64,000 bases of DNA from Chloroflexota bacterium (GTDB lineage: Bacteria > Chloroflexota > Anaerolineae > Anaerolineales > Anaerolineaceae): contig CP069394.1 in NCBI GenBank assembly GCA_016887485.1, forward strand, positions 744,001 through 808,000. Reading direction: 5' to 3'. Positions 1-64,000 of this stretch are shown here, piece after piece. Position numbers and translations under genes: made by a program. The notes below the pieces were generated by a model. It did no database searches and was not told where the DNA came from. It saw only the letters and a list, made by a program, of their open reading frames with translations. Position 1 is the stretch's first letter. Every line of letters starts with the position of its first letter.

Positions 1-1507
1 AGCAACCAAGTGTCAGCAGCAATGGCAGCAATCCGGGCAGAATTGCGTCAAACAGGTTCTTTTGTAACGAGAATGCTTCTCCTGAAGCCTGTGGGATTTG
101 GATGGCCAGGCTCAACGAGACATATTTGGAAACCAGGCCGCCAAGTACTGCACAGCCAAGAATGCCAGCAGCAAGGATGACTTTCTTCATCACGCCGCTT
201 TCCATTAGTTCAAGAATGGCTTCACTGCCTTTGTTATAGCCAAGCGTGAGCAACCAATAACCGAATGCATAATACAGCACATAGAAGAGCCCTGAGTAGA
301 TGATGGGCGCAGCAACGTTTCCTTCTTTTGCTAAGCCAACAAACATGATTAACATCAAAGGAATGACAACAGCCTGCCAAAGGGTGTCACCGATACCAGC
401 AATGGGGCCCATCAAACCGGTTTTGATCGAGGTAAAGGCCTCGTCATCCAGCTCAACACCTTGTTTTTTCTGTTCTTCCATAGCGACAACCAGGCCAAGG
501 ACTGCTGAACCGGTTGCATTTTCTGTGTTGTAGAATTGAATGTGACGTTGCATCGCCGCTTTTGTCTCCGCGGGATCATCCTTATAAAGTTTTTTGATCA
601 CATTGGCCATAGAGTGCAGGAAGCCAACGCCTTGCATACGTTCGTAGTTGTAGCAGGATTGGAAATAATACATCCAGTTCCACCACGATTTACGCAGGTC
701 CTTTTTGGAAAGCAATTTTTCTGGTTTGTCTTCACTCACATCGGCAGATTTCTTACTCCCAAGCTGGAAGCCATCTTTACCGGCAACGTAAAGAATTGAA
801 ATGCAGAGGAAGATCAAAGCGAGCGGGAGCGTGTCCAGGCCAAGGAAGGCTGAAACCAGGAAGCCAAGGAAGAAAAATATACGTGCCGGTCCCTTGAAAA
901 TTGCCAGCAGCATCATGCCGATGCCGACGGCCGGGAGCATACCACCAATGACGCTCAGCACACCCAGGAATTTGCCGCTCAGGCTTGCGATTAAACCGCT
1001 GACATAATTCGCGCCATAGTAGGCGGCGAAGAAACAGGGGATAGCAGTAATTACAAAGAGTAATAATTGGGGTAATAAGATATTGGCAATCCAGACTTTT
1101 TCTGGTTTACCTTGGCTGACATATTTTTCCGCAACACGAACGAAAACGGAATCCAGGGTCAGGCGGCCAACCCAAACCAGGGAGCCCAACAGACCGAGAG
1201 GAACTGCAATAGCCAGCGCCGCATTGGCGTCAATGCCGCTGGTGATTGCTAATGCTGTGCCAAGGATGCCCGCTAAGGACATATCGGCTGGCATTGAACC
1301 GCCAGCGCTGATGAAACCAATGTACATCAGGTTAATCGTTGCGCCGATGATGGTGCCGGTCACAGGATCACCCAAAATTATGCCGACGACAAGACCGGAG
1401 ACCATCGGGCGGTACAACGTCGCATAGTTACCCAGTCCTCCAGCCGGCCAAGGACTGTTGGCTAGGTAGTACAAGATCGCAATAAGTAATGCTTGAGATA
1501 CAGTCAT
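1..1507 (-). CDS. Fused mannose-family PTS EIIC-EIID permease (3' end outside window)
   Basis: One open frame on the minus strand reads from an ATG at 1507 to the left edge (502 codons, no stop). I checked it triplet by triplet. Residues 1-240 are a hydrophobic sorbose/mannose-type EIIC, with an N-terminal segment MTVSQALLIAILYYL and GGSMPADMSLAGILGTALA. After a charged linker (about 243-263), EIID begins with LSKKDLRKSWWNWMYYFQS and continues through MGPIAGIGDTLWQA. The protein would form the membrane channel of a sugar phosphotransferase system. EIIC and EIID are normally separate proteins of about 250 and 275 residues. An AGGAG site lies in the end of the EIIB gene and the start is 2 nt after its stop. 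The sugar is unknown. Confidence 0.9.
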   Translation of the reverse strand, partial: MTVSQALLIAILYYLANSPWPAGGLGNYATLYRPMVSGLVVGIILGDPVTGTIIGATINLMYIGFISAGGSMPADMSLAGILGTALAITSGIDANAALAIAVPLGLLGSLVWVGRLTLDSVFVRVAEKYVSQGKPEKVWIANILLPQLLLFVITAIPCFFAAYYGANYVSGLIASLSGKFLGVLSVIGGMLPAVGIGMMLLAIFKGPARIFFFLGFLVSAFLGLDTLPLALIFLCISILYVAGKDGFQLGSKKSADVSEDKPEKLLSKKDLRKSWWNWMYYFQSCYNYERMQGVGFLHSMANVIKKLYKDDPAETKAAMQRHIQFYNTENATGSAVLGLVVAMEEQKKQGVELDDEAFTSIKTGLMGPIAGIGDTLWQAVVIPLMLIMFVGLAKEGNVAAPIIYSGLFYVLYYAFGYWLLTLGYNKGSEAILELMESGVMKKVILAAGILGCAVLGGLVSKYVSLSLAIQIPQASGEAFSLQKNLFDAILPGLLPLLLTLGC

Positions 1508-1509
1508 GA

Positions 1510-1995
1510 CTAACTCTCCTTGAATAAATTTCTAATATTGATTGGAATTTCGCGTGGGACCAACTGATACTGCATGTCGATACCCCTATCGACAATCCGC
1601 TTCATGCAAGCCACTTCATCAGGGCTGGCGGAAACGTTCTTGTTAAAGCGATTGCGCCCGGGTTTCAGCCCCATACCCCCAAGCACAATCTTTTGAAAAT
1701 GAACACCATCATTGGCCAATTTCTCCATGGCATCCGGTGTTTTGGTGAGAAGCATGATCCGTTCATTAGGTTCACCTTCTTCTTTTAGAAAATCCCCAGC
1801 TTCTTCAACAGAAAGGATGGTTACCGTGATATCCGGTGGGGCAGCCGCTTTAAGTAATCGCTGAGTAAAGCTGTCATTTACTAGTGCGTTATCTGCGATC
1901 AGAATTGTTGTGACACTGGTTGTTCGGCACCAGGCGGTAACGATCTGACCATGGATCAAACGATCATCAATCCGAGCTAATACAATATTTCTCAT
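1510..1995 (-). CDS. PTS mannose/fructose/sorbose-family EIIB component
   Basis: A 161-residue cytoplasmic phosphotransfer protein of the mannose-family EIIB type (normal length). The phosphorylation site is visible as RIDDRLIHGQIVTAW, where the His of LIHG accepts phosphate from EIIA and passes it to the incoming sugar. The C-terminal VPREIPINIRNL is typical of the family. It sits second from the distal end of a four-gene operon, 15 nt after EIIA and 2 nt before the EIIC-EIID fusion, so all three are likely made together. The substrate cannot be told from sequence; mannose, fructose, sorbose, GalNAc or glucitol-like sugars are all possible for the family. Confidence 0.93.
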   Translation of the reverse strand: MRNIVLARIDDRLIHGQIVTAWCRTTSVTTILIADNALVNDSFTQRLLKAAAPPDITVTILSVEEAGDFLKEEGEPNERIMLLTKTPDAMEKLANDGVHFQKIVLGGMGLKPGRNRFNKNVSASPDEVACMKRIVDRGIDMQYQLVPREIPINIRNLFKES

Positions 1996-2010
1996 ATAAT
2001 TTCTCTTTTC

Positions 2011-2406
2011 TCAATCCTCAAGTAGTGCGTTTACATCTAAAATGGACTGGCCTGCAAGTTCAATCAATGTGTTTCCGGCTTCTTCTGCGCTCATGAAATC
2101 ACGATCGATCAGGGCTTCAATCAGCATGCCCAGGTTAATGCCACTGATATGGCGAAATTTAAATCGTTGCATCAGTTTAGAAGTGGCATTAAAGGGTGTC
2201 CCTGAACGGATGTCACTCAACACCATCACATCTTCATTTTTCCAGGCTTCGAGAATCTCGTAGATTTTCTCCCCAAAGGCCTCCGGACTATCTTCAGCTT
2301 TCAAACCTAATGCCCTGATATCTGGTTGAGGCCCAACGATCATCTCTGCGCTTTCAAGCATTGCTTTCGCAAGATTGCCATGTGAAACCAATAAAAGTTG
2401 AAACAT
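2011..2406 (-). CDS. PTS mannose-family EIIA component
   Basis: A 131-residue EIIA of the mannose family. The N-terminus FQLLLVSHGNLAKAMLESAE contains the phospho-accepting His9 that receives phosphate from HPr. The protein ends near the standard domain boundary, so it is a stand-alone EIIA, unlike E. coli ManX where EIIA and EIIB are fused. Its ATG overlaps the stop of the upstream sorC-type regulator by one base (TAATG), which suggests translational coupling. Role: cytoplasmic phosphate relay to EIIB and, in many bacteria, regulatory signalling. Confidence 0.92.
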   Translation of the reverse strand: MFQLLLVSHGNLAKAMLESAEMIVGPQPDIRALGLKAEDSPEAFGEKIYEILEAWKNEDVMVLSDIRSGTPFNATSKLMQRFKFRHISGINLGMLIEALIDRDFMSAEEAGNTLIELAGQSILDVNALLED

Positions 2407-3377
2407 TATTTCTCCTCCAAGGCGTCTAATTGGTCCAAAATCTCCTGGGCAGTGTTCGTGTCCGTAACAAGTGTATTGAAATATTGGTTACGTGCAGCGG
2501 TTATGATCCCCTTAACCTTGGTTGTTCCTCCTGCAAGGCAAATCACCTTGTCAATCTTTTTTAGGTGATCCAGGTTTAGTGAGATTTGGAAATAATATTT
2601 TGAAGTGTCGAGCACATGGCCGTCCTTGTAAAAGAAACTGGCCAGAATATCACCGACCGTACCGCTTTCCTGTAGTAATTTGTGATATTCTTCAGAAGCT
2701 TCCGCCAGGAGGGGGGTACCGTTATTGGGGGATGGGCCCAAACCGATGATGGCTGTGTCTAAGCTTTCCCATTGCTGTTTTAGTCGTAAATAGCTCTTCT
2801 CTTCAATGAGAGCCAGTTTCTCGTTGTCACGGATCGCCGTCATGATGGTGTAATAACTTTTTGCGTCAAACTTCTCGGCAAAACGATTTGCGATGACATT
2901 GATTTGCAGGTAGGGGTTGTTTTCACCAAAGGAACCAACCAACGGGAAGAAATTCAGAGGTTGATTGGTCGTACAGTTATCAAGCAGAGCAGAGGTTTCG
3001 TAGATGGTGTACCCCCAACCGACTCCCACATTGGTCGAATTCCTTAATAAATCAGGCAGGCTGGCAGCAGCAACCGTGGCTATGCCCCGGGACAGATTGC
3101 GTTGTTGGGTGCTGGATTGTGAGGGGACGCAAGCCAGACGAACATCCATCAAGTTGAGCCGTTCACGCAAGGCCTCAGCTAATTTTTCTGTGTCATCCAG
3201 TTTGGGCATCTCGACCTGAAATTTCACCACACCGCTTGCCCGAGCTTTGGCAAGAATCCTCGATACATGCGGTCTGGAAATCGACTCGCATTTTGCGATC
3301 TGCTCCTGAGAAAGATTGTCAATATAGTAGCTTTTTGCAATGCGGTAGAGCATAGGGAAATCATCACGTTCTGCCAT
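2406..3377 (-). CDS. SorC-family transcriptional regulator of the PTS operon
   Basis: About 323 residues. The N-terminal helix-turn-helix (LSQEQIAKCESISRPHVSRILAKARASGVV, roughly residues 24-53) is followed by a SorC-type sugar-phosphate-binding domain (GVGWGYTIYETSALL, ending with ICLAGGTTKVKGIITAA). I chose the ATG at 3377, giving MAERDDFP, because a GGAG lies 7 nt before it; the GTG at 3395 has no ribosome binding site. It is first in the operon with EIIA, EIIB and EIIC-EIID, so it probably controls that operon and itself in response to the phosphorylated substrate. Palindromes in its upstream region (3393-3433) are candidate operators. Confidence 0.9.
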   Translation of the reverse strand: MAERDDFPMLYRIAKSYYIDNLSQEQIAKCESISRPHVSRILAKARASGVVKFQVEMPKLDDTEKLAEALRERLNLMDVRLACVPSQSSTQQRNLSRGIATVAAASLPDLLRNSTNVGVGWGYTIYETSALLDNCTTNQPLNFFPLVGSFGENNPYLQINVIANRFAEKFDAKSYYTIMTAIRDNEKLALIEEKSYLRLKQQWESLDTAIIGLGPSPNNGTPLLAEASEEYHKLLQESGTVGDILASFFYKDGHVLDTSKYYFQISLNLDHLKKIDKVICLAGGTTKVKGIITAARNQYFNTLVTDTNTAQEILDQLDALEEK

Positions 3378-3392
3378 AACCATTCTCCAATA

Positions 3393-3451
3393 CACAATTG
3401 TGCTGCACGAATGTACTGCTTATAGTATAAGCATAATCCAGGACATAGCAA
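3393..3451 (-). promoter_or_regulatory. sorC-PTS operon promoter with two palindromic operators
   Basis: On the minus strand a -35-like TTGCTA (3446-3451) and a -10 TATACT (3424-3429) are separated by 16 nt. The -10 is embedded in a perfect 17-bp palindrome, TGCTTAT-ACT-ATAAGCA (3417-3433). A second perfect palindrome, CACAATTGTG (3393-3402), lies between the -10 and the start codon. Placement over the -10 and leader fits repression by the adjacent SorC-type regulator. The binding is inferred. Confidence 0.6.
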
Positions 3452-3491
3452 TTGATTCTGGGCGTACATATGTGCAAGTTTGTATGGGAAA

Positions 3492-3537
3492 TCAAAAACT
3501 CCACTTTATGTCGTCTTCTAACAACATAAAGCGGAGT
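3492..3537 (-). terminator. Rho-independent terminator of tRNA-Leu
   Basis: Arms at 3498-3511 and 3524-3537 pair over 14 bp with one wobble. On the minus strand the hairpin is followed by TTTTTG. It lies just downstream of tRNA-Leu. Confidence 0.8.
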
Positions 3538-3548
3538 TCGCAGAGTCC

Positions 3549-3633
3549 TGGTGGGGAAGGAGGGGGTCGAACCCTCACGCATTGCTGCACGTGATCCTAA
3601 GTCACGCCTGTCTGCCAATTCCAGCACTTCCCC
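3549..3633 (-). tRNA. tRNA-Leu (anticodon TAG), CCA encoded
   Basis: Minus-strand cloverleaf. The acceptor GGGGAAG pairs with CTTCCCC. The anticodon stem is CGTGA/TCACG around the loop CTTAGGA (anticodon TAG). There is a class II variable arm, and the T-arm GAGGG-TTCGACC-CCCTC is intact. Discriminator A is followed by a genomically encoded CCA at 3549-3551. It reads CUA and probably other CUN leucine codons. A terminator hairpin follows at once. Confidence 0.95.
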
Positions 3634-3761
3634 TGAAATTGCATTGCAATTATACGTGAGAGGGGTAGGAGCGTCAATGAATAGATTGGATTCTGTGATT
3701 TTGGGCGAGTATAATTACCCCCGAGCAATTAACATAGAAGATACCACAACAAGGAGCTCCA

Positions 3762-4178
3762 TTGACCAGAATCATCAAGAACTCAACGCCCGGTAAGGAA
3801 AGAAATCACCTGAGCAAAGCCATTGTCGTGACCATCCGGGAATTTATGCGTCAGACCGAACCGGATAACAATACCAGGGACATGATCGCATTCATCATTT
3901 TGGCTTTGCGAGAGATCGGCGATGGTATCGATAAGTCCGTCATAGCCTGGGAGAAACGGGGTTATTGGGTCAAAGCGGATAAATACCGCATGGAGTGGGC
4001 CTGGGTCATGCCATTCGAGCAGGATTTAATAAGATACTTCAAATCCGATGACTGGGGGCAAATCGCCGGCAAATTAGTGGACCTTATGGGGCGTTTTAGC
4101 AGTATTAAGGTCTCGGATAAGCATCGGATGGGCAAACCCTGGGTGGGGGCTTATAAAGAATATCTATCTGTCAAATAA
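3762..4178 (+). CDS. Conserved hypothetical protein, 138 aa
   Basis: No function recognised. The start is a TTG preceded at 7 nt by GGAG (in aaggagctccattg), which decides the start. The protein is soluble and has no signal peptide or membrane segment. It has a predicted helical core with FMRQTEPDNNTRDMIAFIILAL, then AWEKRGYWVKADKYRMEWAW. Tryptophan and charged residues are frequent. The style recalls small hypothetical proteins I associate with Anaerolineae, but I cannot name a family. It is followed after 38 bp by a membrane-anchored S41-type protease in the same direction. Confidence 0.7.
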   Translation: MTRIIKNSTPGKERNHLSKAIVVTIREFMRQTEPDNNTRDMIAFIILALREIGDGIDKSVIAWEKRGYWVKADKYRMEWAWVMPFEQDLIRYFKSDDWGQIAGKLVDLMGRFSSIKVSDKHRMGKPWVGAYKEYLSVK

Positions 4179-4216
4179 TTTTTAAGTTAACCAATTAATC
4201 AAAAATCGAGTTTATT

Positions 4217-5515
4217 ATGAAACTGTTGAATAAAAAGCCGGTTAGAATATTTGCTATTGTCATAATTGTTATTATTTTGGTCAGCTCCATATACTTTTTA
4301 ACGATGAATCCGCGGCGGGGAACCGTACGTGAATTTTATTCTTCTATGCCATTGGATGCTGTCCTGACCAAGAAGGAAGCTGAGCAGGACCTCACATATT
4401 TCTATAGCCACCTCAGATCTCGCCATCCAGGCTGGCTGGACGGCTCTCAGGCTCTGATACAGGCTGTCGAAGATCAATACAACAATGAGCTTGTAAATCT
4501 CAAGGACTCTGTGACGGTTCTTGAGCTATGGCAATCCGCTGGAAGGATCGCAGCCCAACTTAACGATGGCCACACATGGGTGAAATGGAAGAATCCCAAT
4601 ACATCGCTTTACATTGACAATTTTATGCAGCTCAGCGATTATGGCAGCCCTCTGGACATCAATGGTGTGCCAATCGGCGAAATATTGGATCATTATCTTT
4701 CGATGACCTCTTTTGAATTGCAGTTCTATGCTGAGGCAGTTTTTTATAAGACTGTCATTGTTGCTGAGCCATTATTGGTTTTTTGTGGCGTAGATACATC
4801 AGATGGTGTCGAAATGACTTTTGAGACCGAAGATGGCGAGCAGACCTTTCATTACGAGTTTGTACCGCTGGAGCGGGTTGTTCGATATGCAGGCGACGTG
4901 AATGATGAAAACTGGGTAGAGTATATCATTGACCTGGAAAATGATTTAGGGATCTTCACTCTGAGAAGCTGTGTTGATAATGAAGAATACCGGTCTGTGT
5001 TGGATTCTTTCTTCTCAGAAGTATTTGAGAATGATCTGGATAACGTGGTTGTAGATCTGCGAGGCAATGGGGGAGGGAACTCCAGAGTAGCAAATAAATT
5101 CTTGCAGTATTTAGATGTAGAGACTTATCGCTCCTGGGATAGTGCAATTCGTTATGGTTGGCTCCTTAAACAAAACAAAGATGTTGTCGTTAACAACCAT
5201 AAACAGCCTGTGACCTTCAGCGGAGACATCTACGTTCTTACTGACACTTTCACATACAGCGCTGCAATGGATTTTGCTATGCTAATTAGTGATAACGATC
5301 TGGGTGTATTAGTTGGAATGCCGTCAGGTAACCTTCCCGACAGTTATGGGGATTGTCTTTTCTTCCAAATGCCTAACTCTGGCCTAATGATCAGTATTTC
5401 GTATAAAAGTTGGCATCGGATTGATAGCTCACATGCTGGGGAGCCAGTCATGCCGGATTATGTGGTGCCATCAGCAGAGGCATTTGATAAAGCGCTAGAG
5501 TTGATCCAACACTGA
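4217..5515 (+). CDS. S41-family (C-terminal processing type) peptidase, membrane anchored
   Basis: 432 residues. An N-terminal hydrophobic anchor (about residues 11-30, FAIVIIVIILVSSIYFL) places the rest outside the cytoplasm. The C-terminal half carries S41 hallmarks: VVVDLRGNGGGNS, then GDIYVLTDTFTYSAAMDFA, where the Ser of TYSAA is the expected nucleophile, then VGMPSGNLPDSYGD. No PDZ domain is obvious. The family cleaves protein C-termini or peptides; some members are catalytically dead scaffolds. The substrate is unknown. The gene ends before a gene-poor stretch of 660 bp. Confidence 0.82.
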   Translation: MKLLNKKPVRIFAIVIIVIILVSSIYFLTMNPRRGTVREFYSSMPLDAVLTKKEAEQDLTYFYSHLRSRHPGWLDGSQALIQAVEDQYNNELVNLKDSVTVLELWQSAGRIAAQLNDGHTWVKWKNPNTSLYIDNFMQLSDYGSPLDINGVPIGEILDHYLSMTSFELQFYAEAVFYKTVIVAEPLLVFCGVDTSDGVEMTFETEDGEQTFHYEFVPLERVVRYAGDVNDENWVEYIIDLENDLGIFTLRSCVDNEEYRSVLDSFFSEVFENDLDNVVVDLRGNGGGNSRVANKFLQYLDVETYRSWDSAIRYGWLLKQNKDVVVNNHKQPVTFSGDIYVLTDTFTYSAAMDFAMLISDNDLGVLVGMPSGNLPDSYGDCLFFQMPNSGLMISISYKSWHRIDSSHAGEPVMPDYVVPSAEAFDKALELIQH

Positions 5516-5635
5516 CAATTTTGGGGCAGGGGGTGGGAGGTGTCAGGATAGGATGCCAGTAACTCCATTTGATTTTCGATTTGTTGCGATTTTGCACGCT
5601 ATGCTGATCAAGCAATATTCTTAATGTACATATTC

Positions 5636-5664
5636 TTGACAGCAAGTAGGGGAGCCTATATAAT
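5636..5664 (+). promoter_or_regulatory. Consensus sigma-70-type promoter
   Basis: TTGACA (5636-5641), a 17-nt spacer, then TATAAT (5659-5664). Both hexamers and the spacing match consensus exactly. Transcription would start near 5671, just before the dyad at 5680-5707. No large gene follows for 500 bp, so the transcript is probably short or reads toward the recombinase. Confidence 0.7.
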
Positions 5665-5679
5665 AATATTTAGCGTTAC

Positions 5680-5707
5680 GGTTATGATAAGTATCATTAT
5701 CAAAACC
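5680..5707. promoter_or_regulatory. Dyad (operator-like) just downstream of consensus promoter
   Basis: GGTTATGATAA (5680-5690), a 6-nt centre, then TTATCAAAACC (5697-5707). The arms match at 10 of 11 positions. TGATAA-N6-TTATCA resembles metalloregulator boxes loosely, but the spacing is not the classical Fur 7-1-7 arrangement. It sits about 10-35 bp after the expected start of transcription, a repressor position. Confidence 0.5.
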
Positions 5708-5720
5708 GATAGTAGACTGA

Positions 5721-5966
5721 ATGAGACAGCCCCTTTACAAGAATATAGTCCATACCCAAGGTCGAAAGCATAGCAAATTTCGCTTAGAAAGGCTCCTGTA
5801 GCATTACCATCCTCTACTTTATCCTAATCTGGATGAAATAATCCACTGGAAGCTATTCAGTCAAACCATAGAAGGCCACAATACAAGACCAAGTGTAATT
5901 AGCAATCTGAGGTCAACAAAATTCTACTGGATCGCATCTAAGATGAACCTCGACCTTTTATTTTAA
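5721..5966 (+). pseudogene. Short frame interrupted by a TAG (82 codons with readthrough)
   Basis: From ATG 5721 the frame reads MRQPLYKNIVHTQGRKHSKF and continues to a TAG at 5799-5801. The same frame is then open for another 54 codons (HYHPLLYPNLDEIIHWKLF and onward) to TAA at 5964-5966. The first part is basic and the second is rich in aromatic residues. No clear ribosome binding site precedes the ATG. I recognise no family. It may be a decayed small gene or a chance frame. It follows the promoter and dyad at 5636-5707. Confidence 0.3.
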
Positions 5967-6178
5967 CAAACACATCAACCTATTACCTACCAGAGATCCA
6001 TGAGTGATTGATACAATTGGTTGAAGCATCGAACCCTTGGCCTAGCACTGTGTATTGAAACATCTATTTTATGACACGTAATATATTTATTGTATATAAA
6101 AATCTTTCAAAACAAAATATATGTATTCGTTCAGAAAATAACGGATAAGCGTAATACTACACGAAAGTAGCGATAATT

Positions 6179-7165
6179 ATGGCGAATTTAACCACTAAGG
6201 CCACCATTTCACGTGTCATCTCCATGTATTTGGATACCGTTTACCTGGCTCGGAGTGAGGCTACCTACCGAACCTATAAGAACGCGATGAAGAAATTCGG
6301 TGAGGTCCTAACGGTAAGCAAACTAAACCCCGATGAAACGGATATCTCTGAGTTAACCGAAGATGCTATAGCCTGGTTAGCCTCTGAATTGAAATCCTAC
6401 TCCCCTGCTACTGAACAATGCTATCTCACAGCAGCAACTGGATTATATGAATATATCGCCGGCGAAGAGATCAAAGACATCAATCTGCCCAGAGTGCGGC
6501 TGCTGATCAAACAGCGTGCCCGCCGCCCAGGCATCCGCCTGCCCCAGTTTCCCCGCCATCAGATCGAAGATATGATTGATTTTGCCCTGGCGCTCAACCA
6601 GCAACCCGTGGAAGATGAACGACAGCGGTTGATCAATTATCGTGACCGGGCTTTTTTGATCACCCTGGCGGATACCGGTTTACGGGTCCATGAAGCCTGC
6701 GGACTCCGCCGTGGTGATATTGACTGGAATGAAAGTCGGGCAATTGTAATCGGTAAAGGCAACAAAGAAGCTGTAGTGCGCTTCTCAAAACGCTCCCTAC
6801 AGGCGCTCAAGGATTATCTTGGGCTGCGAGCAAAACTGGATGGCGCCTCAGGAAGATCGTTGGGATCGATGGCGATCTTCGCCAGGCATGATAAGGCCGT
6901 TGGCGATGCAATAAAGGCCATTTCCACCACTACCGGCCGTAAGATCGTCGCTGAGCGAGTTGCCCAAGCACTTGGTGAAGAAGCTGTGGGTACGATCACA
7001 CCCCACTCCTTTCGCCACTACTTCGTCACAACCGTCTTGCAGGCTTCCGGTAATCTCAAATTAGCCCAGGAACTGGCCCGGCATAAGAACATTGCTGTGA
7101 CCCAGCGCTATTCACACCTGAGCGATGATGAGCTGGATAAGGAATATCTGGATATCTTCGGTTGA
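6179..7165 (+). CDS. XerC/XerD-type tyrosine recombinase
   Basis: 328 residues, the normal size for Xer-type enzymes. The N-terminal SAM-like core-binding domain is followed by a catalytic domain with the full residue set: Arg in TGLRVHEACGL, Lys in GKGNKEAVVR, HxxR in HSFRHYF, His in ELARHKNI and the nucleophile Tyr in TQRYSHLSDDEL. It would cut and rejoin DNA through a 3'-phosphotyrosine link, either resolving chromosome dimers or moving an element. It stands alone next to an AT-rich gene-poor stretch. I could not identify a dif site or attachment repeats, so the chromosomal-Xer and integrase alternatives remain open. Confidence 0.9.
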   Translation: MANLTTKATISRVISMYLDTVYLARSEATYRTYKNAMKKFGEVLTVSKLNPDETDISELTEDAIAWLASELKSYSPATEQCYLTAATGLYEYIAGEEIKDINLPRVRLLIKQRARRPGIRLPQFPRHQIEDMIDFALALNQQPVEDERQRLINYRDRAFLITLADTGLRVHEACGLRRGDIDWNESRAIVIGKGNKEAVVRFSKRSLQALKDYLGLRAKLDGASGRSLGSMAIFARHDKAVGDAIKAISTTTGRKIVAERVAQALGEEAVGTITPHSFRHYFVTTVLQASGNLKLAQELARHKNIAVTQRYSHLSDDELDKEYLDIFG

Positions 7166-7327
7166 TGTCTGGAACGCCAAAAAAAGGGCAATTGAGGGGC
7201 TGTTTTAGTGGTACTATTGGGTGGGACAACTCACCAAAAGTCATGTCCTAAAACATAAAAATCCACAGTGTTGGCAGATTTCGGAAAGCCTGACTCACCA
7301 AACTCAGCAAAGGAAATTTTCGCTCTT

Positions 7328-9439
7328 ATGCCACTCAATCGTATTGATTCTCATCCGATCTTACCAATTCCAGAGAAAGAAACCATCGAATTTACCTGGC
7401 AAGGCCAGAAACTGACCGCAAAACAAGATGAAACGATCGCTTCAGCATTGATTGCCAATGGCATTGATGTATTCGGTCACCACCCCAAAGACGGCTCTCC
7501 TTTGGGGCTTTTTTGCGCCAACGGACAGTGTTCCCAATGCTTGGTGCTCCTTGAGGGACGCCCTGTAAAAGCCTGTATGACCAAGGTCAGTGCTGGTGCA
7601 TCAATCCGACCAGCCGATGGCTTACCGGATATCAGCGCCCTTTCAGACACACCTCTTTCAGCCCCGCTTGATCCACCACAGAAAATCATTGATATCCCCG
7701 TTCTGATCATCGGCGGCGGCCCGGCTGGGCTTTCAGCAGCTTTGGAACTGGGACAGTTGGGTGTCAAAACAATCCTGGTGGATGATAAATCCAGCCTGGG
7801 CGGTAAATTAGTGCTGCAGACACACCGTTTCTTTGGTTCCACAACCGCTGTCCATGCCGGCACCCGCGGCATTGATATCGCCAGGAAATTGGCTGGTGAG
7901 CTCGAAGAGCAGCCCTCCGTTCAGGTTTGGCTGGATACAACAGCCATCGCTATTTATGAAGATCAGGTCGTTGGTCTGTGGAACACGCAGGAAAATCGCT
8001 ATCTGACTGTGAAACCTCAGGTTTTATTGGTCGCCACGGGTGCCCGTGAACGGAGTTTACCTTTCAAAGGCAATACACTGCCCGGTATATATGGCGCTGG
8101 GGCCTTCCAGACACTCGTCAATCGAGATCTGGTCCGCCCTGCTCAGAATCTTTTCGTCGTCGGTGGTGGAAATGTGGGCCTGATCGCCGGTTACCATGCT
8201 TTGCAGGCTGGAATTAACGTTGTTGGCCTGGTGGAAGCCATGCCGAAATGCGGCGGTTATAAGGTCCATGAGGATAAATTGGCCCGTTTTGGGGTTCCCA
8301 TTATGACCTCCCACACGATTTTGGAAGCAAAAGGCAAAGAACACGTTGAAAGTGTGATCATTGCTGAGGTGGATGAATATTTCAAACCGATAGAAGGCAG
8401 CGAGCAGGAAATGGTCTGTGACTGTGTTTTGATTGCCGTGGGCCTGAATCCTGTTGATGAATTTCTTTTCAAGGCTCAAGAGGTCGGCCTGCCGGTTTTC
8501 GCTGCAGGTGACGCTGCTGAAATTGCTGAGGCTTCAGCCGCCATCTTCTCCGGCAAGATCAAAGGACGTGAAATTGCCCACTATCTGGGCCTGGAAGTCC
8601 CCGGTGTTCCGCAGGACTGGTTGGCGTTCGAAGAGGTTCTTAAATCTAAACCGGGTGACGTGCTTGACTTGCATGAAGAAATTCGTGACGGCAAGGCCTT
8701 CCCCATCATGCACTGCCGGCAAGAAATCCCCTGTGATCCGTGTTCATCGGTCTGTCCCAAAGGCCTGATCAAGATTGATCCCATGGATATCCGCCATTTA
8801 CCGGAATTTTGCGAATTGGATGATAAAAACTGTATTGCCTGTGAGCGCTGTGTTGCGGTTTGTCCCGGCCTGGCAATCACCCTGGTGGATTTCCGACGTG
8901 ATCAGGAAAGTCCCTTTGTCTCAATTCCATTGGAATTCTCATCGGATCTCATCCAAGTTGGCGATGTCGTCCCTGTGACGGATGTGGATGGACAACTCCT
9001 GGGCGAATTCCCGGTGGATCGTGTCAGAACTTTATGGGAATTCTCCAGCACACTGATCGTGCGGGTAAAGGTGCCGGCTGAAATCGCTACCCACGCCGCC
9101 GGCATTCAAATCACTGCCGGTTGGAATACCTCGGAACGGGGCACAGACCATTATATTGAAGAAACCCCGCAGGAAAACATCGTTTGTCGCTGCGAGCATG
9201 TGACCGCCGATGAAATTCGGGCACTGATCCGCTCCGGTGTCCGAGACATTAATCAAATCAAAGCTGAAACAAAAGCCACCATGGGCTCTTGTGGTGGAAA
9301 GACCTGTCTATCTCTGATTAAGAAGATATTTCGAGAGGAAGGTGTTCCCCTGGGGGATGTGACCGATCCACCGGTCCGTCCCGTTTTCGTTGAAACGCCC
9401 CTTGCTACGCTTGCCAGTGAAAACCAGGCGGGGAACTAA
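7328..9439 (+). CDS. Multi-domain Fe-S/FAD dehydrogenase subunit (HcnAB / PRODH-alpha / opine oxidase A type)
   Basis: About 703 residues from the ATG at 7328; a GTG at 7268 would add 20 residues that do not look conserved. Domains in order: an N-terminal [2Fe-2S] domain (CANGQCSQCLVLLEGRPVKAC); an FAD/NAD(P)-binding oxidoreductase (GGGPAGLSAALELGQLG, then VVGGGNVGLIAGYHA); a ferredoxin-like 2[4Fe-4S] insert (CDPCSSVCPKG and NCIACERCVAVCPG); a C-terminal BFD-type [2Fe-2S] domain (VCRCEHVT and GSCGGKTC). This joins functions that HcnA and HcnB or opine oxidase subunits carry separately. It is translated just ahead of a DAO-family partner. Likely role: passing electrons from oxidation of an amino acid, opine, proline or sarcosine-like amine. 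The substrate is unknown. Confidence 0.85.
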   Translation: MPLNRIDSHPILPIPEKETIEFTWQGQKLTAKQDETIASALIANGIDVFGHHPKDGSPLGLFCANGQCSQCLVLLEGRPVKACMTKVSAGASIRPADGLPDISALSDTPLSAPLDPPQKIIDIPVLIIGGGPAGLSAALELGQLGVKTILVDDKSSLGGKLVLQTHRFFGSTTAVHAGTRGIDIARKLAGELEEQPSVQVWLDTTAIAIYEDQVVGLWNTQENRYLTVKPQVLLVATGARERSLPFKGNTLPGIYGAGAFQTLVNRDLVRPAQNLFVVGGGNVGLIAGYHALQAGINVVGLVEAMPKCGGYKVHEDKLARFGVPIMTSHTILEAKGKEHVESVIIAEVDEYFKPIEGSEQEMVCDCVLIAVGLNPVDEFLFKAQEVGLPVFAAGDAAEIAEASAAIFSGKIKGREIAHYLGLEVPGVPQDWLAFEEVLKSKPGDVLDLHEEIRDGKAFPIMHCRQEIPCDPCSSVCPKGLIKIDPMDIRHLPEFCELDDKNCIACERCVAVCPGLAITLVDFRRDQESPFVSIPLEFSSDLIQVGDVVPVTDVDGQLLGEFPVDRVRTLWEFSSTLIVRVKVPAEIATHAAGIQITAGWNTSERGTDHYIEETPQENIVCRCEHVTADEIRALIRSGVRDINQIKAETKATMGSCGGKTCLSLIKKIFREEGVPLGDVTDPPVRPVFVETPLATLASENQAGN

Positions 9440-9442
9440 GCC

Positions 9443-10603
9443 ATGACCCAGAACAACACTTTTGATGTCATTATCATTGGCGCTGGCTCTGTTGGCGTGC
9501 CCACAGCATATTTTCTGGCGGAGGCCGGGCTGAGCGTTTTAGTACTTGAGCAGCTGGCAAGTGTCGGCCAGGCTTCTAACAAACACGCCATTGGTGGAAT
9601 CCGCGCCACCCATTCGGACCCCGCCAAGATCACCCTCGGCAACCGCAGCCTGGATGTATTCAAATCCTGGCAGGAACAGCAAGGGGATGATATTGAATGG
9701 CGTCAGGGCGGCTATTCTTTCGTCGCTTATACCGAAGAGCACGTAAAATCCTTGCAAGACCTCTGCGGTTGGCAGATTCAGAATGGTTTGAATATCTCCT
9801 GGCTTGGGAAGGACGATCTGTTATCAGTCATCCCCCACCTGAACGCGGAAGGTCTGCTGGGCGGTACATATTCACCTGAGGATGGCAGTGCTTCTCCCTT
9901 GAAATCAGCTTTTGCTTTTCATAAACGAGCTGTAGAGAAAGGCGCAGATTTTCATTTCAATGAACAGGTTATAGGCTTCATCCACGAAGGTAATCGCGTC
10001 AATGGCGTGAAAACTGATCGAGGGTCATATTACGGAAAATGGATTATCAATGCCGCTGGTGGATGGGCCAAAGTCATATCACAGATGGCTGGCGTGGATA
10101 TCCCGATTGAGCCTGATTCCCATGAAGCAGCGATCACAGAGCCTATCCAGCGCCTTTTCTATCCCATGATCGTGGATATGCGCGCCCGTCCGGGATCAGC
10201 TAATTTCTACTTCTATCAGCATCCGACCGGAAAGATCATCTTCTGCATGACACCTGAGCCGGCTATCTTAGGATCCCATACCCTGGCTTCAAGTGGCTTT
10301 CTGCCACGCGCAACCCGTCGCCTTTTGGAATTGATGCCGGTATTGCAGCATATCCGTGTCAGGCGTGTCTGGCGCGGCACCTATCCCAATACCCCTGATG
10401 GGTCCCCCATTCTTGGTGAGGTGCCTGGCCTGGATGGCTATCTATTGGCAACCGGTATGTGTGGTCAGGGTTTCATGCTTGGGCCCGGGGTCGGACTATT
10501 GATGCGAGACCTGATATTGAATCATCTAGACAATCAGGATAAAATCATTTTGGAAAGTTTGTCCTATTCGAGGTCGTTTGATTCTGTAGAGGTCCTGAAG
10601 TAA
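9443..10603 (+). CDS. DAO-family FAD-dependent oxidoreductase (catalytic partner)
   Basis: 386 residues. The N-terminal dinucleotide-binding motif VIIIGAGSVGVPTAYFLAEAG and the C-terminal GYLLATGMCGQGFMLGPGVG are typical of D-amino-acid oxidase, sarcosine oxidase beta and HcnC-type proteins. It starts 3 nt after the Fe-S/FAD subunit (RBS GGGGAAC) and its stop overlaps the next ATG by one base, so the three genes form a tight operon. It probably oxidises the C-N bond of an amino acid or secondary amine and hands electrons to the partner. Glycine, sarcosine, proline and opines are all possible substrates. Confidence 0.88.
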   Translation: MTQNNTFDVIIIGAGSVGVPTAYFLAEAGLSVLVLEQLASVGQASNKHAIGGIRATHSDPAKITLGNRSLDVFKSWQEQQGDDIEWRQGGYSFVAYTEEHVKSLQDLCGWQIQNGLNISWLGKDDLLSVIPHLNAEGLLGGTYSPEDGSASPLKSAFAFHKRAVEKGADFHFNEQVIGFIHEGNRVNGVKTDRGSYYGKWIINAAGGWAKVISQMAGVDIPIEPDSHEAAITEPIQRLFYPMIVDMRARPGSANFYFYQHPTGKIIFCMTPEPAILGSHTLASSGFLPRATRRLLELMPVLQHIRVRRVWRGTYPNTPDGSPILGEVPGLDGYLLATGMCGQGFMLGPGVGLLMRDLILNHLDNQDKIILESLSYSRSFDSVEVLK

Positions 10604-11211
10604 TGATCAAGGCAGTGGTTCTGGATATCGGCGGCGTCCTGATGCGAACTGAAGATCCTACCGGACGCCGTTTGCTTGAAAAACGTTATAACCTACCCGA
10701 AAAATCGGTGGATTGGCTGGTCTTTGATTCCGAAGAGGCAGCTGCTTCCACCGTAGGAAAGGTTACGGCAAAAGTAGCCTGGCAGTCTGTTCAAGAGAAA
10801 CTGGATTTATCCGATGTGCAGATGGCAGAATTCATTGAGTTCTTTTGGGACGGTGATGTCTTTGACCAGGCCGCTTTTGATTACCTCAGCTCACTAAGCC
10901 CTGAATATATCACTGGAATCCTCTCAAATGCCTGGGAAGGCGCCCGAGAGGGCTTCGTCCAGCGATATGGCATGGTCGAAGGACAGACGGTGGATCACAT
11001 CATGATCTCCTGTGAGGAAGGCGTTCGAAAACCTGACCCGGAAATCTATCGACGCTTGAAGAAGACACTCGGTGTTGAGTATGATGAGATCCTCTTTATT
11101 GATGATTTTATTCAGAACGTTGAGAGCGCTCAGGCAATGGGTATTCAAGCGATTCATTATCGACCTGGAATGGACTTGATTAATCAGATAAAATCTAGAT
11201 TGGTAAGCTGA
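10603..11211 (+). CDS. HAD-superfamily hydrolase
   Basis: 202 residues with HAD motifs: motif I VLDIGGVLMRTED with nucleophile Asp8 (the second Asp is replaced by Gly, as in the YihX/epoxide-hydrolase-N-like branch), motif II GILSNAW, motif III Lys in CEEGVRKPDPEIYRR, and motif IV EILFIDDFIQNV. It should be a phosphatase or related hydrolase acting on a small phosphorylated metabolite. The start overlaps the stop of the DAO-type gene (TAATG), indicating coupling with the oxidoreductase operon. The substrate is not predictable. Confidence 0.85.
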   Translation: MIKAVVLDIGGVLMRTEDPTGRRLLEKRYNLPEKSVDWLVFDSEEAAASTVGKVTAKVAWQSVQEKLDLSDVQMAEFIEFFWDGDVFDQAAFDYLSSLSPEYITGILSNAWEGAREGFVQRYGMVEGQTVDHIMISCEEGVRKPDPEIYRRLKKTLGVEYDEILFIDDFIQNVESAQAMGIQAIHYRPGMDLINQIKSRLVS

Positions 11212-11241
11212 ATCAAAATACGCGATGAAAGAAGAAACGCG

Positions 11242-13440
11242 ATGCAGTTGGAACAACTTTTAACAAAACTTCCTAAAAATTACTCCGCAATTGATATTGA
11301 ACACATCGAAAAAGCCTATCACTTTGCAGAAAAAGCTCACAAGGGGCAGACCTTAGCCTCAGGGCTGCCCTATATCACCCATTGTGCCTCCGTGGCAGCC
11401 ATTTTAGCCGAACTAACCGTCCCGCCTGAATTGGTGGTGGCTGGTTTACTTCATGATGTCATTGAAGACACCCCCGTTACTTTAGATGATGTCCGCAAAG
11501 AATTCAACCCTGAAATCGCCAACCTTGTGGATGGTGCAACAAAACTGACCAAGCTGCCCAATCTGCTGCGAGGAGATCATCACTCGGAAGCGGAAGCCCT
11601 CTTACCCGAAGCTTCCCCGCACAAGAAAAACCGCGATGATGATTTGGCTGAAGTTCTGCGCAAGACCTTCCTGGCGATGAGTGATGACATTCGTGTCGTA
11701 TTGATCAAATTGGCTGACAGGCTTCACAATATGCGGACCCTGTCCTATTCCAGCGAAGAAAGCCAAAAGCGCATCGCTCAGGAAACCCTCGATGTCTTTG
11801 CGCCGCTGGCCAATCGCCTCGGTATCTGGCAGGTTAAATGGGAGTTGGAAGATTTGGCCTTTCGCTACGTTGCCCCCAAGGAATATAAGGAAATCGCGGA
11901 AAAGTTGGCAAACCGGCGGGCAGATCGAGAAAGCCAGATCCAGGGTATTGTCAAACGCCTGCGGGAAGAACTTGAAGCTGAAGGAATTACTGCCAGGATT
12001 TCAGGCCGGCCCAAACACATCTATTCCATCTACAACAAAATGATGCGCAAGGAAAAACCCTTCGAGATGCTGATGGACCTGCGTGGGGTCCGGTTGATCG
12101 TCACGGATATTGCCACCTGTTACCGGGCTTTGGGTGTAGTCCATATGAAATGGCGGCCAATACCCGGTGAATTTGACGACTATATCGCAGCCCGTAAAGA
12201 TAATAACTATCAGTCCCTGCATACCGCAGTGATCTTTGATGATTTCAAGCCGCTGGAAGTTCAAATCCGAACGGAAGATATGCATGACCGGGCAGAATAC
12301 GGTATTGCGGCTCACTGGCGCTATAAGGAAGACCAGGCTCATATCAACCAATCTTACGAACAGAAGATCAGTTGGTTGCGCAGTTTGCTAAATTTGCAGC
12401 AGGAAGGCGAAGACGCTGACGATCTGGTTGAGAGCTGGAAATCCGATGTTTTTAAAGATCGCGTCTATGTCCTCACCCCGCAGGGCGATATCATTGACCT
12501 CCCTGCCGGCTCCACTCCCATTGACTTTGCCTACCATGTCCACACAGAAATTGGCAACCGCTGCCGCGGCGCCAAGATCAATGGCAAGCTGGTCTCATTG
12601 GATTACATGCTTGAAACCGGCAACCAGGTAGAAGTGCTGACAGCCAAGCGCGGCGGCCCCTCACGGGACTGGCTCAACCCCAACCTCGGCTTGGTGCGCA
12701 CCAGCAGGGCTCGTGCCAAGATCAAGCAATGGTTCAAGCGTCAGGACCGGGAATCCAATCTGGCCCAGGGTCGGGCTGTCCTTGAAAAAGAATTCAAGCG
12801 TCTGGGACTGAAGAATATCGAATTGGCGAATTACCTGGAGGACTTAAACGTTAAGTCCATAGAAGACCTCTATGTCGCCATTGGCTGCGGCGATATCGGA
12901 GTTGGCCGAGTGGTCAACAAGATCGCCGAGGTGGAAGAAGGAGAGCTTGACGAAGAATTTGAACTTGCGCTTATGGAAGCGCCGGAACAGGTTGTGCCTT
13001 CCGACACTGTTGTTGTCATGGGCCTTAAGGGGATCGCAACCCAAATGGCAAAATGCTGTAACCCTATGCCTGGCGATGAGATCATTGGCTACATCACCCG
13101 CGGTCGCGGTGCGACCATTCACCGCCAAGACTGCCCGAATATCCTGCGAGTGATCGAAAAGGAACGTTTGGTCAAGGTCACCTGGGGACAGCTCGGTAAA
13201 ACCTTCACGGTGCCGGTTCAGCTCAAAGCCTATGACCGCCAAGGCTTGATGTCTGATATCTCCAACGTGCTCACAGATGAGAATGTCAATGTTATTGACA
13301 TGTCCATGAAGATGAACCAGCATCTGGCTGTGATCAAGCTGGTGCTGGGTGTGAAAGGCATTCCCCAGCTTAGCCGCATTCTCACACGGTTGGAAAGTCT
13401 GCCCAATATCTTCGAGGCCAAACGTCAGCGACCAGGGTAA
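11242..13440 (+). CDS. rel: RelA/SpoT homologue: (p)ppGpp synthetase/hydrolase
   Basis: 732 residues, full length for a long RSH protein. Domains: an HD hydrolase with HCASVAAIL, GLLHDVIEDTP (His71, Asp72) and LADRLHNMRTL, all apparently intact; a synthetase with RGVRLIV, the motif EFDD (310-313), then YQSLHTAV and EVQIRTEDMHDRAEYGIAAHW; a TGS domain (VYVLTPQGDIIDLPAGSTPIDFAYHVHT); a zinc-finger/helical region (MAKCCNPMPGDEI); a C-terminal ACT domain (VQLKAYDRQGLMSDISNVL). It makes and degrades (p)ppGpp during starvation. The EFDD motif is the form linked to monofunctional RelA, while the intact HD site is that of bifunctional Rel. The gene starts 30 nt after the HAD gene. Confidence 0.95.
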   Translation: MQLEQLLTKLPKNYSAIDIEHIEKAYHFAEKAHKGQTLASGLPYITHCASVAAILAELTVPPELVVAGLLHDVIEDTPVTLDDVRKEFNPEIANLVDGATKLTKLPNLLRGDHHSEAEALLPEASPHKKNRDDDLAEVLRKTFLAMSDDIRVVLIKLADRLHNMRTLSYSSEESQKRIAQETLDVFAPLANRLGIWQVKWELEDLAFRYVAPKEYKEIAEKLANRRADRESQIQGIVKRLREELEAEGITARISGRPKHIYSIYNKMMRKEKPFEMLMDLRGVRLIVTDIATCYRALGVVHMKWRPIPGEFDDYIAARKDNNYQSLHTAVIFDDFKPLEVQIRTEDMHDRAEYGIAAHWRYKEDQAHINQSYEQKISWLRSLLNLQQEGEDADDLVESWKSDVFKDRVYVLTPQGDIIDLPAGSTPIDFAYHVHTEIGNRCRGAKINGKLVSLDYMLETGNQVEVLTAKRGGPSRDWLNPNLGLVRTSRARAKIKQWFKRQDRESNLAQGRAVLEKEFKRLGLKNIELANYLEDLNVKSIEDLYVAIGCGDIGVGRVVNKIAEVEEGELDEEFELALMEAPEQVVPSDTVVVMGLKGIATQMAKCCNPMPGDEIIGYITRGRGATIHRQDCPNILRVIEKERLVKVTWGQLGKTFTVPVQLKAYDRQGLMSDISNVLTDENVNVIDMSMKMNQHLAVIKLVLGVKGIPQLSRILTRLESLPNIFEAKRQRPG

Positions 13441-13485
13441 TCCATTTTCTGTTATAATCTGGCTGCAATTCGTACCCATTAAGTC

Positions 13486-13514
13486 TTTACGAAATAAAAT
13501 ACATAGTGTAAAAT
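13486..13514 (+). promoter_or_regulatory. Probable promoter of the acidic small protein
   Basis: TTTACG (13486-13491), a 17-nt spacer, then TAAAAT (13509-13514). Each hexamer is close to consensus. It precedes a strong AGGAGG ribosome binding site at the gene starting at 13556. Confidence 0.45.
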
Positions 13515-13555
13515 CGCACCGAAGAACTCGCCGATTCTGTTTCTAGGAGGAGAGA

Positions 13556-13819
13556 ATGCCTCGAATTCATTGCCATTATTTAGATTGTCTGTTCCTCGAT
13601 GGAAAGTATTGCAGCGCTGCCGCAATTGAAATCGATCCGGATACCGGCTGCAAGACCTATAAGCCCAACGATGATGTCAACCTGGAAGATTGGGACGACC
13701 AGGACGAAATGGACGAATGGGATGAAATGGAAGGGGAAGAAGACGAAGAACTCTGGGTTGATGATGAGGATGATGATCTTCTCGGCCTGGAGCTGGAAGA
13801 AGACGAAGACGACTTCTAG
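13556..13819 (+). CDS. Small Cys-cluster protein with hyper-acidic tail (DUF1540-like)
   Basis: 87 residues. The first 35 carry a cysteine pattern (Cys6, Cys11, Cys19 and Cys32, with nearby His5 and His7) in MPRIHCHYLDCLFLDGKYCS, which resembles DUF1540-type small putative metal-binding domains. The last 48 residues contain about 31 Asp or Glu, with Trp and Met interspersed and no Lys or Arg after position 37. The gene has a strong AGGAGG site, its own probable promoter and a strong terminator (13902-13934), so it is probably a separate, well-expressed unit. The function is unknown. A metal-binding head with an acidic tail could act in ion binding or as a nucleic-acid mimic, but that is speculation. 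Confidence 0.78.
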   Translation: MPRIHCHYLDCLFLDGKYCSAAAIEIDPDTGCKTYKPNDDVNLEDWDDQDEMDEWDEMEGEEDEELWVDDEDDDLLGLELEEDEDDF

Positions 13820-13901
13820 CTGAGGTTTATTTCTGGCAGGAGGAATTTCTGCCGGCATTTAATACTCTGAGCAAGAAATTAAATCAGTTAATGTATTTTT
13901 G

Positions 13902-13934
13902 ATAGAGGCTGACCCAAAGCCTCTATTCTTTTTT
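13902..13934 (+). terminator. Rho-independent terminator
   Basis: A perfect 9-bp stem (13902-13910 with 13918-13926), a 7-nt loop, then TCTTTTTT. It ends the acidic-protein transcript. A second small hairpin (CCCCG/CGGGG) follows at once. Confidence 0.88.
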
Positions 13935-14016
13935 CCCCGCCTATCCGGGGATTGAGTATAATCAATTAATAAATGAAATTTGAAAGAATGAAACAATACA
14001 CCATTGGAGGTTACTA

Positions 14017-14526
14017 ATGTCCGAAATTGAGACTATTCCATTCAAAGCGATTAATGTATATATCAACGAGGATTATCTCGAAACGGTCCTGAAATCCGTA
14101 TTGACAGGTTACAAAAAGCTACCTAAACAAGCACAGATCGAATTTGTGGCCTTTCTGAGGAAATACGCCACTGTGCTTGGTTTCCGTGATCCTTCCCGCG
14201 CCCCCCTCACTTTGCAGGTTAATGCTCTGGCGAAGGCCTTTGAGAATAAGGATGAGGTTGTTCCTTATGTTCTCAGCCTTTGGGCAAAGGTCAACAAGAA
14301 ACTCGCCGGCGAGGTAAAAGCCTGGTTGACCGAACAGAAATTCAAAGATCTGGAAACAGAGCGAGAATATGCTGAAGATAGCGGCTTTACTAAGGACTTC
14401 CCCAAAAAGTGGACCTTCGACAAGGTCGAGAAGGATTTCGCCAAGGCCAATCCAGATTCAACATTTGAGCGCGACGACCTTATCCTGATGGTGTTGTGGA
14501 TATCAGGTCAGTTACCTAAAGATTAA
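14017..14526 (+). CDS. Conserved hypothetical protein, 169 aa
   Basis: Not recognised. A GGAGG site precedes the ATG. The protein is soluble and mostly helical by composition, with no signal peptide. The middle contains AQIEFVAFLRKYATVLGFRD and the end contains FERDDLILMVLWISGQLP. Lys, Glu and Phe are frequent. It stands between two transcription units, after the terminator at 13902-13934 and 59 nt before the Asp23-type gene in the same direction. It may begin the unit that continues through nusB. Confidence 0.7.
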   Translation: MSEIETIPFKAINVYINEDYLETVLKSVLTGYKKLPKQAQIEFVAFLRKYATVLGFRDPSRAPLTLQVNALAKAFENKDEVVPYVLSLWAKVNKKLAGEVKAWLTEQKFKDLETEREYAEDSGFTKDFPKKWTFDKVEKDFAKANPDSTFERDDLILMVLWISGQLPKD

Positions 14527-14585
14527 ACTGTAATATAATTGAGCAGTCAAATTCAAAAGATGCAATTTGCCCGGAGAATGTAATT

Positions 14586-14936
14586 ATGGAACCTCTAGCG
14601 ATGGAAAAAGAAGTCGGCAAGACCACTGTATCGCCTGAAGTATTGCATAAGATAGCACGCCTCACGACTCTCAGCGTGCAGGGCGTCAGTCGCATGGCTT
14701 GTTTTCGCGGCAGTCTGGAGCAGCGTCTTGGAAAAGATGAATTAAAAGGCGTAAAAGTTCAGATCAAAGATGATAAAGTTCATCTGGATATCTTTGTTGT
14801 CCTTATGAGTCATTTCAATGTCCGGGATGTGAGCCGTGAAATCCAATCTAGGGTTTCACGGGCCATCACCGAGATGGTTGGTATGGAAGTTGGCGGTGTC
14901 ACCGTCCATATCATGGATATTGATTTTAATGCATAG
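14586..14936 (+). CDS. Asp23/Gls24-family protein
   Basis: 116 residues, typical Asp23/Gls24 length. The family pattern is visible in VSPEVLHKIARLTTLSVQGV and VKVQIKDDKVHLDIFVVL, followed by VSREIQSRVSRAITEMVG and VTVHIMDIDF. In Gram-positive bacteria such proteins associate with the cell envelope and respond to alkaline or cell-wall stress. A copy just upstream of nusB is a common arrangement in Firmicutes and Chloroflexota. It is 29 nt ahead of nusB and probably co-transcribed. Confidence 0.88.
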   Translation: MEPLAMEKEVGKTTVSPEVLHKIARLTTLSVQGVSRMACFRGSLEQRLGKDELKGVKVQIKDDKVHLDIFVVLMSHFNVRDVSREIQSRVSRAITEMVGMEVGGVTVHIMDIDFNA

Positions 14937-14965
14937 CCCACTTACCTTATAGAAAAACTTTAACA

Positions 14966-15415
14966 ATGAAATCTCGCACTAAAGCCCGCAGCATAGCCTT
15001 ACAGGTACTTTATGAAGTCGATCTTTGCGGGCACCAACCTGGCTTGGTACTTGCTGAGCACTTTGAAAACCTGAAAATGGATGATGCTTTGACCAACTTC
15101 ATCAGCCAGATTGTTTCAGGTGTTGTCGAGTACCAGCAGACACTGGATGAATTCATTGGCGATTTTGCTCCTGAATGGCCCTTGGATCAGGTCGCAGTCA
15201 TTGACCGCAACCTTCTGCGGATCGCTTTGTGGGAAATCGCGGTGTATGGCAAGACTCCGGTCAAAGTTGCCATCAACGAAGCGGTGGAATTAGCCAAGAT
15301 TTACGGTTCCGATGGCACAGCTCGTTTCATTAATGGCGTTTTGGGTGGATTTATTGATAACCTGGATGAAATAAAAATCAGCCTGGATATTCTTCGTGAT
15401 CAGGAAGAAGAGTAA
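14966..15415 (+). CDS. nusB: Transcription antitermination factor NusB
   Basis: 149 residues, full length. It begins MKSRTKARSIALQVLYEVDL and includes the diagnostic VAVIDRNLLRIALWEIAVY and VAINEAVELAKIYGSDGTARFINGVLGG. NusB binds boxA in rRNA leaders with NusE (S10) to support antitermination and rRNA maturation. The 3' end overlaps the start of the lipoprotein gene by 20 nt in another frame. Confidence 0.95.
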   Translation: MKSRTKARSIALQVLYEVDLCGHQPGLVLAEHFENLKMDDALTNFISQIVSGVVEYQQTLDEFIGDFAPEWPLDQVAVIDRNLLRIALWEIAVYGKTPVKVAINEAVELAKIYGSDGTARFINGVLGGFIDNLDEIKISLDILRDQEEE

Positions 15416-17888
15416 CACTTCGCAACCCACAAAACGATGGATGGGGATCGCATCAGGCCTTGCGGTTCTGATGCTGGTTCTGAGCAGTTGTGGTATTAAT
15501 CTCCCGTCTACTAACAATAGCACCTCAAATGGCCTTAGCGAAGAGGACTTACAAACCCCCTCTGTTAATATTCAATTCAACGTCACCGTTCCTACCCCCC
15601 TCTCAGAAGGTCAGGGCATTATTTTGCAGATCCTTGATGAAGTGACCGGACTGCCCTACAACCTACAACAATATATCCTTTCCCCAAAATCTGAAACGCA
15701 ATACTCCATCACTCTGCCATTTCCTGCTGGCTCCGTTTTGAAATACCGCTATGTCAGGATTGGCAGTGCCAGTGAAATACCCGAAGCGACCATGATCGGC
15801 GGCGAAGTCCGTTACCGGCTATTTCACGTCGCATTAGAATCCTCAGTAGCAGATAGTGTCCAAATGTGGCTGGATACGCCTCTTTCAGGTGAACTGAACA
15901 CTGGTCAACTGTCCGGTCAGATCGTTTCCGCTGAAAGCGGGTCTCCCCTGTCAGATATTCTTGTCAGTGCGGCTGGCTTATTGACTTTTACGGATGCCAA
16001 CGGTCATTTTTCTTTAGAAGGCCTATCAACGGGGACTCAAAATATAGTCTTTTATGCCATTGACGGCGCGTATCAGACGTTCCAGCAAGGCGCAGTTATT
16101 GCTGCAGACCAGGTGACACCGATCAATATCAGTTTGATTAAGCGGCAGCCCGTGGAGATCACTTTCCATGTCACCCCTCCCAATGATGCTCTGGGTATCC
16201 CGATCTATATAGCGGGAAACAGCGTTCAATTAGGCAACACCTTCGCCAATCTGGCCGGTGGAATGAGCATTGATCCCAAACGCTTGCCAATGTTGGTTCA
16301 GCAGGAGAATGGCGCTTATGTTCTCACGCTTTCTCTCTATGCCGGCATGGACTTGCGCTATAAGTTCACCCTCGGTGATGGCTATTGGAACGCGGAACGC
16401 TCTTCGATCAGTGGCAGCTGGCTTGTACATCAACTTATCATCCCGGATCGGAACGTTACTATTGATTTGACCATCGACTCGTGGCGCTCCTCCGAAGCAG
16501 GACCGATCACATTTGAAGTTTCCATCCCGGCCGAATCGAGTACTGGTGATGAAAATTTCATCCAGTTCAATAATGGTGTCTGGACCAACCCGATACCGCT
16601 CTGGCCTTTGGGCAATGGCAATTATCTCTATATTTTATTTTCTCCTTTGGATCAATCTGTTCCGATTGGATACCGTTTCTGCAGGAATGAAGGCTGTGAC
16701 CAAACGATTAATGCAGAAGATCTGGATTCTATTCCAACCGTTCAACCTGCGGAAACTGCCCAGACAGCGGAAATCACCATCACAAATTGGGCAAATTGGC
16801 AGACTTTCGCTGAGCCAACCGAAGTGATCGCGGCCCGCATACCGGTTAAAGCGCCTGATTATCTTACTCAGATTGAACTGTCGCCTGAAATGGCCCCCTC
16901 CTGGCGGACTTATGCCCCCATTGGCATCAGCACGCTGGCGGAAATTGGCGCAAACTCGGTCCAATTCACCCCCCAGTGGTTCCTCACCGATGGCCATATA
17001 GCCTTACAACCTCAGCTAGGTCACACGCCCTTCAACTACGAACTCAAAGATTTGATATCCTCAGCGAAGTCCTTCGGATTATCCGTCAGTCTGTTTCCCC
17101 AGTTGGGCCCCACGGAGTCACTCGCGACTTATTGGTCCCCGCTGGATCACGATGCGGAATGGTGGCAGAACTGGTTCAATTCTTACAGTACGTTTATTCT
17201 AAATTATGCCAGGGTCGCTGCCGATGATGGCGTGGCACAGCTTGTATTGGGCGGCAAGGCTGTTTTGCCGGCGTTTTCTGGCGCAACTTTCCTGGATGGT
17301 ACGCCAACGAATGCCCCTGATTCGATTGATACTCAATGGGAAGCGCTAATCCAACAGATTCGGACAATATATCCAGGGCGTTTGATCTGGGCTACTAATG
17401 CTCAGGTTTCTGCTGATCCACTGCCATCATTTATCAATTTTTTCGATTCTATTTATGTGACTGTTGATGCCCCCCTCTCATTGGATGGGCAAGTCAACTC
17501 CGAAGCCATAGCTTATGATTTTTGGAATGTTATGGACCAGCAAGTCTATCCCATTTATGACCAAACAGGCCTCCCCATCATCCTGGCTTTGGGTTATCCC
17601 TCAACGGCTGACACCCTATTAGGCTGTTTGGTAGTAGATGACGCTTGTTCAAATGACGGTCTTTTCCTGCCCATTGAAGTTGCTCAGTCAACGGTTGACC
17701 TGGATTTACAGGTCCAAATCTATAACAATATCCTCCCCATTGTTGCCGACCTGGATTGGGTTTCCGGCGTTTCTATCAGGGGTTATAATCCAGTTGTTTC
17801 CATGATGGATGGCTCTTCATCCATCGCCGGTAAACCTGCCAGAGACGTGATCTGGTACTGGTTTGCTGGCTTCCATTCAACCGAGTAA
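15396..17888 (+). CDS. Large secreted lipoprotein with carbohydrate-related beta domains and TIM-barrel-like C-terminus
   Basis: 830 residues. The signal peptide ends in a lipobox VLSSC (Cys32), followed by a Ser/Thr/Asn-rich linker, so it is a membrane-anchored extracytoplasmic lipoprotein. A carboxypeptidase-regulatory-like beta domain (LSGQIVSAESGSPLSDILVS) precedes CBM20-like folds (for example DLRYKFTLGDGYWNAE). The C-terminal 350 residues (IGISTLAEIGANSVQFTPQW, then ELKDLISSAKSFGLSVSLFP) look like a glycosidase-type TIM barrel, but I cannot assign a GH family or catalytic acids. Likely role: binding or degrading polysaccharide at the cell surface. The start overlaps nusB. Confidence 0.8.
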   Translation: MIRKKSNTSQPTKRWMGIASGLAVLMLVLSSCGINLPSTNNSTSNGLSEEDLQTPSVNIQFNVTVPTPLSEGQGIILQILDEVTGLPYNLQQYILSPKSETQYSITLPFPAGSVLKYRYVRIGSASEIPEATMIGGEVRYRLFHVALESSVADSVQMWLDTPLSGELNTGQLSGQIVSAESGSPLSDILVSAAGLLTFTDANGHFSLEGLSTGTQNIVFYAIDGAYQTFQQGAVIAADQVTPINISLIKRQPVEITFHVTPPNDALGIPIYIAGNSVQLGNTFANLAGGMSIDPKRLPMLVQQENGAYVLTLSLYAGMDLRYKFTLGDGYWNAERSSISGSWLVHQLIIPDRNVTIDLTIDSWRSSEAGPITFEVSIPAESSTGDENFIQFNNGVWTNPIPLWPLGNGNYLYILFSPLDQSVPIGYRFCRNEGCDQTINAEDLDSIPTVQPAETAQTAEITITNWANWQTFAEPTEVIAARIPVKAPDYLTQIELSPEMAPSWRTYAPIGISTLAEIGANSVQFTPQWFLTDGHIALQPQLGHTPFNYELKDLISSAKSFGLSVSLFPQLGPTESLATYWSPLDHDAEWWQNWFNSYSTFILNYARVAADDGVAQLVLGGKAVLPAFSGATFLDGTPTNAPDSIDTQWEALIQQIRTIYPGRLIWATNAQVSADPLPSFINFFDSIYVTVDAPLSLDGQVNSEAIAYDFWNVMDQQVYPIYDQTGLPIILALGYPSTADTLLGCLVVDDACSNDGLFLPIEVAQSTVDLDLQVQIYNNILPIVADLDWVSGVSIRGYNPVVSMMDGSSSIAGKPARDVIWYWFAGFHSTE

Positions 17889-17945
17889 GATTAACTATAC
17901 GAAAGTTATTGCTTACTCATCACTGTATTCAGGAGGAACCTTTTC

Positions 17946-19520
17946 ATGGATCAAGCACTCACCCATTGGCTTGATGCAAAATCTATTCACCCCAACGAGA
18001 CCGTTTTATATAATCCCGACCGGGAAACTCTGGTCAGGGAGGCTCTACTAAACCACGAAGGTGAACTTACCCCCGAAGGCGCGCTCAATGTAATTACTGC
18101 GCCCTATACTGGACGTTCACCCAAAGATAAATATCTGCTAAATGATGGCAAACAGGGAGATATTTGGTGGGGGCCCATCAATCAACCCGTTGATGCCAGC
18201 CAATTTGAAGAGCTTCAGCAGACCATTACGGAGTATCTTTCCAGACGAAAGCTCTATGTAGTTGATTGTCGGATCGGTGCTGACCCCCAATTTCAGAAAA
18301 AAATCCGTCTGGTCACAGAATATGCCTGGCAGGCCCTACTCGCAGAAAACCTTTTCATCAATGCTGGCCTTCCTCACCAAACAACACCGGAAATCACCAT
18401 CCTGGCAGCTTCCAGCTTCCAGCTTCCGCCGGAGTTTCAGGATTCCCAATCTCCTGCAGCAGTCTATCTTGACCTGAACAAAGAAGTGATTCTGATTGCC
18501 GGAACGAAGTATGGCGGTGAAATCAAGAAATCAGCTTTTACTGTGATGAACGGCATTTTGCCCAAGGCAGACGTCCTGCCGATGCACTGTTCAGCTAATG
18601 TTGGGCCAGAGGGCGACGTGGCCCTCTATTTTGGTCTCTCCGGGACCGGTAAGACCACCCTCTCCGCCACGCCGGACCGGATGCTGATTGGCGACGATGA
18701 GCACGGCTGGGGCAAGAATGGCATATTTAATTTTGAAGGTGGCTGTTATGCTAAGACGATACGGTTGAACCCTGAGCTGGAGCCGATGATATGGAAGGCC
18801 ACTAACGACACAGCAACGGTGCTTGAGAATGTGGTTCTTGATCCTAAAACCCATCAACCTGATTTCGATGATGGCACGATCACTGAAAACACTCGTTCAG
18901 CCTATCCGCTGACCAAAATTGAGAATAGTCTTCTTACAGGAATTTCCGGTCATCCTTCCAACATCTTCTTCCTGACAGCCGATGCTTTTGGCGTGTTGCC
19001 ACCCATTGCCTTGCTGAACGAGGAAGAAATTGCCTACTATTTCCTCTCCGGATACACTTCCAAGCTCGCCGGTACCGAGCGCGGCTTGGGTAAGCAGCCC
19101 AAAGCGACCTTTTCAACCTGTTTCGCTGAACCTTTCCTGCCTCTCAAACCCAGCCTCTATGCCCAAATGCTGCAGGAGAAGGTCCGCCAGCATGCCTGTC
19201 GCGTGTGGCTGATCAATACCGGTTGGACTGGGGGCGACTTCCACAGCGGTTACCGCATGCCCTTACCCCACACCCGCTCGATGGTCTCTTGGGCACTGTC
19301 TAATCCAGAAGTCAGCTTCCATCAAGATTCTGTCTTTGGTTTATCGGTGCCGGATGAAATCCCAGGCGTGCCAAGTGAACTGCTCTATCCCGAACGCACC
19401 TGGGCAGATAAGGAGAAGTTCAGCGAAGTTTCCCATCAGCTCAAACGAAAATTCGAAGAGAATTTCAAAAGGTTTGATGGAGAGAGCCTGGTAATGGAAG
19501 CAGGAGTAACGGCTTATTAA
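17946..19520 (+). CDS. pckA: Phosphoenolpyruvate carboxykinase (ATP)
   Basis: 524 residues, normal for the ATP-dependent enzyme. The kinase P-loop is GLSGTGKTTLSATPDRMLIGDDEHGW. Upstream lie TAPYTGRSPKDKYLL (oxaloacetate/PEP-binding Arg) and MHCSANVGPEGDVALYFG. The late motif LINTGWTGG is present. It interconverts oxaloacetate + ATP and PEP + CO2 + ADP, serving gluconeogenesis or, in fermenters, PEP carboxylation. A strong AGGAGG lies 10 nt before the ATG. It has the same direction as the lipoprotein and murA but is probably its own unit. Confidence 0.96.
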   Translation: MDQALTHWLDAKSIHPNETVLYNPDRETLVREALLNHEGELTPEGALNVITAPYTGRSPKDKYLLNDGKQGDIWWGPINQPVDASQFEELQQTITEYLSRRKLYVVDCRIGADPQFQKKIRLVTEYAWQALLAENLFINAGLPHQTTPEITILAASSFQLPPEFQDSQSPAAVYLDLNKEVILIAGTKYGGEIKKSAFTVMNGILPKADVLPMHCSANVGPEGDVALYFGLSGTGKTTLSATPDRMLIGDDEHGWGKNGIFNFEGGCYAKTIRLNPELEPMIWKATNDTATVLENVVLDPKTHQPDFDDGTITENTRSAYPLTKIENSLLTGISGHPSNIFFLTADAFGVLPPIALLNEEEIAYYFLSGYTSKLAGTERGLGKQPKATFSTCFAEPFLPLKPSLYAQMLQEKVRQHACRVWLINTGWTGGDFHSGYRMPLPHTRSMVSWALSNPEVSFHQDSVFGLSVPDEIPGVPSELLYPERTWADKEKFSEVSHQLKRKFEENFKRFDGESLVMEAGVTAY

Positions 19521-19631
19521 CGATTTCTGCTGATTTAATCCTGCGGGTATGATACACTTCTTCTTGAAATTCAAGCAGAATTTTTCTTTCCTCTACGCAC
19601 GATTATCACCAATCCTTTGCAGGGAGTAAGC

Positions 19632-20915
19632 ATGGAAAAATTTATCATCAATGGGGGCATCCCCCTCAGTGGAGAAATCACGCCATCTGGTAATAAGAAT
19701 GCTGCGCTGCCCTTGATGGCGGCCTGTCTTTTGACGGATGAGCCAGTTATTCTCCATAATGTCCCTGATATTTTGGATGTCAGGGCGATGGTTAAGCTGT
19801 TGGAAAGCCTCAACGTCAAAATTGACTACTTAGATAAGACCACACTGCGCTTTGATGCCAGCGATATCAAACCTGCGAACCTGGATCCAATGATCTGCCG
19901 CCGGATTCGGGCCTCCATTCTTCTGGCCGGTCCGTTAATCAGCCGCGTGGGTGAATTTTTATTACCTCCGCCGGGTGGTGATGTGATTGGGCGCCGCCGG
20001 GTAGATACCCACATGCTCGCATTCTCCGGCTTAGGCGTTGAAACGGAATATACCAACAATCACTTCGAATTCAAAGCCAAACAATTGATTGGGGCAGATA
20101 TCCTGATGGATGAAGCCTCTGTGACTGGCACCGAAAACGCTATCATGGGCTGCGTTCTGGCTAAAGGGGAAAGCGTCTTGCGTAACGCGGCAAGCGAACC
20201 TCATGTTCAGGAGCTCTGCCAGTTGCTGAACGCAATGGGCGCTAATATTGAAAATATTGGCTCAAACACCCTGCATATCACCGGTGTGGACCGCTTACAT
20301 AGCGCAGAATTCACCATTGGCCCGGATTATTTGGAAGTGGTCAGCTATATCGGCGCGGCGGTTGTCACAGGCGGCACCATCCGGGTGAAGAATGCAGGCA
20401 TTGAACACCTGGATATGATCCATCTTGTGATGAACCGTCTCGGTGTCAAATGGGAATGTGTTGGGGATGATATCATCGTTCCTGCCAATCAAGCGCTGAC
20501 GATTGAACCTGACTTGGGGAATGCCATTCCGGAAATCTCTGTGATGCCCTGGCCTGCCTTCCCCACCGATTTGATGAGCATCGCAATCGTGATCGCGACT
20601 CAATCCAAAGGCAGCATCCTTTTCCATGACTGGATGTATCCTTCCCGAATGTATTTCACCGATAAATTGGTCAGCATGGGTGCACAGATTGTCCTTTGTG
20701 ACCCCCACCGTTGCATTGTACAAGGCCCCACCCCACTGAATGGTGAAAACCTTGAAAGCCCGGATATTCGAGCCGGCATGTCATTAGTGCTGGCAGCCCT
20801 TTCGGCAAATGGTCAGAGCGTTTTACGCAATGTCGGCCAGATCGATCGCGGCTATCAGGAAGTGGACCAGAAGCTGGCCAAACTTGGGGCCGACATCATC
20901 CGAATTGATGATTAG
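19632..20915 (+). CDS. murA: UDP-N-acetylglucosamine 1-carboxyvinyltransferase, Cys-to-Asp variant
   Basis: 427 residues from the ATG at 19632 (AGGGAG site), MEKFIINGGIPLSGEITPSG. The enzyme transfers enolpyruvate from PEP to UDP-GlcNAc, the first committed step of peptidoglycan synthesis. SGNKNAALPLMAACLL and VSYIGAAVVTGGTIRV are typical. The active-site loop reads PPGGDVIGRRRVDTHM, so Asp117 stands where most MurA enzymes have the catalytic Cys (C115 in E. coli). Natural Cys-to-Asp MurA is known in Mycobacterium, Chlamydia and Borrelia and gives intrinsic insensitivity to fosfomycin. The gene ends at a bidirectional terminator shared with trxA. Confidence 0.95.
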   Translation: MEKFIINGGIPLSGEITPSGNKNAALPLMAACLLTDEPVILHNVPDILDVRAMVKLLESLNVKIDYLDKTTLRFDASDIKPANLDPMICRRIRASILLAGPLISRVGEFLLPPPGGDVIGRRRVDTHMLAFSGLGVETEYTNNHFEFKAKQLIGADILMDEASVTGTENAIMGCVLAKGESVLRNAASEPHVQELCQLLNAMGANIENIGSNTLHITGVDRLHSAEFTIGPDYLEVVSYIGAAVVTGGTIRVKNAGIEHLDMIHLVMNRLGVKWECVGDDIIVPANQALTIEPDLGNAIPEISVMPWPAFPTDLMSIAIVIATQSKGSILFHDWMYPSRMYFTDKLVSMGAQIVLCDPHRCIVQGPTPLNGENLESPDIRAGMSLVLAALSANGQSVLRNVGQIDRGYQEVDQKLAKLGADIIRIDD

Positions 20916-20933
20916 GCCAAAAACTCTTTAACC

Positions 20934-20966
20934 AAAAAAGCACTCTGAAAAGAGTGCTTTTTTAAT
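20934..20966. terminator. Bidirectional terminator between murA and trxA
   Basis: A perfect stem AAAAAAGCACTC / GAGTGCTTTTTT with a 6-nt loop. It is A-rich before and T-rich after, so it serves both convergent genes. Confidence 0.9.
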
Positions 20967-20981
20967 ATCAAATGATGTTGC

Positions 20982-21338
20982 TTAATTCTCGCTCTGGTGG
21001 TCTTTGACCACTTCCATGAATTGATTGACAATTTCACGGAGCATGGGCTCTGGCAGTGCGCCAACCTGACGATTGACAATCTTGCCTTCGTAGACCATAA
21101 GCATGGTTGGAATGCCCTGGACGCCATATTTCATCGCCCATTCAGCATTTTCGTCTGTATTGACTTTGGCAACTACGATCTTGCCGGCATATTCAGTTGC
21201 GATTTTGTCCAGGATGGGAGCAACCATCTTGCAGGGGCCACACCAGGGTGCCCAAAAATCAACAATAACGGGTAAAGATGATTCCAACACGGTCTTTTCA
21301 AACGCAGCATCGGTAACATGGATTGGTTCATTAATCAT
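20982..21338 (-). CDS. trxA: Thioredoxin
   Basis: 118 residues, standard size. The redox site is WAPWCGPCKMVAPIL, followed by VNTDENAEWAMKYGVQGIPTMLMVYEG with the cis-Pro of GIPT. It reduces protein disulfides in the cytoplasm with thioredoxin reductase, which is not in this window. The start has AAGGAGA upstream. It is convergent with murA across a shared terminator. Confidence 0.95.
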   Translation of the reverse strand: MINEPIHVTDAAFEKTVLESSLPVIVDFWAPWCGPCKMVAPILDKIATEYAGKIVVAKVNTDENAEWAMKYGVQGIPTMLMVYEGKIVNRQVGALPEPMLREIVNQFMEVVKDHQSEN

Positions 21339-21452
21339 ACGATATCTCCTTAGTAACTTTATGATTGCAGTATAACATAATTATCCCTAGCAATTATAAG
21401 AGTTTTATATATTTATTAGACCTTTTTTATTATATTTCTTGTGTCAAGGAAA

Positions 21453-21851
21453 TTACTTGCCAAACAAGGGGAATAACCCCCTCAGCTTCTCGAAAAATGC
21501 TGGTCCCATGACAAGAATACCGATGATGATAGAACTCAATGCTGCAATCAAGACACTGGCCGCGCCGACATCCTTCCCCACTTTTGCCAACGGGTGAAGT
21601 TCAGGGCTGGCCAGATCCACGACAACCTCTAAGGCCGTGTTCAGGAATTCCGCCGTCCAGACCATTGCAACTGCCAGGACCAGTAAGGCCCAATCGCGGG
21701 TCTCCACCTTCAGCCATATCCCGGTGATGACCACCATGACTGTTGCCAAAGCATGAATCCAAGCGTTTTGTTGGGTGCGAATCACATACCACCACCCGCC
21801 CAGTGCATGGCTAATACTTTTTAAACGAGAACGGGTAAATTTAAATTTCAA
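21453..21851 (-). CDS. dgkA: Diacylglycerol/undecaprenol kinase, DgkA type
   Basis: About 132 residues of a small three-helix integral membrane kinase. The active-site signature AEFLNTALEVVVDL and KVGKDVGAASVLIAAL are clear. In Gram-positive-type bacteria this family (DgkA/UdpK) phosphorylates undecaprenol to recycle the cell-wall lipid carrier. I chose the TTG at 21851 (LKFKFTRSRLKS) because GGAGG lies 8 nt before it; a TTG at 21875 would place that site inside the gene. Confidence 0.88.
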   Translation of the reverse strand: MKFKFTRSRLKSISHALGGWWYVIRTQQNAWIHALATVMVVITGIWLKVETRDWALLVLAVAMVWTAEFLNTALEVVVDLASPELHPLAKVGKDVGAASVLIAALSSIIIGILVMGPAFFEKLRGLFPLFGK

Positions 21852-22028
21852 ACGTATACCCTCCAATAACGTCAAATGCGATAGTATACCTGAATTAGGA
21901 TTGATTATACCAACAAGCCCCTAACATTTTTCATATTGTCTCATTCCTTATATCATCCACATTAAGGTATAATCCTTATTCGCAGATAAGTTATAATTTA
22001 GTACAATCGACTAATTTGAGGCTGGTTT

Positions 22029-23612
22029 ATGGCATTTGTTGACATTGGGTTGAGTGATTCCTATTGGCAAACTTTAGAAATCAAGCAACAAGATATTGAA
22101 TATCTATATAGCTTCCTTCTTGAAAAAGAAACCCCTTTGCCATCATCCGATTTGGCATCGGCATTGATTGCAGAACGTATCCGCATTGAAAAGAAACATC
22201 TGAAAGAAAAACAGCAAAAAAGTGGCGATATTTATTTGCCAGAGAAAACCTATGCTGTTGGAGACAAAATCCAATTCCCTGCAATGGAATGGATCAGCGG
22301 AGAAGTTACTGCAGTTCGTGAGGGTAATAATCCCGAATTGGAAGGCTTAGCCGTCCTGACTGTGGCCCTGGAGGATGGCGGGAGTAAGCAGTTTGCATCC
22401 AATTTGGCTGAACACAAGCTCAATAAACCTGTGAATACCGATGAGGAATCCAGTGGTACAAACCTCGAAGCTGTTGTCAAGTCCTTTGGTGAAGAAATCA
22501 CTGCAAAACTCGATGTGATGCTGGATGAAAACAAGGACTTGGTCCGTATTGGTGGTAATTGGTTCCCCAGATCTCTGCTGATCGAATTTAATGTCGGCCA
22601 TCTCAACCTCGCTGAGGCCGTTTTAGACATGTATGGCGGCGGACCCCTACCCGTTGAAGATCTGCTCAAACAGATTGACATCGAAACAGATGACCCACCT
22701 GAGCTGGTCCAGTTTTCAATGAACTATGCCTTGCAGGAAGACCCTCGCTTTGATGAAGTCGGTCCTCGGGGCATCGTCAAGTGGTTCCTGAACCGGCTGG
22801 AGCCGGATTTTGTCCGTGAAAAGCCCGTTCAGCTCAGCTATGCACCTGTTGACTATGATCGGTCGATCCTGACTGAAGATATGCTGGTCGCAGAACAACG
22901 GCTGGATGATGAATTGACAACGCCGGATCCGGATTATATGCGCCGGGATAAGGGTAATGAAGTCACAGTGACATTAAACTTTCCCCACTGGCGGATGGGC
23001 ACCCTGCCCCTGACGGCTTACACCCGGCCTTTCTTCCCCACGGCCATTGATACCCCTCGAGTCAAATTCACTTTGATTGATGAAGAAAACGAAGAGATAT
23101 CCGCCTGGGTCGTCCGCCCTAATAATTACATCTACGGGCTGCAAGAATGGTATGACTCCAAAGAACTCATCCCTGGCAGCATTATTCATATCAAACCCGG
23201 CAAACAACCCGGCGAAGTTCTGATTAAACCTGAGAAGAAACGCTCGAATCGGGAATGGATGCGCACGTTGTTGATTGGTACCGATGGTGGGATCGTCTTT
23301 GCGATGCTCAAACAAACCATCACAGCCAATTTCAATGAACGCATGGCTATTGCCATTCCCTCAACTGAAGTCTTGGATGAACTTTGGAAGAAGCGGTCAA
23401 CCAATCAAAAACCGATGAAGAAGGTCATGCTCGAAACGATGCAGGAATTGGCAAAGCTCAATCCTCAGGGTCAGGTGCACGCTGTGGAACTGTATGCCGC
23501 TATGAATTGTATTTATCGATGTCCACCGGGAGCGGTTTTCAGCCTCCTGGCCTCATCGCCCGAATTCGCCCCTGTTGGTGATCTCTATTACCGGCTTAGT
23601 GACGGATCATAA
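22029..23612 (+). CDS. Conserved hypothetical protein, 527 aa, possible nucleic-acid-binding architecture
   Basis: No family recognised. There is no signal peptide or membrane segment. Residues about 75-115 (TYAVGDKIQFPAMEWISGEV) look like a small SH3/KOW-type beta barrel. Residues about 325-410 (TLPLTAYTRPFFPTAIDTPR, then YGLQEWYDSKELIPGSIIHI) form a compact beta domain reminiscent of B3/AbrB-like barrels. The C-terminus (QGQVHAVELYAAMNCIYRCP) resembles a winged helix. These fold readings are my inference. It is 12 nt upstream of a second unknown gene, so they likely function together. Confidence 0.72.
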   Translation: MAFVDIGLSDSYWQTLEIKQQDIEYLYSFLLEKETPLPSSDLASALIAERIRIEKKHLKEKQQKSGDIYLPEKTYAVGDKIQFPAMEWISGEVTAVREGNNPELEGLAVLTVALEDGGSKQFASNLAEHKLNKPVNTDEESSGTNLEAVVKSFGEEITAKLDVMLDENKDLVRIGGNWFPRSLLIEFNVGHLNLAEAVLDMYGGGPLPVEDLLKQIDIETDDPPELVQFSMNYALQEDPRFDEVGPRGIVKWFLNRLEPDFVREKPVQLSYAPVDYDRSILTEDMLVAEQRLDDELTTPDPDYMRRDKGNEVTVTLNFPHWRMGTLPLTAYTRPFFPTAIDTPRVKFTLIDEENEEISAWVVRPNNYIYGLQEWYDSKELIPGSIIHIKPGKQPGEVLIKPEKKRSNREWMRTLLIGTDGGIVFAMLKQTITANFNERMAIAIPSTEVLDELWKKRSTNQKPMKKVMLETMQELAKLNPQGQVHAVELYAAMNCIYRCPPGAVFSLLASSPEFAPVGDLYYRLSDGS

Positions 23613-23624
23613 GGAAAGGAAAGC

Positions 23625-24056
23625 ATGGGTTCAAACCGAAGCAGCCTCGTAAAGCCCACTATAGAAACCCCTTTTAAAATTGATTTTGATTGGTGGATGA
23701 ATCATGATCGTGATTGGCGCGTGTATCTCCGTAGTTTTCTCTGCGAAGAACACCAGAAGGTTTTTGAAAACCTTAACAATGATGAATTGATTGATTGGGT
23801 GGACCCCGAAACCGCAGAAGTTACCCAGGTTGATGGCCTACAGCATGTCCTGATTTCCCACTGCGCCCAGCAGGAGAGTTTCCTGACGGAGAAAATGGCT
23901 TTGGTTGATTCAGTGTTCCGTGTATTCCTTTCAAAAGGCAACAAACCTCTCACGATCAAACAGCTGGGTGAGATATTGGATCGCCCACCTGAAACCATCC
24001 TCAAGACCTTTTCCGGCATAAGAGTATACAAGGGTATTAGACCTGTAAGCAATTGA
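23625..24056 (+). CDS. Conserved hypothetical protein, 143 aa, partner of the preceding gene
   Basis: Not recognised. It is soluble, with an acidic N-terminal half containing FDWWMNHDRDWRVYLRSFLC and a C-terminal segment NKPLTIKQLGEILDRPPETI that looks like a helix-turn-helix or winged-helix tail. The start has AAGGAAAGG 6 nt upstream. The 12-nt spacing to the 527-residue gene implies one transcript. tRNA-Arg begins 29 nt after the stop. Confidence 0.7.
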   Translation: MGSNRSSLVKPTIETPFKIDFDWWMNHDRDWRVYLRSFLCEEHQKVFENLNNDELIDWVDPETAEVTQVDGLQHVLISHCAQQESFLTEKMALVDSVFRVFLSKGNKPLTIKQLGEILDRPPETILKTFSGIRVYKGIRPVSN

Positions 24057-24085
24057 TGCCGTGATATAATTCCCATTCAGATTTT

Positions 24086-24159
24086 GCCCCTGTAGCTCAA
24101 TTGGACAGAGCACTGGACTTCTAATCCAATGGTTGCAGGTTCGAGTCCTGTCAGGGGCG
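24086..24159 (+). tRNA. tRNA-Arg (anticodon TCT)
   Basis: A 74-nt cloverleaf: acceptor GCCCCTG / CAGGGGC, D-arm GCTC-AATTGGACA-GAGC, anticodon loop CTTCTAA (TCT), T-arm GCAGG-TTCGAGT-CCTGT, discriminator G. CCA is not encoded. It decodes AGA and AGG. A TATAAT lies 17 nt upstream. Confidence 0.96.
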
Positions 24160-24315
24160 CTGAGAAGTCTAAATCGAACCATTCAAAGCAGATGTACACT
24201 GTTCATGAAGGGTTCGTTTTCGTTTAACCGGTCAAATCACTCCAGGGTGGATTTGCGCAATCCCGGTCAAGAACTGGAGTATGCGGATGTTGTACTATCT
24301 TTCAAGGTGAACGTT

Positions 24316-25221
24316 ATGGAAAACAATTGGGAGAAAATTGAAGCAGTTCAAAGAATGCAAGAGTATATCCTGGCGCATTACCAGGAGGAAATTACTCTGC
24401 AGGATTTGGCAAAAGCTGCCCTATATTCCCCCTGGCACGCGCTGCGAGCTTTCTCCGAGTTGATCGGAAAGACACCTTTTGAGTACCTGCGCTGGGTCCG
24501 GCTGACGGAAGCCGCCCGTAAACTGCGGGAGACTAACAAAAGCGTGCTTGACATCGCTTTGGAATCTGCGTTTGGTTCCCACGAAGGCTTTACTAAAGCT
24601 TTCTCACGCACCTTCGCGATCTCACCCCAGAAATATCGCCAGCAGACGCCGCCCATAAACCAGTTCACCTATTATCCCATCCGCCACTACTATCAGTTTC
24701 TTGAGAGGAGCAGTGAAAAAATGGAAAACTTAGTAATTTTTACCCAGGTGATCGAGCGGCCAAAGCGCAAACTCATTTTGAAAAGGGGTTTTAAGGCAAA
24801 AGACTACTTTGCCTATTGTGAGGAGGTCGGCTGCGATATCTGGGGCATTCTGGAAAGCATCCAGGGGGCAATGAACGAATCGATCGGTGTTTGGCTGCCA
24901 GAGAAGTTCCGCAAGCCAGGCACTTCGGAGTATTGCCAGGGCGTTGAAGTACCGGTCGATTTCACCGGCGTAATTCCTGAAGGCTTCGAGATCATTGACT
25001 TGCCGGCGTGCAAGTACATGGTCTTTCAAAGCGAACCTTTTGAAGATGAAAAATTCGAAGATGCCATCGGTGCCACCTGGGACGCGATCAAGCGTTACAA
25101 TCCGAAGCATTTCGGCTGGGAATGGGCGCCTGAGGATGGCCCTCGATTCCAGCTTTCACCCATCGGTGAAAGAGGATATATCGAAGGTTTGCCGGTCAAA
25201 GAGTTAGAAAAATTGGGTTAG
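24316..25221 (+). CDS. AraC-family regulator with GyrI-like effector domain
   Basis: About 301 residues from ATG 24316 (AAGGTGA site); an upstream in-frame start inside the tRNA is unlikely. The N-terminal double helix-turn-helix (ITLQDLAKAALYSPWHALRA, then VLDIALESAFGSHEGFTKAF and FAISPQKYRQ) is followed by a GyrI/SOUL-like small-molecule-binding domain of about 160 residues (VIERPKRKLILKRGFKAKDY and IIDLPACKYMVFQSEP). Such proteins are related to Rob and often sense hydrophobic compounds and control efflux. No obvious target gene lies next to it. A terminator follows. Confidence 0.9.
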   Translation: MENNWEKIEAVQRMQEYILAHYQEEITLQDLAKAALYSPWHALRAFSELIGKTPFEYLRWVRLTEAARKLRETNKSVLDIALESAFGSHEGFTKAFSRTFAISPQKYRQQTPPINQFTYYPIRHYYQFLERSSEKMENLVIFTQVIERPKRKLILKRGFKAKDYFAYCEEVGCDIWGILESIQGAMNESIGVWLPEKFRKPGTSEYCQGVEVPVDFTGVIPEGFEIIDLPACKYMVFQSEPFEDEKFEDAIGATWDAIKRYNPKHFGWEWAPEDGPRFQLSPIGERGYIEGLPVKELEKLG

Positions 25222-25235
25222 TAAAAAAAACCAAG

Positions 25236-25274
25236 AAAAACCATCGAGTTTATGACCCGGTGGTTTTTTTATTT
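25236..25274 (+). terminator. Rho-independent terminator after the AraC-family gene
   Basis: AACCATCG pairs with CGGTGGTT (one wobble) across a short loop, followed by a run of T (TTTTTTTATTT). Confidence 0.8.
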
Positions 25275-25354
25275 CCAATTAGAATTAAAGTGACACCAAA
25301 AACATGACGCGGTTTGTCATAATATTGTGTTCCAATGGGATTGGAGGTGATTTG

Positions 25355-25840
25355 ATGCAGACGACTCTTTCGTCAAACGAAGAAAATTTACGAGGAGACC
25401 TAATTGCGCCTTGTGGGATGAATTGCGCTTTATGTGTTGCCTATCAATTCCAGCAGCATGACATTAATCAATTTGGTTTCCACAGGAAGTACTGCCCGGG
25501 GTGCCTGCCGCGCGGAAAGAACTGCCTGCATATGGGTGATAATTGTGAATTACTTCGAGATGGCAGGGTTCGCTTTTGTTTCGAATGCCCTGATTTTCCC
25601 TGCAAACGACTAAAAACTCTGGATAAACGCTATCGAACCAAATATCACCTCAGCATGATTGAAAACCTGACACATATCCGGGAAAATGGCCTGTCAGCCT
25701 TTTTGATGAATGAGGCCATGAAATGGACTTGTGAAAAATGCAACGCCAGTCTGATATGTTGTCATAATGGGCTCTGTTTGACCTGTGATCTTGAGGTTCT
25801 TATTCACAAAAAACAATTTCGCTGGGGAGAAGAATTATAA
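25355..25840 (+). CDS. DUF3795-family cysteine-rich protein
   Basis: About 161 residues from ATG 25355, chosen because GGAGGTGA lies 4 nt before it. The cysteine pattern APCGMNCALCVAYQ, KYCPGCLPRGKNCLHMGDNC, FCFECPDFPCKRL and TCEKCNASLICCHNGLCLTC matches DUF3795, a putative zinc- or Fe-S-binding family of unknown function. The latter half has an additional four-Cys knuckle. It is a single-gene unit between two terminator or promoter regions. No function can be claimed. Confidence 0.83.
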   Translation: MQTTLSSNEENLRGDLIAPCGMNCALCVAYQFQQHDINQFGFHRKYCPGCLPRGKNCLHMGDNCELLRDGRVRFCFECPDFPCKRLKTLDKRYRTKYHLSMIENLTHIRENGLSAFLMNEAMKWTCEKCNASLICCHNGLCLTCDLEVLIHKKQFRWGEEL

Positions 25841-25932
25841 TTTAAGTGATCGCGCTGCCCTCAATTCTTTGACTTTGGGCTTTTTCGGTATAATACAAGT
25901 AGAAAAATAAAAATAATGAAAGGAATTAAATT

Positions 25933-26304
25933 ATGAAACTCATAATGCGCTGGTTAATAACTGCAGTTTCACTGTATGTCGCCGTGTTGATCGTGCCAGG
26001 CATCTCGGTAGATGGCACTGCCTGGGTTGCCTTCACTATCATGGCACTGATCCTGGGCCTGGTCAATGCACTCGTCCGGCCAATTCTGAAGATGTTGTCC
26101 TGTGGCGTCATCATCCTCACCCTTGGTCTCTTTGTCTTTGTGATCAACGCTGCCACCTTCATGTTGGCCTCCTGGATCGCTCAGAATTGGCTCAATGTAG
26201 GATTTTACGTCTCAGGCTTCCCGGCCGCCCTGCTTGGCTCCATCGTTGTCAGTGTCGTCTCCGTTGTCCTGTCTGCTATTCTGATTGATGATAAGGACGA
26301 TTAA
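25933..26304 (+). CDS. Phage-holin-4-like small membrane protein
   Basis: 123 residues with four predicted membrane segments: LITAVSLYVAVLIVPGISV; WVAFTIMALILGLVNALVRP; ILKMLSCGVIILTLGLFVFV; PAALLGSIVVSVVSVVLSAI. The pattern, with GLVNALVRPIL after the second segment, is that of the phage holin superfamily 4 / DUF360 family. These are widespread chromosomal proteins with no proven holin role. An AAAGGAA site precedes the start. Nothing phage-like lies nearby. Confidence 0.85.
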   Translation: MKLIMRWLITAVSLYVAVLIVPGISVDGTAWVAFTIMALILGLVNALVRPILKMLSCGVIILTLGLFVFVINAATFMLASWIAQNWLNVGFYVSGFPAALLGSIVVSVVSVVLSAILIDDKDD

Positions 26305-26331
26305 TTCTCATCTCCATCAATGAAATAATGC

Positions 26332-26360
26332 TTGCCAAGGCGTAGCCTTTCAGGTATACT
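26332..26360 (+). promoter_or_regulatory. Promoter of rpsF-ssb-rpsR
   Basis: TTGCCA (26332-26337), a 17-nt spacer, then TATACT (26355-26360). Transcription would begin near 26367, inside the first arm of the hairpin at 26359-26403. Confidence 0.65.
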
Positions 26361-26403
26361 TCTTTGCTGTGTTGTTCGAGATTTGAGCAATACAGCAAAG
26401 AAG
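26359..26403 (+). promoter_or_regulatory. Long 5'-leader hairpin of the rpsF operon
   Basis: Arms 26359-26377 and 26385-26403 pair over 19 bp (12 perfect outer pairs, two G-U in the inner part) around a 7-nt loop. No T-run follows on either strand, so it is not an intrinsic terminator. It lies at the very 5' end of the predicted mRNA, followed by about 80 nt of leader before rpsF. It may stabilise the message or take part in S6:S18 feedback; both are inferred. Confidence 0.5.
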
Positions 26404-26485
26404 CCAAAAATTTAATAGGTTTCTTTCCACTGCCCAACTATCCACGATAGCCAAGAGCAGCAAACCCGAGGAAAGGAGAATCCAA

Positions 26486-26773
26486 ATGCGACAGTATGAA
26501 TTAATTTACATCGTCCAACCTGATCTGGACGAGGAAACCACGCAAGGTATTGTTGAACGCGTGAATGGCCTCATCACAGACAATGGCGGCAAGGTCCTCA
26601 AGACTGATATTTGGGGTACCAAGTCCCTTGCTTATGAAATCCAGAACTTCCGGGATGGATACTATGTATACATGGAAGTTGAGATGGAACCCGATTACGG
26701 CGCTCAACTTACCCAGACATTGAAATATATTGAACCGATCATCCGGCACATTATTGTCAAAAAGGACGAGTAA
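26486..26773 (+). CDS. rpsF: 30S ribosomal protein S6
   Basis: 95 residues. The S6 signature is clear: MRQYELIYIVQPDLDEETTQ, then WGTKSLAYEIQNFRDGYYVY and IRHIIVKKDE. S6 binds 16S rRNA with S18 in the platform of the small subunit. It is first in the classical rpsF-ssb-rpsR operon, with a GAAAGGAGA site. The leader upstream is long and structured, compatible with autoregulation known for S6:S18 in other bacteria. Confidence 0.96.
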   Translation: MRQYELIYIVQPDLDEETTQGIVERVNGLITDNGGKVLKTDIWGTKSLAYEIQNFRDGYYVYMEVEMEPDYGAQLTQTLKYIEPIIRHIIVKKDE

Positions 26774-26803
26774 TCGTTCTTGGGATAAGAAAGTGAGGCC
26801 TTC

Positions 26804-27187
26804 ATGGCCCGTTGTTTAAATAAGGTCATGATCATTGGTTATCTTGGGAGAGATCCCGAGATGCGGTTCACTCCCTCCGGCAAGTCGGTTTCCAGTTTCT
26901 CAGTTGCCTGCAACCGGTCCTGGAAATCGAAAGACGGAGAGCGGCATACAGAGACCGATTGGTTCAACGTAGTCGCTTGGGGAGATTTAGCAGAGATATC
27001 CAAGCAATTTCTATCCAAAGGCAGTATGGTTTATATCGAGGGTCGATTACAGATCCGTGAGTGGGTTGACAGCAATGGAAACCAACAAAAATCGGTAGAA
27101 ATCATTGCCCGTGATATTTTGATGATGGATAGCAAGGATAGAAACAATCAAAATGAAACAGAAGAGTTCGAGGATTTTCCCTTCTAA
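26804..27187 (+). CDS. ssb: Single-stranded DNA-binding protein
   Basis: 127 residues: an OB fold beginning RCLNKVMIIGYLGRDPEMRF, with FSVACNRSW and TDWFNVVAWGDLAEISKQFL, ending in the acidic tip EEFEDFPF that recruits repair proteins. The linker between OB fold and tip is very short compared with E. coli SSB (178 residues). Located between rpsF and rpsR, the normal place for the replicative SSB. Confidence 0.95.
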   Translation: MARCLNKVMIIGYLGRDPEMRFTPSGKSVSSFSVACNRSWKSKDGERHTETDWFNVVAWGDLAEISKQFLSKGSMVYIEGRLQIREWVDSNGNQQKSVEIIARDILMMDSKDRNNQNETEEFEDFPF

Positions 27188-27213
27188 CCTTCTGAAAGAA
27201 ACAGGAGTTCAAA

Positions 27214-27456
27214 ATGAGTAATTATAGAGGTCGAGGAAATCGGTACTTCTCGCGTTCTAAAGTTTGCCAATTTTGCAACGACAAAGATCTTGTGATCAAC
27301 TATAAGAATACAGATCTTCTTCGTCGCTATATTGACGACACTGGCAAAATTCGCCCCCGACGCCAGACTGGCGCCTGTGCCAAACATCAACGTGCTGTTG
27401 CCAAGGCCATCAAGAACGCTCGCCACATTGCCTTATTGCCCTTCTCAAGCAACTAG
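27214..27456 (+). CDS. rpsR: 30S ribosomal protein S18, zinc-binding (C+) form
   Basis: 80 residues. [16 protein letters not shown] and [20 protein letters not shown] identify S18. The CxxC pair and the later Cys indicate the zinc-binding C+ paralogue, so it probably needs zinc. It lies 26 nt after ssb with an AACAGGAG site and completes the rpsF-ssb-rpsR unit. No second, Cys-less S18 is in this window. Confidence 0.95.
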
Positions 27457-27496
27457 ACTGTTTGTCCCAGCCCATTAAGTAGATAGGTCGAAACCA

Positions 27497-28870
27497 ATGG
27501 CAAATGAAAAACAGAGCAATAAAACACTTACGAAGAAACACCTGGCACGGAAACAGCGGGAAGAACGGCAGACCAAGACTATCATCATCATCACGATCGT
27601 TATCGCAGTAGCTGTGGTTGGTCTGATCGCATATGGTCTGATCCAAAGCAAAATCATCCGACCAAATCATCCTGTTGCCAAGGTTGGTGACCAGGTCATT
27701 AATGCTGGTGAATTTGAATCTCGTGTGAAGTATACGAGGGTTCAGTTGATTGATCAGGCATACACTTATTATCAGTATTACCAAATTTATGGTGCTGAAC
27801 TGGGCAAATCATTCCTGAATTACGCCCAGAGCTACGCCTATCAACTGCAAGACAGCGAAACGGTTGGCAGTCAGGTCTTGGACGACTTGATCTATGAAGT
27901 CATTATTCGTGAGGAAGCGGCTGCCCGTGGTATCACAGTGACTGATGAAGAGATCGATGCAGCATTGCAGAGCTCATTTGGTTACTATCCCGACGGCACG
28001 CCAACACCTGCGATGACCGCTACGGTTCAACCTACCCCCACCTACTCCAAGACGGAGGTGGCTTTGGTTCCTCCCACAAGTACGCCAACGGAAACTCAGG
28101 AGCCAACAGACGCCCCTGAGGAGACTGAAGCTGCCACCGAAGAAGTGATCGCAACCGAAGAAACGGCTGTTTCTGATGAGACGACGGGCGAAGCAACTGA
28201 GGCGGAAGCTACAGCCACATTGGTCCCGTCCATCACCCCCACGCCCACGACCTACTCAACTGAGATCTATGCTCAAAATGTCAAGGATTTCTCCGATCAA
28301 TTTAAGGATTATGACTTTACACTTGAACAGTTGCGATCCATGTTCGAGGTCAGCTTGTTGAGTGATAAACTGGAAGAAGAAATCACTGCTGATGTCGTTC
28401 CAGTTGAAGAACAAGTTTGGGCTCGTCACATTTTGGTTGCCACTGAAGAAGAAGCTCAGAACATCATCAACCTTCTGAATGAAGGTGGTGATTGGACAGA
28501 ATTGGCTGCTGAATATTCTACGGATACATCCAATAAGGATAACGGCGGCGACTTGGGTTGGTTCAATACCACAGATATGGTTCAAGCCTTCTCCGATGCA
28601 GCTTTTGCGCTGGACACCCCCGGCCAGATCAGCGAACCTGTTCAGACTGATTTCGGCTGGCACATCATTCAATTCGTTGGACGACGTGAAGCTCAAATGT
28701 CCACCGCCGACTTCCAGAATAAAAAAGACAAAGTCTATAATGAGTGGTTGGCTGAAGTGCGTGATGGCCGCGATGACATCGAGATTTTCGATGACTGGAC
28801 TGAATATGTCCCCACGACACCTGCGATGTCCACTTCTTTGATGAGCGCCATTATGTTGGGCAACTACTAG
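27497..28870 (+). CDS. Membrane-anchored parvulin-type foldase (PrsA/SurA-like) with acidic Thr/Pro/Glu insert
   Basis: 457 residues. A basic, Lys/Arg-rich cytoplasmic tail is followed by a single membrane segment (TIIIITIVIAVAVVGLIAYGLI, about residues 33-54), then a SurA-like N-terminal chaperone domain (VAKVGDQVINAGEFESRVKY). A parvulin PPIase domain spans about 310-420 (ARHILVATEEEAQNIINLLN, GGDLGWFN, FGWHIIQFVGRRE). Between them, about residues 170-255 are a low-complexity Thr/Pro/Glu-rich insert that splits the chaperone region. It likely assists folding of secreted proteins outside the membrane. The gene ends at a bidirectional terminator. Confidence 0.88.
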   Translation: MANEKQSNKTLTKKHLARKQREERQTKTIIIITIVIAVAVVGLIAYGLIQSKIIRPNHPVAKVGDQVINAGEFESRVKYTRVQLIDQAYTYYQYYQIYGAELGKSFLNYAQSYAYQLQDSETVGSQVLDDLIYEVIIREEAAARGITVTDEEIDAALQSSFGYYPDGTPTPAMTATVQPTPTYSKTEVALVPPTSTPTETQEPTDAPEETEAATEEVIATEETAVSDETTGEATEAEATATLVPSITPTPTTYSTEIYAQNVKDFSDQFKDYDFTLEQLRSMFEVSLLSDKLEEEITADVVPVEEQVWARHILVATEEEAQNIINLLNEGGDWTELAAEYSTDTSNKDNGGDLGWFNTTDMVQAFSDAAFALDTPGQISEPVQTDFGWHIIQFVGRREAQMSTADFQNKKDKVYNEWLAEVRDGRDDIEIFDDWTEYVPTTPAMSTSLMSAIMLGNY

Positions 28871-28894
28871 AGTAGACAATAAACAAGAACTAAA

Positions 28895-28925
28895 AAAGAA
28901 GCGCTAATAAGCGCTTCTTTTTTTT
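28895..28925. terminator. Bidirectional terminator between the foldase gene and smc
   Basis: AAGAAGCGCT / AGCGCTTCTT, a perfect 10-bp stem with a 4-nt loop. It is flanked by A-run and T-run on the two sides and lies between convergent genes. Confidence 0.92.
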
Positions 28926-28941
28926 AATTAATTTGATTGGT

Positions 28942-31900
28942 TTACTTTAAGTAAGCTTCATCCACCTCTTCCAGCTTGAGGCTGATCATCTGGCTGGTGG
29001 ATTCGCGGCCCATGGTTACGCCATAGATCACATCCGCTGCCTGCACCGTGTTACGGTTATGGGTGATGATCACAAACTGGGTTTTCTGCGAGAGGTCTCT
29101 CAGCAGGTCAATGAAGCGCCCAACATTGGATTCGTCCAACATGGCATCAACCTCATCGAGGATGCAGAACGGCGTTGGTGAGACCTTCAGCAGTGCGAAG
29201 ATCAGCGCTACAGCTGTCAGACTACGTTCACCACCAGAGAGAAGCGCTAACACCTGCTGACGCCTGCCAGGAAGCCGGGCCTCAATATCCACACCACCCT
29301 CGACTGGGTTTTCTTCATCAGAAAAAACCAGCTTTGCTTCACCGCCGTTGAACAGACGGGTGAAATAATCCGAAAATTCCACATTGACAGCCTTGAATGT
29401 GCTGATGAAATCACGCTCCATCAATGTGTCCAGCTCTTCAATTACCTGGCGCAGATCTTCACTGGCAGCTTCAAGATCAGAAATCTGCTGCGTCATGAAC
29501 TCATGGCGTTCTTTGACTTCCAGATATTCCTGCTGAGCTTCCGGATTGATCGCGCCTATCCTACGAATCTGTGCTTTGAGCTGTTTGATGTCATTTTCCA
29601 AATTCGGTGGAATTTCTTTGACAACGGGCAGGTTTTCAATCGTACCGTCATCGAATGGTAAGGGATTGGGCCCATCCATCCGTTTTTCATAGTCATAGGC
29701 AACCAGACCGAAATCGTCTTCAATTTTCTGGACCAGGTTTTCAAGCTGGTCATTGCGCCGATCGAGTTCAAGCTGTAACTGGGTGTATTGTCGTTCGGCT
29801 ATGATCACCTTTTTGTGAGATTGATCTTCCAACCGCTGAAGGTCGAGAACGGATTTCTCAACCTCATTTTGTGACTGGGTCAGCGGATCAATTTGAGTCT
29901 TTTCGATCTCAGCGATGTTCGTGGAAACCTGATCAATATCCGCTTTGAGTAGGACTTCCTGATCCTGGATATCTTTCAACCCGGATTGGATCATCCCAAT
30001 CCGTTCACGATAAAGCGATAAGCGCTCTTTGGCATCGTCCAGGCGTCCTTTATGGTCCTGTGCTCGTTGACGGGCCGCACCCAGGGCGTTTTTAGCCACG
30101 ATTTGGTGCGTTTGCCACTGGTTGAGTTCCTGTTGAACGTCAAAAACCGGCACGGCGTTGACATTTTCCTGATAGATCTCTTCCGTGGCCATCAATTCTG
30201 CGGCCTGAATCTCCAGATCTTCGCATTTTTGCTGATGCTGTTCAATCTGGGCTCGGATATTGGTTTCACTGCCATCCAATGCTTCCAAACGATCTGTGTG
30301 CCAGTTGATCTGCTCTTCAAAACGCGAGTATTCGTCCAGGAGTTTCTGTCTGGCCCGATATGCCTCTTTTTGTTCACGATCAGCTTGTTCAACGGATTGC
30401 GTAAAGGCCTGGTATTGCTGACGGTTTTTCTCCAACTCAGCGTTCAGTTTCGTCAGGCCACTATCCTGCTGCTGGATTTTGTTTTCAATGGAGTGGATTT
30501 CCGCTTCAAGTTCACCCTTTTGCCGGGTTCGTCCAATCCGCTTGGCGGAAGCCCCCTGGCCAGAGGTGATAATTCCATTGGTGTGGAAAACTAATCCATT
30601 CAATGTCACGACCTTTTGGCCGTTCTTAAGCTCCGGTAACAGCGCCTGGGCTGTTTTTTGATCTTCCACAATGACCACCTGCGAGAGAATGGCCTTTGAA
30701 ATTGATGCAAACCGTTCATCCACCTGTACAAGATCACTAGCCAGGCCAATCACACCCTTGGATGAAAGGATGGATTTTGAAACGGAGGACTTGTCCGAAG
30801 TGGATTCAGCGACCAGAGCTACCCGATCTTGTTCTTTGGATTCCAGATAGGCAATGACCATATCCCTGGCTTCGGATGGAACCACCAACAGGTCGGCCAG
30901 CTCACCCAAGGCTGCGCTGAGCGCTTTTTCGTATTTCTCATCCACAACCAAATGCTGTGAGAGAGGCTCAATTCCTTTGGGTAAATGGCCCTTGCGGGAA
31001 TCCTCCAAAAGGGCCTTAGAACCTTCGGAATAGCCACTCAATGCAGCTTCAGCCTGTTGGAGGACATCAAATTGAGCCTTCAACTTTGCCTTGGTGGCAT
31101 TTAGCGAAGCCTGTTTATCCGTCTCAGATTGGCGTTGGACTTCCAGTTGGTCTAATAAAGCCCGTTTCGCTTTCAGGCTTTCATTTTGTTTTTCAAGGTT
31201 CTTCTCAGCGGCTTGATAGGCTTTATCAGCTTCTTCCGTCTTGCCCTTCAAAGCCACGCTTTCTTCTTTGAGCGCAGCTAAAGACGCCTCAGCCTTATCC
31301 CGTTCAAGCGCCTGAGACTGAAGGCGGTTATTCAGCTCTTCCAGCCGGGCTTTCAACTGCAGATTTTCAGTTTCGAGTCTGATTCGTTTCTTACGGGTTT
31401 CGGAAAGCAGCGCTTCTTCGTTTTCCTTCTGGCGTTTGACTTCTGCCAGTTTCGTTTCGACCTGGTTAACTTCATCCAGGGCGGCGTTATATTCAGCGGT
31501 CCGTTGTTCAATCTCTTCCGAGAAACCAAGTTCCTGGGTTTCCAGGCCGGTCAGTGCTTCTTCAACGTTCGCCAGATCGATCTCGATATCCTGCTGCTGC
31601 TGTTTATAGGATCGGCGCCGTTCTTCCAAGATAGCTAGTTCTCGGGAGGATTTTTCAAAATCGCGATGTAATTCAGACAGCGTTTTATGCGCCAGTTCCA
31701 GGGCGTGCCGCTTTTCCTGCAGTGTGTTGCGGGACTCCTCAACCTGATGGCTGAGTTCGGCATGTTGCCGCCGCATGGCGCTGAGCTGTTGTTCATGGTT
31801 CTTATATGCCGTGCGGGCGTTTCGCAAGTCATCCTGCTTCTGGTGCCAGTGGAAGCCATACCATTCTCGCAGCAGCAACTGCAGATCAGCTCGCAGACTT

Positions 31901-32553
31901 TGATACTCTGCGAACCTCGCCGATTGGCGTTCCAGGCTGCGCAGACGGGGTTTAATTTCCGTCATAATATCCAGCACCCGATCCAGGTTCTTGCGGGTGT
32001 TCTCAAGCCTTTTCAGGGCTTCAGCTTTTCTGGATTGATAGAGGCCAATCCCGGCCGCTTCTTCAAAGAGCTTCCGGCGTTCATCAGGCTTCAATGCCAG
32101 AGCCACATCAACCAGGCCCTGCCCGATGATCGTATAGGACATCTCCGCCAGGCCGGTCTGGGCCAGTAGCTCGCTGATATCCTTTAGCCGGACTTTTTGT
32201 CCATTCAGCAAGTATTCATTCTGCCCATCTCGATAGGCTCGCCGTGAAAGCGAAACTTCAGCGTAATCAATGGGCAGCCAGCCATCTTCGTTATTGAAAT
32301 TGATGGTGACAGCCGCCATCCCAGCCCTCGGCTTATGTTGTGAACCAGAGAAGATCATATCTTCTGTTTTCTTGGCTCGCAGGAGGGAATAGGATTGTTC
32401 GCCCAATGCCCAGCGGATAGAATCGGCGATATTCGACTTTCCGGAGCCGTTCGGGCCGACAATAGCCGTAATCTGCCCCGGGAACGCTAAACGGGTACTC
32501 GTTGCAAATGTCTTGAAACCCTGTAATTCCAGGGAATTGAGCCTTCTGATCAT
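28942..32553 (-). CDS. smc: Chromosome segregation protein SMC
   Basis: 1203 residues, full length. N-terminal Walker A VGPNGSGKSNIADSIRWALG; two long coiled coils of about 350 residues each (roughly 170-500 and 680-1030), rich in Glu, Gln, Lys and Leu; a central hinge (about 520-660) containing GVIGLASDLVQVDER; a C-terminal ABC signature LLSGGERSLTAVALIFALL and Walker B FCILDEVDAMLD. It forms the condensin ring with ScpA and ScpB. scpA lies 4.5 kb away at 33468 on the other strand. The start is 4 nt after rnc, so the two are co-transcribed. Confidence 0.97.
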   Translation of the reverse strand: MIRRLNSLELQGFKTFATSTRLAFPGQITAIVGPNGSGKSNIADSIRWALGEQSYSLLRAKKTEDMIFSGSQHKPRAGMAAVTINFNNEDGWLPIDYAEVSLSRRAYRDGQNEYLLNGQKVRLKDISELLAQTGLAEMSYTIIGQGLVDVALALKPDERRKLFEEAAGIGLYQSRKAEALKRLENTRKNLDRVLDIMTEIKPRLRSLERQSARFAEYQSLRADLQLLLREWYGFHWHQKQDDLRNARTAYKNHEQQLSAMRRQHAELSHQVEESRNTLQEKRHALELAHKTLSELHRDFEKSSRELAILEERRRSYKQQQQDIEIDLANVEEALTGLETQELGFSEEIEQRTAEYNAALDEVNQVETKLAEVKRQKENEEALLSETRKKRIRLETENLQLKARLEELNNRLQSQALERDKAEASLAALKEESVALKGKTEEADKAYQAAEKNLEKQNESLKAKRALLDQLEVQRQSETDKQASLNATKAKLKAQFDVLQQAEAALSGYSEGSKALLEDSRKGHLPKGIEPLSQHLVVDEKYEKALSAALGELADLLVVPSEARDMVIAYLESKEQDRVALVAESTSDKSSVSKSILSSKGVIGLASDLVQVDERFASISKAILSQVVIVEDQKTAQALLPELKNGQKVVTLNGLVFHTNGIITSGQGASAKRIGRTRQKGELEAEIHSIENKIQQQDSGLTKLNAELEKNRQQYQAFTQSVEQADREQKEAYRARQKLLDEYSRFEEQINWHTDRLEALDGSETNIRAQIEQHQQKCEDLEIQAAELMATEEIYQENVNAVPVFDVQQELNQWQTHQIVAKNALGAARQRAQDHKGRLDDAKERLSLYRERIGMIQSGLKDIQDQEVLLKADIDQVSTNIAEIEKTQIDPLTQSQNEVEKSVLDLQRLEDQSHKKVIIAERQYTQLQLELDRRNDQLENLVQKIEDDFGLVAYDYEKRMDGPNPLPFDDGTIENLPVVKEIPPNLENDIKQLKAQIRRIGAINPEAQQEYLEVKERHEFMTQQISDLEAASEDLRQVIEELDTLMERDFISTFKAVNVEFSDYFTRLFNGGEAKLVFSDEENPVEGGVDIEARLPGRRQQVLALLSGGERSLTAVALIFALLKVSPTPFCILDEVDAMLDESNVGRFIDLLRDLSQKTQFVIITHNRNTVQAADVIYGVTMGRESTSQMISLKLEEVDEAYLK

Positions 32554-32557
32554 AAAT

Positions 32558-33274
32558 TTATCGTCGCTCCAACATCCCCAGCTTGATTAGAGCTTCTTTG
32601 GCGGCGGCTTTTTCTGCGGATTGTTTGCTGGTTCCGGTTCCCCGGCCATAAGGTTTCTTGCCTATTCGAACTTCCATTTCGAAGAGTTTGGCGTGGTCAG
32701 GACCCTTTTCATCCAACAGGACATAACGCGGCGAGGAATGACCATTGCCTTGCGCCCATTCCTGGAAGCGGCTTTTCGTATCATCATCCATGTGGTTTTG
32801 GAAGATATCGTCAACCACATCTTCTAATAAAGGGAACATAAATCCATTCACAGATTTGATCCCACCCTGCAAATAAAGGGCTCCAACCAGAGCCTCAAAT
32901 GCATCACAAAGCAAAGTGTTGCGCTCTCGACCCCCTGCCTGAATCTCACCATGCCCCAATTTTAGAGCTGAACCTAAATCGATCATCTTGGCGAATTCAG
33001 CCAATTGATCGGTATATACCAGGGCGGCCCGCAAGCGAGTCAGGTCGCCTTCGGGCTTTTCAGGGAAATGGTTATAGAGCCAATCTGCCACTATGAAATC
33101 CAGTACAGCATCACCCAGAAACTCTAACCGTTCATTATCCTCAATGGCGTCTTTATTTTCATTGAGGTAAGAACGATGGGTGAGTGCTCTGGATAAAAGG
33201 AAATAGTCTTTGAAGGGAAGGTTGAGGCGTTTCGATAAATGTTCCGGCGCTTCGGACGTAAAGACATCAGTCAT
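32558..33274 (-). CDS. rnc: Ribonuclease III
   Basis: 238 residues from ATG 33274 (MTDVFTSEAPEH), with AAGGA 8 nt before it; an in-frame ATG at 33340 has no such site. The endonuclease domain has the signature NERLEFLGDAVLDFIVADWL and the second acidic cluster CDAFEALVGALYL. The C-terminal double-stranded RNA-binding domain ends GRGTGTSKQSAEKAAAKEAL. It cleaves double-stranded RNA in rRNA and mRNA processing. It is followed by smc, a common pairing. Confidence 0.94.
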   Translation of the reverse strand: MTDVFTSEAPEHLSKRLNLPFKDYFLLSRALTHRSYLNENKDAIEDNERLEFLGDAVLDFIVADWLYNHFPEKPEGDLTRLRAALVYTDQLAEFAKMIDLGSALKLGHGEIQAGGRERNTLLCDAFEALVGALYLQGGIKSVNGFMFPLLEDVVDDIFQNHMDDDTKSRFQEWAQGNGHSSPRYVLLDEKGPDHAKLFEMEVRIGKKPYGRGTGTSKQSAEKAAAKEALIKLGMLERR

Positions 33275-33467
33275 ATATCTATAATCCTTATCCAGAACCA
33301 CCGATGCGCCAGCCATCTCATGAAATGGCTTGCGCATCAACAGTTCGACTATTGAACTTGTGTTTTGTTTAAGATTGTAACCTAAAACATTAAAATCGTA
33401 AAATCATTTTCATATCTTGAGGGATATTCTCCGCTCTCAGGGTATAATGGGAACCAGGTAAATATTT

Positions 33468-34241
33468 ATGTCCATTATCCATACTGCAGGATCAGATTAC
33501 AAAGTCAGTACTGAGGTCTATGAAGGTCCATTAGACCTCCTTTTAGATTTAATCGTCAAATCCGAACTGGATATCACCCGCCTGGCCCTGGCTGCCGTGA
33601 CCGATCAGTTCTTGGCTCACCTTTCGGATCTACAACAGAATTCTGCGGTGGAAGTCTCGGGTTTCCTGGTTATTGCAGCGAAACTAGTCCAGATCAAGTC
33701 CGAGGCCTTGTTGCCGCGGCCGCCTGAGCGTGAGGAGGGCGAAGAAGACCCAGCGGAAAGTCTCGCTCGTCAGCTCAAGATCTACCGTGCGGTCAAAGCG
33801 ACCTCTAAATGGCTGCACAACCGAGAAGAAGAAGGATTACAATCCTATATCCGCTTAGCACCCCCTCCCATCATTGATGAAGAACTGGACCTAAATGGTG
33901 TCACTGTTGATAATTTGGTCGCTATGCTGGAGGCGCTCTACCAGTTCCAAGAGGAAGCAGCACCGATTACCTCAGTTGTTGCCATCCCAAAGGTGACCAT
34001 CAAGAATAAAATCCGGGAATTGTTAGGGAAATTGCAACAACAAACCTCTCTCTCCTATCGCAATTTGCTGCCAGAGCATTACGACAGAATTGAGGCCATC
34101 GTACTCTTCCTGGCTATCCTTGAAATGGTGAAGCAACGTTATGCCGTGGCTGAACAATCAGACCTTTTTGCGGATATCGCTATCTCCCCCACAGACAAAA
34201 CTTTTGAGGATAATGAGATCGTCTTGGCATTGGATGAGTAA
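33468..34241 (+). CDS. scpA: Segregation and condensation protein A
   Basis: 257 residues, typical. It begins with the ScpA/kleisin signature YKVSTEVYEGPLDLLLDLIV and contains VSGFLVIAAKLVQIKSEALL; the C-terminal winged helix has IVLFLAILEMVKQRYAVAEQ. It bridges the SMC heads. It is divergent from rnc-smc across a 190-bp region with a TATAAT about 20 bp before the start codon. No scpB follows directly, which is unusual because scpA and scpB are often adjacent. Confidence 0.95.
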   Translation: MSIIHTAGSDYKVSTEVYEGPLDLLLDLIVKSELDITRLALAAVTDQFLAHLSDLQQNSAVEVSGFLVIAAKLVQIKSEALLPRPPEREEGEEDPAESLARQLKIYRAVKATSKWLHNREEEGLQSYIRLAPPPIIDEELDLNGVTVDNLVAMLEALYQFQEEAAPITSVVAIPKVTIKNKIRELLGKLQQQTSLSYRNLLPEHYDRIEAIVLFLAILEMVKQRYAVAEQSDLFADIAISPTDKTFEDNEIVLALDE

Positions 34242-34307
34242 ACCGTTATAATTAATTGGAATGATGTTTAAAAATTTATCCACAAGTAAGATTGAGCCAA
34301 TAAAACT

Positions 34308-34766
34308 ATGGAAGACGAATCAAAAGTAGTAATTGAAGAAATTCCATCCCTCCCTGCTGAGAGTTCAGTTTCACCTGAAGCAACAACTGATGAAAGCAAA
34401 AAAAATACGATTATCGGCATCATTGCGCTTGTGATTATCGTTGCGTTGGTTGTTCTGGCCACCATTTTTCTCGCTAAGCCTGATAATGCTGACATGACAG
34501 AGCGTATCCGGGATATCGTCATCATCTTCACAGCACTGGTCGGTCTGGTCATCGGGGTGGCTTTGGTGATCCTCATCATTCAGCTCTCCACACTGATCAA
34601 CCTGCTTCAAAACGAGATTCGACCGATCATTGATTCAACCAACGAGACGGTGAACACCCTCAAAGGAACGGCGCAGTTTGTGTCAAATAATCTGACCGAA
34701 CCGGTGATCAAGATGAATCAGTTGATGGCGATGATCAAGCAACTATTTAGTTTACGCAAACGTTAA
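34308..34766 (+). CDS. Small two-helix membrane protein, DUF948-like layout
   Basis: 152 residues. An acidic Ser/Glu-rich N-terminus precedes two hydrophobic segments (IIGIIALVIIVALVVLATIF and IVIIFTALVGLVIGVALVIL). A cytoplasmic-type amphipathic tail follows, with LLQNEIRPIIDSTNETVNTL, recalling DUF948 and related stress membrane proteins that often precede YtxH genes. The assignment is by layout only. It is 63 nt upstream of the YtxH-type gene and probably co-transcribed. Confidence 0.72.
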   Translation: MEDESKVVIEEIPSLPAESSVSPEATTDESKKNTIIGIIALVIIVALVVLATIFLAKPDNADMTERIRDIVIIFTALVGLVIGVALVILIIQLSTLINLLQNEIRPIIDSTNETVNTLKGTAQFVSNNLTEPVIKMNQLMAMIKQLFSLRKR

Positions 34767-34829
34767 TCAAACATAATTTTTTTGGTTCATAATAATATTG
34801 AGATCAACAAGTTCATAAAGGAGCATAAA

Positions 34830-35174
34830 ATGTCAGAAAAAAATGATTTTGGTGCATTCTTAATTGGTTTTGTGGTTGGCGGCCTGACTGGTGCTGCAGT
34901 TTCTCTCCTCTTTGCCCCACAATCCGGCGAGGAAACCCGCGCATTAATCCGCGATAAAGCGATTGAAATACGTGATCAGGCTTCAGAAACTGTGGAAGAG
35001 GCTCGTGTTCAGGCAGAAAAGGCCTGGGAAGAAGCCAAGCACAAAACTGAAGAATGGTCCGAACTTGCCAAGGAAAAAGCTGCGGAATTGAAGGACAAAG
35101 GCGGCAAGGCACTTGAAGAAGGACGGGCCAAGGTTGCTGAAACCATCAAACCCAAAGAGAAAGCTGCTGAGTAG
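34830..35174 (+). CDS. YtxH-domain protein
   Basis: 114 residues from ATG 34830, chosen for the AAAGGAG site 5 nt upstream. The N-terminal glycine-rich membrane segment FLIGFVVGGLTGAAVSLLFAP is followed by QSGEETRALIRDKAIEIRDQ, the YtxH signature, then a long Ala/Glu/Lys-rich amphipathic helix. Family members are general-stress proteins of unknown mechanism. The gene ends at a terminator that overlaps the 3' end of the convergent nnr gene. Confidence 0.85.
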   Translation: MSEKNDFGAFLIGFVVGGLTGAAVSLLFAPQSGEETRALIRDKAIEIRDQASETVEEARVQAEKAWEEAKHKTEEWSELAKEKAAELKDKGGKALEEGRAKVAETIKPKEKAAE

Positions 35175-35198
35175 CACTTTCTAGTCTATGAATCTAAG

Positions 35199-35231
35199 GG
35201 CTGGTCGCTATCAGACCGGCCTTTTTATTTT
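35199..35231 (+). terminator. Terminator after the YtxH gene, overlapping the nnr 3' end
   Basis: GGCTGGTC (35199-35206) and GACCGGCC (35214-35221) pair over 8 bp with one wobble, followed by TTTTTATTTT. The T-run and the right arm lie inside the last codons of the minus-strand nnr gene. Confidence 0.75.
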
Positions 35232-36764
35232 AAGAAAAGCTGATGGAATGGCTTCCAAAATATCCAAGGCCGTCACACTCTCAGCTCCTCCTAATTGTTG
35301 ATGCGCCTGGATTCCAGCAAAGGCGTGCAGCCAGACGCCGAGAAGCGCAGCTTCTTTAGGTTGCGCCCCCTGCGCTAAGAGGCCACCAAGGATACCCGTC
35401 AGAACATCACCCGACCCTGCCGTTCCAAGGGCGGAATCGCTAACCGGGCTAATGAAGATTTGACCATCAGGCAGCGCAATCACTGTATGAGCGCCTTTCA
35501 GAACAAGTGTCACGCCCCAATCCTGCGCATATTTTTTAGCATTATTCCAACGGTTCGCCTGGATCTCTGCAATGGGCCTTCCTGTGATTTCGGACATCTC
35601 ACCAGGGTGTGGGGTCAGGATTGTTTGCGCCGGCACTTTTTCCCACCATTTTTCAATTCTGCCCAACAGCTTCAGACCATCCGCATCAAATACAACTGGC
35701 AGATCTGTTGGTATCATGGGCAGGAGCGCTTCCAAAAAGGCCAAATTAGTTTCTTTCAATCCCCATCCCGGGCCCAGAGCTAAGGCATCTGAGCTCTCCA
35801 GTGCCTTTCTAAGGCCTTTTACGCCCGATGGCGCATACCCGCCCTCATTCTCCAATATTATCGTCCAGACAGCCTCTATCAGCCTTCCTGCAAGGCTCTC
35901 CCGAACCGCCGGCACAGTCGCAACATTCACCAGACCGCAGCCAGCTAGATATGCTGCTTTTCCTGCAAGATAAGCTGCACCGGTGTATTGACGTGTGCCA
36001 GCCACGACCAAACAGGTGCCAAAGGTCCCTTTATGACCGGTATCAGGTCGCTTGGGTAGCAGATTGAAAGCCAACGCCTCATCCATCAGTATGGGACAGT
36101 CATCAGCGATATATTGGCTGATATCACCAATCCCGATATCCACCAAGGTGATCTCTCCGGTAAGGCTGCTAGCAGGCTCAATCAACAATCCCTGCTTTGC
36201 CGCTGCCATTGTGAGGGTGTAATCCGCTTTTAGGCACTGTTCGGTCGCCTCTCCACTGTCACAATCAACACCTGAGGGGCAGTCCACAGCAATTACCATT
36301 ATTTCCGGCTGTTGCTGTATAGCGTCGTGAATTTGTGTCATCAGGCTCAGCAAAGACCCCTTCATGGGTAGATGAAAACCTGTCCCCAACATGCCATCCA
36401 GCAGGATAGAGCCGGGTCCAATTGCCGCTTCCAGGTATTGTAGGGTGCATTCTATGGTCAGGTCAATTACCACCCCACCCGCATTTATATATTCCGTCAC
36501 CAATGGGTCTTCATCACGCGCCCGAACCAGAAAAGCCTGGGTCCGGTATCCTTTTACAGCAATCCTTGTCAATGCAATCAGCGTATCCCCGCCATTATTA
36601 CCCGAGCCGACTAGACCTATCACACCCATTTTGGGTTCTAAATGCGCAAGTACCCATTCAGCGACTCCGTTGCCGGCGTGCGCCATCATGGTTTCGTAAG
36701 TTATTCCTGTTTTGTTTGCCGATTTTTCAATTGCCTTCATTTGACCTATTGAGACAATTTTCAT
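35211..36764 (-). CDS. nnr: Bifunctional NAD(P)H-hydrate repair enzyme (epimerase + ADP/ATP-dependent dehydratase)
   Basis: 517 residues. The N-terminal YjeF_N domain (about 1-215) shows MAHAGNGVAEWVLAHL and VGSGNNGGDTLIALTRIAVK, then VIAVDCPSGVDCDSG, and acts as NAD(P)HX epimerase. The C-terminal ribokinase-like dehydratase (about 235-510) shows GHKGTFGTCLVVAGTRQYTG, LTPHPGEMSEITG and the nucleotide-binding GTAGSGDVLTGILGGLLAQG. The enzyme repairs damaged NADH and NADPH hydrates. Length matches the fused bacterial form. Confidence 0.95.
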   Translation of the reverse strand: MKIVSIGQMKAIEKSANKTGITYETMMAHAGNGVAEWVLAHLEPKMGVIGLVGSGNNGGDTLIALTRIAVKGYRTQAFLVRARDEDPLVTEYINAGGVVIDLTIECTLQYLEAAIGPGSILLDGMLGTGFHLPMKGSLLSLMTQIHDAIQQQPEIMVIAVDCPSGVDCDSGEATEQCLKADYTLTMAAAKQGLLIEPASSLTGEITLVDIGIGDISQYIADDCPILMDEALAFNLLPKRPDTGHKGTFGTCLVVAGTRQYTGAAYLAGKAAYLAGCGLVNVATVPAVRESLAGRLIEAVWTIILENEGGYAPSGVKGLRKALESSDALALGPGWGLKETNLAFLEALLPMIPTDLPVVFDADGLKLLGRIEKWWEKVPAQTILTPHPGEMSEITGRPIAEIQANRWNNAKKYAQDWGVTLVLKGAHTVIALPDGQIFISPVSDSALGTAGSGDVLTGILGGLLAQGAQPKEAALLGVWLHAFAGIQAHQQLGGAESVTALDILEAIPSAFLKIKRPV

Positions 36765-36822
36765 TTCTTTATTCCTTTACTTAAAATGTCTAAAGTAATT
36801 ATACAAGGAACATGCTTTTTGC

Positions 36823-36851
36823 TTGACTTTTAGGTTTCGATGTGATAATAT
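36823..36851 (+). promoter_or_regulatory. Promoter of tRNA-Asp
   Basis: TTGACT (36823-36828), a 17-nt spacer, then TAATAT (36846-36851), ending 11 nt before the mature tRNA 5' end. Confidence 0.7.
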
Positions 36852-36862
36852 AACTGTCGCTC

Positions 36863-36936
36863 GGGGGCGTGGTGTAGTGGTTTAACATGCGGCCCTGTCA
36901 AGGCCGAGACCGCGGGTTCAAATCCCGTCGCTCCCG
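36863..36936 (+). tRNA. tRNA-Asp (anticodon GTC)
   Basis: A 74-nt cloverleaf: acceptor GGGGGCG / CGCTCCC (one G-U), anticodon loop CCTGTCAAG with GTC, T-arm CGGG-TTCAAAT-CCCG, discriminator G as expected for tRNA-Asp. CCA is not encoded. Own promoter and terminator. Confidence 0.96.
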
Positions 36937-36938
36937 CT

Positions 36939-36970
36939 AAAAAGTGCGAGGTAACCCTCGCACTTTTTGC
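36939..36970. terminator. Bidirectional terminator after tRNA-Asp
   Basis: AAAAAGTGCGAGG / CCTCGCACTTTTT, a perfect long stem with a 4-nt loop, T-rich on both strands. It also serves the convergent MFS gene. Confidence 0.92.
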
Positions 36971-37005
36971 TTTTAACTCTCAATTGTCGCCTTGAATTGA
37001 AATTT

Positions 37006-38355
37006 CTATTCAGAGAGCTTCTGACTTGAGATCATCTCAGCCCTATCCGCCATCAATTGGCGAAGTTTGGCTGAATCTTTTGGATATGTGATATAGAACA
37101 GGCTGAAAACAATGGCGCAAATGATCCAGGGGAAAGGGATAGTCCAGATCATCGCCTTTGTCAGGCCGATCTTATCTCCCAAATTACCAGCAACCACACC
37201 CACCAAAGCAGCAAAGCCACTTTCGATGAAGGTTGTCATTGAGAAGGCTGTGGCCCGTAATTCTGGCGGAGTGACGCCTTGCATCATGGGTTCCTTGGCG
37301 CCCTTGCCAGGCCAGCTGATCATCAGGGCGGTGAAGAAACTGAGGGCAATAATGGCCCAAAGCGGCCAGTCAGCGGTCCGTGTGAAGAGGATATAGGTCA
37401 GCGGAATACCTGAAACAATCGATATCTGACCGACGACCGTACGGCCGTATTTCGGGCTGAGCCGATCCGCCCAGTCTCCCAGAAAGCCGCCGATGATATT
37501 TGAGAAAACAGTGCCAAAGACGATCCCGGCAAAGACAATCGTAGCCTGACTCTCTGGAATACCTCGTTCATTGACCAGCCAGGTGATGAAAAAGGAAGCC
37601 ATTACCACCCAAGGCATCGAACCAGCCAGACCTTGAGCAATCGCAACCCAAATGGTCGGGATTTTCAGTACTTTTCCGAGATCTGAAAATTTGATCCCAA
37701 ATTTTGCAGCATCTTTCTCGGTGATCTTTCCTGTGAGCTCAGGTTCAGCCTCGCCACGGATAGGTTCCTTCACGAAGAACCACACCACAATGCCAGAGAT
37801 GACACTAAATCCACCCAACAGGAAGTAGCCGTATCGCCAAAGCTCGGGTGAGGCCAGGAACCCCAGGCCAATGGTTGCTACAATAATGCCAAAAATGCCG
37901 GTAGCTTCCAACATGCCTAAAGCCTTCCCCCGATCCTTCGGCGGGAAAGTGTCGGACATGATCGAGAACGTGGCCGGCATTAGACATCCCAACCCAATTC
38001 CGGAGATAGCACGAATGACTAGTAATTGCCCAAAGTTATTGGTGAGCCCCACAGCAGCCGTCCACAGGCCCCAAATGCCGGTTCCAAAGAGGATGACCAT
38101 CTTACGGGACATCTTATCTGAGATAAAGCCCCAAAATGGTGCTGAGAGGGCCTGAAGCAAGTTACGGATGGTGCTGATCAACCCCAGGTTGCCGTATGAA
38201 AGGCCCCAGAGCTTCTGTAAGGTCGGGAAGAGAACGGACATGGCTTGTCCTTCTCCCTGATCGATGAAATAGCCGAAGGATAGCGCTAGCAGTGTTCGAG
38301 CGCGTTCTTTCTTCTTTTCCGGGCTGACTGCAATTGTTTCTGCATTAGTTTCCAT
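37006..38355 (-). CDS. MFS transporter
   Basis: 449 residues from ATG 38355 (METNAETIA), chosen because AGGAGA lies 5 nt upstream. About 12 membrane segments. The loop 2-3 motif reads GFISDKMSRKMVILFGTGIW, and DRGKALGMLEATGIFG follows segment 4-5. A charged N-terminus precedes FGYFIDQGEGQAMSVLFPTL. The general class is drug or sugar/metabolite antiporters; the substrate is unknown. It is divergent from a GH31 glucosidase gene with 150 bp between starts, so a link to oligosaccharide use is possible but unproven. Confidence 0.9.
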   Translation of the reverse strand: METNAETIAVSPEKKKERARTLLALSFGYFIDQGEGQAMSVLFPTLQKLWGLSYGNLGLISTIRNLLQALSAPFWGFISDKMSRKMVILFGTGIWGLWTAAVGLTNNFGQLLVIRAISGIGLGCLMPATFSIMSDTFPPKDRGKALGMLEATGIFGIIVATIGLGFLASPELWRYGYFLLGGFSVISGIVVWFFVKEPIRGEAEPELTGKITEKDAAKFGIKFSDLGKVLKIPTIWVAIAQGLAGSMPWVVMASFFITWLVNERGIPESQATIVFAGIVFGTVFSNIIGGFLGDWADRLSPKYGRTVVGQISIVSGIPLTYILFTRTADWPLWAIIALSFFTALMISWPGKGAKEPMMQGVTPPELRATAFSMTTFIESGFAALVGVVAGNLGDKIGLTKAMIWTIPFPWIICAIVFSLFYITYPKDSAKLRQLMADRAEMISSQKLSE

Positions 38356-38504
38356 GATCTCTCCTTGATCCGGTCTGTGATCCAATATTGCAAAATTATA
38401 ACCTGAAAGAAGATGTCAGGCTCCAGTTATTACGCAGCTAAGTTTCATATTTGATAAAATGAAAATAAATAGAAAAATCCTCATCATCAGGGAGATTTGG
38501 TCCC

Positions 38505-40973
38505 ATGACGCTCAATTACCTTAAACGCGATTTTCATCCATTCACCCCGCCAGAATCAATCGTTCGGATTGGTGCGGCTCGCTTTTCTGTTCTCACATCA
38601 AAGCTCATCAGGATGGAATATGATCCCGAACAACGGTTTGAGGATCGCCCCACCCAAGTGTTCTGGCATCGGAACCTCCCTACGCCTGACTTTACAGTTG
38701 ATCAAGCCACCGATCATCTTATTCTTGAAACTGAACATCTGCTCCTTGACTATCACCCTTCAGACATTGGATTCAATCCATATAACCTTTCAATTACGCT
38801 GAAAGAGACCGGTTTCACCTGGCATTATGGCATGGAGAACAAGAGCAATTTGTTAGGTACGGTTCGCACACTGGATGAGGTGAATGGCGCAACGGTGTTG
38901 GAGCCAGGACTGATCTCCCGGAACGGCTGGTCTGTTGTGGATGATAGCGACTCTCTGGTCTTTACAGATGAAGGCTGGCTGGCTCCCAGGGAGACCGGTG
39001 CTATCATCAAAGACCTATATTTCTTTGGCTATGGCCATCAATATACCGACTGCATTGTTGATTTTCAGGAGCTCTCAGGGAAAACGCCCGTCATCCCCCG
39101 TTTTGCTTTGGGAAATTGGTGGAGCCGTTACTGGGCCTATAGTCAGGATGAACTGACTGACCTGATGGGAGATTTCAAAGCACACGATGTGCCTCTCTCT
39201 GTCTGTATTATTGACATGGACTGGCATATTGTGGATACCGGTAATGAATCCTCAGGCTGGACGGGCTATACCTGGAACCCGGCCCTTTTCCCAGATCCCG
39301 AAGGTTTCCTGGATGGACTTCACAATCTGGGACTTGAATCAGCGCTAAATCTGCATCCTGCCTTGGGCATCCATCCTCATGAGCAGGCTTATCCGGACAT
39401 GGCGGAACGGATGGGGGGCGATCCAAAAACAAAAGAACCTATCCCCTTTGACATCGCCAATCCGGATTTCACAGAAGCCTATTTTGACCTCCTGCATCAT
39501 CCTCTTGAGGAAATCGGTGTTGATTTCTGGTGGATGGATTGGCAGCAGGGCACCAACTCCTCCTTGGCCGGGTTGGACCCGCTATTCTGGCTCAATCACC
39601 TGCATTTCTATGACCGCAACCGCGATGGTGTTCGGCGTCCTTTCATCTTCTCTCGCTGGGGTGGCCTGGGAAGCCAGCGTTACCCCATTGGCTTTTCCGG
39701 AGACACCATCGTCAGCTGGAAATCCCTGCAATTTCAACCCTACTTCACCGCAACGGCTGCTAATGTGTCCTATGGCTGGTGGTCGCATGATATTGGCGGG
39801 CATATGGGCGGCGTCGTAGAGCCCGAACTCTACCTGCGCTGGCTGCAATATGGCGTTTTCAGCCCGATCATGCGCCTGCACTCAACCAACAATCCCTACC
39901 AGGAACGGCGTCCCTGGGCATTTGATGCCGAAACAACCATCCATACCACTCACACCATGCAGCTGCGCCATGCGCTGATCCCTTATCTCTACACAACAGC
40001 CTGGAAGAACTATTCGGATGGAATATTGCCAATCCGTCCCATGTATCATCTCTATCCGGAAGAGAACAATGCCTATCTCTGCCCGAACGAATATGCCTTT
40101 GGGAGTGAACTGATTGCCGCACCTTTCACTACACCTCAGGATGTGTCCACCCAATCCAGCCGCCAGGTCATCTGGCTGCCCGAGGGTGATTGGTTTGATC
40201 TTGCCTACGGAGAACATTTTCCGGGCAATGGCTGGATTAGCTATTACGGCGCCTTGGCAGATATCCCGGTCTTTGCCAAAGCCGGCGCTATCCTCCCAAT
40301 GGGGCCTTTCAAGGGCTGGGACAACGTCGGCCCACCGAAAGATTTAACCCTCCATATTTATCCAGGTGCAGATAACATCTTTGAACTTTACGAGGATGAT
40401 GGCGTCTCTACCGCCTATCAACAGGGAAAGTACGCCCTCTCACGCATTGAGCAGAAGTGGTTGGGGTCAAAACTAAAACTATTTATTAAATCTCCGGCTA
40501 ATCTCGCGACATATTGTCCTGAAAAACGGAACTATCAGGTGATCTTCCATAGCCTCCAGAAACCAGATGAAATCATCGCCCGTCTGGATGGAAAAGTGAA
40601 TGAGGTTGAGACTCAATTTGATGCCAGCAAGCGGACGCTGACTCTACCCGGGTTTGAAATCCCCCCAGGGTCAACATTCTCCATAGAGCTCTCTGCAGTA
40701 GAAGATTTGATGGATCAATCCGATCGGCGTAAGGCCAGACTGGATAAGCTGATCCAAAGGTTCAGGCTCAATACGAATGCTAAAGATCGGCTGCATCATC
40801 AATTGGATGAATTCCTTTTGAATCCCACCCTGCTCATGGCCTATGCCGACTACATGACCCAACCCCAACTGCTGGCATTTATTGAAACCTGGTTGGGTAC
40901 GCAATCCGAGCTCATTTCATCAGACCCTAATGAGGCCTTTAATAGGATCATCAACCAACTTTACGGCCATTAG
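38505..40973 (+). CDS. Glycoside hydrolase family 31 (alpha-glucosidase/alpha-xylosidase type)
   Basis: 822 residues. An N-terminal beta-sandwich precedes the (beta/alpha)8 barrel, with IPRFALGNWWSRYWAYSQDE. The nucleophile Asp is in VDFWWMDWQQGTNSS and the acid/base Asp in GFSGDTIVSW. YGWWSHDIGGHMGG and GVFSPIMRLHSTNNP are also typical. The WMDWQQG form is common in bacterial alpha-glucosidases of this family. About 100 extra helical residues follow the C-terminal beta domains. No signal peptide, so it likely acts on imported oligosaccharides in the cytoplasm. The RBS is GGGAG. Confidence 0.92.
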   Translation: MTLNYLKRDFHPFTPPESIVRIGAARFSVLTSKLIRMEYDPEQRFEDRPTQVFWHRNLPTPDFTVDQATDHLILETEHLLLDYHPSDIGFNPYNLSITLKETGFTWHYGMENKSNLLGTVRTLDEVNGATVLEPGLISRNGWSVVDDSDSLVFTDEGWLAPRETGAIIKDLYFFGYGHQYTDCIVDFQELSGKTPVIPRFALGNWWSRYWAYSQDELTDLMGDFKAHDVPLSVCIIDMDWHIVDTGNESSGWTGYTWNPALFPDPEGFLDGLHNLGLESALNLHPALGIHPHEQAYPDMAERMGGDPKTKEPIPFDIANPDFTEAYFDLLHHPLEEIGVDFWWMDWQQGTNSSLAGLDPLFWLNHLHFYDRNRDGVRRPFIFSRWGGLGSQRYPIGFSGDTIVSWKSLQFQPYFTATAANVSYGWWSHDIGGHMGGVVEPELYLRWLQYGVFSPIMRLHSTNNPYQERRPWAFDAETTIHTTHTMQLRHALIPYLYTTAWKNYSDGILPIRPMYHLYPEENNAYLCPNEYAFGSELIAAPFTTPQDVSTQSSRQVIWLPEGDWFDLAYGEHFPGNGWISYYGALADIPVFAKAGAILPMGPFKGWDNVGPPKDLTLHIYPGADNIFELYEDDGVSTAYQQGKYALSRIEQKWLGSKLKLFIKSPANLATYCPEKRNYQVIFHSLQKPDEIIARLDGKVNEVETQFDASKRTLTLPGFEIPPGSTFSIELSAVEDLMDQSDRRKARLDKLIQRFRLNTNAKDRLHHQLDEFLLNPTLLMAYADYMTQPQLLAFIETWLGTQSELISSDPNEAFNRIINQLYGH

Positions 40974-41046
40974 GAATAACTGATCTGGTGACTTTCGGAT
41001 AATTTGGAAGTATCATTAATTAAACACAATAAAGGGCAGGAAGAAT

Positions 41047-41970
41047 ATGGGTGCATATCGTCACGCGATCGTTTTTTATAATGAAAAATCGGGTCAATGT
41101 ACGAGCACCCATCCACGCGCAGAGATTGAACGATTCTTAATAGACCATCAAATTCAATACCATATACTTCTCGTGCCTCAAAACAAAGCTAAACTACGCG
41201 AAGAAGTGGCTTTATTAATCCAACACGGTGTTGACCTCGCTATAGCGGCGGGCGGCGACGGTACAGTCTCAATTGCCACTGATCTGCTGATGCCTTACAG
41301 CCTTCCGCTGTTTATTCTGCCACTGGGCACCGGCAACCTGCTGGCGAAAGAATTAAAGATTCCTCTTCGGCTGGAAAACGCTTTAAATCTCATTACGTCC
41401 ACCGACAACCGCAGCTTCACCCTGGATACTTTTTCCTGTGATAATCAGTTTTACATTATGAACCTCAGCGTAGGCGTGTCGTCCCAAGTTATGGAAGTGA
41501 CCCCCACCGAGGAGAAGAAGCGCTTTGGCTTCTTTGCCTATTTCAAACATTTTATTGAGCAAGTCCTTGGGCTGGAGCTTAAACGAGTGGTTATCAACCA
41601 TGATGGGGTCAAAGAGACTTTCATGGCGTCGGAAGTGATGGTCACCAATAGCCGCCTGATCGCGATCAATCCATTGGAATGGGCCGAAGATGTCTTTATT
41701 GATGATGGGGTACTTGATCTTTTTATCGTCCGGGCGGCCAACCTGACGGATATCATCGGTTTTGTACATTCCATCTTCACGAAACGCATCTGGCAGAATC
41801 CGATTGTTCACCATTTCAAAATCCAGGATAGGTGCACCATCGAGACAGCCCACCCATTTCCAGTTCAGGCTGATGGCGATTTAGTGGGCAAAACGCCGGT
41901 TGAAGTCATCGTTCACCCAAAATCACTCAGGGTCTTTATTCCTTCCAATGAAGTCGGTAAAATTAGATAA
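41047..41970 (+). CDS. Diacylglycerol/lipid kinase family protein
   Basis: 307 residues. The DAGK catalytic domain shows AAGGDGTVSIATDLL and LPLFILPLGTGNLLAKELKI, then DNQFYIMNLSVGVSSQVMEV; the C-terminal half ends VQADGDLVGKTPVEVIVHPK. It phosphorylates a lipid or lipid-like alcohol (diacylglycerol in DgkB; unknown here) using ATP. It resembles the YegS/DgkB/BmrU group. A GGGCAGGAA site is present. It is 44 nt upstream of an oxidoreductase gene in the same direction. Confidence 0.9.
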   Translation: MGAYRHAIVFYNEKSGQCTSTHPRAEIERFLIDHQIQYHILLVPQNKAKLREEVALLIQHGVDLAIAAGGDGTVSIATDLLMPYSLPLFILPLGTGNLLAKELKIPLRLENALNLITSTDNRSFTLDTFSCDNQFYIMNLSVGVSSQVMEVTPTEEKKRFGFFAYFKHFIEQVLGLELKRVVINHDGVKETFMASEVMVTNSRLIAINPLEWAEDVFIDDGVLDLFIVRAANLTDIIGFVHSIFTKRIWQNPIVHHFKIQDRCTIETAHPFPVQADGDLVGKTPVEVIVHPKSLRVFIPSNEVGKIR

Positions 41971-42014
41971 ATTTGGTATTATTTGACGAATAGTCGACTT
42001 TTGAAAGGTGAAAG

Positions 42015-43211
42015 ATGAAAAAATATGACTATATAATTATCGGCGGTGGGATGACAGGCTCCTCAGCCGTGATGGGTATCCGGGAAATTGACCCGGAAGG
42101 CACAATCGCCATGTTTTCCAGAGATAAGTTCGGACCCTATAACCGCCCTCCACTTACCAAAGGTCTTTGGAAAAAAGGCAAAGTGGACGACATCATGCGC
42201 CCAATAGAGAAATACAATGTGGCGTTGTTCCTGGAGGACAAAATCACGGCTATCCACCCCAATGAAAAATGGGTTGAAAGCCAAAACGGTGAAAAGTTTA
42301 CCTATGACAAGCTGCTCCTGGCCACGGGTGGTCACCCTAACCATCTCCGTGATATGCCAGAAGGCGTCATCTATTACCGAACACTCTCTGATTTTGAGAA
42401 ACTGAGCCAGCTTGTGGAGACCAAACAGAATTTCTGTGTGATCGGTGCAGGGTTCATTGGGTCTGAGATTTCTGCTGCGATCAATCAGCAAGGCAAATCG
42501 GTCACGATGATCTTCCCTGAGGTCGGGATAGCAGGACGGATCTTCCCGGATGGCCTTTCTAAATTCATGAATAAGTATTATCATCAAAAGGGTGTGAAAG
42601 TCCTGGCTGGGCATCTTGTGAAAGCTGTCGAAAAACAAGGGGACAAGTTCCTTGTGACTTATGTCAATACGGAAACCAACGTTGAATTTTCCACCGCTTT
42701 TGACGGTGTTGTGATTGGTGTTGGGATCAAGCCCAATATCTACCTTGCGGAAGAGGCCGGGCTTGCAGTGGATAATGGCATCGTTGTCAACGAATTCCTC
42801 CAAACGGACAACCCGGACATCTATGCCGCCGGGGATGTTGCCAATTTCTTCAATGTGGATCTCGGTAAGCGAACCCGGGTAGAGCATGAGGATAGCGCCA
42901 ACACCATGGGCATGCTGGCCGGGAAGAATATGGCAGGTGAACACCTTAGGTATGACCACTTCCCCTTCTTCTATTCTGACCTTTTCGATATGGGTTATGA
43001 AGCCTTGGGTGAACTGCATAAAGAAGCTGAAATCGTTGAGGATTGGATTGAACCCCATCAGAAAGGCGCTATTGTCTATCTTGAGGACCATAAAGTCAGA
43101 GGCGCTATCTTCTGGAACCTCTGGGGCAAAGTGGATCTGGGTCGGGAAATTATTTCAGAAGGAAAAACCTACACGAAGGAAACAATAAAAGGGGTATTTA
43201 CTGCCGAATAG
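42015..43211 (+). CDS. FAD-dependent pyridine nucleotide-disulfide-type oxidoreductase (AIF-like)
   Basis: 398 residues. FAD motif DYIIIGGGMTGSSAVMGIRE; NRPPLTKGLWKKG; NAD motif CVIGAGFIGSEISAAINQQG; second FAD motif DIYAAGDVANFFNVDLG; then RVEHEDSANTMGMLAGKNMA and FFYSDLFDMGYEALG. This is the ferredoxin/rubredoxin-reductase or AIF-like branch with no redox-active CxxC pair. The electron acceptor is not evident. An AAAGGTGAAAG site precedes the ATG. A hairpin serving mainly the convergent tat operon follows. Confidence 0.88.
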   Translation: MKKYDYIIIGGGMTGSSAVMGIREIDPEGTIAMFSRDKFGPYNRPPLTKGLWKKGKVDDIMRPIEKYNVALFLEDKITAIHPNEKWVESQNGEKFTYDKLLLATGGHPNHLRDMPEGVIYYRTLSDFEKLSQLVETKQNFCVIGAGFIGSEISAAINQQGKSVTMIFPEVGIAGRIFPDGLSKFMNKYYHQKGVKVLAGHLVKAVEKQGDKFLVTYVNTETNVEFSTAFDGVVIGVGIKPNIYLAEEAGLAVDNGIVVNEFLQTDNPDIYAAGDVANFFNVDLGKRTRVEHEDSANTMGMLAGKNMAGEHLRYDHFPFFYSDLFDMGYEALGELHKEAEIVEDWIEPHQKGAIVYLEDHKVRGAIFWNLWGKVDLGREIISEGKTYTKETIKGVFTAE

Positions 43212-43232
43212 GGATTAAACCCGTTGTAACGA

Positions 43233-43265
43233 AATGAAAAAGCGGTCTGGTTTTCCAGGCCGCTT
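43233..43265 (-). terminator. Terminator of the tat operon
   Basis: On the minus strand AAGCGGCCTGG pairs with CCAGACCGCTT (one wobble, AAAA loop), followed by TTTTTC. It begins at the end of the distal tat gene; on the plus strand no T-run follows. Confidence 0.8.
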
Positions 43266-43614
43266 ATGGTTTATCCGTTATATCGTCGTCAGGGGTGTCA
43301 GGATGGGTAGAAATTGGTGGCGGTAGAATGGTGCCTACCGTATCCTGTTGGAACTGCTGATTGACTTCGGTGGTCGTTCGGTTGATCTCGTTGATCGTCT
43401 GCTGTACTTCAGCATCGTCCATCAATTTCCGAGGTATATCTTTGATATCTCTTGAGGTATTGACAATTTCCCGCCAAAATGGTGATTTGACGAAGTCTTT
43501 CACCCAGCGCCCCACCTCTCCAGCAAGCTCAACAGCCTTTTTGGGGCCAAGGATGATGAATGCCAGCAGGAGGATGAATAGAAACTCAAGAATACCGATA
43601 TTGAAGATTTCCAT
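43264..43614 (-). CDS. Twin-arginine translocase TatA/TatB-family subunit (TatB-like)
   Basis: 116 residues. A single N-terminal membrane helix (IGILEFLFILLLAFIILGPK) is followed by the FGPK-like hinge and an amphipathic helix (AVELAGEVGRWVKDFVKSPF), with a long hydrophilic tail. The conserved Glu near the start of the helix (GILEF) and the longer tail suggest TatB rather than TatA. It is third in the order tatC, tatA, tatB-like. It would dock folded Tat substrates with TatC. Confidence 0.85.
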   Translation of the reverse strand: MEIFNIGILEFLFILLLAFIILGPKKAVELAGEVGRWVKDFVKSPFWREIVNTSRDIKDIPRKLMDDAEVQQTINEINRTTTEVNQQFQQDTVGTILPPPISTHPDTPDDDITDKP

Positions 43615-43631
43615 CCGTCAAACGCAATGAA

Positions 43632-43826
43632 TTAGTCGTCTGAGTCTTTGGATGAATCGGTTTCGTTCTCTTTTTTATCCTGTTCTTCCCCCGAAATACC
43701 CTTCTTGAAAGCACGGATACCGCTGCCCAGTTCGCCTGCGACCTTGCTGATCCGACCAACGCCAAAGACTAACAGAATGATCACCAGAAACAATAACAGT
43801 TCAGGCCATCTAATATTTCCAAGCAT
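43632..43826 (-). CDS. tatA: Twin-arginine translocase pore subunit TatA
   Basis: 64 residues. A short N-terminus with Pro-Glu (WPELLLFLVIILLVFGVGRI), then a basic amphipathic helix SKVAGELGSGIRAFKKGISG, and an acidic Lys/Glu/Asp-rich tail. This is typical TatA. It follows tatC after 2 nt and precedes the TatB-like gene by 17 nt. It forms the transient pore for folded proteins. Confidence 0.92.
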   Translation of the reverse strand: MLGNIRWPELLLFLVIILLVFGVGRISKVAGELGSGIRAFKKGISGEEQDKKENETDSSKDSDD

Positions 43827-43828
43827 AA

Positions 43829-44548
43829 TTATTCTCCTTGCTTATCTTTCTTCGCTAAAGCTGCTAATAGTATACTCAAAGCAAATAAGAGTATCAATGG
43901 CACCATCAATATGATCATGTTAATCGGATCACCGGTGGGGGTGATGACTGCCGCCGCAAATGCGATCACGATCAACGCAATTCGCCAGCTTTTCAGTAGC
44001 TGAGTTGCTGATACCACCCCAATTCGAGCTAAAACAAACGCAGCCAAGGGCATTTCAAAGCTGATCCCCGACCAAAAGATCAGGCTGGTGACGAAATCAA
44101 CATAATCTTTCCACTTTGGCAATACTTCCGGTCCATAAAACTGAACCAATACGGGGATGGCGTTCGGCAGCATCACAAAGTAGGAAAATCCCGCCCCGAT
44201 CAGGAATAGCACCACTGCCAGAGGAACTGCCAGTAAAACCCAGCGTCGTTCAGCGGGTTTCAAGGCGGGCTGAACAAAAAGGTAAATCTGTAAAAAGGTG
44301 AATGGTAGGGAGAGAATGAAGCCACCCAACAAAGTCACCCGCATGAACACACCGATATTTTCAGTGACTTCAATGGATAAAAGTGATTCAAATCCACCGA
44401 TTGGTTGTGCCAATAGTTCCAAAATGCTGTTTGCAAATATCAACGTGATGATGACGCCGATCACGATACCGATGACGGCGAACAGCAACCGCTTGCGCAG
44501 TTCAGTCAGGTGCTGCCAGAAGGACATTTCTTGCTGATCGTTTGTCAT
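43829..44548 (-). CDS. tatC: Sec-independent translocase protein TatC
   Basis: 239 residues with six membrane segments. The start MSFWQHLTELRKRLLFAVIG contains the TatC signature with the LxELRxRL motif. FVQPALKPAERRWVL and ISFEMPLAAFVLARIGVVSA are also typical. It recognises twin-arginine signal peptides. It is the first gene of the operon, divergent from the GH2 gene with 93 bp between starts. Confidence 0.96.
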   Translation of the reverse strand: MTNDQQEMSFWQHLTELRKRLLFAVIGIVIGVIITLIFANSILELLAQPIGGFESLLSIEVTENIGVFMRVTLLGGFILSLPFTFLQIYLFVQPALKPAERRWVLLAVPLAVVLFLIGAGFSYFVMLPNAIPVLVQFYGPEVLPKWKDYVDFVTSLIFWSGISFEMPLAAFVLARIGVVSATQLLKSWRIALIVIAFAAAVITPTGDPINMIILMVPLILLFALSILLAALAKKDKQGE

Positions 44549-44638
44549 AAAATCACTATTCAGGTTAGAATCCTAACCAGACTATTTTAACATTTGTCGA
44601 TGCAATATACCACTTTTACATCATCCAATAAAGGATAA

Positions 44639-47632
<2,994 letters not shown>

Positions 47633-47665
47633 ATATATAATGACTATACGAAGTTATATTAATTG

Positions 47666-48424
47666 ATGAAAGATCAATCGTTTTTGAGGGTCAAATACAT
47701 AATATTCACAGGCTTACTTTTCATGGGATTGGTGCTGGCGTCCTGTGCCCCTGGTCAAACGCTAAGCCTATCGCCTACGCCTTATAGTGTCACAGAGACT
47801 GCGATAATATCTCCGATGGCTGCAACAGCGACTTTGACGACTTCCCCAACTGGCACCAGCCAGCTCCCTACAGAGCGGCTAGGCTGCTTGTTACCTTCTG
47901 ATGATTACACTCTGCTCACTATCAATGGCTACCAGCTCAACCAGCGCACCTATGAGATGATTGTCTACGCCCAATCGCTCTACGGCGGGCCTATAGACCT
48001 CACTGGCAGTGCAATCACTCAGGGCTCCTACACCAATGCTGTGGAGGCAAGTTTCGGGACGCATGCTGGCGGTGGTGCAGTAGATATCTCCGTTATGGCC
48101 CCTGGCACTTACAGCATCCTTGAAGATGAAATTGAGCCCCTGATCAAGGCATTGCGTTTAGCGGGCTTTGCAGCCTGGTATCGTGACGTTAATGACCTTT
48201 ATGAAGGTTCCCCCGCCCATATCCATGCCGTTGCCATAGGAGATCGGGAGTTATCTATGGCAGCCCGTGAACAGCTTGCTGGGCCATTTGGCTACTTCTG
48301 GGGCTATGACGGCCTCCCACGCGAGGACGGCATTCCTCAGCGAGATTCCCACGAGGGCCCTGTCCTTTGTAATTGGATGATCGATATGGGTTATCCAGCC
48401 AAAACCGCTACACCCAGCCCCTAA
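47666..48424 (+). CDS. Lipoprotein with peptidase M15-like domain
   Basis: About 252 residues. The signal peptide ends with the lipobox VLASC, then a Ser/Thr/Pro-rich linker. The C-terminal domain carries the metal-site pattern of M15-type D-Ala-D-Ala or related carboxypeptidases: SFGTHAGGGAVDISV (His and Asp) and SPAHIHAVAIGD (HxH). It may trim peptidoglycan outside the membrane; a non-catalytic relative is possible. The start is weakly supported: TTG at 47663 and ATG at 47666 are adjacent and no clear ribosome binding site is seen. It lies 33 nt after the GH2 gene. Confidence 0.78.
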   Translation: MKDQSFLRVKYIIFTGLLFMGLVLASCAPGQTLSLSPTPYSVTETAIISPMAATATLTTSPTGTSQLPTERLGCLLPSDDYTLLTINGYQLNQRTYEMIVYAQSLYGGPIDLTGSAITQGSYTNAVEASFGTHAGGGAVDISVMAPGTYSILEDEIEPLIKALRLAGFAAWYRDVNDLYEGSPAHIHAVAIGDRELSMAAREQLAGPFGYFWGYDGLPREDGIPQRDSHEGPVLCNWMIDMGYPAKTATPSP

Positions 48425-48725
48425 ACGCGAAGAAATCCGGCGGAGGCCCACCAGACTTCTTATTATGTTTCTCTCTGTCAATTCTTTCTTTTTTCGGTAG
48501 CCTCCGCCACCGCCCATTCCGCCGCCTGTCCCTAGCTGCGAAATCAAATAGGACAGGGCGAAACTGCTGTACTCTGTACCACCCGATGTCGCCGTAGTGG
48601 ATACCCCTATACCCCTAATCCATCCACAGATTTAACATTTAAGGAAAATGAGGATGGCTGAAAGTTGTCGCTATCCTCGACTTTTTATTCTCAAATATCA
48701 TCCCGAAGAGAAAAAGTGTTTTTGC
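48425..48725. other. Intergenic region with inverted repeats, no gene recognised
   Basis: About 300 bp before the initiator tRNA promoter. It contains a perfect 9-bp inverted repeat (GGCGGAGGC 48439-48447 with GCCTCCGCC 48500-48508) and a second of 7 bp (CCTGTCC 48525-48531 with GGACAGG 48551-48557). There is also a tandem ATACCCCT pair near 48602. The minus strand encodes glycine runs here, but no convincing gene. It may be a structured non-coding segment; I match it to no known RNA. Confidence 0.4.
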
Positions 48726-48754
48726 TTGACAAACCATTTCTTATGTCTTACAAT
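48726..48754 (+). promoter_or_regulatory. Promoter of initiator tRNA
   Basis: TTGACA (48726-48731), a 17-nt spacer, then TACAAT (48749-48754), ending 11 nt before the tRNA. Confidence 0.78.
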
Positions 48755-48765
48755 CCTTATCCTGA

Positions 48766-48837
<72 letters not shown>

Positions 48838-48842
48838 CTAAG

Positions 48843-48873
48843 AAAAACCATCGTCTTTTGACGATGGTTTTTT
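48843..48873. terminator. Bidirectional terminator after tRNA-fMet
   Basis: AAAAACCATCGTC / GACGATGGTTTTT, a perfect 13-bp stem with loop TTTT, T-rich on both strands. It may also serve the convergent SIS gene. Confidence 0.9.
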
Positions 48874-48956
48874 GTTAATTGAAGATTCGGAGCATACCAG
48901 TTTTGATCAATTCAATTGATATTACTCTGTAATATCAATATCAAAAGCTTGACCTA

Positions 48957-49586
48957 TTAACCAAAAAATTTCTCTTCCAGCAACTCACATAAGGCATGAT
49001 AGATCGGCAGATGGAGTTCCTGAACCTCAGGGGTATCTTTTCTGGGCACCTTTATGCAAACATCGCAAAGCAAGGCCAATTTTCCGCCAGATGAATTTGT
49101 CATTCCAATGGTATGCACTCCCATCACGGAGGCTACCTTTACAGCATTAATCACGTTCATTGAGTTGCCAGAAGTGCTCAAGGCAATCAAAGCATCTCCC
49201 GCTTGTCCATATCCATAAACCTGTTGCGCATAAACCATATCAGGAGCGACATCGTTGGCATAGGCCGAAATCAATGCGCTCTGGCTGACCAATGAAATGG
49301 CAGGCAAGGCACCCTGAAGATGGTCCGCCAAATAATCTGCATCTTCAGGATGTTTTTCCTCAAGAGCCTGCGTAAAAGTTTCAGGAACCGGTCTATCCAA
49401 CGAAAAAGCCTTCATCAACTCACCAACAATATGCTCACTATCAGAAGCACTCCCCCCATTACCGCACACCAACACTTTCCCTTTATCCGAATAGACCTGG
49501 ACTAATACGTCAGCAGCTCGGGTTATTTCATCCTGAACTTTTTCAAGATCCGGATAGCGATTGATCAATTTTGATATTGGGTCCAT
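48957..49586 (-). CDS. SIS-domain protein, phosphoheptose-isomerase (GmhA/DiaA) type
   Basis: 209 residues from ATG 49586 (MDPISKLINRYPDL), chosen because AAGGAAG lies 6 nt upstream. SIS motifs: KVLVCGNGGSASDSEHIVGE and GDALIALSTSGNSMNVINAV, then HTIGMTNSSGG. An insert LEEKHPEDADYLADHLQGAL lies between. GmhA makes D-glycero-D-manno-heptose 7-phosphate; related SIS proteins act in amino-sugar metabolism or replication control. It is divergent from a LacI regulator, which may regulate it. The exact reaction is uncertain. Confidence 0.83.
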   Translation of the reverse strand: MDPISKLINRYPDLEKVQDEITRAADVLVQVYSDKGKVLVCGNGGSASDSEHIVGELMKAFSLDRPVPETFTQALEEKHPEDADYLADHLQGALPAISLVSQSALISAYANDVAPDMVYAQQVYGYGQAGDALIALSTSGNSMNVINAVKVASVMGVHTIGMTNSSGGKLALLCDVCIKVPRKDTPEVQELHLPIYHALCELLEEKFFG

Positions 49587-49842
49587 TGGTTTCTTCCTTA
49601 CTTTTATCAGTGAAATTATTATTTTCAAGGCACAAAGAGTTATCAAAGACAGTATAACGACTCGATTAATCGCCGTCAACCTGGAAAAATACTCCGAAAT
49701 CCCTTCAAATCACTCACCACAAGTAGTACAACGTTTTACCCCGTTCCATTCAAAATCAGTACCGCTTTTCAGTTATATTAAAAATATTTAAATCCATTAT
49801 CTCTATTTTCCAACAAATTATCAATTTCAGGTGTAAATAGCC

Positions 49843-49882
49843 TTGACGAAGACTTCTCTTTTATGTAATAATTTACGTAAAT
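49843..49882 (+). promoter_or_regulatory. lacI-type promoter with palindromic operator
   Basis: TTGACG (49843-49848), a 17-nt spacer and TAATAA (49866-49871), immediately followed by a perfect 12-bp palindrome ATTTACGTAAAT (49871-49882). A central CG in an AT-rich palindrome is typical of LacI-family operators. Its position over the start of transcription suggests autorepression. Confidence 0.6.
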
Positions 49883-49925
49883 CGTCACCTCATCCTATTG
49901 TCTCGTTTTCATTAAGAAAGTTATT

Positions 49926-50909
49926 ATGATCACAATCAAAGAAATTGCCAAAGCTGCCGGGGTTTCCCCATCAACGGTCTCAAACGCCCTCAACGGGAAA
50001 CCTAATGTCAGCGAAAAAGTCCGGGAACGGATCTTTGCTTTGTGCAAGGAGCTGAATTACCAGCCCAACCCAGCCAGCAAAGGTCTCAAGTCAGGCAAAA
50101 GCAAGACCCTCCTGTTCGTTTTCAGTGATTTTGACCGCCAATTTTATCTTCAGATCATCAAGGGAATAAACCAATATACAAATCTTAGGGGATACGACTT
50201 ATTGGTCTGTTCTGCGAAATCCTGCGCCAAATTTATGCACCCCAGCATCACCTGCGGCTCCATCATCCTTGATCGCCGGGTTCATGACCAATTAATCCTC
50301 CAAAAAGCCTCCGTTGACTACCCAATCATCTCTCTGGACCGCCCTCTCAACCAAGAAGGCGCAAAAAGCATCCTATTGGATAACTATTCCGTCATGAGCG
50401 AGCTTATCGAGGGTCTATACAAGCGTGGTTATCGCAAGTTCGCCTATCTGGCCGGCGTTGAGGGAACGCTGGATAACAAGGAAAGATACAGCGCTATGAT
50501 GGATATCCTGAGTTCACATGACATCAAGATTCCCCCAGAGTACCATCTCCACGGCGACTACACGGAACAAAGCGGCTATCAGGCAGCAAAAATACTACTG
50601 CTCTCCAAGAAGCTGCCTGAAATTGTCATTTCCGCCAATGACGACATGGCCTTCGGGATGATTGATGCATTCAAGGAAAATGGCCTCCAAGTACCGGAGG
50701 ATATAGCTGTCACAGGTTTTGATGATGAAAAACCCGCAGAAGCGCTGGGGTTAACCACCATTTCCGTGCCTAATTTTGAGCGGGGATACCTCGCAACCCA
50801 GCACCTAATAAATTGCATTGACGGTGAAGGCGATTTCTCACCCATCACCATTAACGCCTCTGTCGCCTGGCGGAGCGGGTCTGTACTCAATGAGATAGAC
50901 ATTAATTAG
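49926..50909 (+). CDS. LacI-family transcriptional regulator
   Basis: 327 residues. N-terminal LacI helix-turn-helix and hinge ITIKEIAKAAGVSPSTVSNA, then NYQPNPASKGLKSGKSKTLL; the periplasmic-binding-like effector domain includes SIILDRRVHDQLI, YRKFAYLAGVEGTLDNKERY and SANDDMAFGMIDAFKENGLQ with the family pattern VTGFDDEKPAE. It senses an unknown sugar. Divergent from the SIS isomerase with 340 bp between starts. A palindrome sits over its own promoter. Confidence 0.93.
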   Translation: MITIKEIAKAAGVSPSTVSNALNGKPNVSEKVRERIFALCKELNYQPNPASKGLKSGKSKTLLFVFSDFDRQFYLQIIKGINQYTNLRGYDLLVCSAKSCAKFMHPSITCGSIILDRRVHDQLILQKASVDYPIISLDRPLNQEGAKSILLDNYSVMSELIEGLYKRGYRKFAYLAGVEGTLDNKERYSAMMDILSSHDIKIPPEYHLHGDYTEQSGYQAAKILLLSKKLPEIVISANDDMAFGMIDAFKENGLQVPEDIAVTGFDDEKPAEALGLTTISVPNFERGYLATQHLINCIDGEGDFSPITINASVAWRSGSVLNEIDIN

Positions 50910-51140
50910 CTGAGGGGCGATCTCCTTTCAGATTAAACATCATATTTATATCTATTTCGATAAATCTATAAAACTAGAATTATCTGACGAATATTAAATT
51001 TCTCCGAATTGAATCGGTTACACTTTATTCGAAATTCATTAATTTCACATGAATTTTTGAATAATTAATAAGAGATATCGTGTATAATAGTTTCTTGTTG
51101 ACGCCGGTTTATTGTGTTGAGATTTAATTTTGGAGGCCAA

Positions 51141-54100
51141 ATGACCCGCAAAGAAGAGATCTTTCACCACGCGCACCCTCGTAGCACCAAGCCCTTTTTC
51201 ATCATTATAATAATCTTAGTAACTGCATTTATTCCCATTTCCGGTTTTAATTTATCAGAAGTCAATGCAGAAGACTTAAACCTACCACCTGAGACTTACT
51301 ACGCTGGCACAGATACCGATCTTCGAGGCGACGACAGATATTCTTCTGCATTTAATATCGGGTTCGATTTTACTTATTTCGGAAACACCTATTCTACATT
51401 CCAGGCCACAACCAATGGCCTGATCTATTTCGGGGGTGGTGACTATTACCATTATGCAAATAGTCCGATTCCCAGCACAGGCACCCCAAACAACGCCATA
51501 TACGCTTTTTGGGATGATCTGTATTCCTATGACGATACGCAACTGGTACTTTACCGAACCATCGGCGAGGTAGGAAGCCGCGAATTGATAGTCCAATGGA
51601 CGAACTATGGTTACTTTGCTTCCGATCTGCCCATGGGAACATTTCAGGTCATTTTATATGAAGGCACAAACAACATCCGCATCCAGTACCGACAGTTATT
51701 AACAGCCTCCCGCTCATATGGCCAGTCTGCAACCATTGGCCTGGAAAATGCTGCCGGTACTGCCGCCGTTCAATATTCCTACGACACTGAAAGCTTGGAC
51801 CCTGAGCAATCCATCCTTTTCACACCCAGCGGTTCGACATACGTCTATAACAGCGGCGCTGCCTATGAAGGCGTATACCTTTATGCAGACTATCCCCCAC
51901 CAAACGTTCCCGCTCTGATTTCTCCCGCTAATGGTTCTGCTGGCGTTACCACCTCGCCGACTTTTGATTGGGATGACACTATCGGTGCAGATGCTTATAA
52001 TTTGGTTGTCTCAACCAATTCCAATCTCTCCTCCCCCATCATCAATCAAACCAATCTGAACGGAACTTCCTATTCTGCCAGCGGCTTATCTGTTGGTCCA
52101 ACCTATTATTGGGGTGTTGAGGCGGTCAACGCTTATGGCAGCACCTGGTCAAGCATTTGGAATTTCACAACAGCCGCAGGCAACTCAGCGCCGAATGATA
52201 TCATCCTCAGTAACAATTCCATCAGTCAGGGCCTCCCCTCTGGAACCACGGTTGGAGGCCTATCCACCACTGATCCGGACGCTGGCGATACACATACTTA
52301 CGCACTGGTAGCAGGCGCTGGCAGTTCGGATAACGCCAGTTTCTCCATCTCTAGCAGTACATTGCTAACAGCCGTCAGCCTCTCCGCCGGTGATTACACA
52401 ATCCGTATCCGCTCCACAGATAGCGGTTCCCCTGCGCTATACGTTGAAGAATCTTTCACCATCACCGTAACGGAAGCTAATGTTGCCCCCACGGATATCA
52501 GTTTATCATCTACAACAATCAACGAAAACGTCCCCGCAAACGCAACGGTTGGTACATTGTCAACCACGGACGCGAATAGCAGCGACAGTTTTACCTACAC
52601 TTTAGTCGCTGGCACTGGGGATACTGACAATAATGCTTTCGGCATTTCTGGATCGTCGCTCACAATTAACAGCAGCCCGGATTACGAAACAAAAAGCAGT
52701 TATTCCATCCGAATCCGTTCTACCGATCTTGGTGGCCTTTCTACTGACAAGCAATTCACGATTCAGGTCAATGATCTATCCGAAAACACGACAACAACTA
52801 TCACATCTGACACACCAGATCCATCTGTTGTTGGACAGAATTACACAGTCTCAGTATCCGTTGCACCATCTTCAGGTGCCGGTATGCCCTCCGGGAGTGT
52901 TCAAATCGGCGATGGTGTCAATTTCTGCACCGCATCTCTATCCGCAGGAACAGGGAGCTGTTCATTACCTTCGACATCGGCAGGCACTAAGACGATAACA
53001 GCCAACTATTCAGGAGTTACAGGATGGCTTATATCTTCCGATACCGAATCACATAGCGTGGCCAAAGCTGATACGACAACAACTATCACTTCCATCACCC
53101 CAGAGCCATCCGAATTGGGTGGTGACTATACTATTTACATGACGGTGACTACAAATGCACCGAGTACTAGTCTCATCTCCAGCGGCACGATTAATGTGAC
53201 CGTTGGTACAACCACGACTGGGGTCCCAATTACTAATGGCCAAGCCTCACTGCTTGTGACAGGAAATTCCACTGGAACTGTCACCATTATCGCGACCTAT
53301 TTAGGTGATGCCAGTCACTTCAACACATCCTCAGATACGGAAAACCATGAGGTCGAAGATACAACCCCTCCAGACGTTGAAATTGATCAGGAGACGGGAC
53401 AGAATGACCCAACAAATTCCAGTCCAATTCTATTCAATGTAGATTTCTCTGAGTCCGTGACTGGACTCACTGGCGATGATATCAGTTTCACTGGCAGCAC
53501 TGCACCCGGCACCCTGGCAGCCTCAGTTTTAGGATCAGGCGCCTCCTATTCTGTTTCGGTCAGCGGCATGACCGGCAGTGGTTTGGTCGTCATTTCCATC
53601 CCCGCCGATAGTGCTTTTGACCCATCCAATAACGGCAACACAGCCTCCAACAACATTGATAATTCTGTTACCTTTGATATCACCAACCCCACAGTCACCA
53701 TCGACCAATCTTCTGGTCAGGCTGATCCAACCGCATTGAGCCCAATTTTATTCGATGTCGAGTTCAGCGAGGCTGTGACAGGCTTCACAGCCAGCGATGT
53801 CAGTTTTGCTGGCAGCACTACTCCCGGCACTCTCTCCGGAGCCATCACTGGTTCTGGCACAACTTATCAGGTCTCAGTCAGCGGCATGACCGGATCTGGT
53901 ACTGTCGTCGTATCAATCCCAGCTAATTCAGCAATTGACCAGGTTGGAAATAACAACGAGGCCTCAACCAGCACTGATAATTCAGTAGAATATGATGTGA
54001 CCCCACCTACGGTCACCATCAATCAGGCCTCAACCCAATCAGACCCGACCAATGCATCACCAATCGTCTTTGATGTGGTATTTAGCGAATCGGTCACAGG

Positions 54101-55931
54101 TTTCACTGGCACCGATGTTGACCTGACCAGCAGCACAGCCCCTGGAACGCTCTCAGCGGCTGTCAGCGGCTCCGGAGCGACATATCAGGTCTCAGTATCA
54201 GGTATGACGGATAGCGGCTTAGTGATCGCCTCAATACCGTCTGACAGCGCTGTGGACGCAGCCAACAATGCCAACGAAGATTCCACCAGTACGGATAATA
54301 GCGTGATCTATGATGTGACGGATCCAACCGTTACCGTTGAACAAGCTCCAACCCAAATCGACCCCACTCGCTTTACGCCCATCAACTTTGAAGTCACTTT
54401 TGATGAACCTGTCACGGGCTTCGACCCCAGTGATATTGACTTTACCGGCAGCACGGCGCCCGGCACTCTCTCCGCTGCAATTGGCGGGACAGGGCCGATC
54501 TACAATGTCCTGGTGAGCGGGATGACCGACAGTGGCTTGATCGTTGTTTCAATTCCCGCCAATGCCGCTGTGGATGCCTCTGGCAACAATAACGAGGCTT
54601 CAACCAGTACGGATAACAGCGTTACCTATGATGTCACGCCGCCAACCGTCACAATCAATCAAGGCTCAACACAACCAGACCCAACCAACACAGAACCCAT
54701 CGTATTCGATGTCATATTCAGTGAAGAAGTCATTGGTTTTGAGGATACTGATTTGGTCGTTGCCGGCATGGTCAACCCACCAGTCATCGTCATTAATGGC
54801 TCCGGTGACACCTATACGGTTGAAATCACCGGCCTAACGGATGGCGAAACGGTTACCGTTGATATCAGCGAGAACTCGGTCGTGGATAACTCCGGTAATG
54901 AAAACAGCGCTTCGTCAAGCACCGATAACAGTGTATCCTACGACATCACCTCAATTCAAATCATGGAAGCAGGCGTCATTGGCTGGCCGGGCAATCTGGT
55001 CATTCAAAACGACAAGAAATATACCCGCAGGTTTACCGAAATTGAGATCAATTTCGACTCTGATGCCTATGATCCTCCTGAAAACGATGATCCAGATGAT
55101 GTGACCAATCCGGAAAATTATTACCTGCTCCAACCCGGAGATAACGGAGAATTCGATGTAGCTACCTGTGATGTTGCCCACAATCTTGAGTTAAGCGGCT
55201 TGGATGACATTGCTATTACCGTTGGTCCCGTCACTTATGAAAACAACGCAGGTGCTGGACCATTCATTGCCACACTCACAGTTAATAATGGCACCAACCT
55301 GCCACTTGGGAAATATCGGTTGATGATTTGCGGCTCAACCACCATCATGGATCTGGCCGAGAATCCTCTGAACGACGGTGAAGATGCCATTTTGGACTTC
55401 ACCCTCATCAAACTGCCGGATGAACTGCCTCTTACGGGCTTCAACCAGAGTGGTGTCACGACCCTTCCCGAACAAACACTATCGTCTGCTTACAATAGCT
55501 CCGGCATGGTACTCTCTTTGCCGGGGTTAGGTGTCAGCGCTCAAATTGTGGGCGTTCCGCTGGAAAGTGATGGCTGGAACACTTCCTGGCTGGGCAATGA
55601 TGCAGGTTTCCTTGAAGGCAGCGCTTTCCCAACCACGGTAGGCAACACCGTCATCACCGGCCATATCTGGACTTCGACGAACAAGCCAGGGATCTTCCTC
55701 GACCTGAATACGTTGAGGTTTGGTGACGAAGTTCGCATCTACGCCTGGGGCAGAGTGCATACCTACAAGGTGTTAAGCAATTACCTGGTCAGTGATACCA
55801 ACGTCTCGAATGTCATGCAAAGCGAAATTGCGGATTGGCTGACACTGCTGACCTGTGACGGCTACGATCCCGAAACCGGCACCTACGCCTACCGCAGAGT
55901 TGTCCGGGCAATTTTGGTGAGTATCGAATAG
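51141..55931 (+). CDS. Giant secreted Ig-repeat surface protein with LPLTG motif and C-terminal sortase domain
   Basis: 1596 residues from ATG 51141 (GGAGG 4 nt upstream). Signal peptide with hydrophobic core FFIIIIILVTAFIPISG and likely cleavage after VNA. Then: a nidogen-like beta region (about 40-230), a fibronectin-III-like domain, two cadherin-like domains, two Ig-like domains (VGQNYTVSVSVAPSSGAGMP), five tandem Ig-type repeats (742-1269), a further beta domain, the motif LPLTG (1429-1433), and a sortase-like domain with His1508 (ITGHIW), Cys1572 (LLTCDGY) and Arg1585/1586. No membrane segment follows. It is probably an adhesin or envelope scaffold, perhaps self-processing or cross-linking. 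A terminator follows. Confidence 0.88.
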   Translation: MTRKEEIFHHAHPRSTKPFFIIIIILVTAFIPISGFNLSEVNAEDLNLPPETYYAGTDTDLRGDDRYSSAFNIGFDFTYFGNTYSTFQATTNGLIYFGGGDYYHYANSPIPSTGTPNNAIYAFWDDLYSYDDTQLVLYRTIGEVGSRELIVQWTNYGYFASDLPMGTFQVILYEGTNNIRIQYRQLLTASRSYGQSATIGLENAAGTAAVQYSYDTESLDPEQSILFTPSGSTYVYNSGAAYEGVYLYADYPPPNVPALISPANGSAGVTTSPTFDWDDTIGADAYNLVVSTNSNLSSPIINQTNLNGTSYSASGLSVGPTYYWGVEAVNAYGSTWSSIWNFTTAAGNSAPNDIILSNNSISQGLPSGTTVGGLSTTDPDAGDTHTYALVAGAGSSDNASFSISSSTLLTAVSLSAGDYTIRIRSTDSGSPALYVEESFTITVTEANVAPTDISLSSTTINENVPANATVGTLSTTDANSSDSFTYTLVAGTGDTDNNAFGISGSSLTINSSPDYETKSSYSIRIRSTDLGGLSTDKQFTIQVNDLSENTTTTITSDTPDPSVVGQNYTVSVSVAPSSGAGMPSGSVQIGDGVNFCTASLSAGTGSCSLPSTSAGTKTITANYSGVTGWLISSDTESHSVAKADTTTTITSITPEPSELGGDYTIYMTVTTNAPSTSLISSGTINVTVGTTTTGVPITNGQASLLVTGNSTGTVTIIATYLGDASHFNTSSDTENHEVEDTTPPDVEIDQETGQNDPTNSSPILFNVDFSESVTGLTGDDISFTGSTAPGTLAASVLGSGASYSVSVSGMTGSGLVVISIPADSAFDPSNNGNTASNNIDNSVTFDITNPTVTIDQSSGQADPTALSPILFDVEFSEAVTGFTASDVSFAGSTTPGTLSGAITGSGTTYQVSVSGMTGSGTVVVSIPANSAIDQVGNNNEASTSTDNSVEYDVTPPTVTINQASTQSDPTNASPIVFDVVFSESVTGFTGTDVDLTSSTAPGTLSAAVSGSGATYQVSVSGMTDSGLVIASIPSDSAVDAANNANEDSTSTDNSVIYDVTDPTVTVEQAPTQIDPTRFTPINFEVTFDEPVTGFDPSDIDFTGSTAPGTLSAAIGGTGPIYNVLVSGMTDSGLIVVSIPANAAVDASGNNNEASTSTDNSVTYDVTPPTVTINQGSTQPDPTNTEPIVFDVIFSEEVIGFEDTDLVVAGMVNPPVIVINGSGDTYTVEITGLTDGETVTVDISENSVVDNSGNENSASSSTDNSVSYDITSIQIMEAGVIGWPGNLVIQNDKKYTRRFTEIEINFDSDAYDPPENDDPDDVTNPENYYLLQPGDNGEFDVATCDVAHNLELSGLDDIAITVGPVTYENNAGAGPFIATLTVNNGTNLPLGKYRLMICGSTTIMDLAENPLNDGEDAILDFTLIKLPDELPLTGFNQSGVTTLPEQTLSSAYNSSGMVLSLPGLGVSAQIVGVPLESDGWNTSWLGNDAGFLEGSAFPTTVGNTVITGHIWTSTNKPGIFLDLNTLRFGDEVRIYAWGRVHTYKVLSNYLVSDTNVSNVMQSEIADWLTLLTCDGYDPETGTYAYRRVVRAILVSIE
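53364..54947 (+). repeat. Five tandem 106-codon Ig-type repeats
   Basis: Units begin at 53364, 53682, 54000, 54318 and 54636 and are 318, 318, 318, 318 and 312 bp long. Each starts T-x-P-x-V and contains DPT..SPI.F.V.FSE.VTGF, then GSTAPGTL, VSGMT.SG, and ends STDNSV.YDV. The units diverge in DNA but keep exact length, apart from the slightly shorter and most divergent last unit. Confidence 0.9.
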
Positions 55932-55958
55932 ACCACAATCGCACGATTGACTATAATA

Positions 55959-55994
55959 GGGCTTGTTACTCCCCACGGGTAACAAGCCTTTTTA
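55959..55994 (+). terminator. Terminator of the surface-protein gene
   Basis: GGCTTGTTAC (55960-55969) and GTAACAAGCC (55979-55988), a perfect 10-bp stem, then TTTTTACT. Confidence 0.9.
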
Positions 55995-56031
55995 CTAATT
56001 GTGGTAATCTACCGAAAGACATAATACCGCC

Positions 56032-56625
56032 GTGAATAAAATTCAAGCCCTGTCCCAAATCGTAACCGAGGTTAATGATCTGACTGATTCACCTCTCTAT
56101 TCCTATCGGAAAGAGAATGGTTATTACCCAGTCCCCGGTGAGGGCGATCCAGAGGCTAGGCTGCTCTTTATCGGTGAAGCGCCGGGAAAACTCGAAGCCG
56201 AGACCGGCAGGCCTTTCGTCGGCCGGGCAGGGAAAGATCTCGATGGGCTTCTGGAAGCCAATGGGCTTGAGCGTAAAGAAGTATTCATCACAAACATCGT
56301 AAAGGACCGGCCACCAGGTAATCGAGCGCCCACCAAAGCTGAAATCAAGCTCTATGCTGTTTTTCTCATCCGCCAGATTGAGATCATCCAACCAAAGGTT
56401 ATCGCCACCCTGGGACGTTACTCTATGGAGTTCATGCTGACCCATTTTGACCTACCCGAAAAGCACGAAAAGATAGGTGCACTGCATGGGCAGCCCCTGA
56501 GCGCTTTGTCATTTTATGGGAATGTGATTCTCTTTCCTCTTTATCACCCTGCAGCCATTTTCTATAATCGCAAATTGGAGCCTGAATTAGCAGCAGACTT
56601 TGCGAAATTGGTTTCACTGCTTTAA
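56032..56625 (+). CDS. Uracil-DNA glycosylase, family 4-like, without Fe-S cysteines
   Basis: 197 residues. Family motifs: LLFIGEAPGKLEAETGRPFV and GRAGKDLDGLLEANGL, then VFITNIVKDRPPGNRAPTKA, IQPKVIATLGRYSMEFML and the C-terminal LYHPAAIFYNRKL. Typical family 4 enzymes hold a [4Fe-4S] cluster with four Cys. Here the KCRPP position is KDRPP, and the whole protein has no Cys. It may remove uracil from DNA without a cluster, or have changed function. The start codon is GTG at 56032; no strong ribosome binding site is seen. It stands alone after a terminator. Confidence 0.85.
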   Translation: MNKIQALSQIVTEVNDLTDSPLYSYRKENGYYPVPGEGDPEARLLFIGEAPGKLEAETGRPFVGRAGKDLDGLLEANGLERKEVFITNIVKDRPPGNRAPTKAEIKLYAVFLIRQIEIIQPKVIATLGRYSMEFMLTHFDLPEKHEKIGALHGQPLSALSFYGNVILFPLYHPAAIFYNRKLEPELAADFAKLVSLL

Positions 56626-56702
56626 TTCATTTGATGATATTTCTTGAATAATTCCCTCAATAATTAATTTTACTTAGATTTATTTCTCGCATTTCCGCCG
56701 TC

Positions 56703-56731
56703 TTGACCAAAATAGAATAAGTTGTTACACT
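56703..56731 (+). promoter_or_regulatory. Promoter of the small conserved protein gene
   Basis: TTGACC (56703-56708), a 17-nt spacer, then TACACT (56726-56731), about 39 bp before the start codon. Confidence 0.6.
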
Positions 56732-56769
56732 GAAAAAGTAAGATATTCCTACTTAGAAGGGAGTTTTAA

Positions 56770-56967
56770 ATGGCTTTTTCATTCACTAACTCTAAAGGCA
56801 AGAAATATTTCTTGCACCGCAAAGTTGTAACATCAAAAACTGGTAAAGACAGGGAATTGTTTTTCTTCGCTGGCGATCTTCGGCCTGATTTCGCAGTAAA
56901 CGAAGTCCCCGCAGGTAAAAAAGTTGTTGAATTAGATTCTGGTCTGCCTGTCCTAAAGAAAATCTGA
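56770..56967 (+). CDS. Small conserved hypothetical protein, 65 aa
   Basis: A basic 65-residue protein starting MAFSFTNSKGKKYFLHRKVV and ending LDSGLPVLKKI. Small proteins with this start and end (an N-terminal F-x-NSKG and a C-terminal G-LPVLKK) occur in many bacteria, but no function is known to me. It has its own promoter, a GGGAG site and a terminator, so it is an independently expressed unit. Confidence 0.75.
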   Translation: MAFSFTNSKGKKYFLHRKVVTSKTGKDRELFFFAGDLRPDFAVNEVPAGKKVVELDSGLPVLKKI

Positions 56968-57012
56968 TCGCAGAATAAAAGTTTCATAGTTGCAACTATT
57001 GAAGATTAACTA

Positions 57013-57049
57013 AAAACACTGCTCGTTATCAAACAAGCAGTGTTTTATT
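57013..57049 (+). terminator. Terminator of the small conserved protein gene
   Basis: AAAACACTGCT (57013-57023) and AGCAGTGTTTT (57036-57046), a perfect stem followed by ATTA; the T-run is part of the right arm. Confidence 0.75.
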
Positions 57050-57201
57050 ATTGAGTAGAAACGCCTATTTCCGCTGTTTACGGGTTGCCACATCAAAATC
57101 AACTGCATCCACAAGCACTGCGCTTTTGACCATGTATTGCATGGAAATATCATCCCCCTCAGGTTCATGCCCTCAGTCAATGACATCATGACGATGGTAA
57201 A

Positions 57202-57372
57202 TTAAAGACAACGGCAAAGGCATTTATAAAAATCTGATCTTCTCCAATTATTCCCAAGGAAGGCCATTTTGGTCTGGTCGGAATTGATAAGAGGGAGTCC
57301 CTGCTTAGAGAGCGCCTGCAAATCCAAAATTAACCGGATGGCGGCCTTCTTATCCAAGCTGAAATCCCGCAT
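57202..57372 (-). pseudogene. Possible remnant of a radical SAM-type gene
   Basis: A 56-codon minus-strand frame reads MRDFSLDKKAAIRLILDLQA, followed by LSKQGLPLINSDQTKMAFLG and NNWRRSDFYKC. The segment ALSKQGLPLINS resembles the region after the barrel in B12-binding/SPASM-type radical SAM proteins, where L-K-x-GYPI-x-NS is common. Nothing before or after continues the family, so it would be a decayed fragment. This is a motif-level impression; it may be a chance frame. The rest of 57050-57430 holds no gene. Confidence 0.35.
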
Positions 57373-57430
57373 CCCCGAATTTAAGCTATACTTTGTTGGT
57401 TAGGTTTCATATTTCCTGTCAGGCCTTTAC

Positions 57431-58498
57431 TTGTACACTCATCAAAAGAACATCAAAGACACCATACTACGACCTTTGATCGCTGCAGTAATTGGATTAT
57501 TTGCAGGCGGTTTATTTGTCCTATTGACGGGCAATTCCCCTTTGAAGGCATTTCAGGTCCTCCTAAAAGCAGGCTTTGGTTGTAGCAGCGGCAATAATTG
57601 CGCCATCCTTACAACGCTTCAATTCGCAACCCCGCTGATCTTTATGGGCCTGTCTGCAGCGGTCGCCTTTCGGGTCGGTCTCTTTAGCATTGGTCAGATG
57701 GGACAAATGTTATTAGGCGCTGCAGCCGCTAATTGGATTGCCAGTCGATTTACCTTGCCATTCGTCATCCATCCTTTGACAGCCCTCATTGCAGCTATTC
57801 TATTCGGCATGACCTATGCCATCCTCCCCGCACTCCTAAAGCTCCATTTCAATATCAACGAGATCCTCTCGACCATCCTGTTGAATTACATCGCTCTCTA
57901 TCTGGTCGGTTTCATCCCTTCGGGTTTTGGACAGTGGATACCCGAAAGCGCCCGGATACCTTCATTGACACCAACAACCAAGTTAAACCTTGGATTCTTT
58001 ATCGCGCTCGCCATCGTCGCCTTATCGCTCATTTGGTTCTACCGAACCGCCTCCGGGTATGAGACCCGTATGTCCGGTGACAATAAGACTTTTGCGAAGT
58101 ATGGCGGTGTCAACTCCATTCGAGCCATCTATGTGGGTATGATGATTTCAGGTGCGCTGGCCGGTCTGGCAGGCGGGATCGAAATCCTGGGTGTTCATTA
58201 TCGTTTCGTGGATAATTTCACCAGTTCTGATGTCTTTGATGGCGTGATGGTTGCCCTGCTGGGGTCAGCCCACCCCATTGGGATATTGTTCTCATCCTTT
58301 GTCCTCGGTGGTGTCCGGCTGGCAGCCATGACTGGGCTCTCCATTCAATTGGGTATTCCCCGTTCCATCGGTGGAATGATTGTCTCAACAATGGTCATTG
58401 TGATGGGTGCAGAGGGTGTCTATACGAAGATAAAAGAAATCTTCACGAAAATACTCGCTAAATCCCAGAAACTTCTAACAAATAAAAAACCGAGTTGA
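57431..58498 (+). CDS. BMP/nucleoside-type ABC transporter permease (extra copy)
   Basis: 355 residues with about eight to ten membrane segments of the branched-chain/ribose permease family. FMGLSAAVAFRVGLFSIGQM and GQMLLGAAAANWIASRF are the typical core; SGALAGLAGGIEILGVHYRF follows. It is clearly homologous to the permease at 60358-61473, sharing the GF-C-S/C insert after the first helix, but is on the opposite strand and has no ATPase or binding protein beside it. The start TTG at 57431 is weakly supported. It probably pairs with the ATPase of the adjacent system. Confidence 0.85.
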   Translation: MYTHQKNIKDTILRPLIAAVIGLFAGGLFVLLTGNSPLKAFQVLLKAGFGCSSGNNCAILTTLQFATPLIFMGLSAAVAFRVGLFSIGQMGQMLLGAAAANWIASRFTLPFVIHPLTALIAAILFGMTYAILPALLKLHFNINEILSTILLNYIALYLVGFIPSGFGQWIPESARIPSLTPTTKLNLGFFIALAIVALSLIWFYRTASGYETRMSGDNKTFAKYGGVNSIRAIYVGMMISGALAGLAGGIEILGVHYRFVDNFTSSDVFDGVMVALLGSAHPIGILFSSFVLGGVRLAAMTGLSIQLGIPRSIGGMIVSTMVIVMGAEGVYTKIKEIFTKILAKSQKLLTNKKPS

Positions 58499-58520
58499 GA
58501 AATTCAACTCGGTTTTATTT
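58486..58520. terminator. Bidirectional terminator between convergent permease and phosphorylase genes
   Basis: AAAACCGAGTTGA / TCAACTCGGTTTT, a perfect 13-bp stem with a 5-nt loop, flanked by A-run and T-run. It overlaps the 3' end of the plus-strand permease gene. Confidence 0.92.
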
Positions 58521-58538
58521 TATCTATCGGAAGATCAT

Positions 58539-59267
58539 TTAGCCTGCATTGTCATTCTTGGCGATCGCCAGCATACTCTCCAGGGCAATGGTGATCATAT
58601 CCAACTCACCTTGCAGGTACTTTTCCTCACCCCAGACCGGTTTAATTTCATTATTCGTCCCATCAGAGGCATATAGAGCGCCAGTCCGCAGGCCGCGGAA
58701 TTGACCAACGATGAAAAGGGTATCGCTTTCCATTTCCACGGAAACCAAGCCTGCCTTTTTTAACAAGCCCGGTTCATAGAGCTCTCGTGGGCTGTAAAAG
58801 GCATCCCCAGCGATGCCCACACCAACGGTATATGGGATCTCAAGGGCAACTGCTGTTTTCACCAGGGTCTCCAGGACCTCGTAGGTGGGCACAGCAGGGA
58901 ATTCTATGGGTAGATAGGCATTGGCAGTGCCCCCTTCCCGCACAGTGCCGCTGGCGATGATAATATCGCCAGGTCCCTGGTCCTCCTGGAAAACGCCGCA
59001 GGACCCCACCCGTACAAAGGTGTCAGTACCCAAATTCGCCAGTTCTTCCATGCAAATCGCAACGGCTGGGCCGCCCATGCCGGTGCCACAGGAGGTCAGT
59101 TTCACACCCTTGTAATAGCCCGTGTAAACCACGATCCCACGATCATCAGCAACCTTCTCCATGTCATCAAATCGTTCCGCAATCCGTGCCGCCCGGCGTT
59201 GGGAGCCTGGACAAAGGACATAGCGGGATACCTGTTCAGGTTGTGCTTTAATATGGAATTCCATCAA
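58539..59267 (-). CDS. Nucleoside phosphorylase (uridine phosphorylase type)
   Basis: 242 residues of the PNP/UDP family. SCGTGMGGPAVAICMEELAN binds phosphate/ribose; VRVGSCGVFQEDQGPGDIII and GLVSVEMESDTLFIVGQFRG (the EMES ribose-binding element) are typical of trimeric-hexameric NP-I enzymes. It cleaves a nucleoside with phosphate to base and (deoxy)ribose 1-phosphate. Its place at the end of a nucleoside importer operon fits salvage of imported nucleosides. Uridine versus purine preference cannot be fixed from sequence here. Confidence 0.9.
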   Translation of the reverse strand: MMEFHIKAQPEQVSRYVLCPGSQRRAARIAERFDDMEKVADDRGIVVYTGYYKGVKLTSCGTGMGGPAVAICMEELANLGTDTFVRVGSCGVFQEDQGPGDIIIASGTVREGGTANAYLPIEFPAVPTYEVLETLVKTAVALEIPYTVGVGIAGDAFYSPRELYEPGLLKKAGLVSVEMESDTLFIVGQFRGLRTGALYASDGTNNEIKPVWGEEKYLQGELDMITIALESMLAIAKNDNAG

Positions 59268-59341
59268 TCTCTCCTTTTGAAGTATTAAAGCAAGCCCCGG
59301 TTCTCACCGAGGCTCGCCATGTTCAAACAATAACTTACAGA

Positions 59342-60361
59342 CTATTCAGCATCAACGGGTTCAGCTTCCTTGTGAGTTTGCATCTCTCGTGAGCTGAAAT
59401 ATTTCCGTTTATTGATCAATGTAGCAAGTTTGGCCCGCAGGGCAACCAACACCAAGGCGACAATCGTCGCGATGAAAGGCAGCACCTGCACCAGGCTTGG
59501 CGGAAGTTCAGTCACGTTCTGAAGCCGGATAGCTGCTGCATCTGCAAAGCCAAAGAACAGCCCCGAGAAATAAACACCAATCGGATGGTTGAAGCCAAAG
59601 AGGGCTGCTGAAATGCCCAACCAGCCTCGGCCATTACTCATATTACGGGTGAAGAGGGTCAAATGCCCAACCGAAAGGAAAGCACCACCAAGGGCTGCCA
59701 GTGCGCCACTGATCACCAGGGCAAAGATCTGCACCCGGTTCACGTTGATGCCAACCGTGCGAGCCGCTTCGATATTCTCACCAACGGCGCGGATATGGCG
59801 GCCAAACTTCGTGTGGAACAGGACAAAATATCCTACGATGCTGAGGACGACCGCTGCGTATACGATGATGTTATAACCACTCAGCAGTTCACCAAGGACT
59901 GGGATATTCTTGATAACTGGCAACTCAATATCCGGTAGCTGAACAATGCTGGGATCGGACCAGGTACCCACCTGGCCGAACATCACACGCATCATAAAGA
60001 CGGTCAGTTCCAGCAACATCAGGTTGATGGCAATTGCCAGGATCACCAGGTTCACCTTATATTTGATGTAAAGGAAGGCAAAGAAAGCGCCCAACAGACC
60101 GCCCGAGAGCATGGCTACAACCAGTGCCAGATAGGTACTCGCAACCGGTGGCATTGGCAGGAACGGGTTATGCTGAATGTAATAGGCGCTGATGATTCCC
60201 AGGAACGCGCCCAGAAGCATTTTCCCTTCCAGTGCAAGGTTCAACACACCTGCCCGGTTACAAATTGCGCCACCTAAAGCTGCCAGGATGATTGGTGTTC
60301 CCAGGCGAATGGCACTAGAAAATAACGGTATGGTGAAGAAGTTAAGGAAATCCTGCATCAT
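59342..60361 (-). CDS. Nucleoside ABC transporter permease (BmpD/NupQ type)
   Basis: 339 residues, membrane protein of the branched-chain permease family. N-terminal FSSAIRLGTPIILAALGGAI, CNRAGVLNLALEGKMLLGAF and the C-terminal ALGGAFLSVGHLTLFTRNMS are typical of BMP-system second permeases. The start overlaps the stop of the neighbouring permease by 4 nt (ATGA), showing translational coupling. It forms the channel with the other permease. Confidence 0.9.
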   Translation of the reverse strand: MMQDFLNFFTIPLFSSAIRLGTPIILAALGGAICNRAGVLNLALEGKMLLGAFLGIISAYYIQHNPFLPMPPVASTYLALVVAMLSGGLLGAFFAFLYIKYKVNLVILAIAINLMLLELTVFMMRVMFGQVGTWSDPSIVQLPDIELPVIKNIPVLGELLSGYNIIVYAAVVLSIVGYFVLFHTKFGRHIRAVGENIEAARTVGINVNRVQIFALVISGALAALGGAFLSVGHLTLFTRNMSNGRGWLGISAALFGFNHPIGVYFSGLFFGFADAAAIRLQNVTELPPSLVQVLPFIATIVALVLVALRAKLATLINKRKYFSSREMQTHKEAEPVDAE

Positions 60362-61473
60362 TCACCTCCTTCCTTGATGGCTTTTCTCTCTTTGAATTTA
60401 GCAACTTTGTTACGGACCCAATTGATGCCGCCGAGGAAGAAATTATCCGAAGCAACAAAGAGGATGATGAATGCGATGATCACACCGCCTAATTCTCTTG
60501 GCACTTTGAGCTGAATTTGCAGTCCCAGTTGAGCGCCTAAACGGACACCAGCAAACAGGATGGCAACAATCACCACGCCGATTGGATGGGTCTGGCCCAA
60601 AATGGCCACACTAACGCCATCAAAACCAAGGCCAGTGGAATAACCGGTCATGATCCGGTGATTCACGCCCATTACCTCAATCGCACCAGCCAACCCGGCC
60701 AAGGCACCGCTGATAATCATGCCGCGTAAGGCTGCTTTTTCATTCTTTATGCCGCCATATTTGGCAAATCGAGGTGCGTTACCTGACATCCGCTGTTCGT
60801 ATCCGGTGGAAGTACGCCACAAGAGGAAGTAAATGACCGCCGCCATGATTATGGCGATCACAAAACCCACTCCCCAACGTGAGCTAGGCAGGAACGAAGG
60901 CAACCATGCGGTTTCTTTGATGATAAATGAGTGAGCAGCTGAACCCGCATCCGCACGCAGAGGGAAGTTCACCACCCACTCCAGAAATAGAATCGCGACC
61001 TCATTCAGCATGATCGTCGAAATCAGCTCATTAACCCCAAGTTTCACCTTTAAAACACCGGGGATGTATCCATATAGGCCACCGATCACCACCGCTGCCA
61101 AAATAATGACAATGGGATGAATGACATAAGGGAGGTCCAGGGCATGGCCCAGCCAGGCTGCTGTGACCGCACCTAGCATCATTTGGCCTTCCTGACCGAG
61201 ACTGAACACACCCGTTCTGAATGCTACCAGGGCAGAAAGCCCCGTCAAAATCAGCGGTGTAGACCGTTCTAGGGTGGTCACGAAGGTACAGCGTTGCAAG
61301 CTTTCACAGTTAAAGCCGGAATTAAAAAGGACTTTGTATGCATCCAATGGTGATTTTCCAGTCGTCAAGACTAACAATGCAGCCACGATCAAACCGGAGA
61401 CAATAGCCAGCACAGGGACTAGCAGTGCATTTGTAAATTTCTTCTTTTTTTCTATATCCATATTGTCCCTCAC
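60358..61473 (-). CDS. Nucleoside ABC transporter permease (BmpC/NupP type)
   Basis: 371 residues. LILTGLSALVAFRTGVFSLG, QEGQMMLGAVTAAWLG and SGALAGLAGAIEVMGVNHRI mark the first permease of BMP-type nucleoside importers. A Cys-containing extracytoplasmic loop (SGFNCESLQRCTFVTTLERS) follows the first helix; the convergent paralogue at 57431 has a similar loop. The start is 2 nt after the ATPase gene, so expression is coupled. Confidence 0.9.
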   Translation of the reverse strand: MRDNMDIEKKKKFTNALLVPVLAIVSGLIVAALLVLTTGKSPLDAYKVLFNSGFNCESLQRCTFVTTLERSTPLILTGLSALVAFRTGVFSLGQEGQMMLGAVTAAWLGHALDLPYVIHPIVIILAAVVIGGLYGYIPGVLKVKLGVNELISTIMLNEVAILFLEWVVNFPLRADAGSAAHSFIIKETAWLPSFLPSSRWGVGFVIAIIMAAVIYFLLWRTSTGYEQRMSGNAPRFAKYGGIKNEKAALRGMIISGALAGLAGAIEVMGVNHRIMTGYSTGLGFDGVSVAILGQTHPIGVVIVAILFAGVRLGAQLGLQIQLKVPRELGGVIIAFIILFVASDNFFLGGINWVRNKVAKFKERKAIKEGGE

Positions 61474-61475
61474 CT

Positions 61476-63044
61476 CTATGATGCATCTGAAGCAGAAACA
61501 TGATTATTCTTGGCGTTCTCAATATCTTCCAAAGACCCGCCAGCCATTAGCACCCCCAGTTTCTCTTCAGTAACATCCTTGATATCGAATTCACCGTTAA
61601 TCTTGCCACGGTAAATCACGTCAACGCGATCGCTCAGGGACATAATCTCATCCAGCTCAACAGAGACAAGCAGAATAGCCGCCCCTCTGTCCCTCGCCTC
61701 AATCAAAGTCTTATGGACGAACTCAATGCTGCCGACATCCAGCCCACGAGTGGGCTGATTGGCAATAATGAACTCAGGCTTATTAGATAGTTCACGCCCA
61801 ACAACAATCTTTTGCATATTGCCACCAGATAGTGTGTCCACACTACCACCTGGTTTTGCACCATGCACATCAAAATCATTGATGATCTGTCCAGCCAGAT
61901 CCGCTACTTTTTTGCGGCGAATAAAACCAAATTTGTTATAAACCTTATCACGCTGGCGGCTTAAGAGGACATTTTCATCCATATCTGTGTTCAGATTCAA
62001 CCCCATATGGATCCGATCTTCCGGAATATGCCCCATACCATGATGCCTCCGAACGTTTACCGAGGCATTGGTTACATCCTCACCATCCAGCTTAATCGAC
62101 CCAAGCTCAACCGGTCGTATACCTGAGATCGCCTCAACCAATTCCGTCTGACCGTTCCCACTAACCCCGGCGACGCCGAGGATTTCACCAGAGCGAACAT
62201 TTAGAGACAGATCAGTCACAACAGGATAACCGTTATCAGAAGCGACGGTGATTCCATCCGCTTCCAAAACAAGGCCTCCGGGTTTTGCGGGCTCTTTCTT
62301 CACTCTGAACAGAACTTCCCGCCCAACCATCATCCGAGCCATCTCGGGGATGTCAGTGTCGGCGACATTTTTAGTCCCAACGTTCTTACCATCCCGCATC
62401 ACTGTCACCCGGTCAGCAACTTCAACCACCTCAATCAGTTTATGAGTGATGAAGATAATGGTGTGCCCCTGGTCTTCCGATAGCCTTTTAACCACAACCA
62501 TCAGGTCACGAACTTCCTGAGGAGTCAGGACAGCAGTGGGTTCATCCAGAACCAGGATCTTTGTATCACGTTGCAGTGTTTTGAGAATTTCCACCCTTTG
62601 TTGCATACCGACAGGCAATTCCGCTACTTTTGCTCGCGGATCAACTGGCAATCCAAATTTCTTTGATAATGCTTCCACCTGCTCAATCTCATCACGCTGT
62701 TTGAGCCAACCAAACTTGTTCGGTTCCATACCCAGCATAATATTCTGAGCAACTGTAAAAGATGGCACCAGCTTAAAGTGTTGGTGAACCATACCAATGC
62801 CCAGCCGGATGGCATCATCCGGATGATTGATATGGGCCAGTTCCTCTTGAATGAAAATTTCTCCGGCATCAGGCTTGATCAAACCATAGAGGATGTTCAT
62901 CAATGTGGTTTTTCCGGCGCCATTCTCTCCCACCAGCGCGTGAATTTCGCCTTCTTTCACAGAAAAATGAACATCATTATTTGCCTGGACTTCAGTTGAG
63001 GGAAAATATTTGGAAATACCGATTAACTCTACTGCGTTAGCCAT
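61476..63044 (-). CDS. Nucleoside ABC transporter ATP-binding protein (two ABC domains)
   Basis: 522 residues with duplicated ABC modules, as in sugar and BMP-type importers. Module 1: Walker A VGENGAGKTTLMNILYGLIK, signature LPVGMQQRVEILKTL, Walker B ILVLDEPTAVL. Module 2: GVSGNGQTELVEAISG (degenerate Walker A), signature LSGGNMQKIVVGREL and IIANQPTRGLDVGS. It powers uptake with the two permeases. It follows the binding-protein gene after 68 bp containing a hairpin. Confidence 0.93.
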   Translation of the reverse strand: MANAVELIGISKYFPSTEVQANNDVHFSVKEGEIHALVGENGAGKTTLMNILYGLIKPDAGEIFIQEELAHINHPDDAIRLGIGMVHQHFKLVPSFTVAQNIMLGMEPNKFGWLKQRDEIEQVEALSKKFGLPVDPRAKVAELPVGMQQRVEILKTLQRDTKILVLDEPTAVLTPQEVRDLMVVVKRLSEDQGHTIIFITHKLIEVVEVADRVTVMRDGKNVGTKNVADTDIPEMARMMVGREVLFRVKKEPAKPGGLVLEADGITVASDNGYPVVTDLSLNVRSGEILGVAGVSGNGQTELVEAISGIRPVELGSIKLDGEDVTNASVNVRRHHGMGHIPEDRIHMGLNLNTDMDENVLLSRQRDKVYNKFGFIRRKKVADLAGQIINDFDVHGAKPGGSVDTLSGGNMQKIVVGRELSNKPEFIIANQPTRGLDVGSIEFVHKTLIEARDRGAAILLVSVELDEIMSLSDRVDVIYRGKINGEFDIKDVTEEKLGVLMAGGSLEDIENAKNNHVSASDAS

Positions 63045-63058
63045 ATTCCATCCTTATA

Positions 63059-63086
63059 ACAGCCCTGAAGTTGCCTCCAGGGCTGT
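63059..63086 (-). other. Intercistronic hairpin after the binding-protein gene
   Basis: ACAGCCCT (63059-63066) pairs with AGGGCTGT (63079-63086). No T-run follows on the minus strand, so it is probably an mRNA-stabilising or attenuating hairpin that sets higher binding-protein levels than permease levels, common in ABC operons (inference). Confidence 0.5.
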
Positions 63087-63112
63087 ACTCTACCTAAACA
63101 ACTAGTAAATAC

Positions 63113-64000
63113 TTATTTCAGGGGTGCACAAGCATCCGAGGTCATTTCAGCATCAATCAAAGCGTTGCAGACAACATAATCGCCAGCGAGGATCTGATCA
63201 CGATAATCCGCAACTAAAGTCTGGACATCGTCCAACATGGCAACCATATCAGCTGGGCCTTCTTCGGCGAAGGTTGTTGAACCCTCATCCCATGAGAGGC
63301 CGGCAGCGCCATCAGCCATACCAAGTTCCATGAAGCCACCAGCGAAGGTACCATCTACAACCATTTCGATCGGCAGGAAGGTGGTGATATCCACACGCTT
63401 GATCATAGAAACGATAACGTTACCGGGAGCAACAAAGTCCTGGTTGGAGTCAACACCAATGGAGAACAGACCGTATTCAGCGGAAGCAGCAATAACACCC
63501 TCACCGGAGCGGCCAGCAACCTGGAAGACAATGTCAGCGCCAGCATCATACTGAGCAGCGGCTGTTTCTTTACCCAAAGTTGGGTTGGAGAAGTCAAAAC
63601 CAAGGTAGCTCACCAAAACTTCACAGTCGGGGCAAACTTCTAAAACGCCTTGTTTGTAACCATAGAAGAACTGGTTCAAACCAGGAGCATCCCCACCAAC
63701 CACAGCACCAACAACCTTGGTCTGGGTCATGGAACCGGCGATCAAACCAACCAGGAAGCTGGATTCGTGAACGTTAATCTGGAATGCAATCAAATTGTCA
63801 GGCAGTTCAGCTGCAAAAACCTCAGAGGGGGAAGCGAACTTCTGCTCCGGGAATTCTGCAGCGATATTCAACAAGAGTTCGGCATCAAAAGCCAGGGGGA
63901 GGATAACGTCATAACCCTGAGCGATAGCAGCACGGAGAGCAGATTCATGTTCTGCAACACCTTGTGTCTCAATCACATCAGCCTGGACGGGGAGTTCTTC
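63113..64000 (-). CDS. BMP-family substrate-binding protein, 5' end outside window
   Basis: At least 295 residues are visible; the frame is open to the right edge (EELPVQAD precedes the first in-frame GTG), so the start and signal peptide lie beyond. The BMP/PnrA-type fold shows ALRAAIAQGYDVILPLAFDA and EFPEQKFA, then VGLIAGSMTQTKVVGAVVGG, GADIVFQVAGRSGEGVIAAS and FSIGVDSNQDFVAPGNVIVS. This group binds purine or other nucleosides outside the membrane. It heads the operon with the ATPase, two permeases and a nucleoside phosphorylase. Confidence 0.92.
   Translation of the reverse strand, partial: EELPVQADVIETQGVAEHESALRAAIAQGYDVILPLAFDAELLLNIAAEFPEQKFASPSEVFAAELPDNLIAFQINVHESSFLVGLIAGSMTQTKVVGAVVGGDAPGLNQFFYGYKQGVLEVCPDCEVLVSYLGFDFSNPTLGKETAAAQYDAGADIVFQVAGRSGEGVIAASAEYGLFSIGVDSNQDFVAPGNVIVSMIKRVDITTFLPIEMVVDGTFAGGFMELGMADGAAGLSWDEGSTTFAEEGPADMVAMLDDVQTLVADYRDQILAGDYVVCNALIDAEMTSDACAPLK

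Follow-up and report, generated by a model that had tools for sequence, protein, structure and literature searches.

A predicted sortase fused to an LPxTG motif in a large secreted protein of Anaerolineales: a candidate self-sorting surface protein

A gene of a Chloroflexota bacterium belonging to the Anaerolineales (assembly GCA_016887485.1, contig CP069394.1) encodes a large secreted protein that ends in a predicted sortase with an LPLTG motif just ahead of it. We propose that this is probably a self-sorting surface protein, that is, one which would serve as the substrate of its own sortase and attach itself to an amine of the cell envelope. This proposal is backed by the architecture of the protein, the conservation of the motif, its near-fixed distance to the enzyme, the sortase fold, the order of the motif in the structural model and the lone fused sortases of the host genome, as shown below.

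Architecture and conservation of the fused module

In the window, meaning the whole stretch of 64,000 nucleotides that was analysed, the gene and its parts are laid out as follows.

51141..55931, + strand: whole gene (open reading frame) for a secreted protein of 1596 residues with Pfam domains Cadherin, Big_3_5, Big_12 (five copies) and Sortase
51141..51269, + strand: probable signal peptide, residues 1-43, with the sole hydrophobic 19-residue stretch (from residue 18)
54960..55412, + strand: Ig-like domain, about residues 1274-1424, directly before the motif (from the strands of the AlphaFold model of 1250-1596 and from BLAST relatives)
55425..55439, + strand: LPLTG motif, residues 1429-1433, followed by Phe1434 (from sequence and conservation)
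55440..55514, + strand: linker between motif and sortase, residues 1434-1458, whose pattern FAPGxxTxLPxQP....Y is kept in relatives
55515..55916, + strand: sortase domain PF04203, residues 1459-1592 (Pfam match, fold matches)
55662..55664, + strand: catalytic-type His1508, kept in 125/125 aligned modules
55854..55856, + strand: catalytic-type Cys1572, within TLLTC (1568-1572), kept in 124/124 aligned modules
55893..55895, + strand: catalytic-type Arg1585, kept in 121/122 aligned modules

An alternative GTG start at 51114 would add nine residues, and the cleavage site of the signal peptide (VNA-ED) is a guess made by eye. BLAST relatives of the Ig-like domain preceding the motif occur in other fused proteins. 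The initial annotation had described the C-terminus as sortase-like, and PF04203 indeed matches residues 1459-1592 (E 1.6e-17; 63.9 bits against a cut-off of 26.6), with the His, the Cys and the Arg located where they had been placed. It had left the choice between Arg1585 and Arg1586 open; the former is the conserved one, residue 1586 being Arg in only 59 of 122 aligned modules. The LPLTG motif does lie ahead of the sortase domain and begins 30 residues upstream of its start, and the distance from motif to His, previously put at about 75 residues, is 79 when counted from the Leu of LPLTG. The chain ends four residues past the sortase domain and 24 past the Cys. A hydropathy scan of the whole protein found a mean of at least 1.8 only in the N-terminal 19-residue stretch that begins at residue 18. 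Since this sole hydrophobic stretch is N-terminal, no membrane helix follows the motif, in agreement with what had been noted earlier.

By eye, the gene upstream looks like a LacI-type regulator and the one downstream like a uracil-DNA glycosylase; neither indicates sorting. Nucleoside-type ABC transporter genes and a nucleoside-phosphorylase-like gene are clustered at 57431-63044 of the window, again by eye.

Conservation was followed in 125 distinct modules, including a few short or divergent ones; alignments A2, A3 and A4 contain 108, 104 and 30 modules, after duplicates, fragments and divergent rows had been dropped. In this set, which is biased towards the motif because some modules were fetched by the LPxTGF pattern (the PF04203 census presented below is not), the motif shows Pro in 121/122, Thr in 117/121 (Ser in three more), Gly in 117/122 and Phe in 116/121 modules. 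The Leu is somewhat freer (94/122, with Ile in 16 and Met in 4), and the X position and the three residues preceding the Leu are unconstrained. Both the motif and the Cys are thus kept in homologues, a check that the initial annotation had called for. With Pro, Thr, Gly and Phe kept in the manner of the catalytic residues and X left free, conservation appears as in a true sorting motif, i.e. a substrate, and unlike that of a D-P-aromatic lid. The linker had also been suggested to have evolved from a sorting signal. That the motif is such a functionless relic, left in a linker by an ancestral signal, now seems highly improbable, since its conservation comes close to that of the catalytic residues, whereas X and the positions ahead of the Leu vary freely; a relic or chance motif was rejected on the conservation in the aligned modules.

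The spacing is equally constrained. In all 40 pattern sites that adjoin a sortase, 27-30 residues separate the start of the motif from the start of the domain (87 bases in 20 sites, 90 in 16, 84 in 3 and 81 in 1). Two loci, L176 and L177, have LPxTGF in tandem, at distances of 11 and 22 residues, ahead of the sortase domain, and on a metagenome contig (L038, ~4008-4433) a frame break lies between LPSTGF and the sortase domain.

Fused sortases in the host genome and its relatives

The host genome (2.9 Mb, two contigs, 95% complete) contains three PF04203 domains. Each ends a large frame, of 1609, 1362 or 2587 residues, and each is preceded by LPxTGF (ELPLTGF, ILPETGF and ELPQTGF). The N-terminal parts of these proteins differ (cadherin/Big_12; fn3/GH85_C; DUF7507/DUF7933/DUF11), and the other two modules share 42% and 40% identity with that of the window; judging from these sequences, the sortase module looks like a shared C-terminal cassette. 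The Pfam search of the host genome detected no sortase beyond the three fused ones, which makes self-processing the simplest reading. Only the three fused proteins provide a C-terminal coding context among the 16 LPxTGF DNA sites of this genome, so that no free LPxTGF substrate was found there, and no Gram_pos_anchor (PF00746) match exceeds the cut-off in it, weak matches starting at E 0.1. Within the host genus the module is patchy, since 13 of 15 other genomes (G001-G015), several of them just 66-81% complete, have no PF04203 match at E 0.01 among the matches listed.

Free substrates were also sought in 61 related genomes with a strict pattern, LPxTGFxP plus two purines, which covers Phe-containing LPxTG only. 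It returned 56 sites, 40 of which adjoin a sortase; the remaining 16 were all read, and none is a classical C-terminal anchor. PF00746 exceeds its cut-off in four of these relatives (G004, G038, G045 and G051). In one of them (L276, G038:C442), a classical-looking anchor with LPQTG, a hydrophobic stretch and a basic end lies near a separate sortase, so the ordinary two-protein arrangement does occur in the order of the host.

A census of PF04203, whose profile excludes the motif, gave 150 domains among the matches listed for the 61 genomes, the weakest hits being missing; domain types were set by regular expressions around the Cys together with frame length. Sixty of these domains are C-terminal in large frames and fall outside three other sequence types. 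They are preceded by an exact LPxTG in 50 cases, by a near form ([IM]PxTG, LPASG) in nine and by neither in one (L195); L177 also has an exact motif but is truncated by the contig end. The motif is absent from all 89 remaining domains, which include five large frames of other types and four fragments with little or no readable upstream sequence (L210, L212, L216 and L218). As 59 of the 60 large-frame domains of this type have the motif and none of the 89 others do, among the matches listed, the arrangement of motif and sortase is real and beyond chance. A rapidly built tree of 146 domains (four fragments being dropped from the 150), which has few columns and long branches, requires two changes for the 60 motif-bearing rows, and a single origin of these domains would be compatible with it.

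A pattern scan of a collection of 84,980 species retrieved 46 loci, whose titles name Chloroflexota or genera of the Anaerolineaceae and include the strains Longilinea arvoryzae KOME-1 and Levilinea saccharolytica KIBI-1. Among 301 genomes sampled from the phylum, every match with an E-value of 1e-35 or lower falls in the host's order, except for one in G328 (L099), which has no motif.

Several relatives carry sortases of other types. The TLISCYP sortase, of ~300 residues with a conserved SGHTPP..EIPEHLRPLVQ segment (e.g. L004-L014, L016-L033), is present as a single copy in most sortase-bearing relatives, and is not among the matches listed for the host genome or for its genus mates G001 and G014. 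At L207 (G045:C134:9500-27500), six TCxNW-like sortase hits follow one another within 18 kb; one of these sortases ends a frame of ~2230 residues, and none of the six has LPxTG directly before it.

Fused modules were found in 26 of the 61 genomes among the matches listed. As 25 of these 26 also have another sortase-domain hit (matches listed), mostly of the TLISCYP type, processing in trans is possible in them: the LPxTG could be cut by a separate cellular sortase or by another copy of the protein, which would yield cross-linked or polymerised proteins. The presence of several copies per genome, up to seven among the matches listed, would also suit such a scheme. We nevertheless regard it as unlikely. 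The host genome contains only fused sortases according to Pfam, 19 genomes have the TLISCYP type with no fused module among the matches listed, and neither a spacing of 27-30 residues nor an ordered motif would be necessary in a substrate cut in trans.

Predicted structure and a possible self-sorting mechanism

The initial annotation had proposed structure prediction as a check, and the predicted fold is that of a sortase (VIA-align Z up to 18). AlphaFold2 models had a mean pLDDT of 90.5 for residues 1250-1596 and 96.0 for residues 1421-1596. The ten-residue blocks containing the motif scored 94 and 95 in the long model, which includes the Ig domain, and 84 and 94 in the short one, which lacks it; the predicted order of the motif is therefore not due solely to the Ig domain. 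With the short model, VIA-align listed 50 rows at Z 15.4-18.1, in which 16 of the 17 SrtC-named rows and two Corynebacterium diphtheriae SrtA rows align from model residue 1, the SrtC exception (3re9) having no alignment over the lid part, and the other 31 rows start at 23-33; a sortase class missing from these rows is not thereby excluded. The model supports the view that the motif segment runs along the same course as the lid over the active site in pilus sortases. Its register on the lid is unsettled in the models, because the entries differ by zero to seven residues. In an ungapped reading, P1430 coincides with the lid Pro in 2w1j (P59) and 4g1j (P91), and others deviate by one residue (4g1h, 3g66, 2xwg) up to seven (3tbe), while a sequence profile places the APG that follows the motif on the DPF of 24rr. 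A profile of the motif and linker alone, built from 30 chosen rows, gave two weak and seemingly unrelated PDB matches (E 0.65 and 2).

This path raises the possibility that the LPxTG is an autoinhibitory lid, never cut, which occupies the groove like the DPX lid of class C and gives way to other substrates once displaced. In class C the lid overlaps SrtA's LPAT peptide and mimics bound LPXTG, and it is described as a pseudo-substrate in the part of PMC3493515 drawn on here. Yet a lid has no need of a scissile bond, of the Thr and Gly that are kept or of a free X, and no other LPxTGF protein or classical anchor was found in the host genome to serve as a substrate. An uncut lid therefore strikes us as quite improbable.

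For the self-sorting that we favour, we infer a course of cleavage, acyl-enzyme formation, transfer to an acceptor and release. The protein would be exported via Sec by its signal peptide and, being translocated from its N- to its C-terminus, would fold its sortase last, outside the cell. The sortase would bind the LPxTG of its own chain in cis, or the one in a neighbouring copy, and cut between Thr and Gly, the long N-terminal part being held as a Thr-Cys thioester. An envelope amine, most probably one of peptidoglycan, would then receive this part, and the sortase domain, a small fragment now beginning with Gly-Phe, would be released. A membrane helix and a basic tail normally keep a substrate near its separate sortase; both could be dispensable here because enzyme and substrate travel together. 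A peptidoglycan amine is a plausible acceptor. The host genome has a PF00953 glycosyltransferase and two FemAB-type genes; FemAB, a possible source of the acceptor amine, is non-discriminating, as it occurs in 58 of the 61 relatives.

More tentatively, with the chances close to even but somewhat against, these proteins could form a natural class in Anaerolineales: single-turnover, self-anchoring proteins in which the lid has turned into a substrate and the thioester is preloaded, each acting as its own ligase and joining itself to the envelope, or to any amine it meets, with neither a housekeeping sortase nor a membrane anchor. If self-sorting holds true, one polypeptide alone would suffice for covalent surface display, which would explain how these Chloroflexota could attach giant surface proteins without classical sorting signals. 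Engineered sortase tags that cleave themselves would then have a natural counterpart, and the function of the sortase lid could be tested directly, the lid being here a real substrate and not a mimic.

Comparison with known sortases and sorting signals

By profile and fold (PF04203, TIGR01076, VIA-align) the domain belongs with the sortase superfamily (C60), and its sequence contains the His, Cys and Arg as well as the TLxTC signature; it is a predicted sortase, for which transpeptidase activity may be inferred. Among NCBIfam models only the generic TIGR01076 passes (46.5 against 39.35 bits). The class models tried on the window module all stay below their cut-offs (C 49.7/160, F 46.7/166, GN 31.2/158.25, E 30.5/160 and D 30.0/165 bits). 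The sortase fold is already known. Among the matches listed in the CC-licensed PMC literature, none describes a sortase that is naturally joined to a motif of its own, and the part of a fibrillar adhesin survey that was available (PMC8286594) does not mention Chloroflexi.

Canonical LPXTG surface proteins likewise carry the motif near the C-terminus of a large secreted protein, but continue with a hydrophobic stretch and a charged tail. The window protein has LPXTG (1429-1433) without either of these, and the enzyme follows the motif instead. Purification tags exist in the order cargo-LPxTG-sortase. Self-cleaving tags (srtA-LPETG-target, BISOP) similarly combine sortase, LPxTG and cargo in one self-cutting chain, although, in the excerpt of PMC2901362 concerned, these are engineered and of the opposite order, with the enzyme first, then motif and cargo.

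Class C pilus sortases, such as Streptococcus pneumoniae SrtC1 (2W1J) and GBS SrtC1/SrtC2 (4G1J/4G1H), share the common fold, and the segment before their first strand covers the active site and mimics LPXTG (PMC3493515, same part); the window module aligns there. They are separate membrane enzymes acting on pilins and have a D-P-aromatic lid, whereas here the enzyme is the C-terminus of an exoprotein and the segment contains LPxTGF, with no D-P-aromatic motif. The definition of class C in the portion of PMC13257024 used further includes a C-terminal hydrophobic domain after TLXTC, and the window protein has no stretch of mean hydropathy 1.8 or more at that place. The N-terminal appendage of Bacillus anthracis SrtA (2KW8) also regulates access to the active site; this enzyme, which VIA-align matches from residue 176 of the longer model and which is not among the short-model rows, is not fused to a substrate, and the part of PMC8361268 consulted reports no LPxTG in the appendage.

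The GBS SrtC1 variant in which KDPYS was changed to IPNTG (3RBJ) likewise has a sorting motif at the lid place, before the catalytic domain. According to the part of PMC3166054 consulted, it differs from the window protein in being an artificial Cys mutant with no exoprotein, and its motif is disordered in the crystal, the active site being empty; a sorting motif at the lid place thus does not bind by itself. Our family profile extends into the N-terminal part of 3RBJ, with a match over profile positions 7-166, whereas in the parent 3RBI the match begins at 65, and the score of 3RBJ (49.2 bits) is below that of the parent (52.2 bits). The closest natural system is the lid of class C sortases, and the closest artificial ones are this IPNTG lid mutant and the self-cleaving sortase tags.
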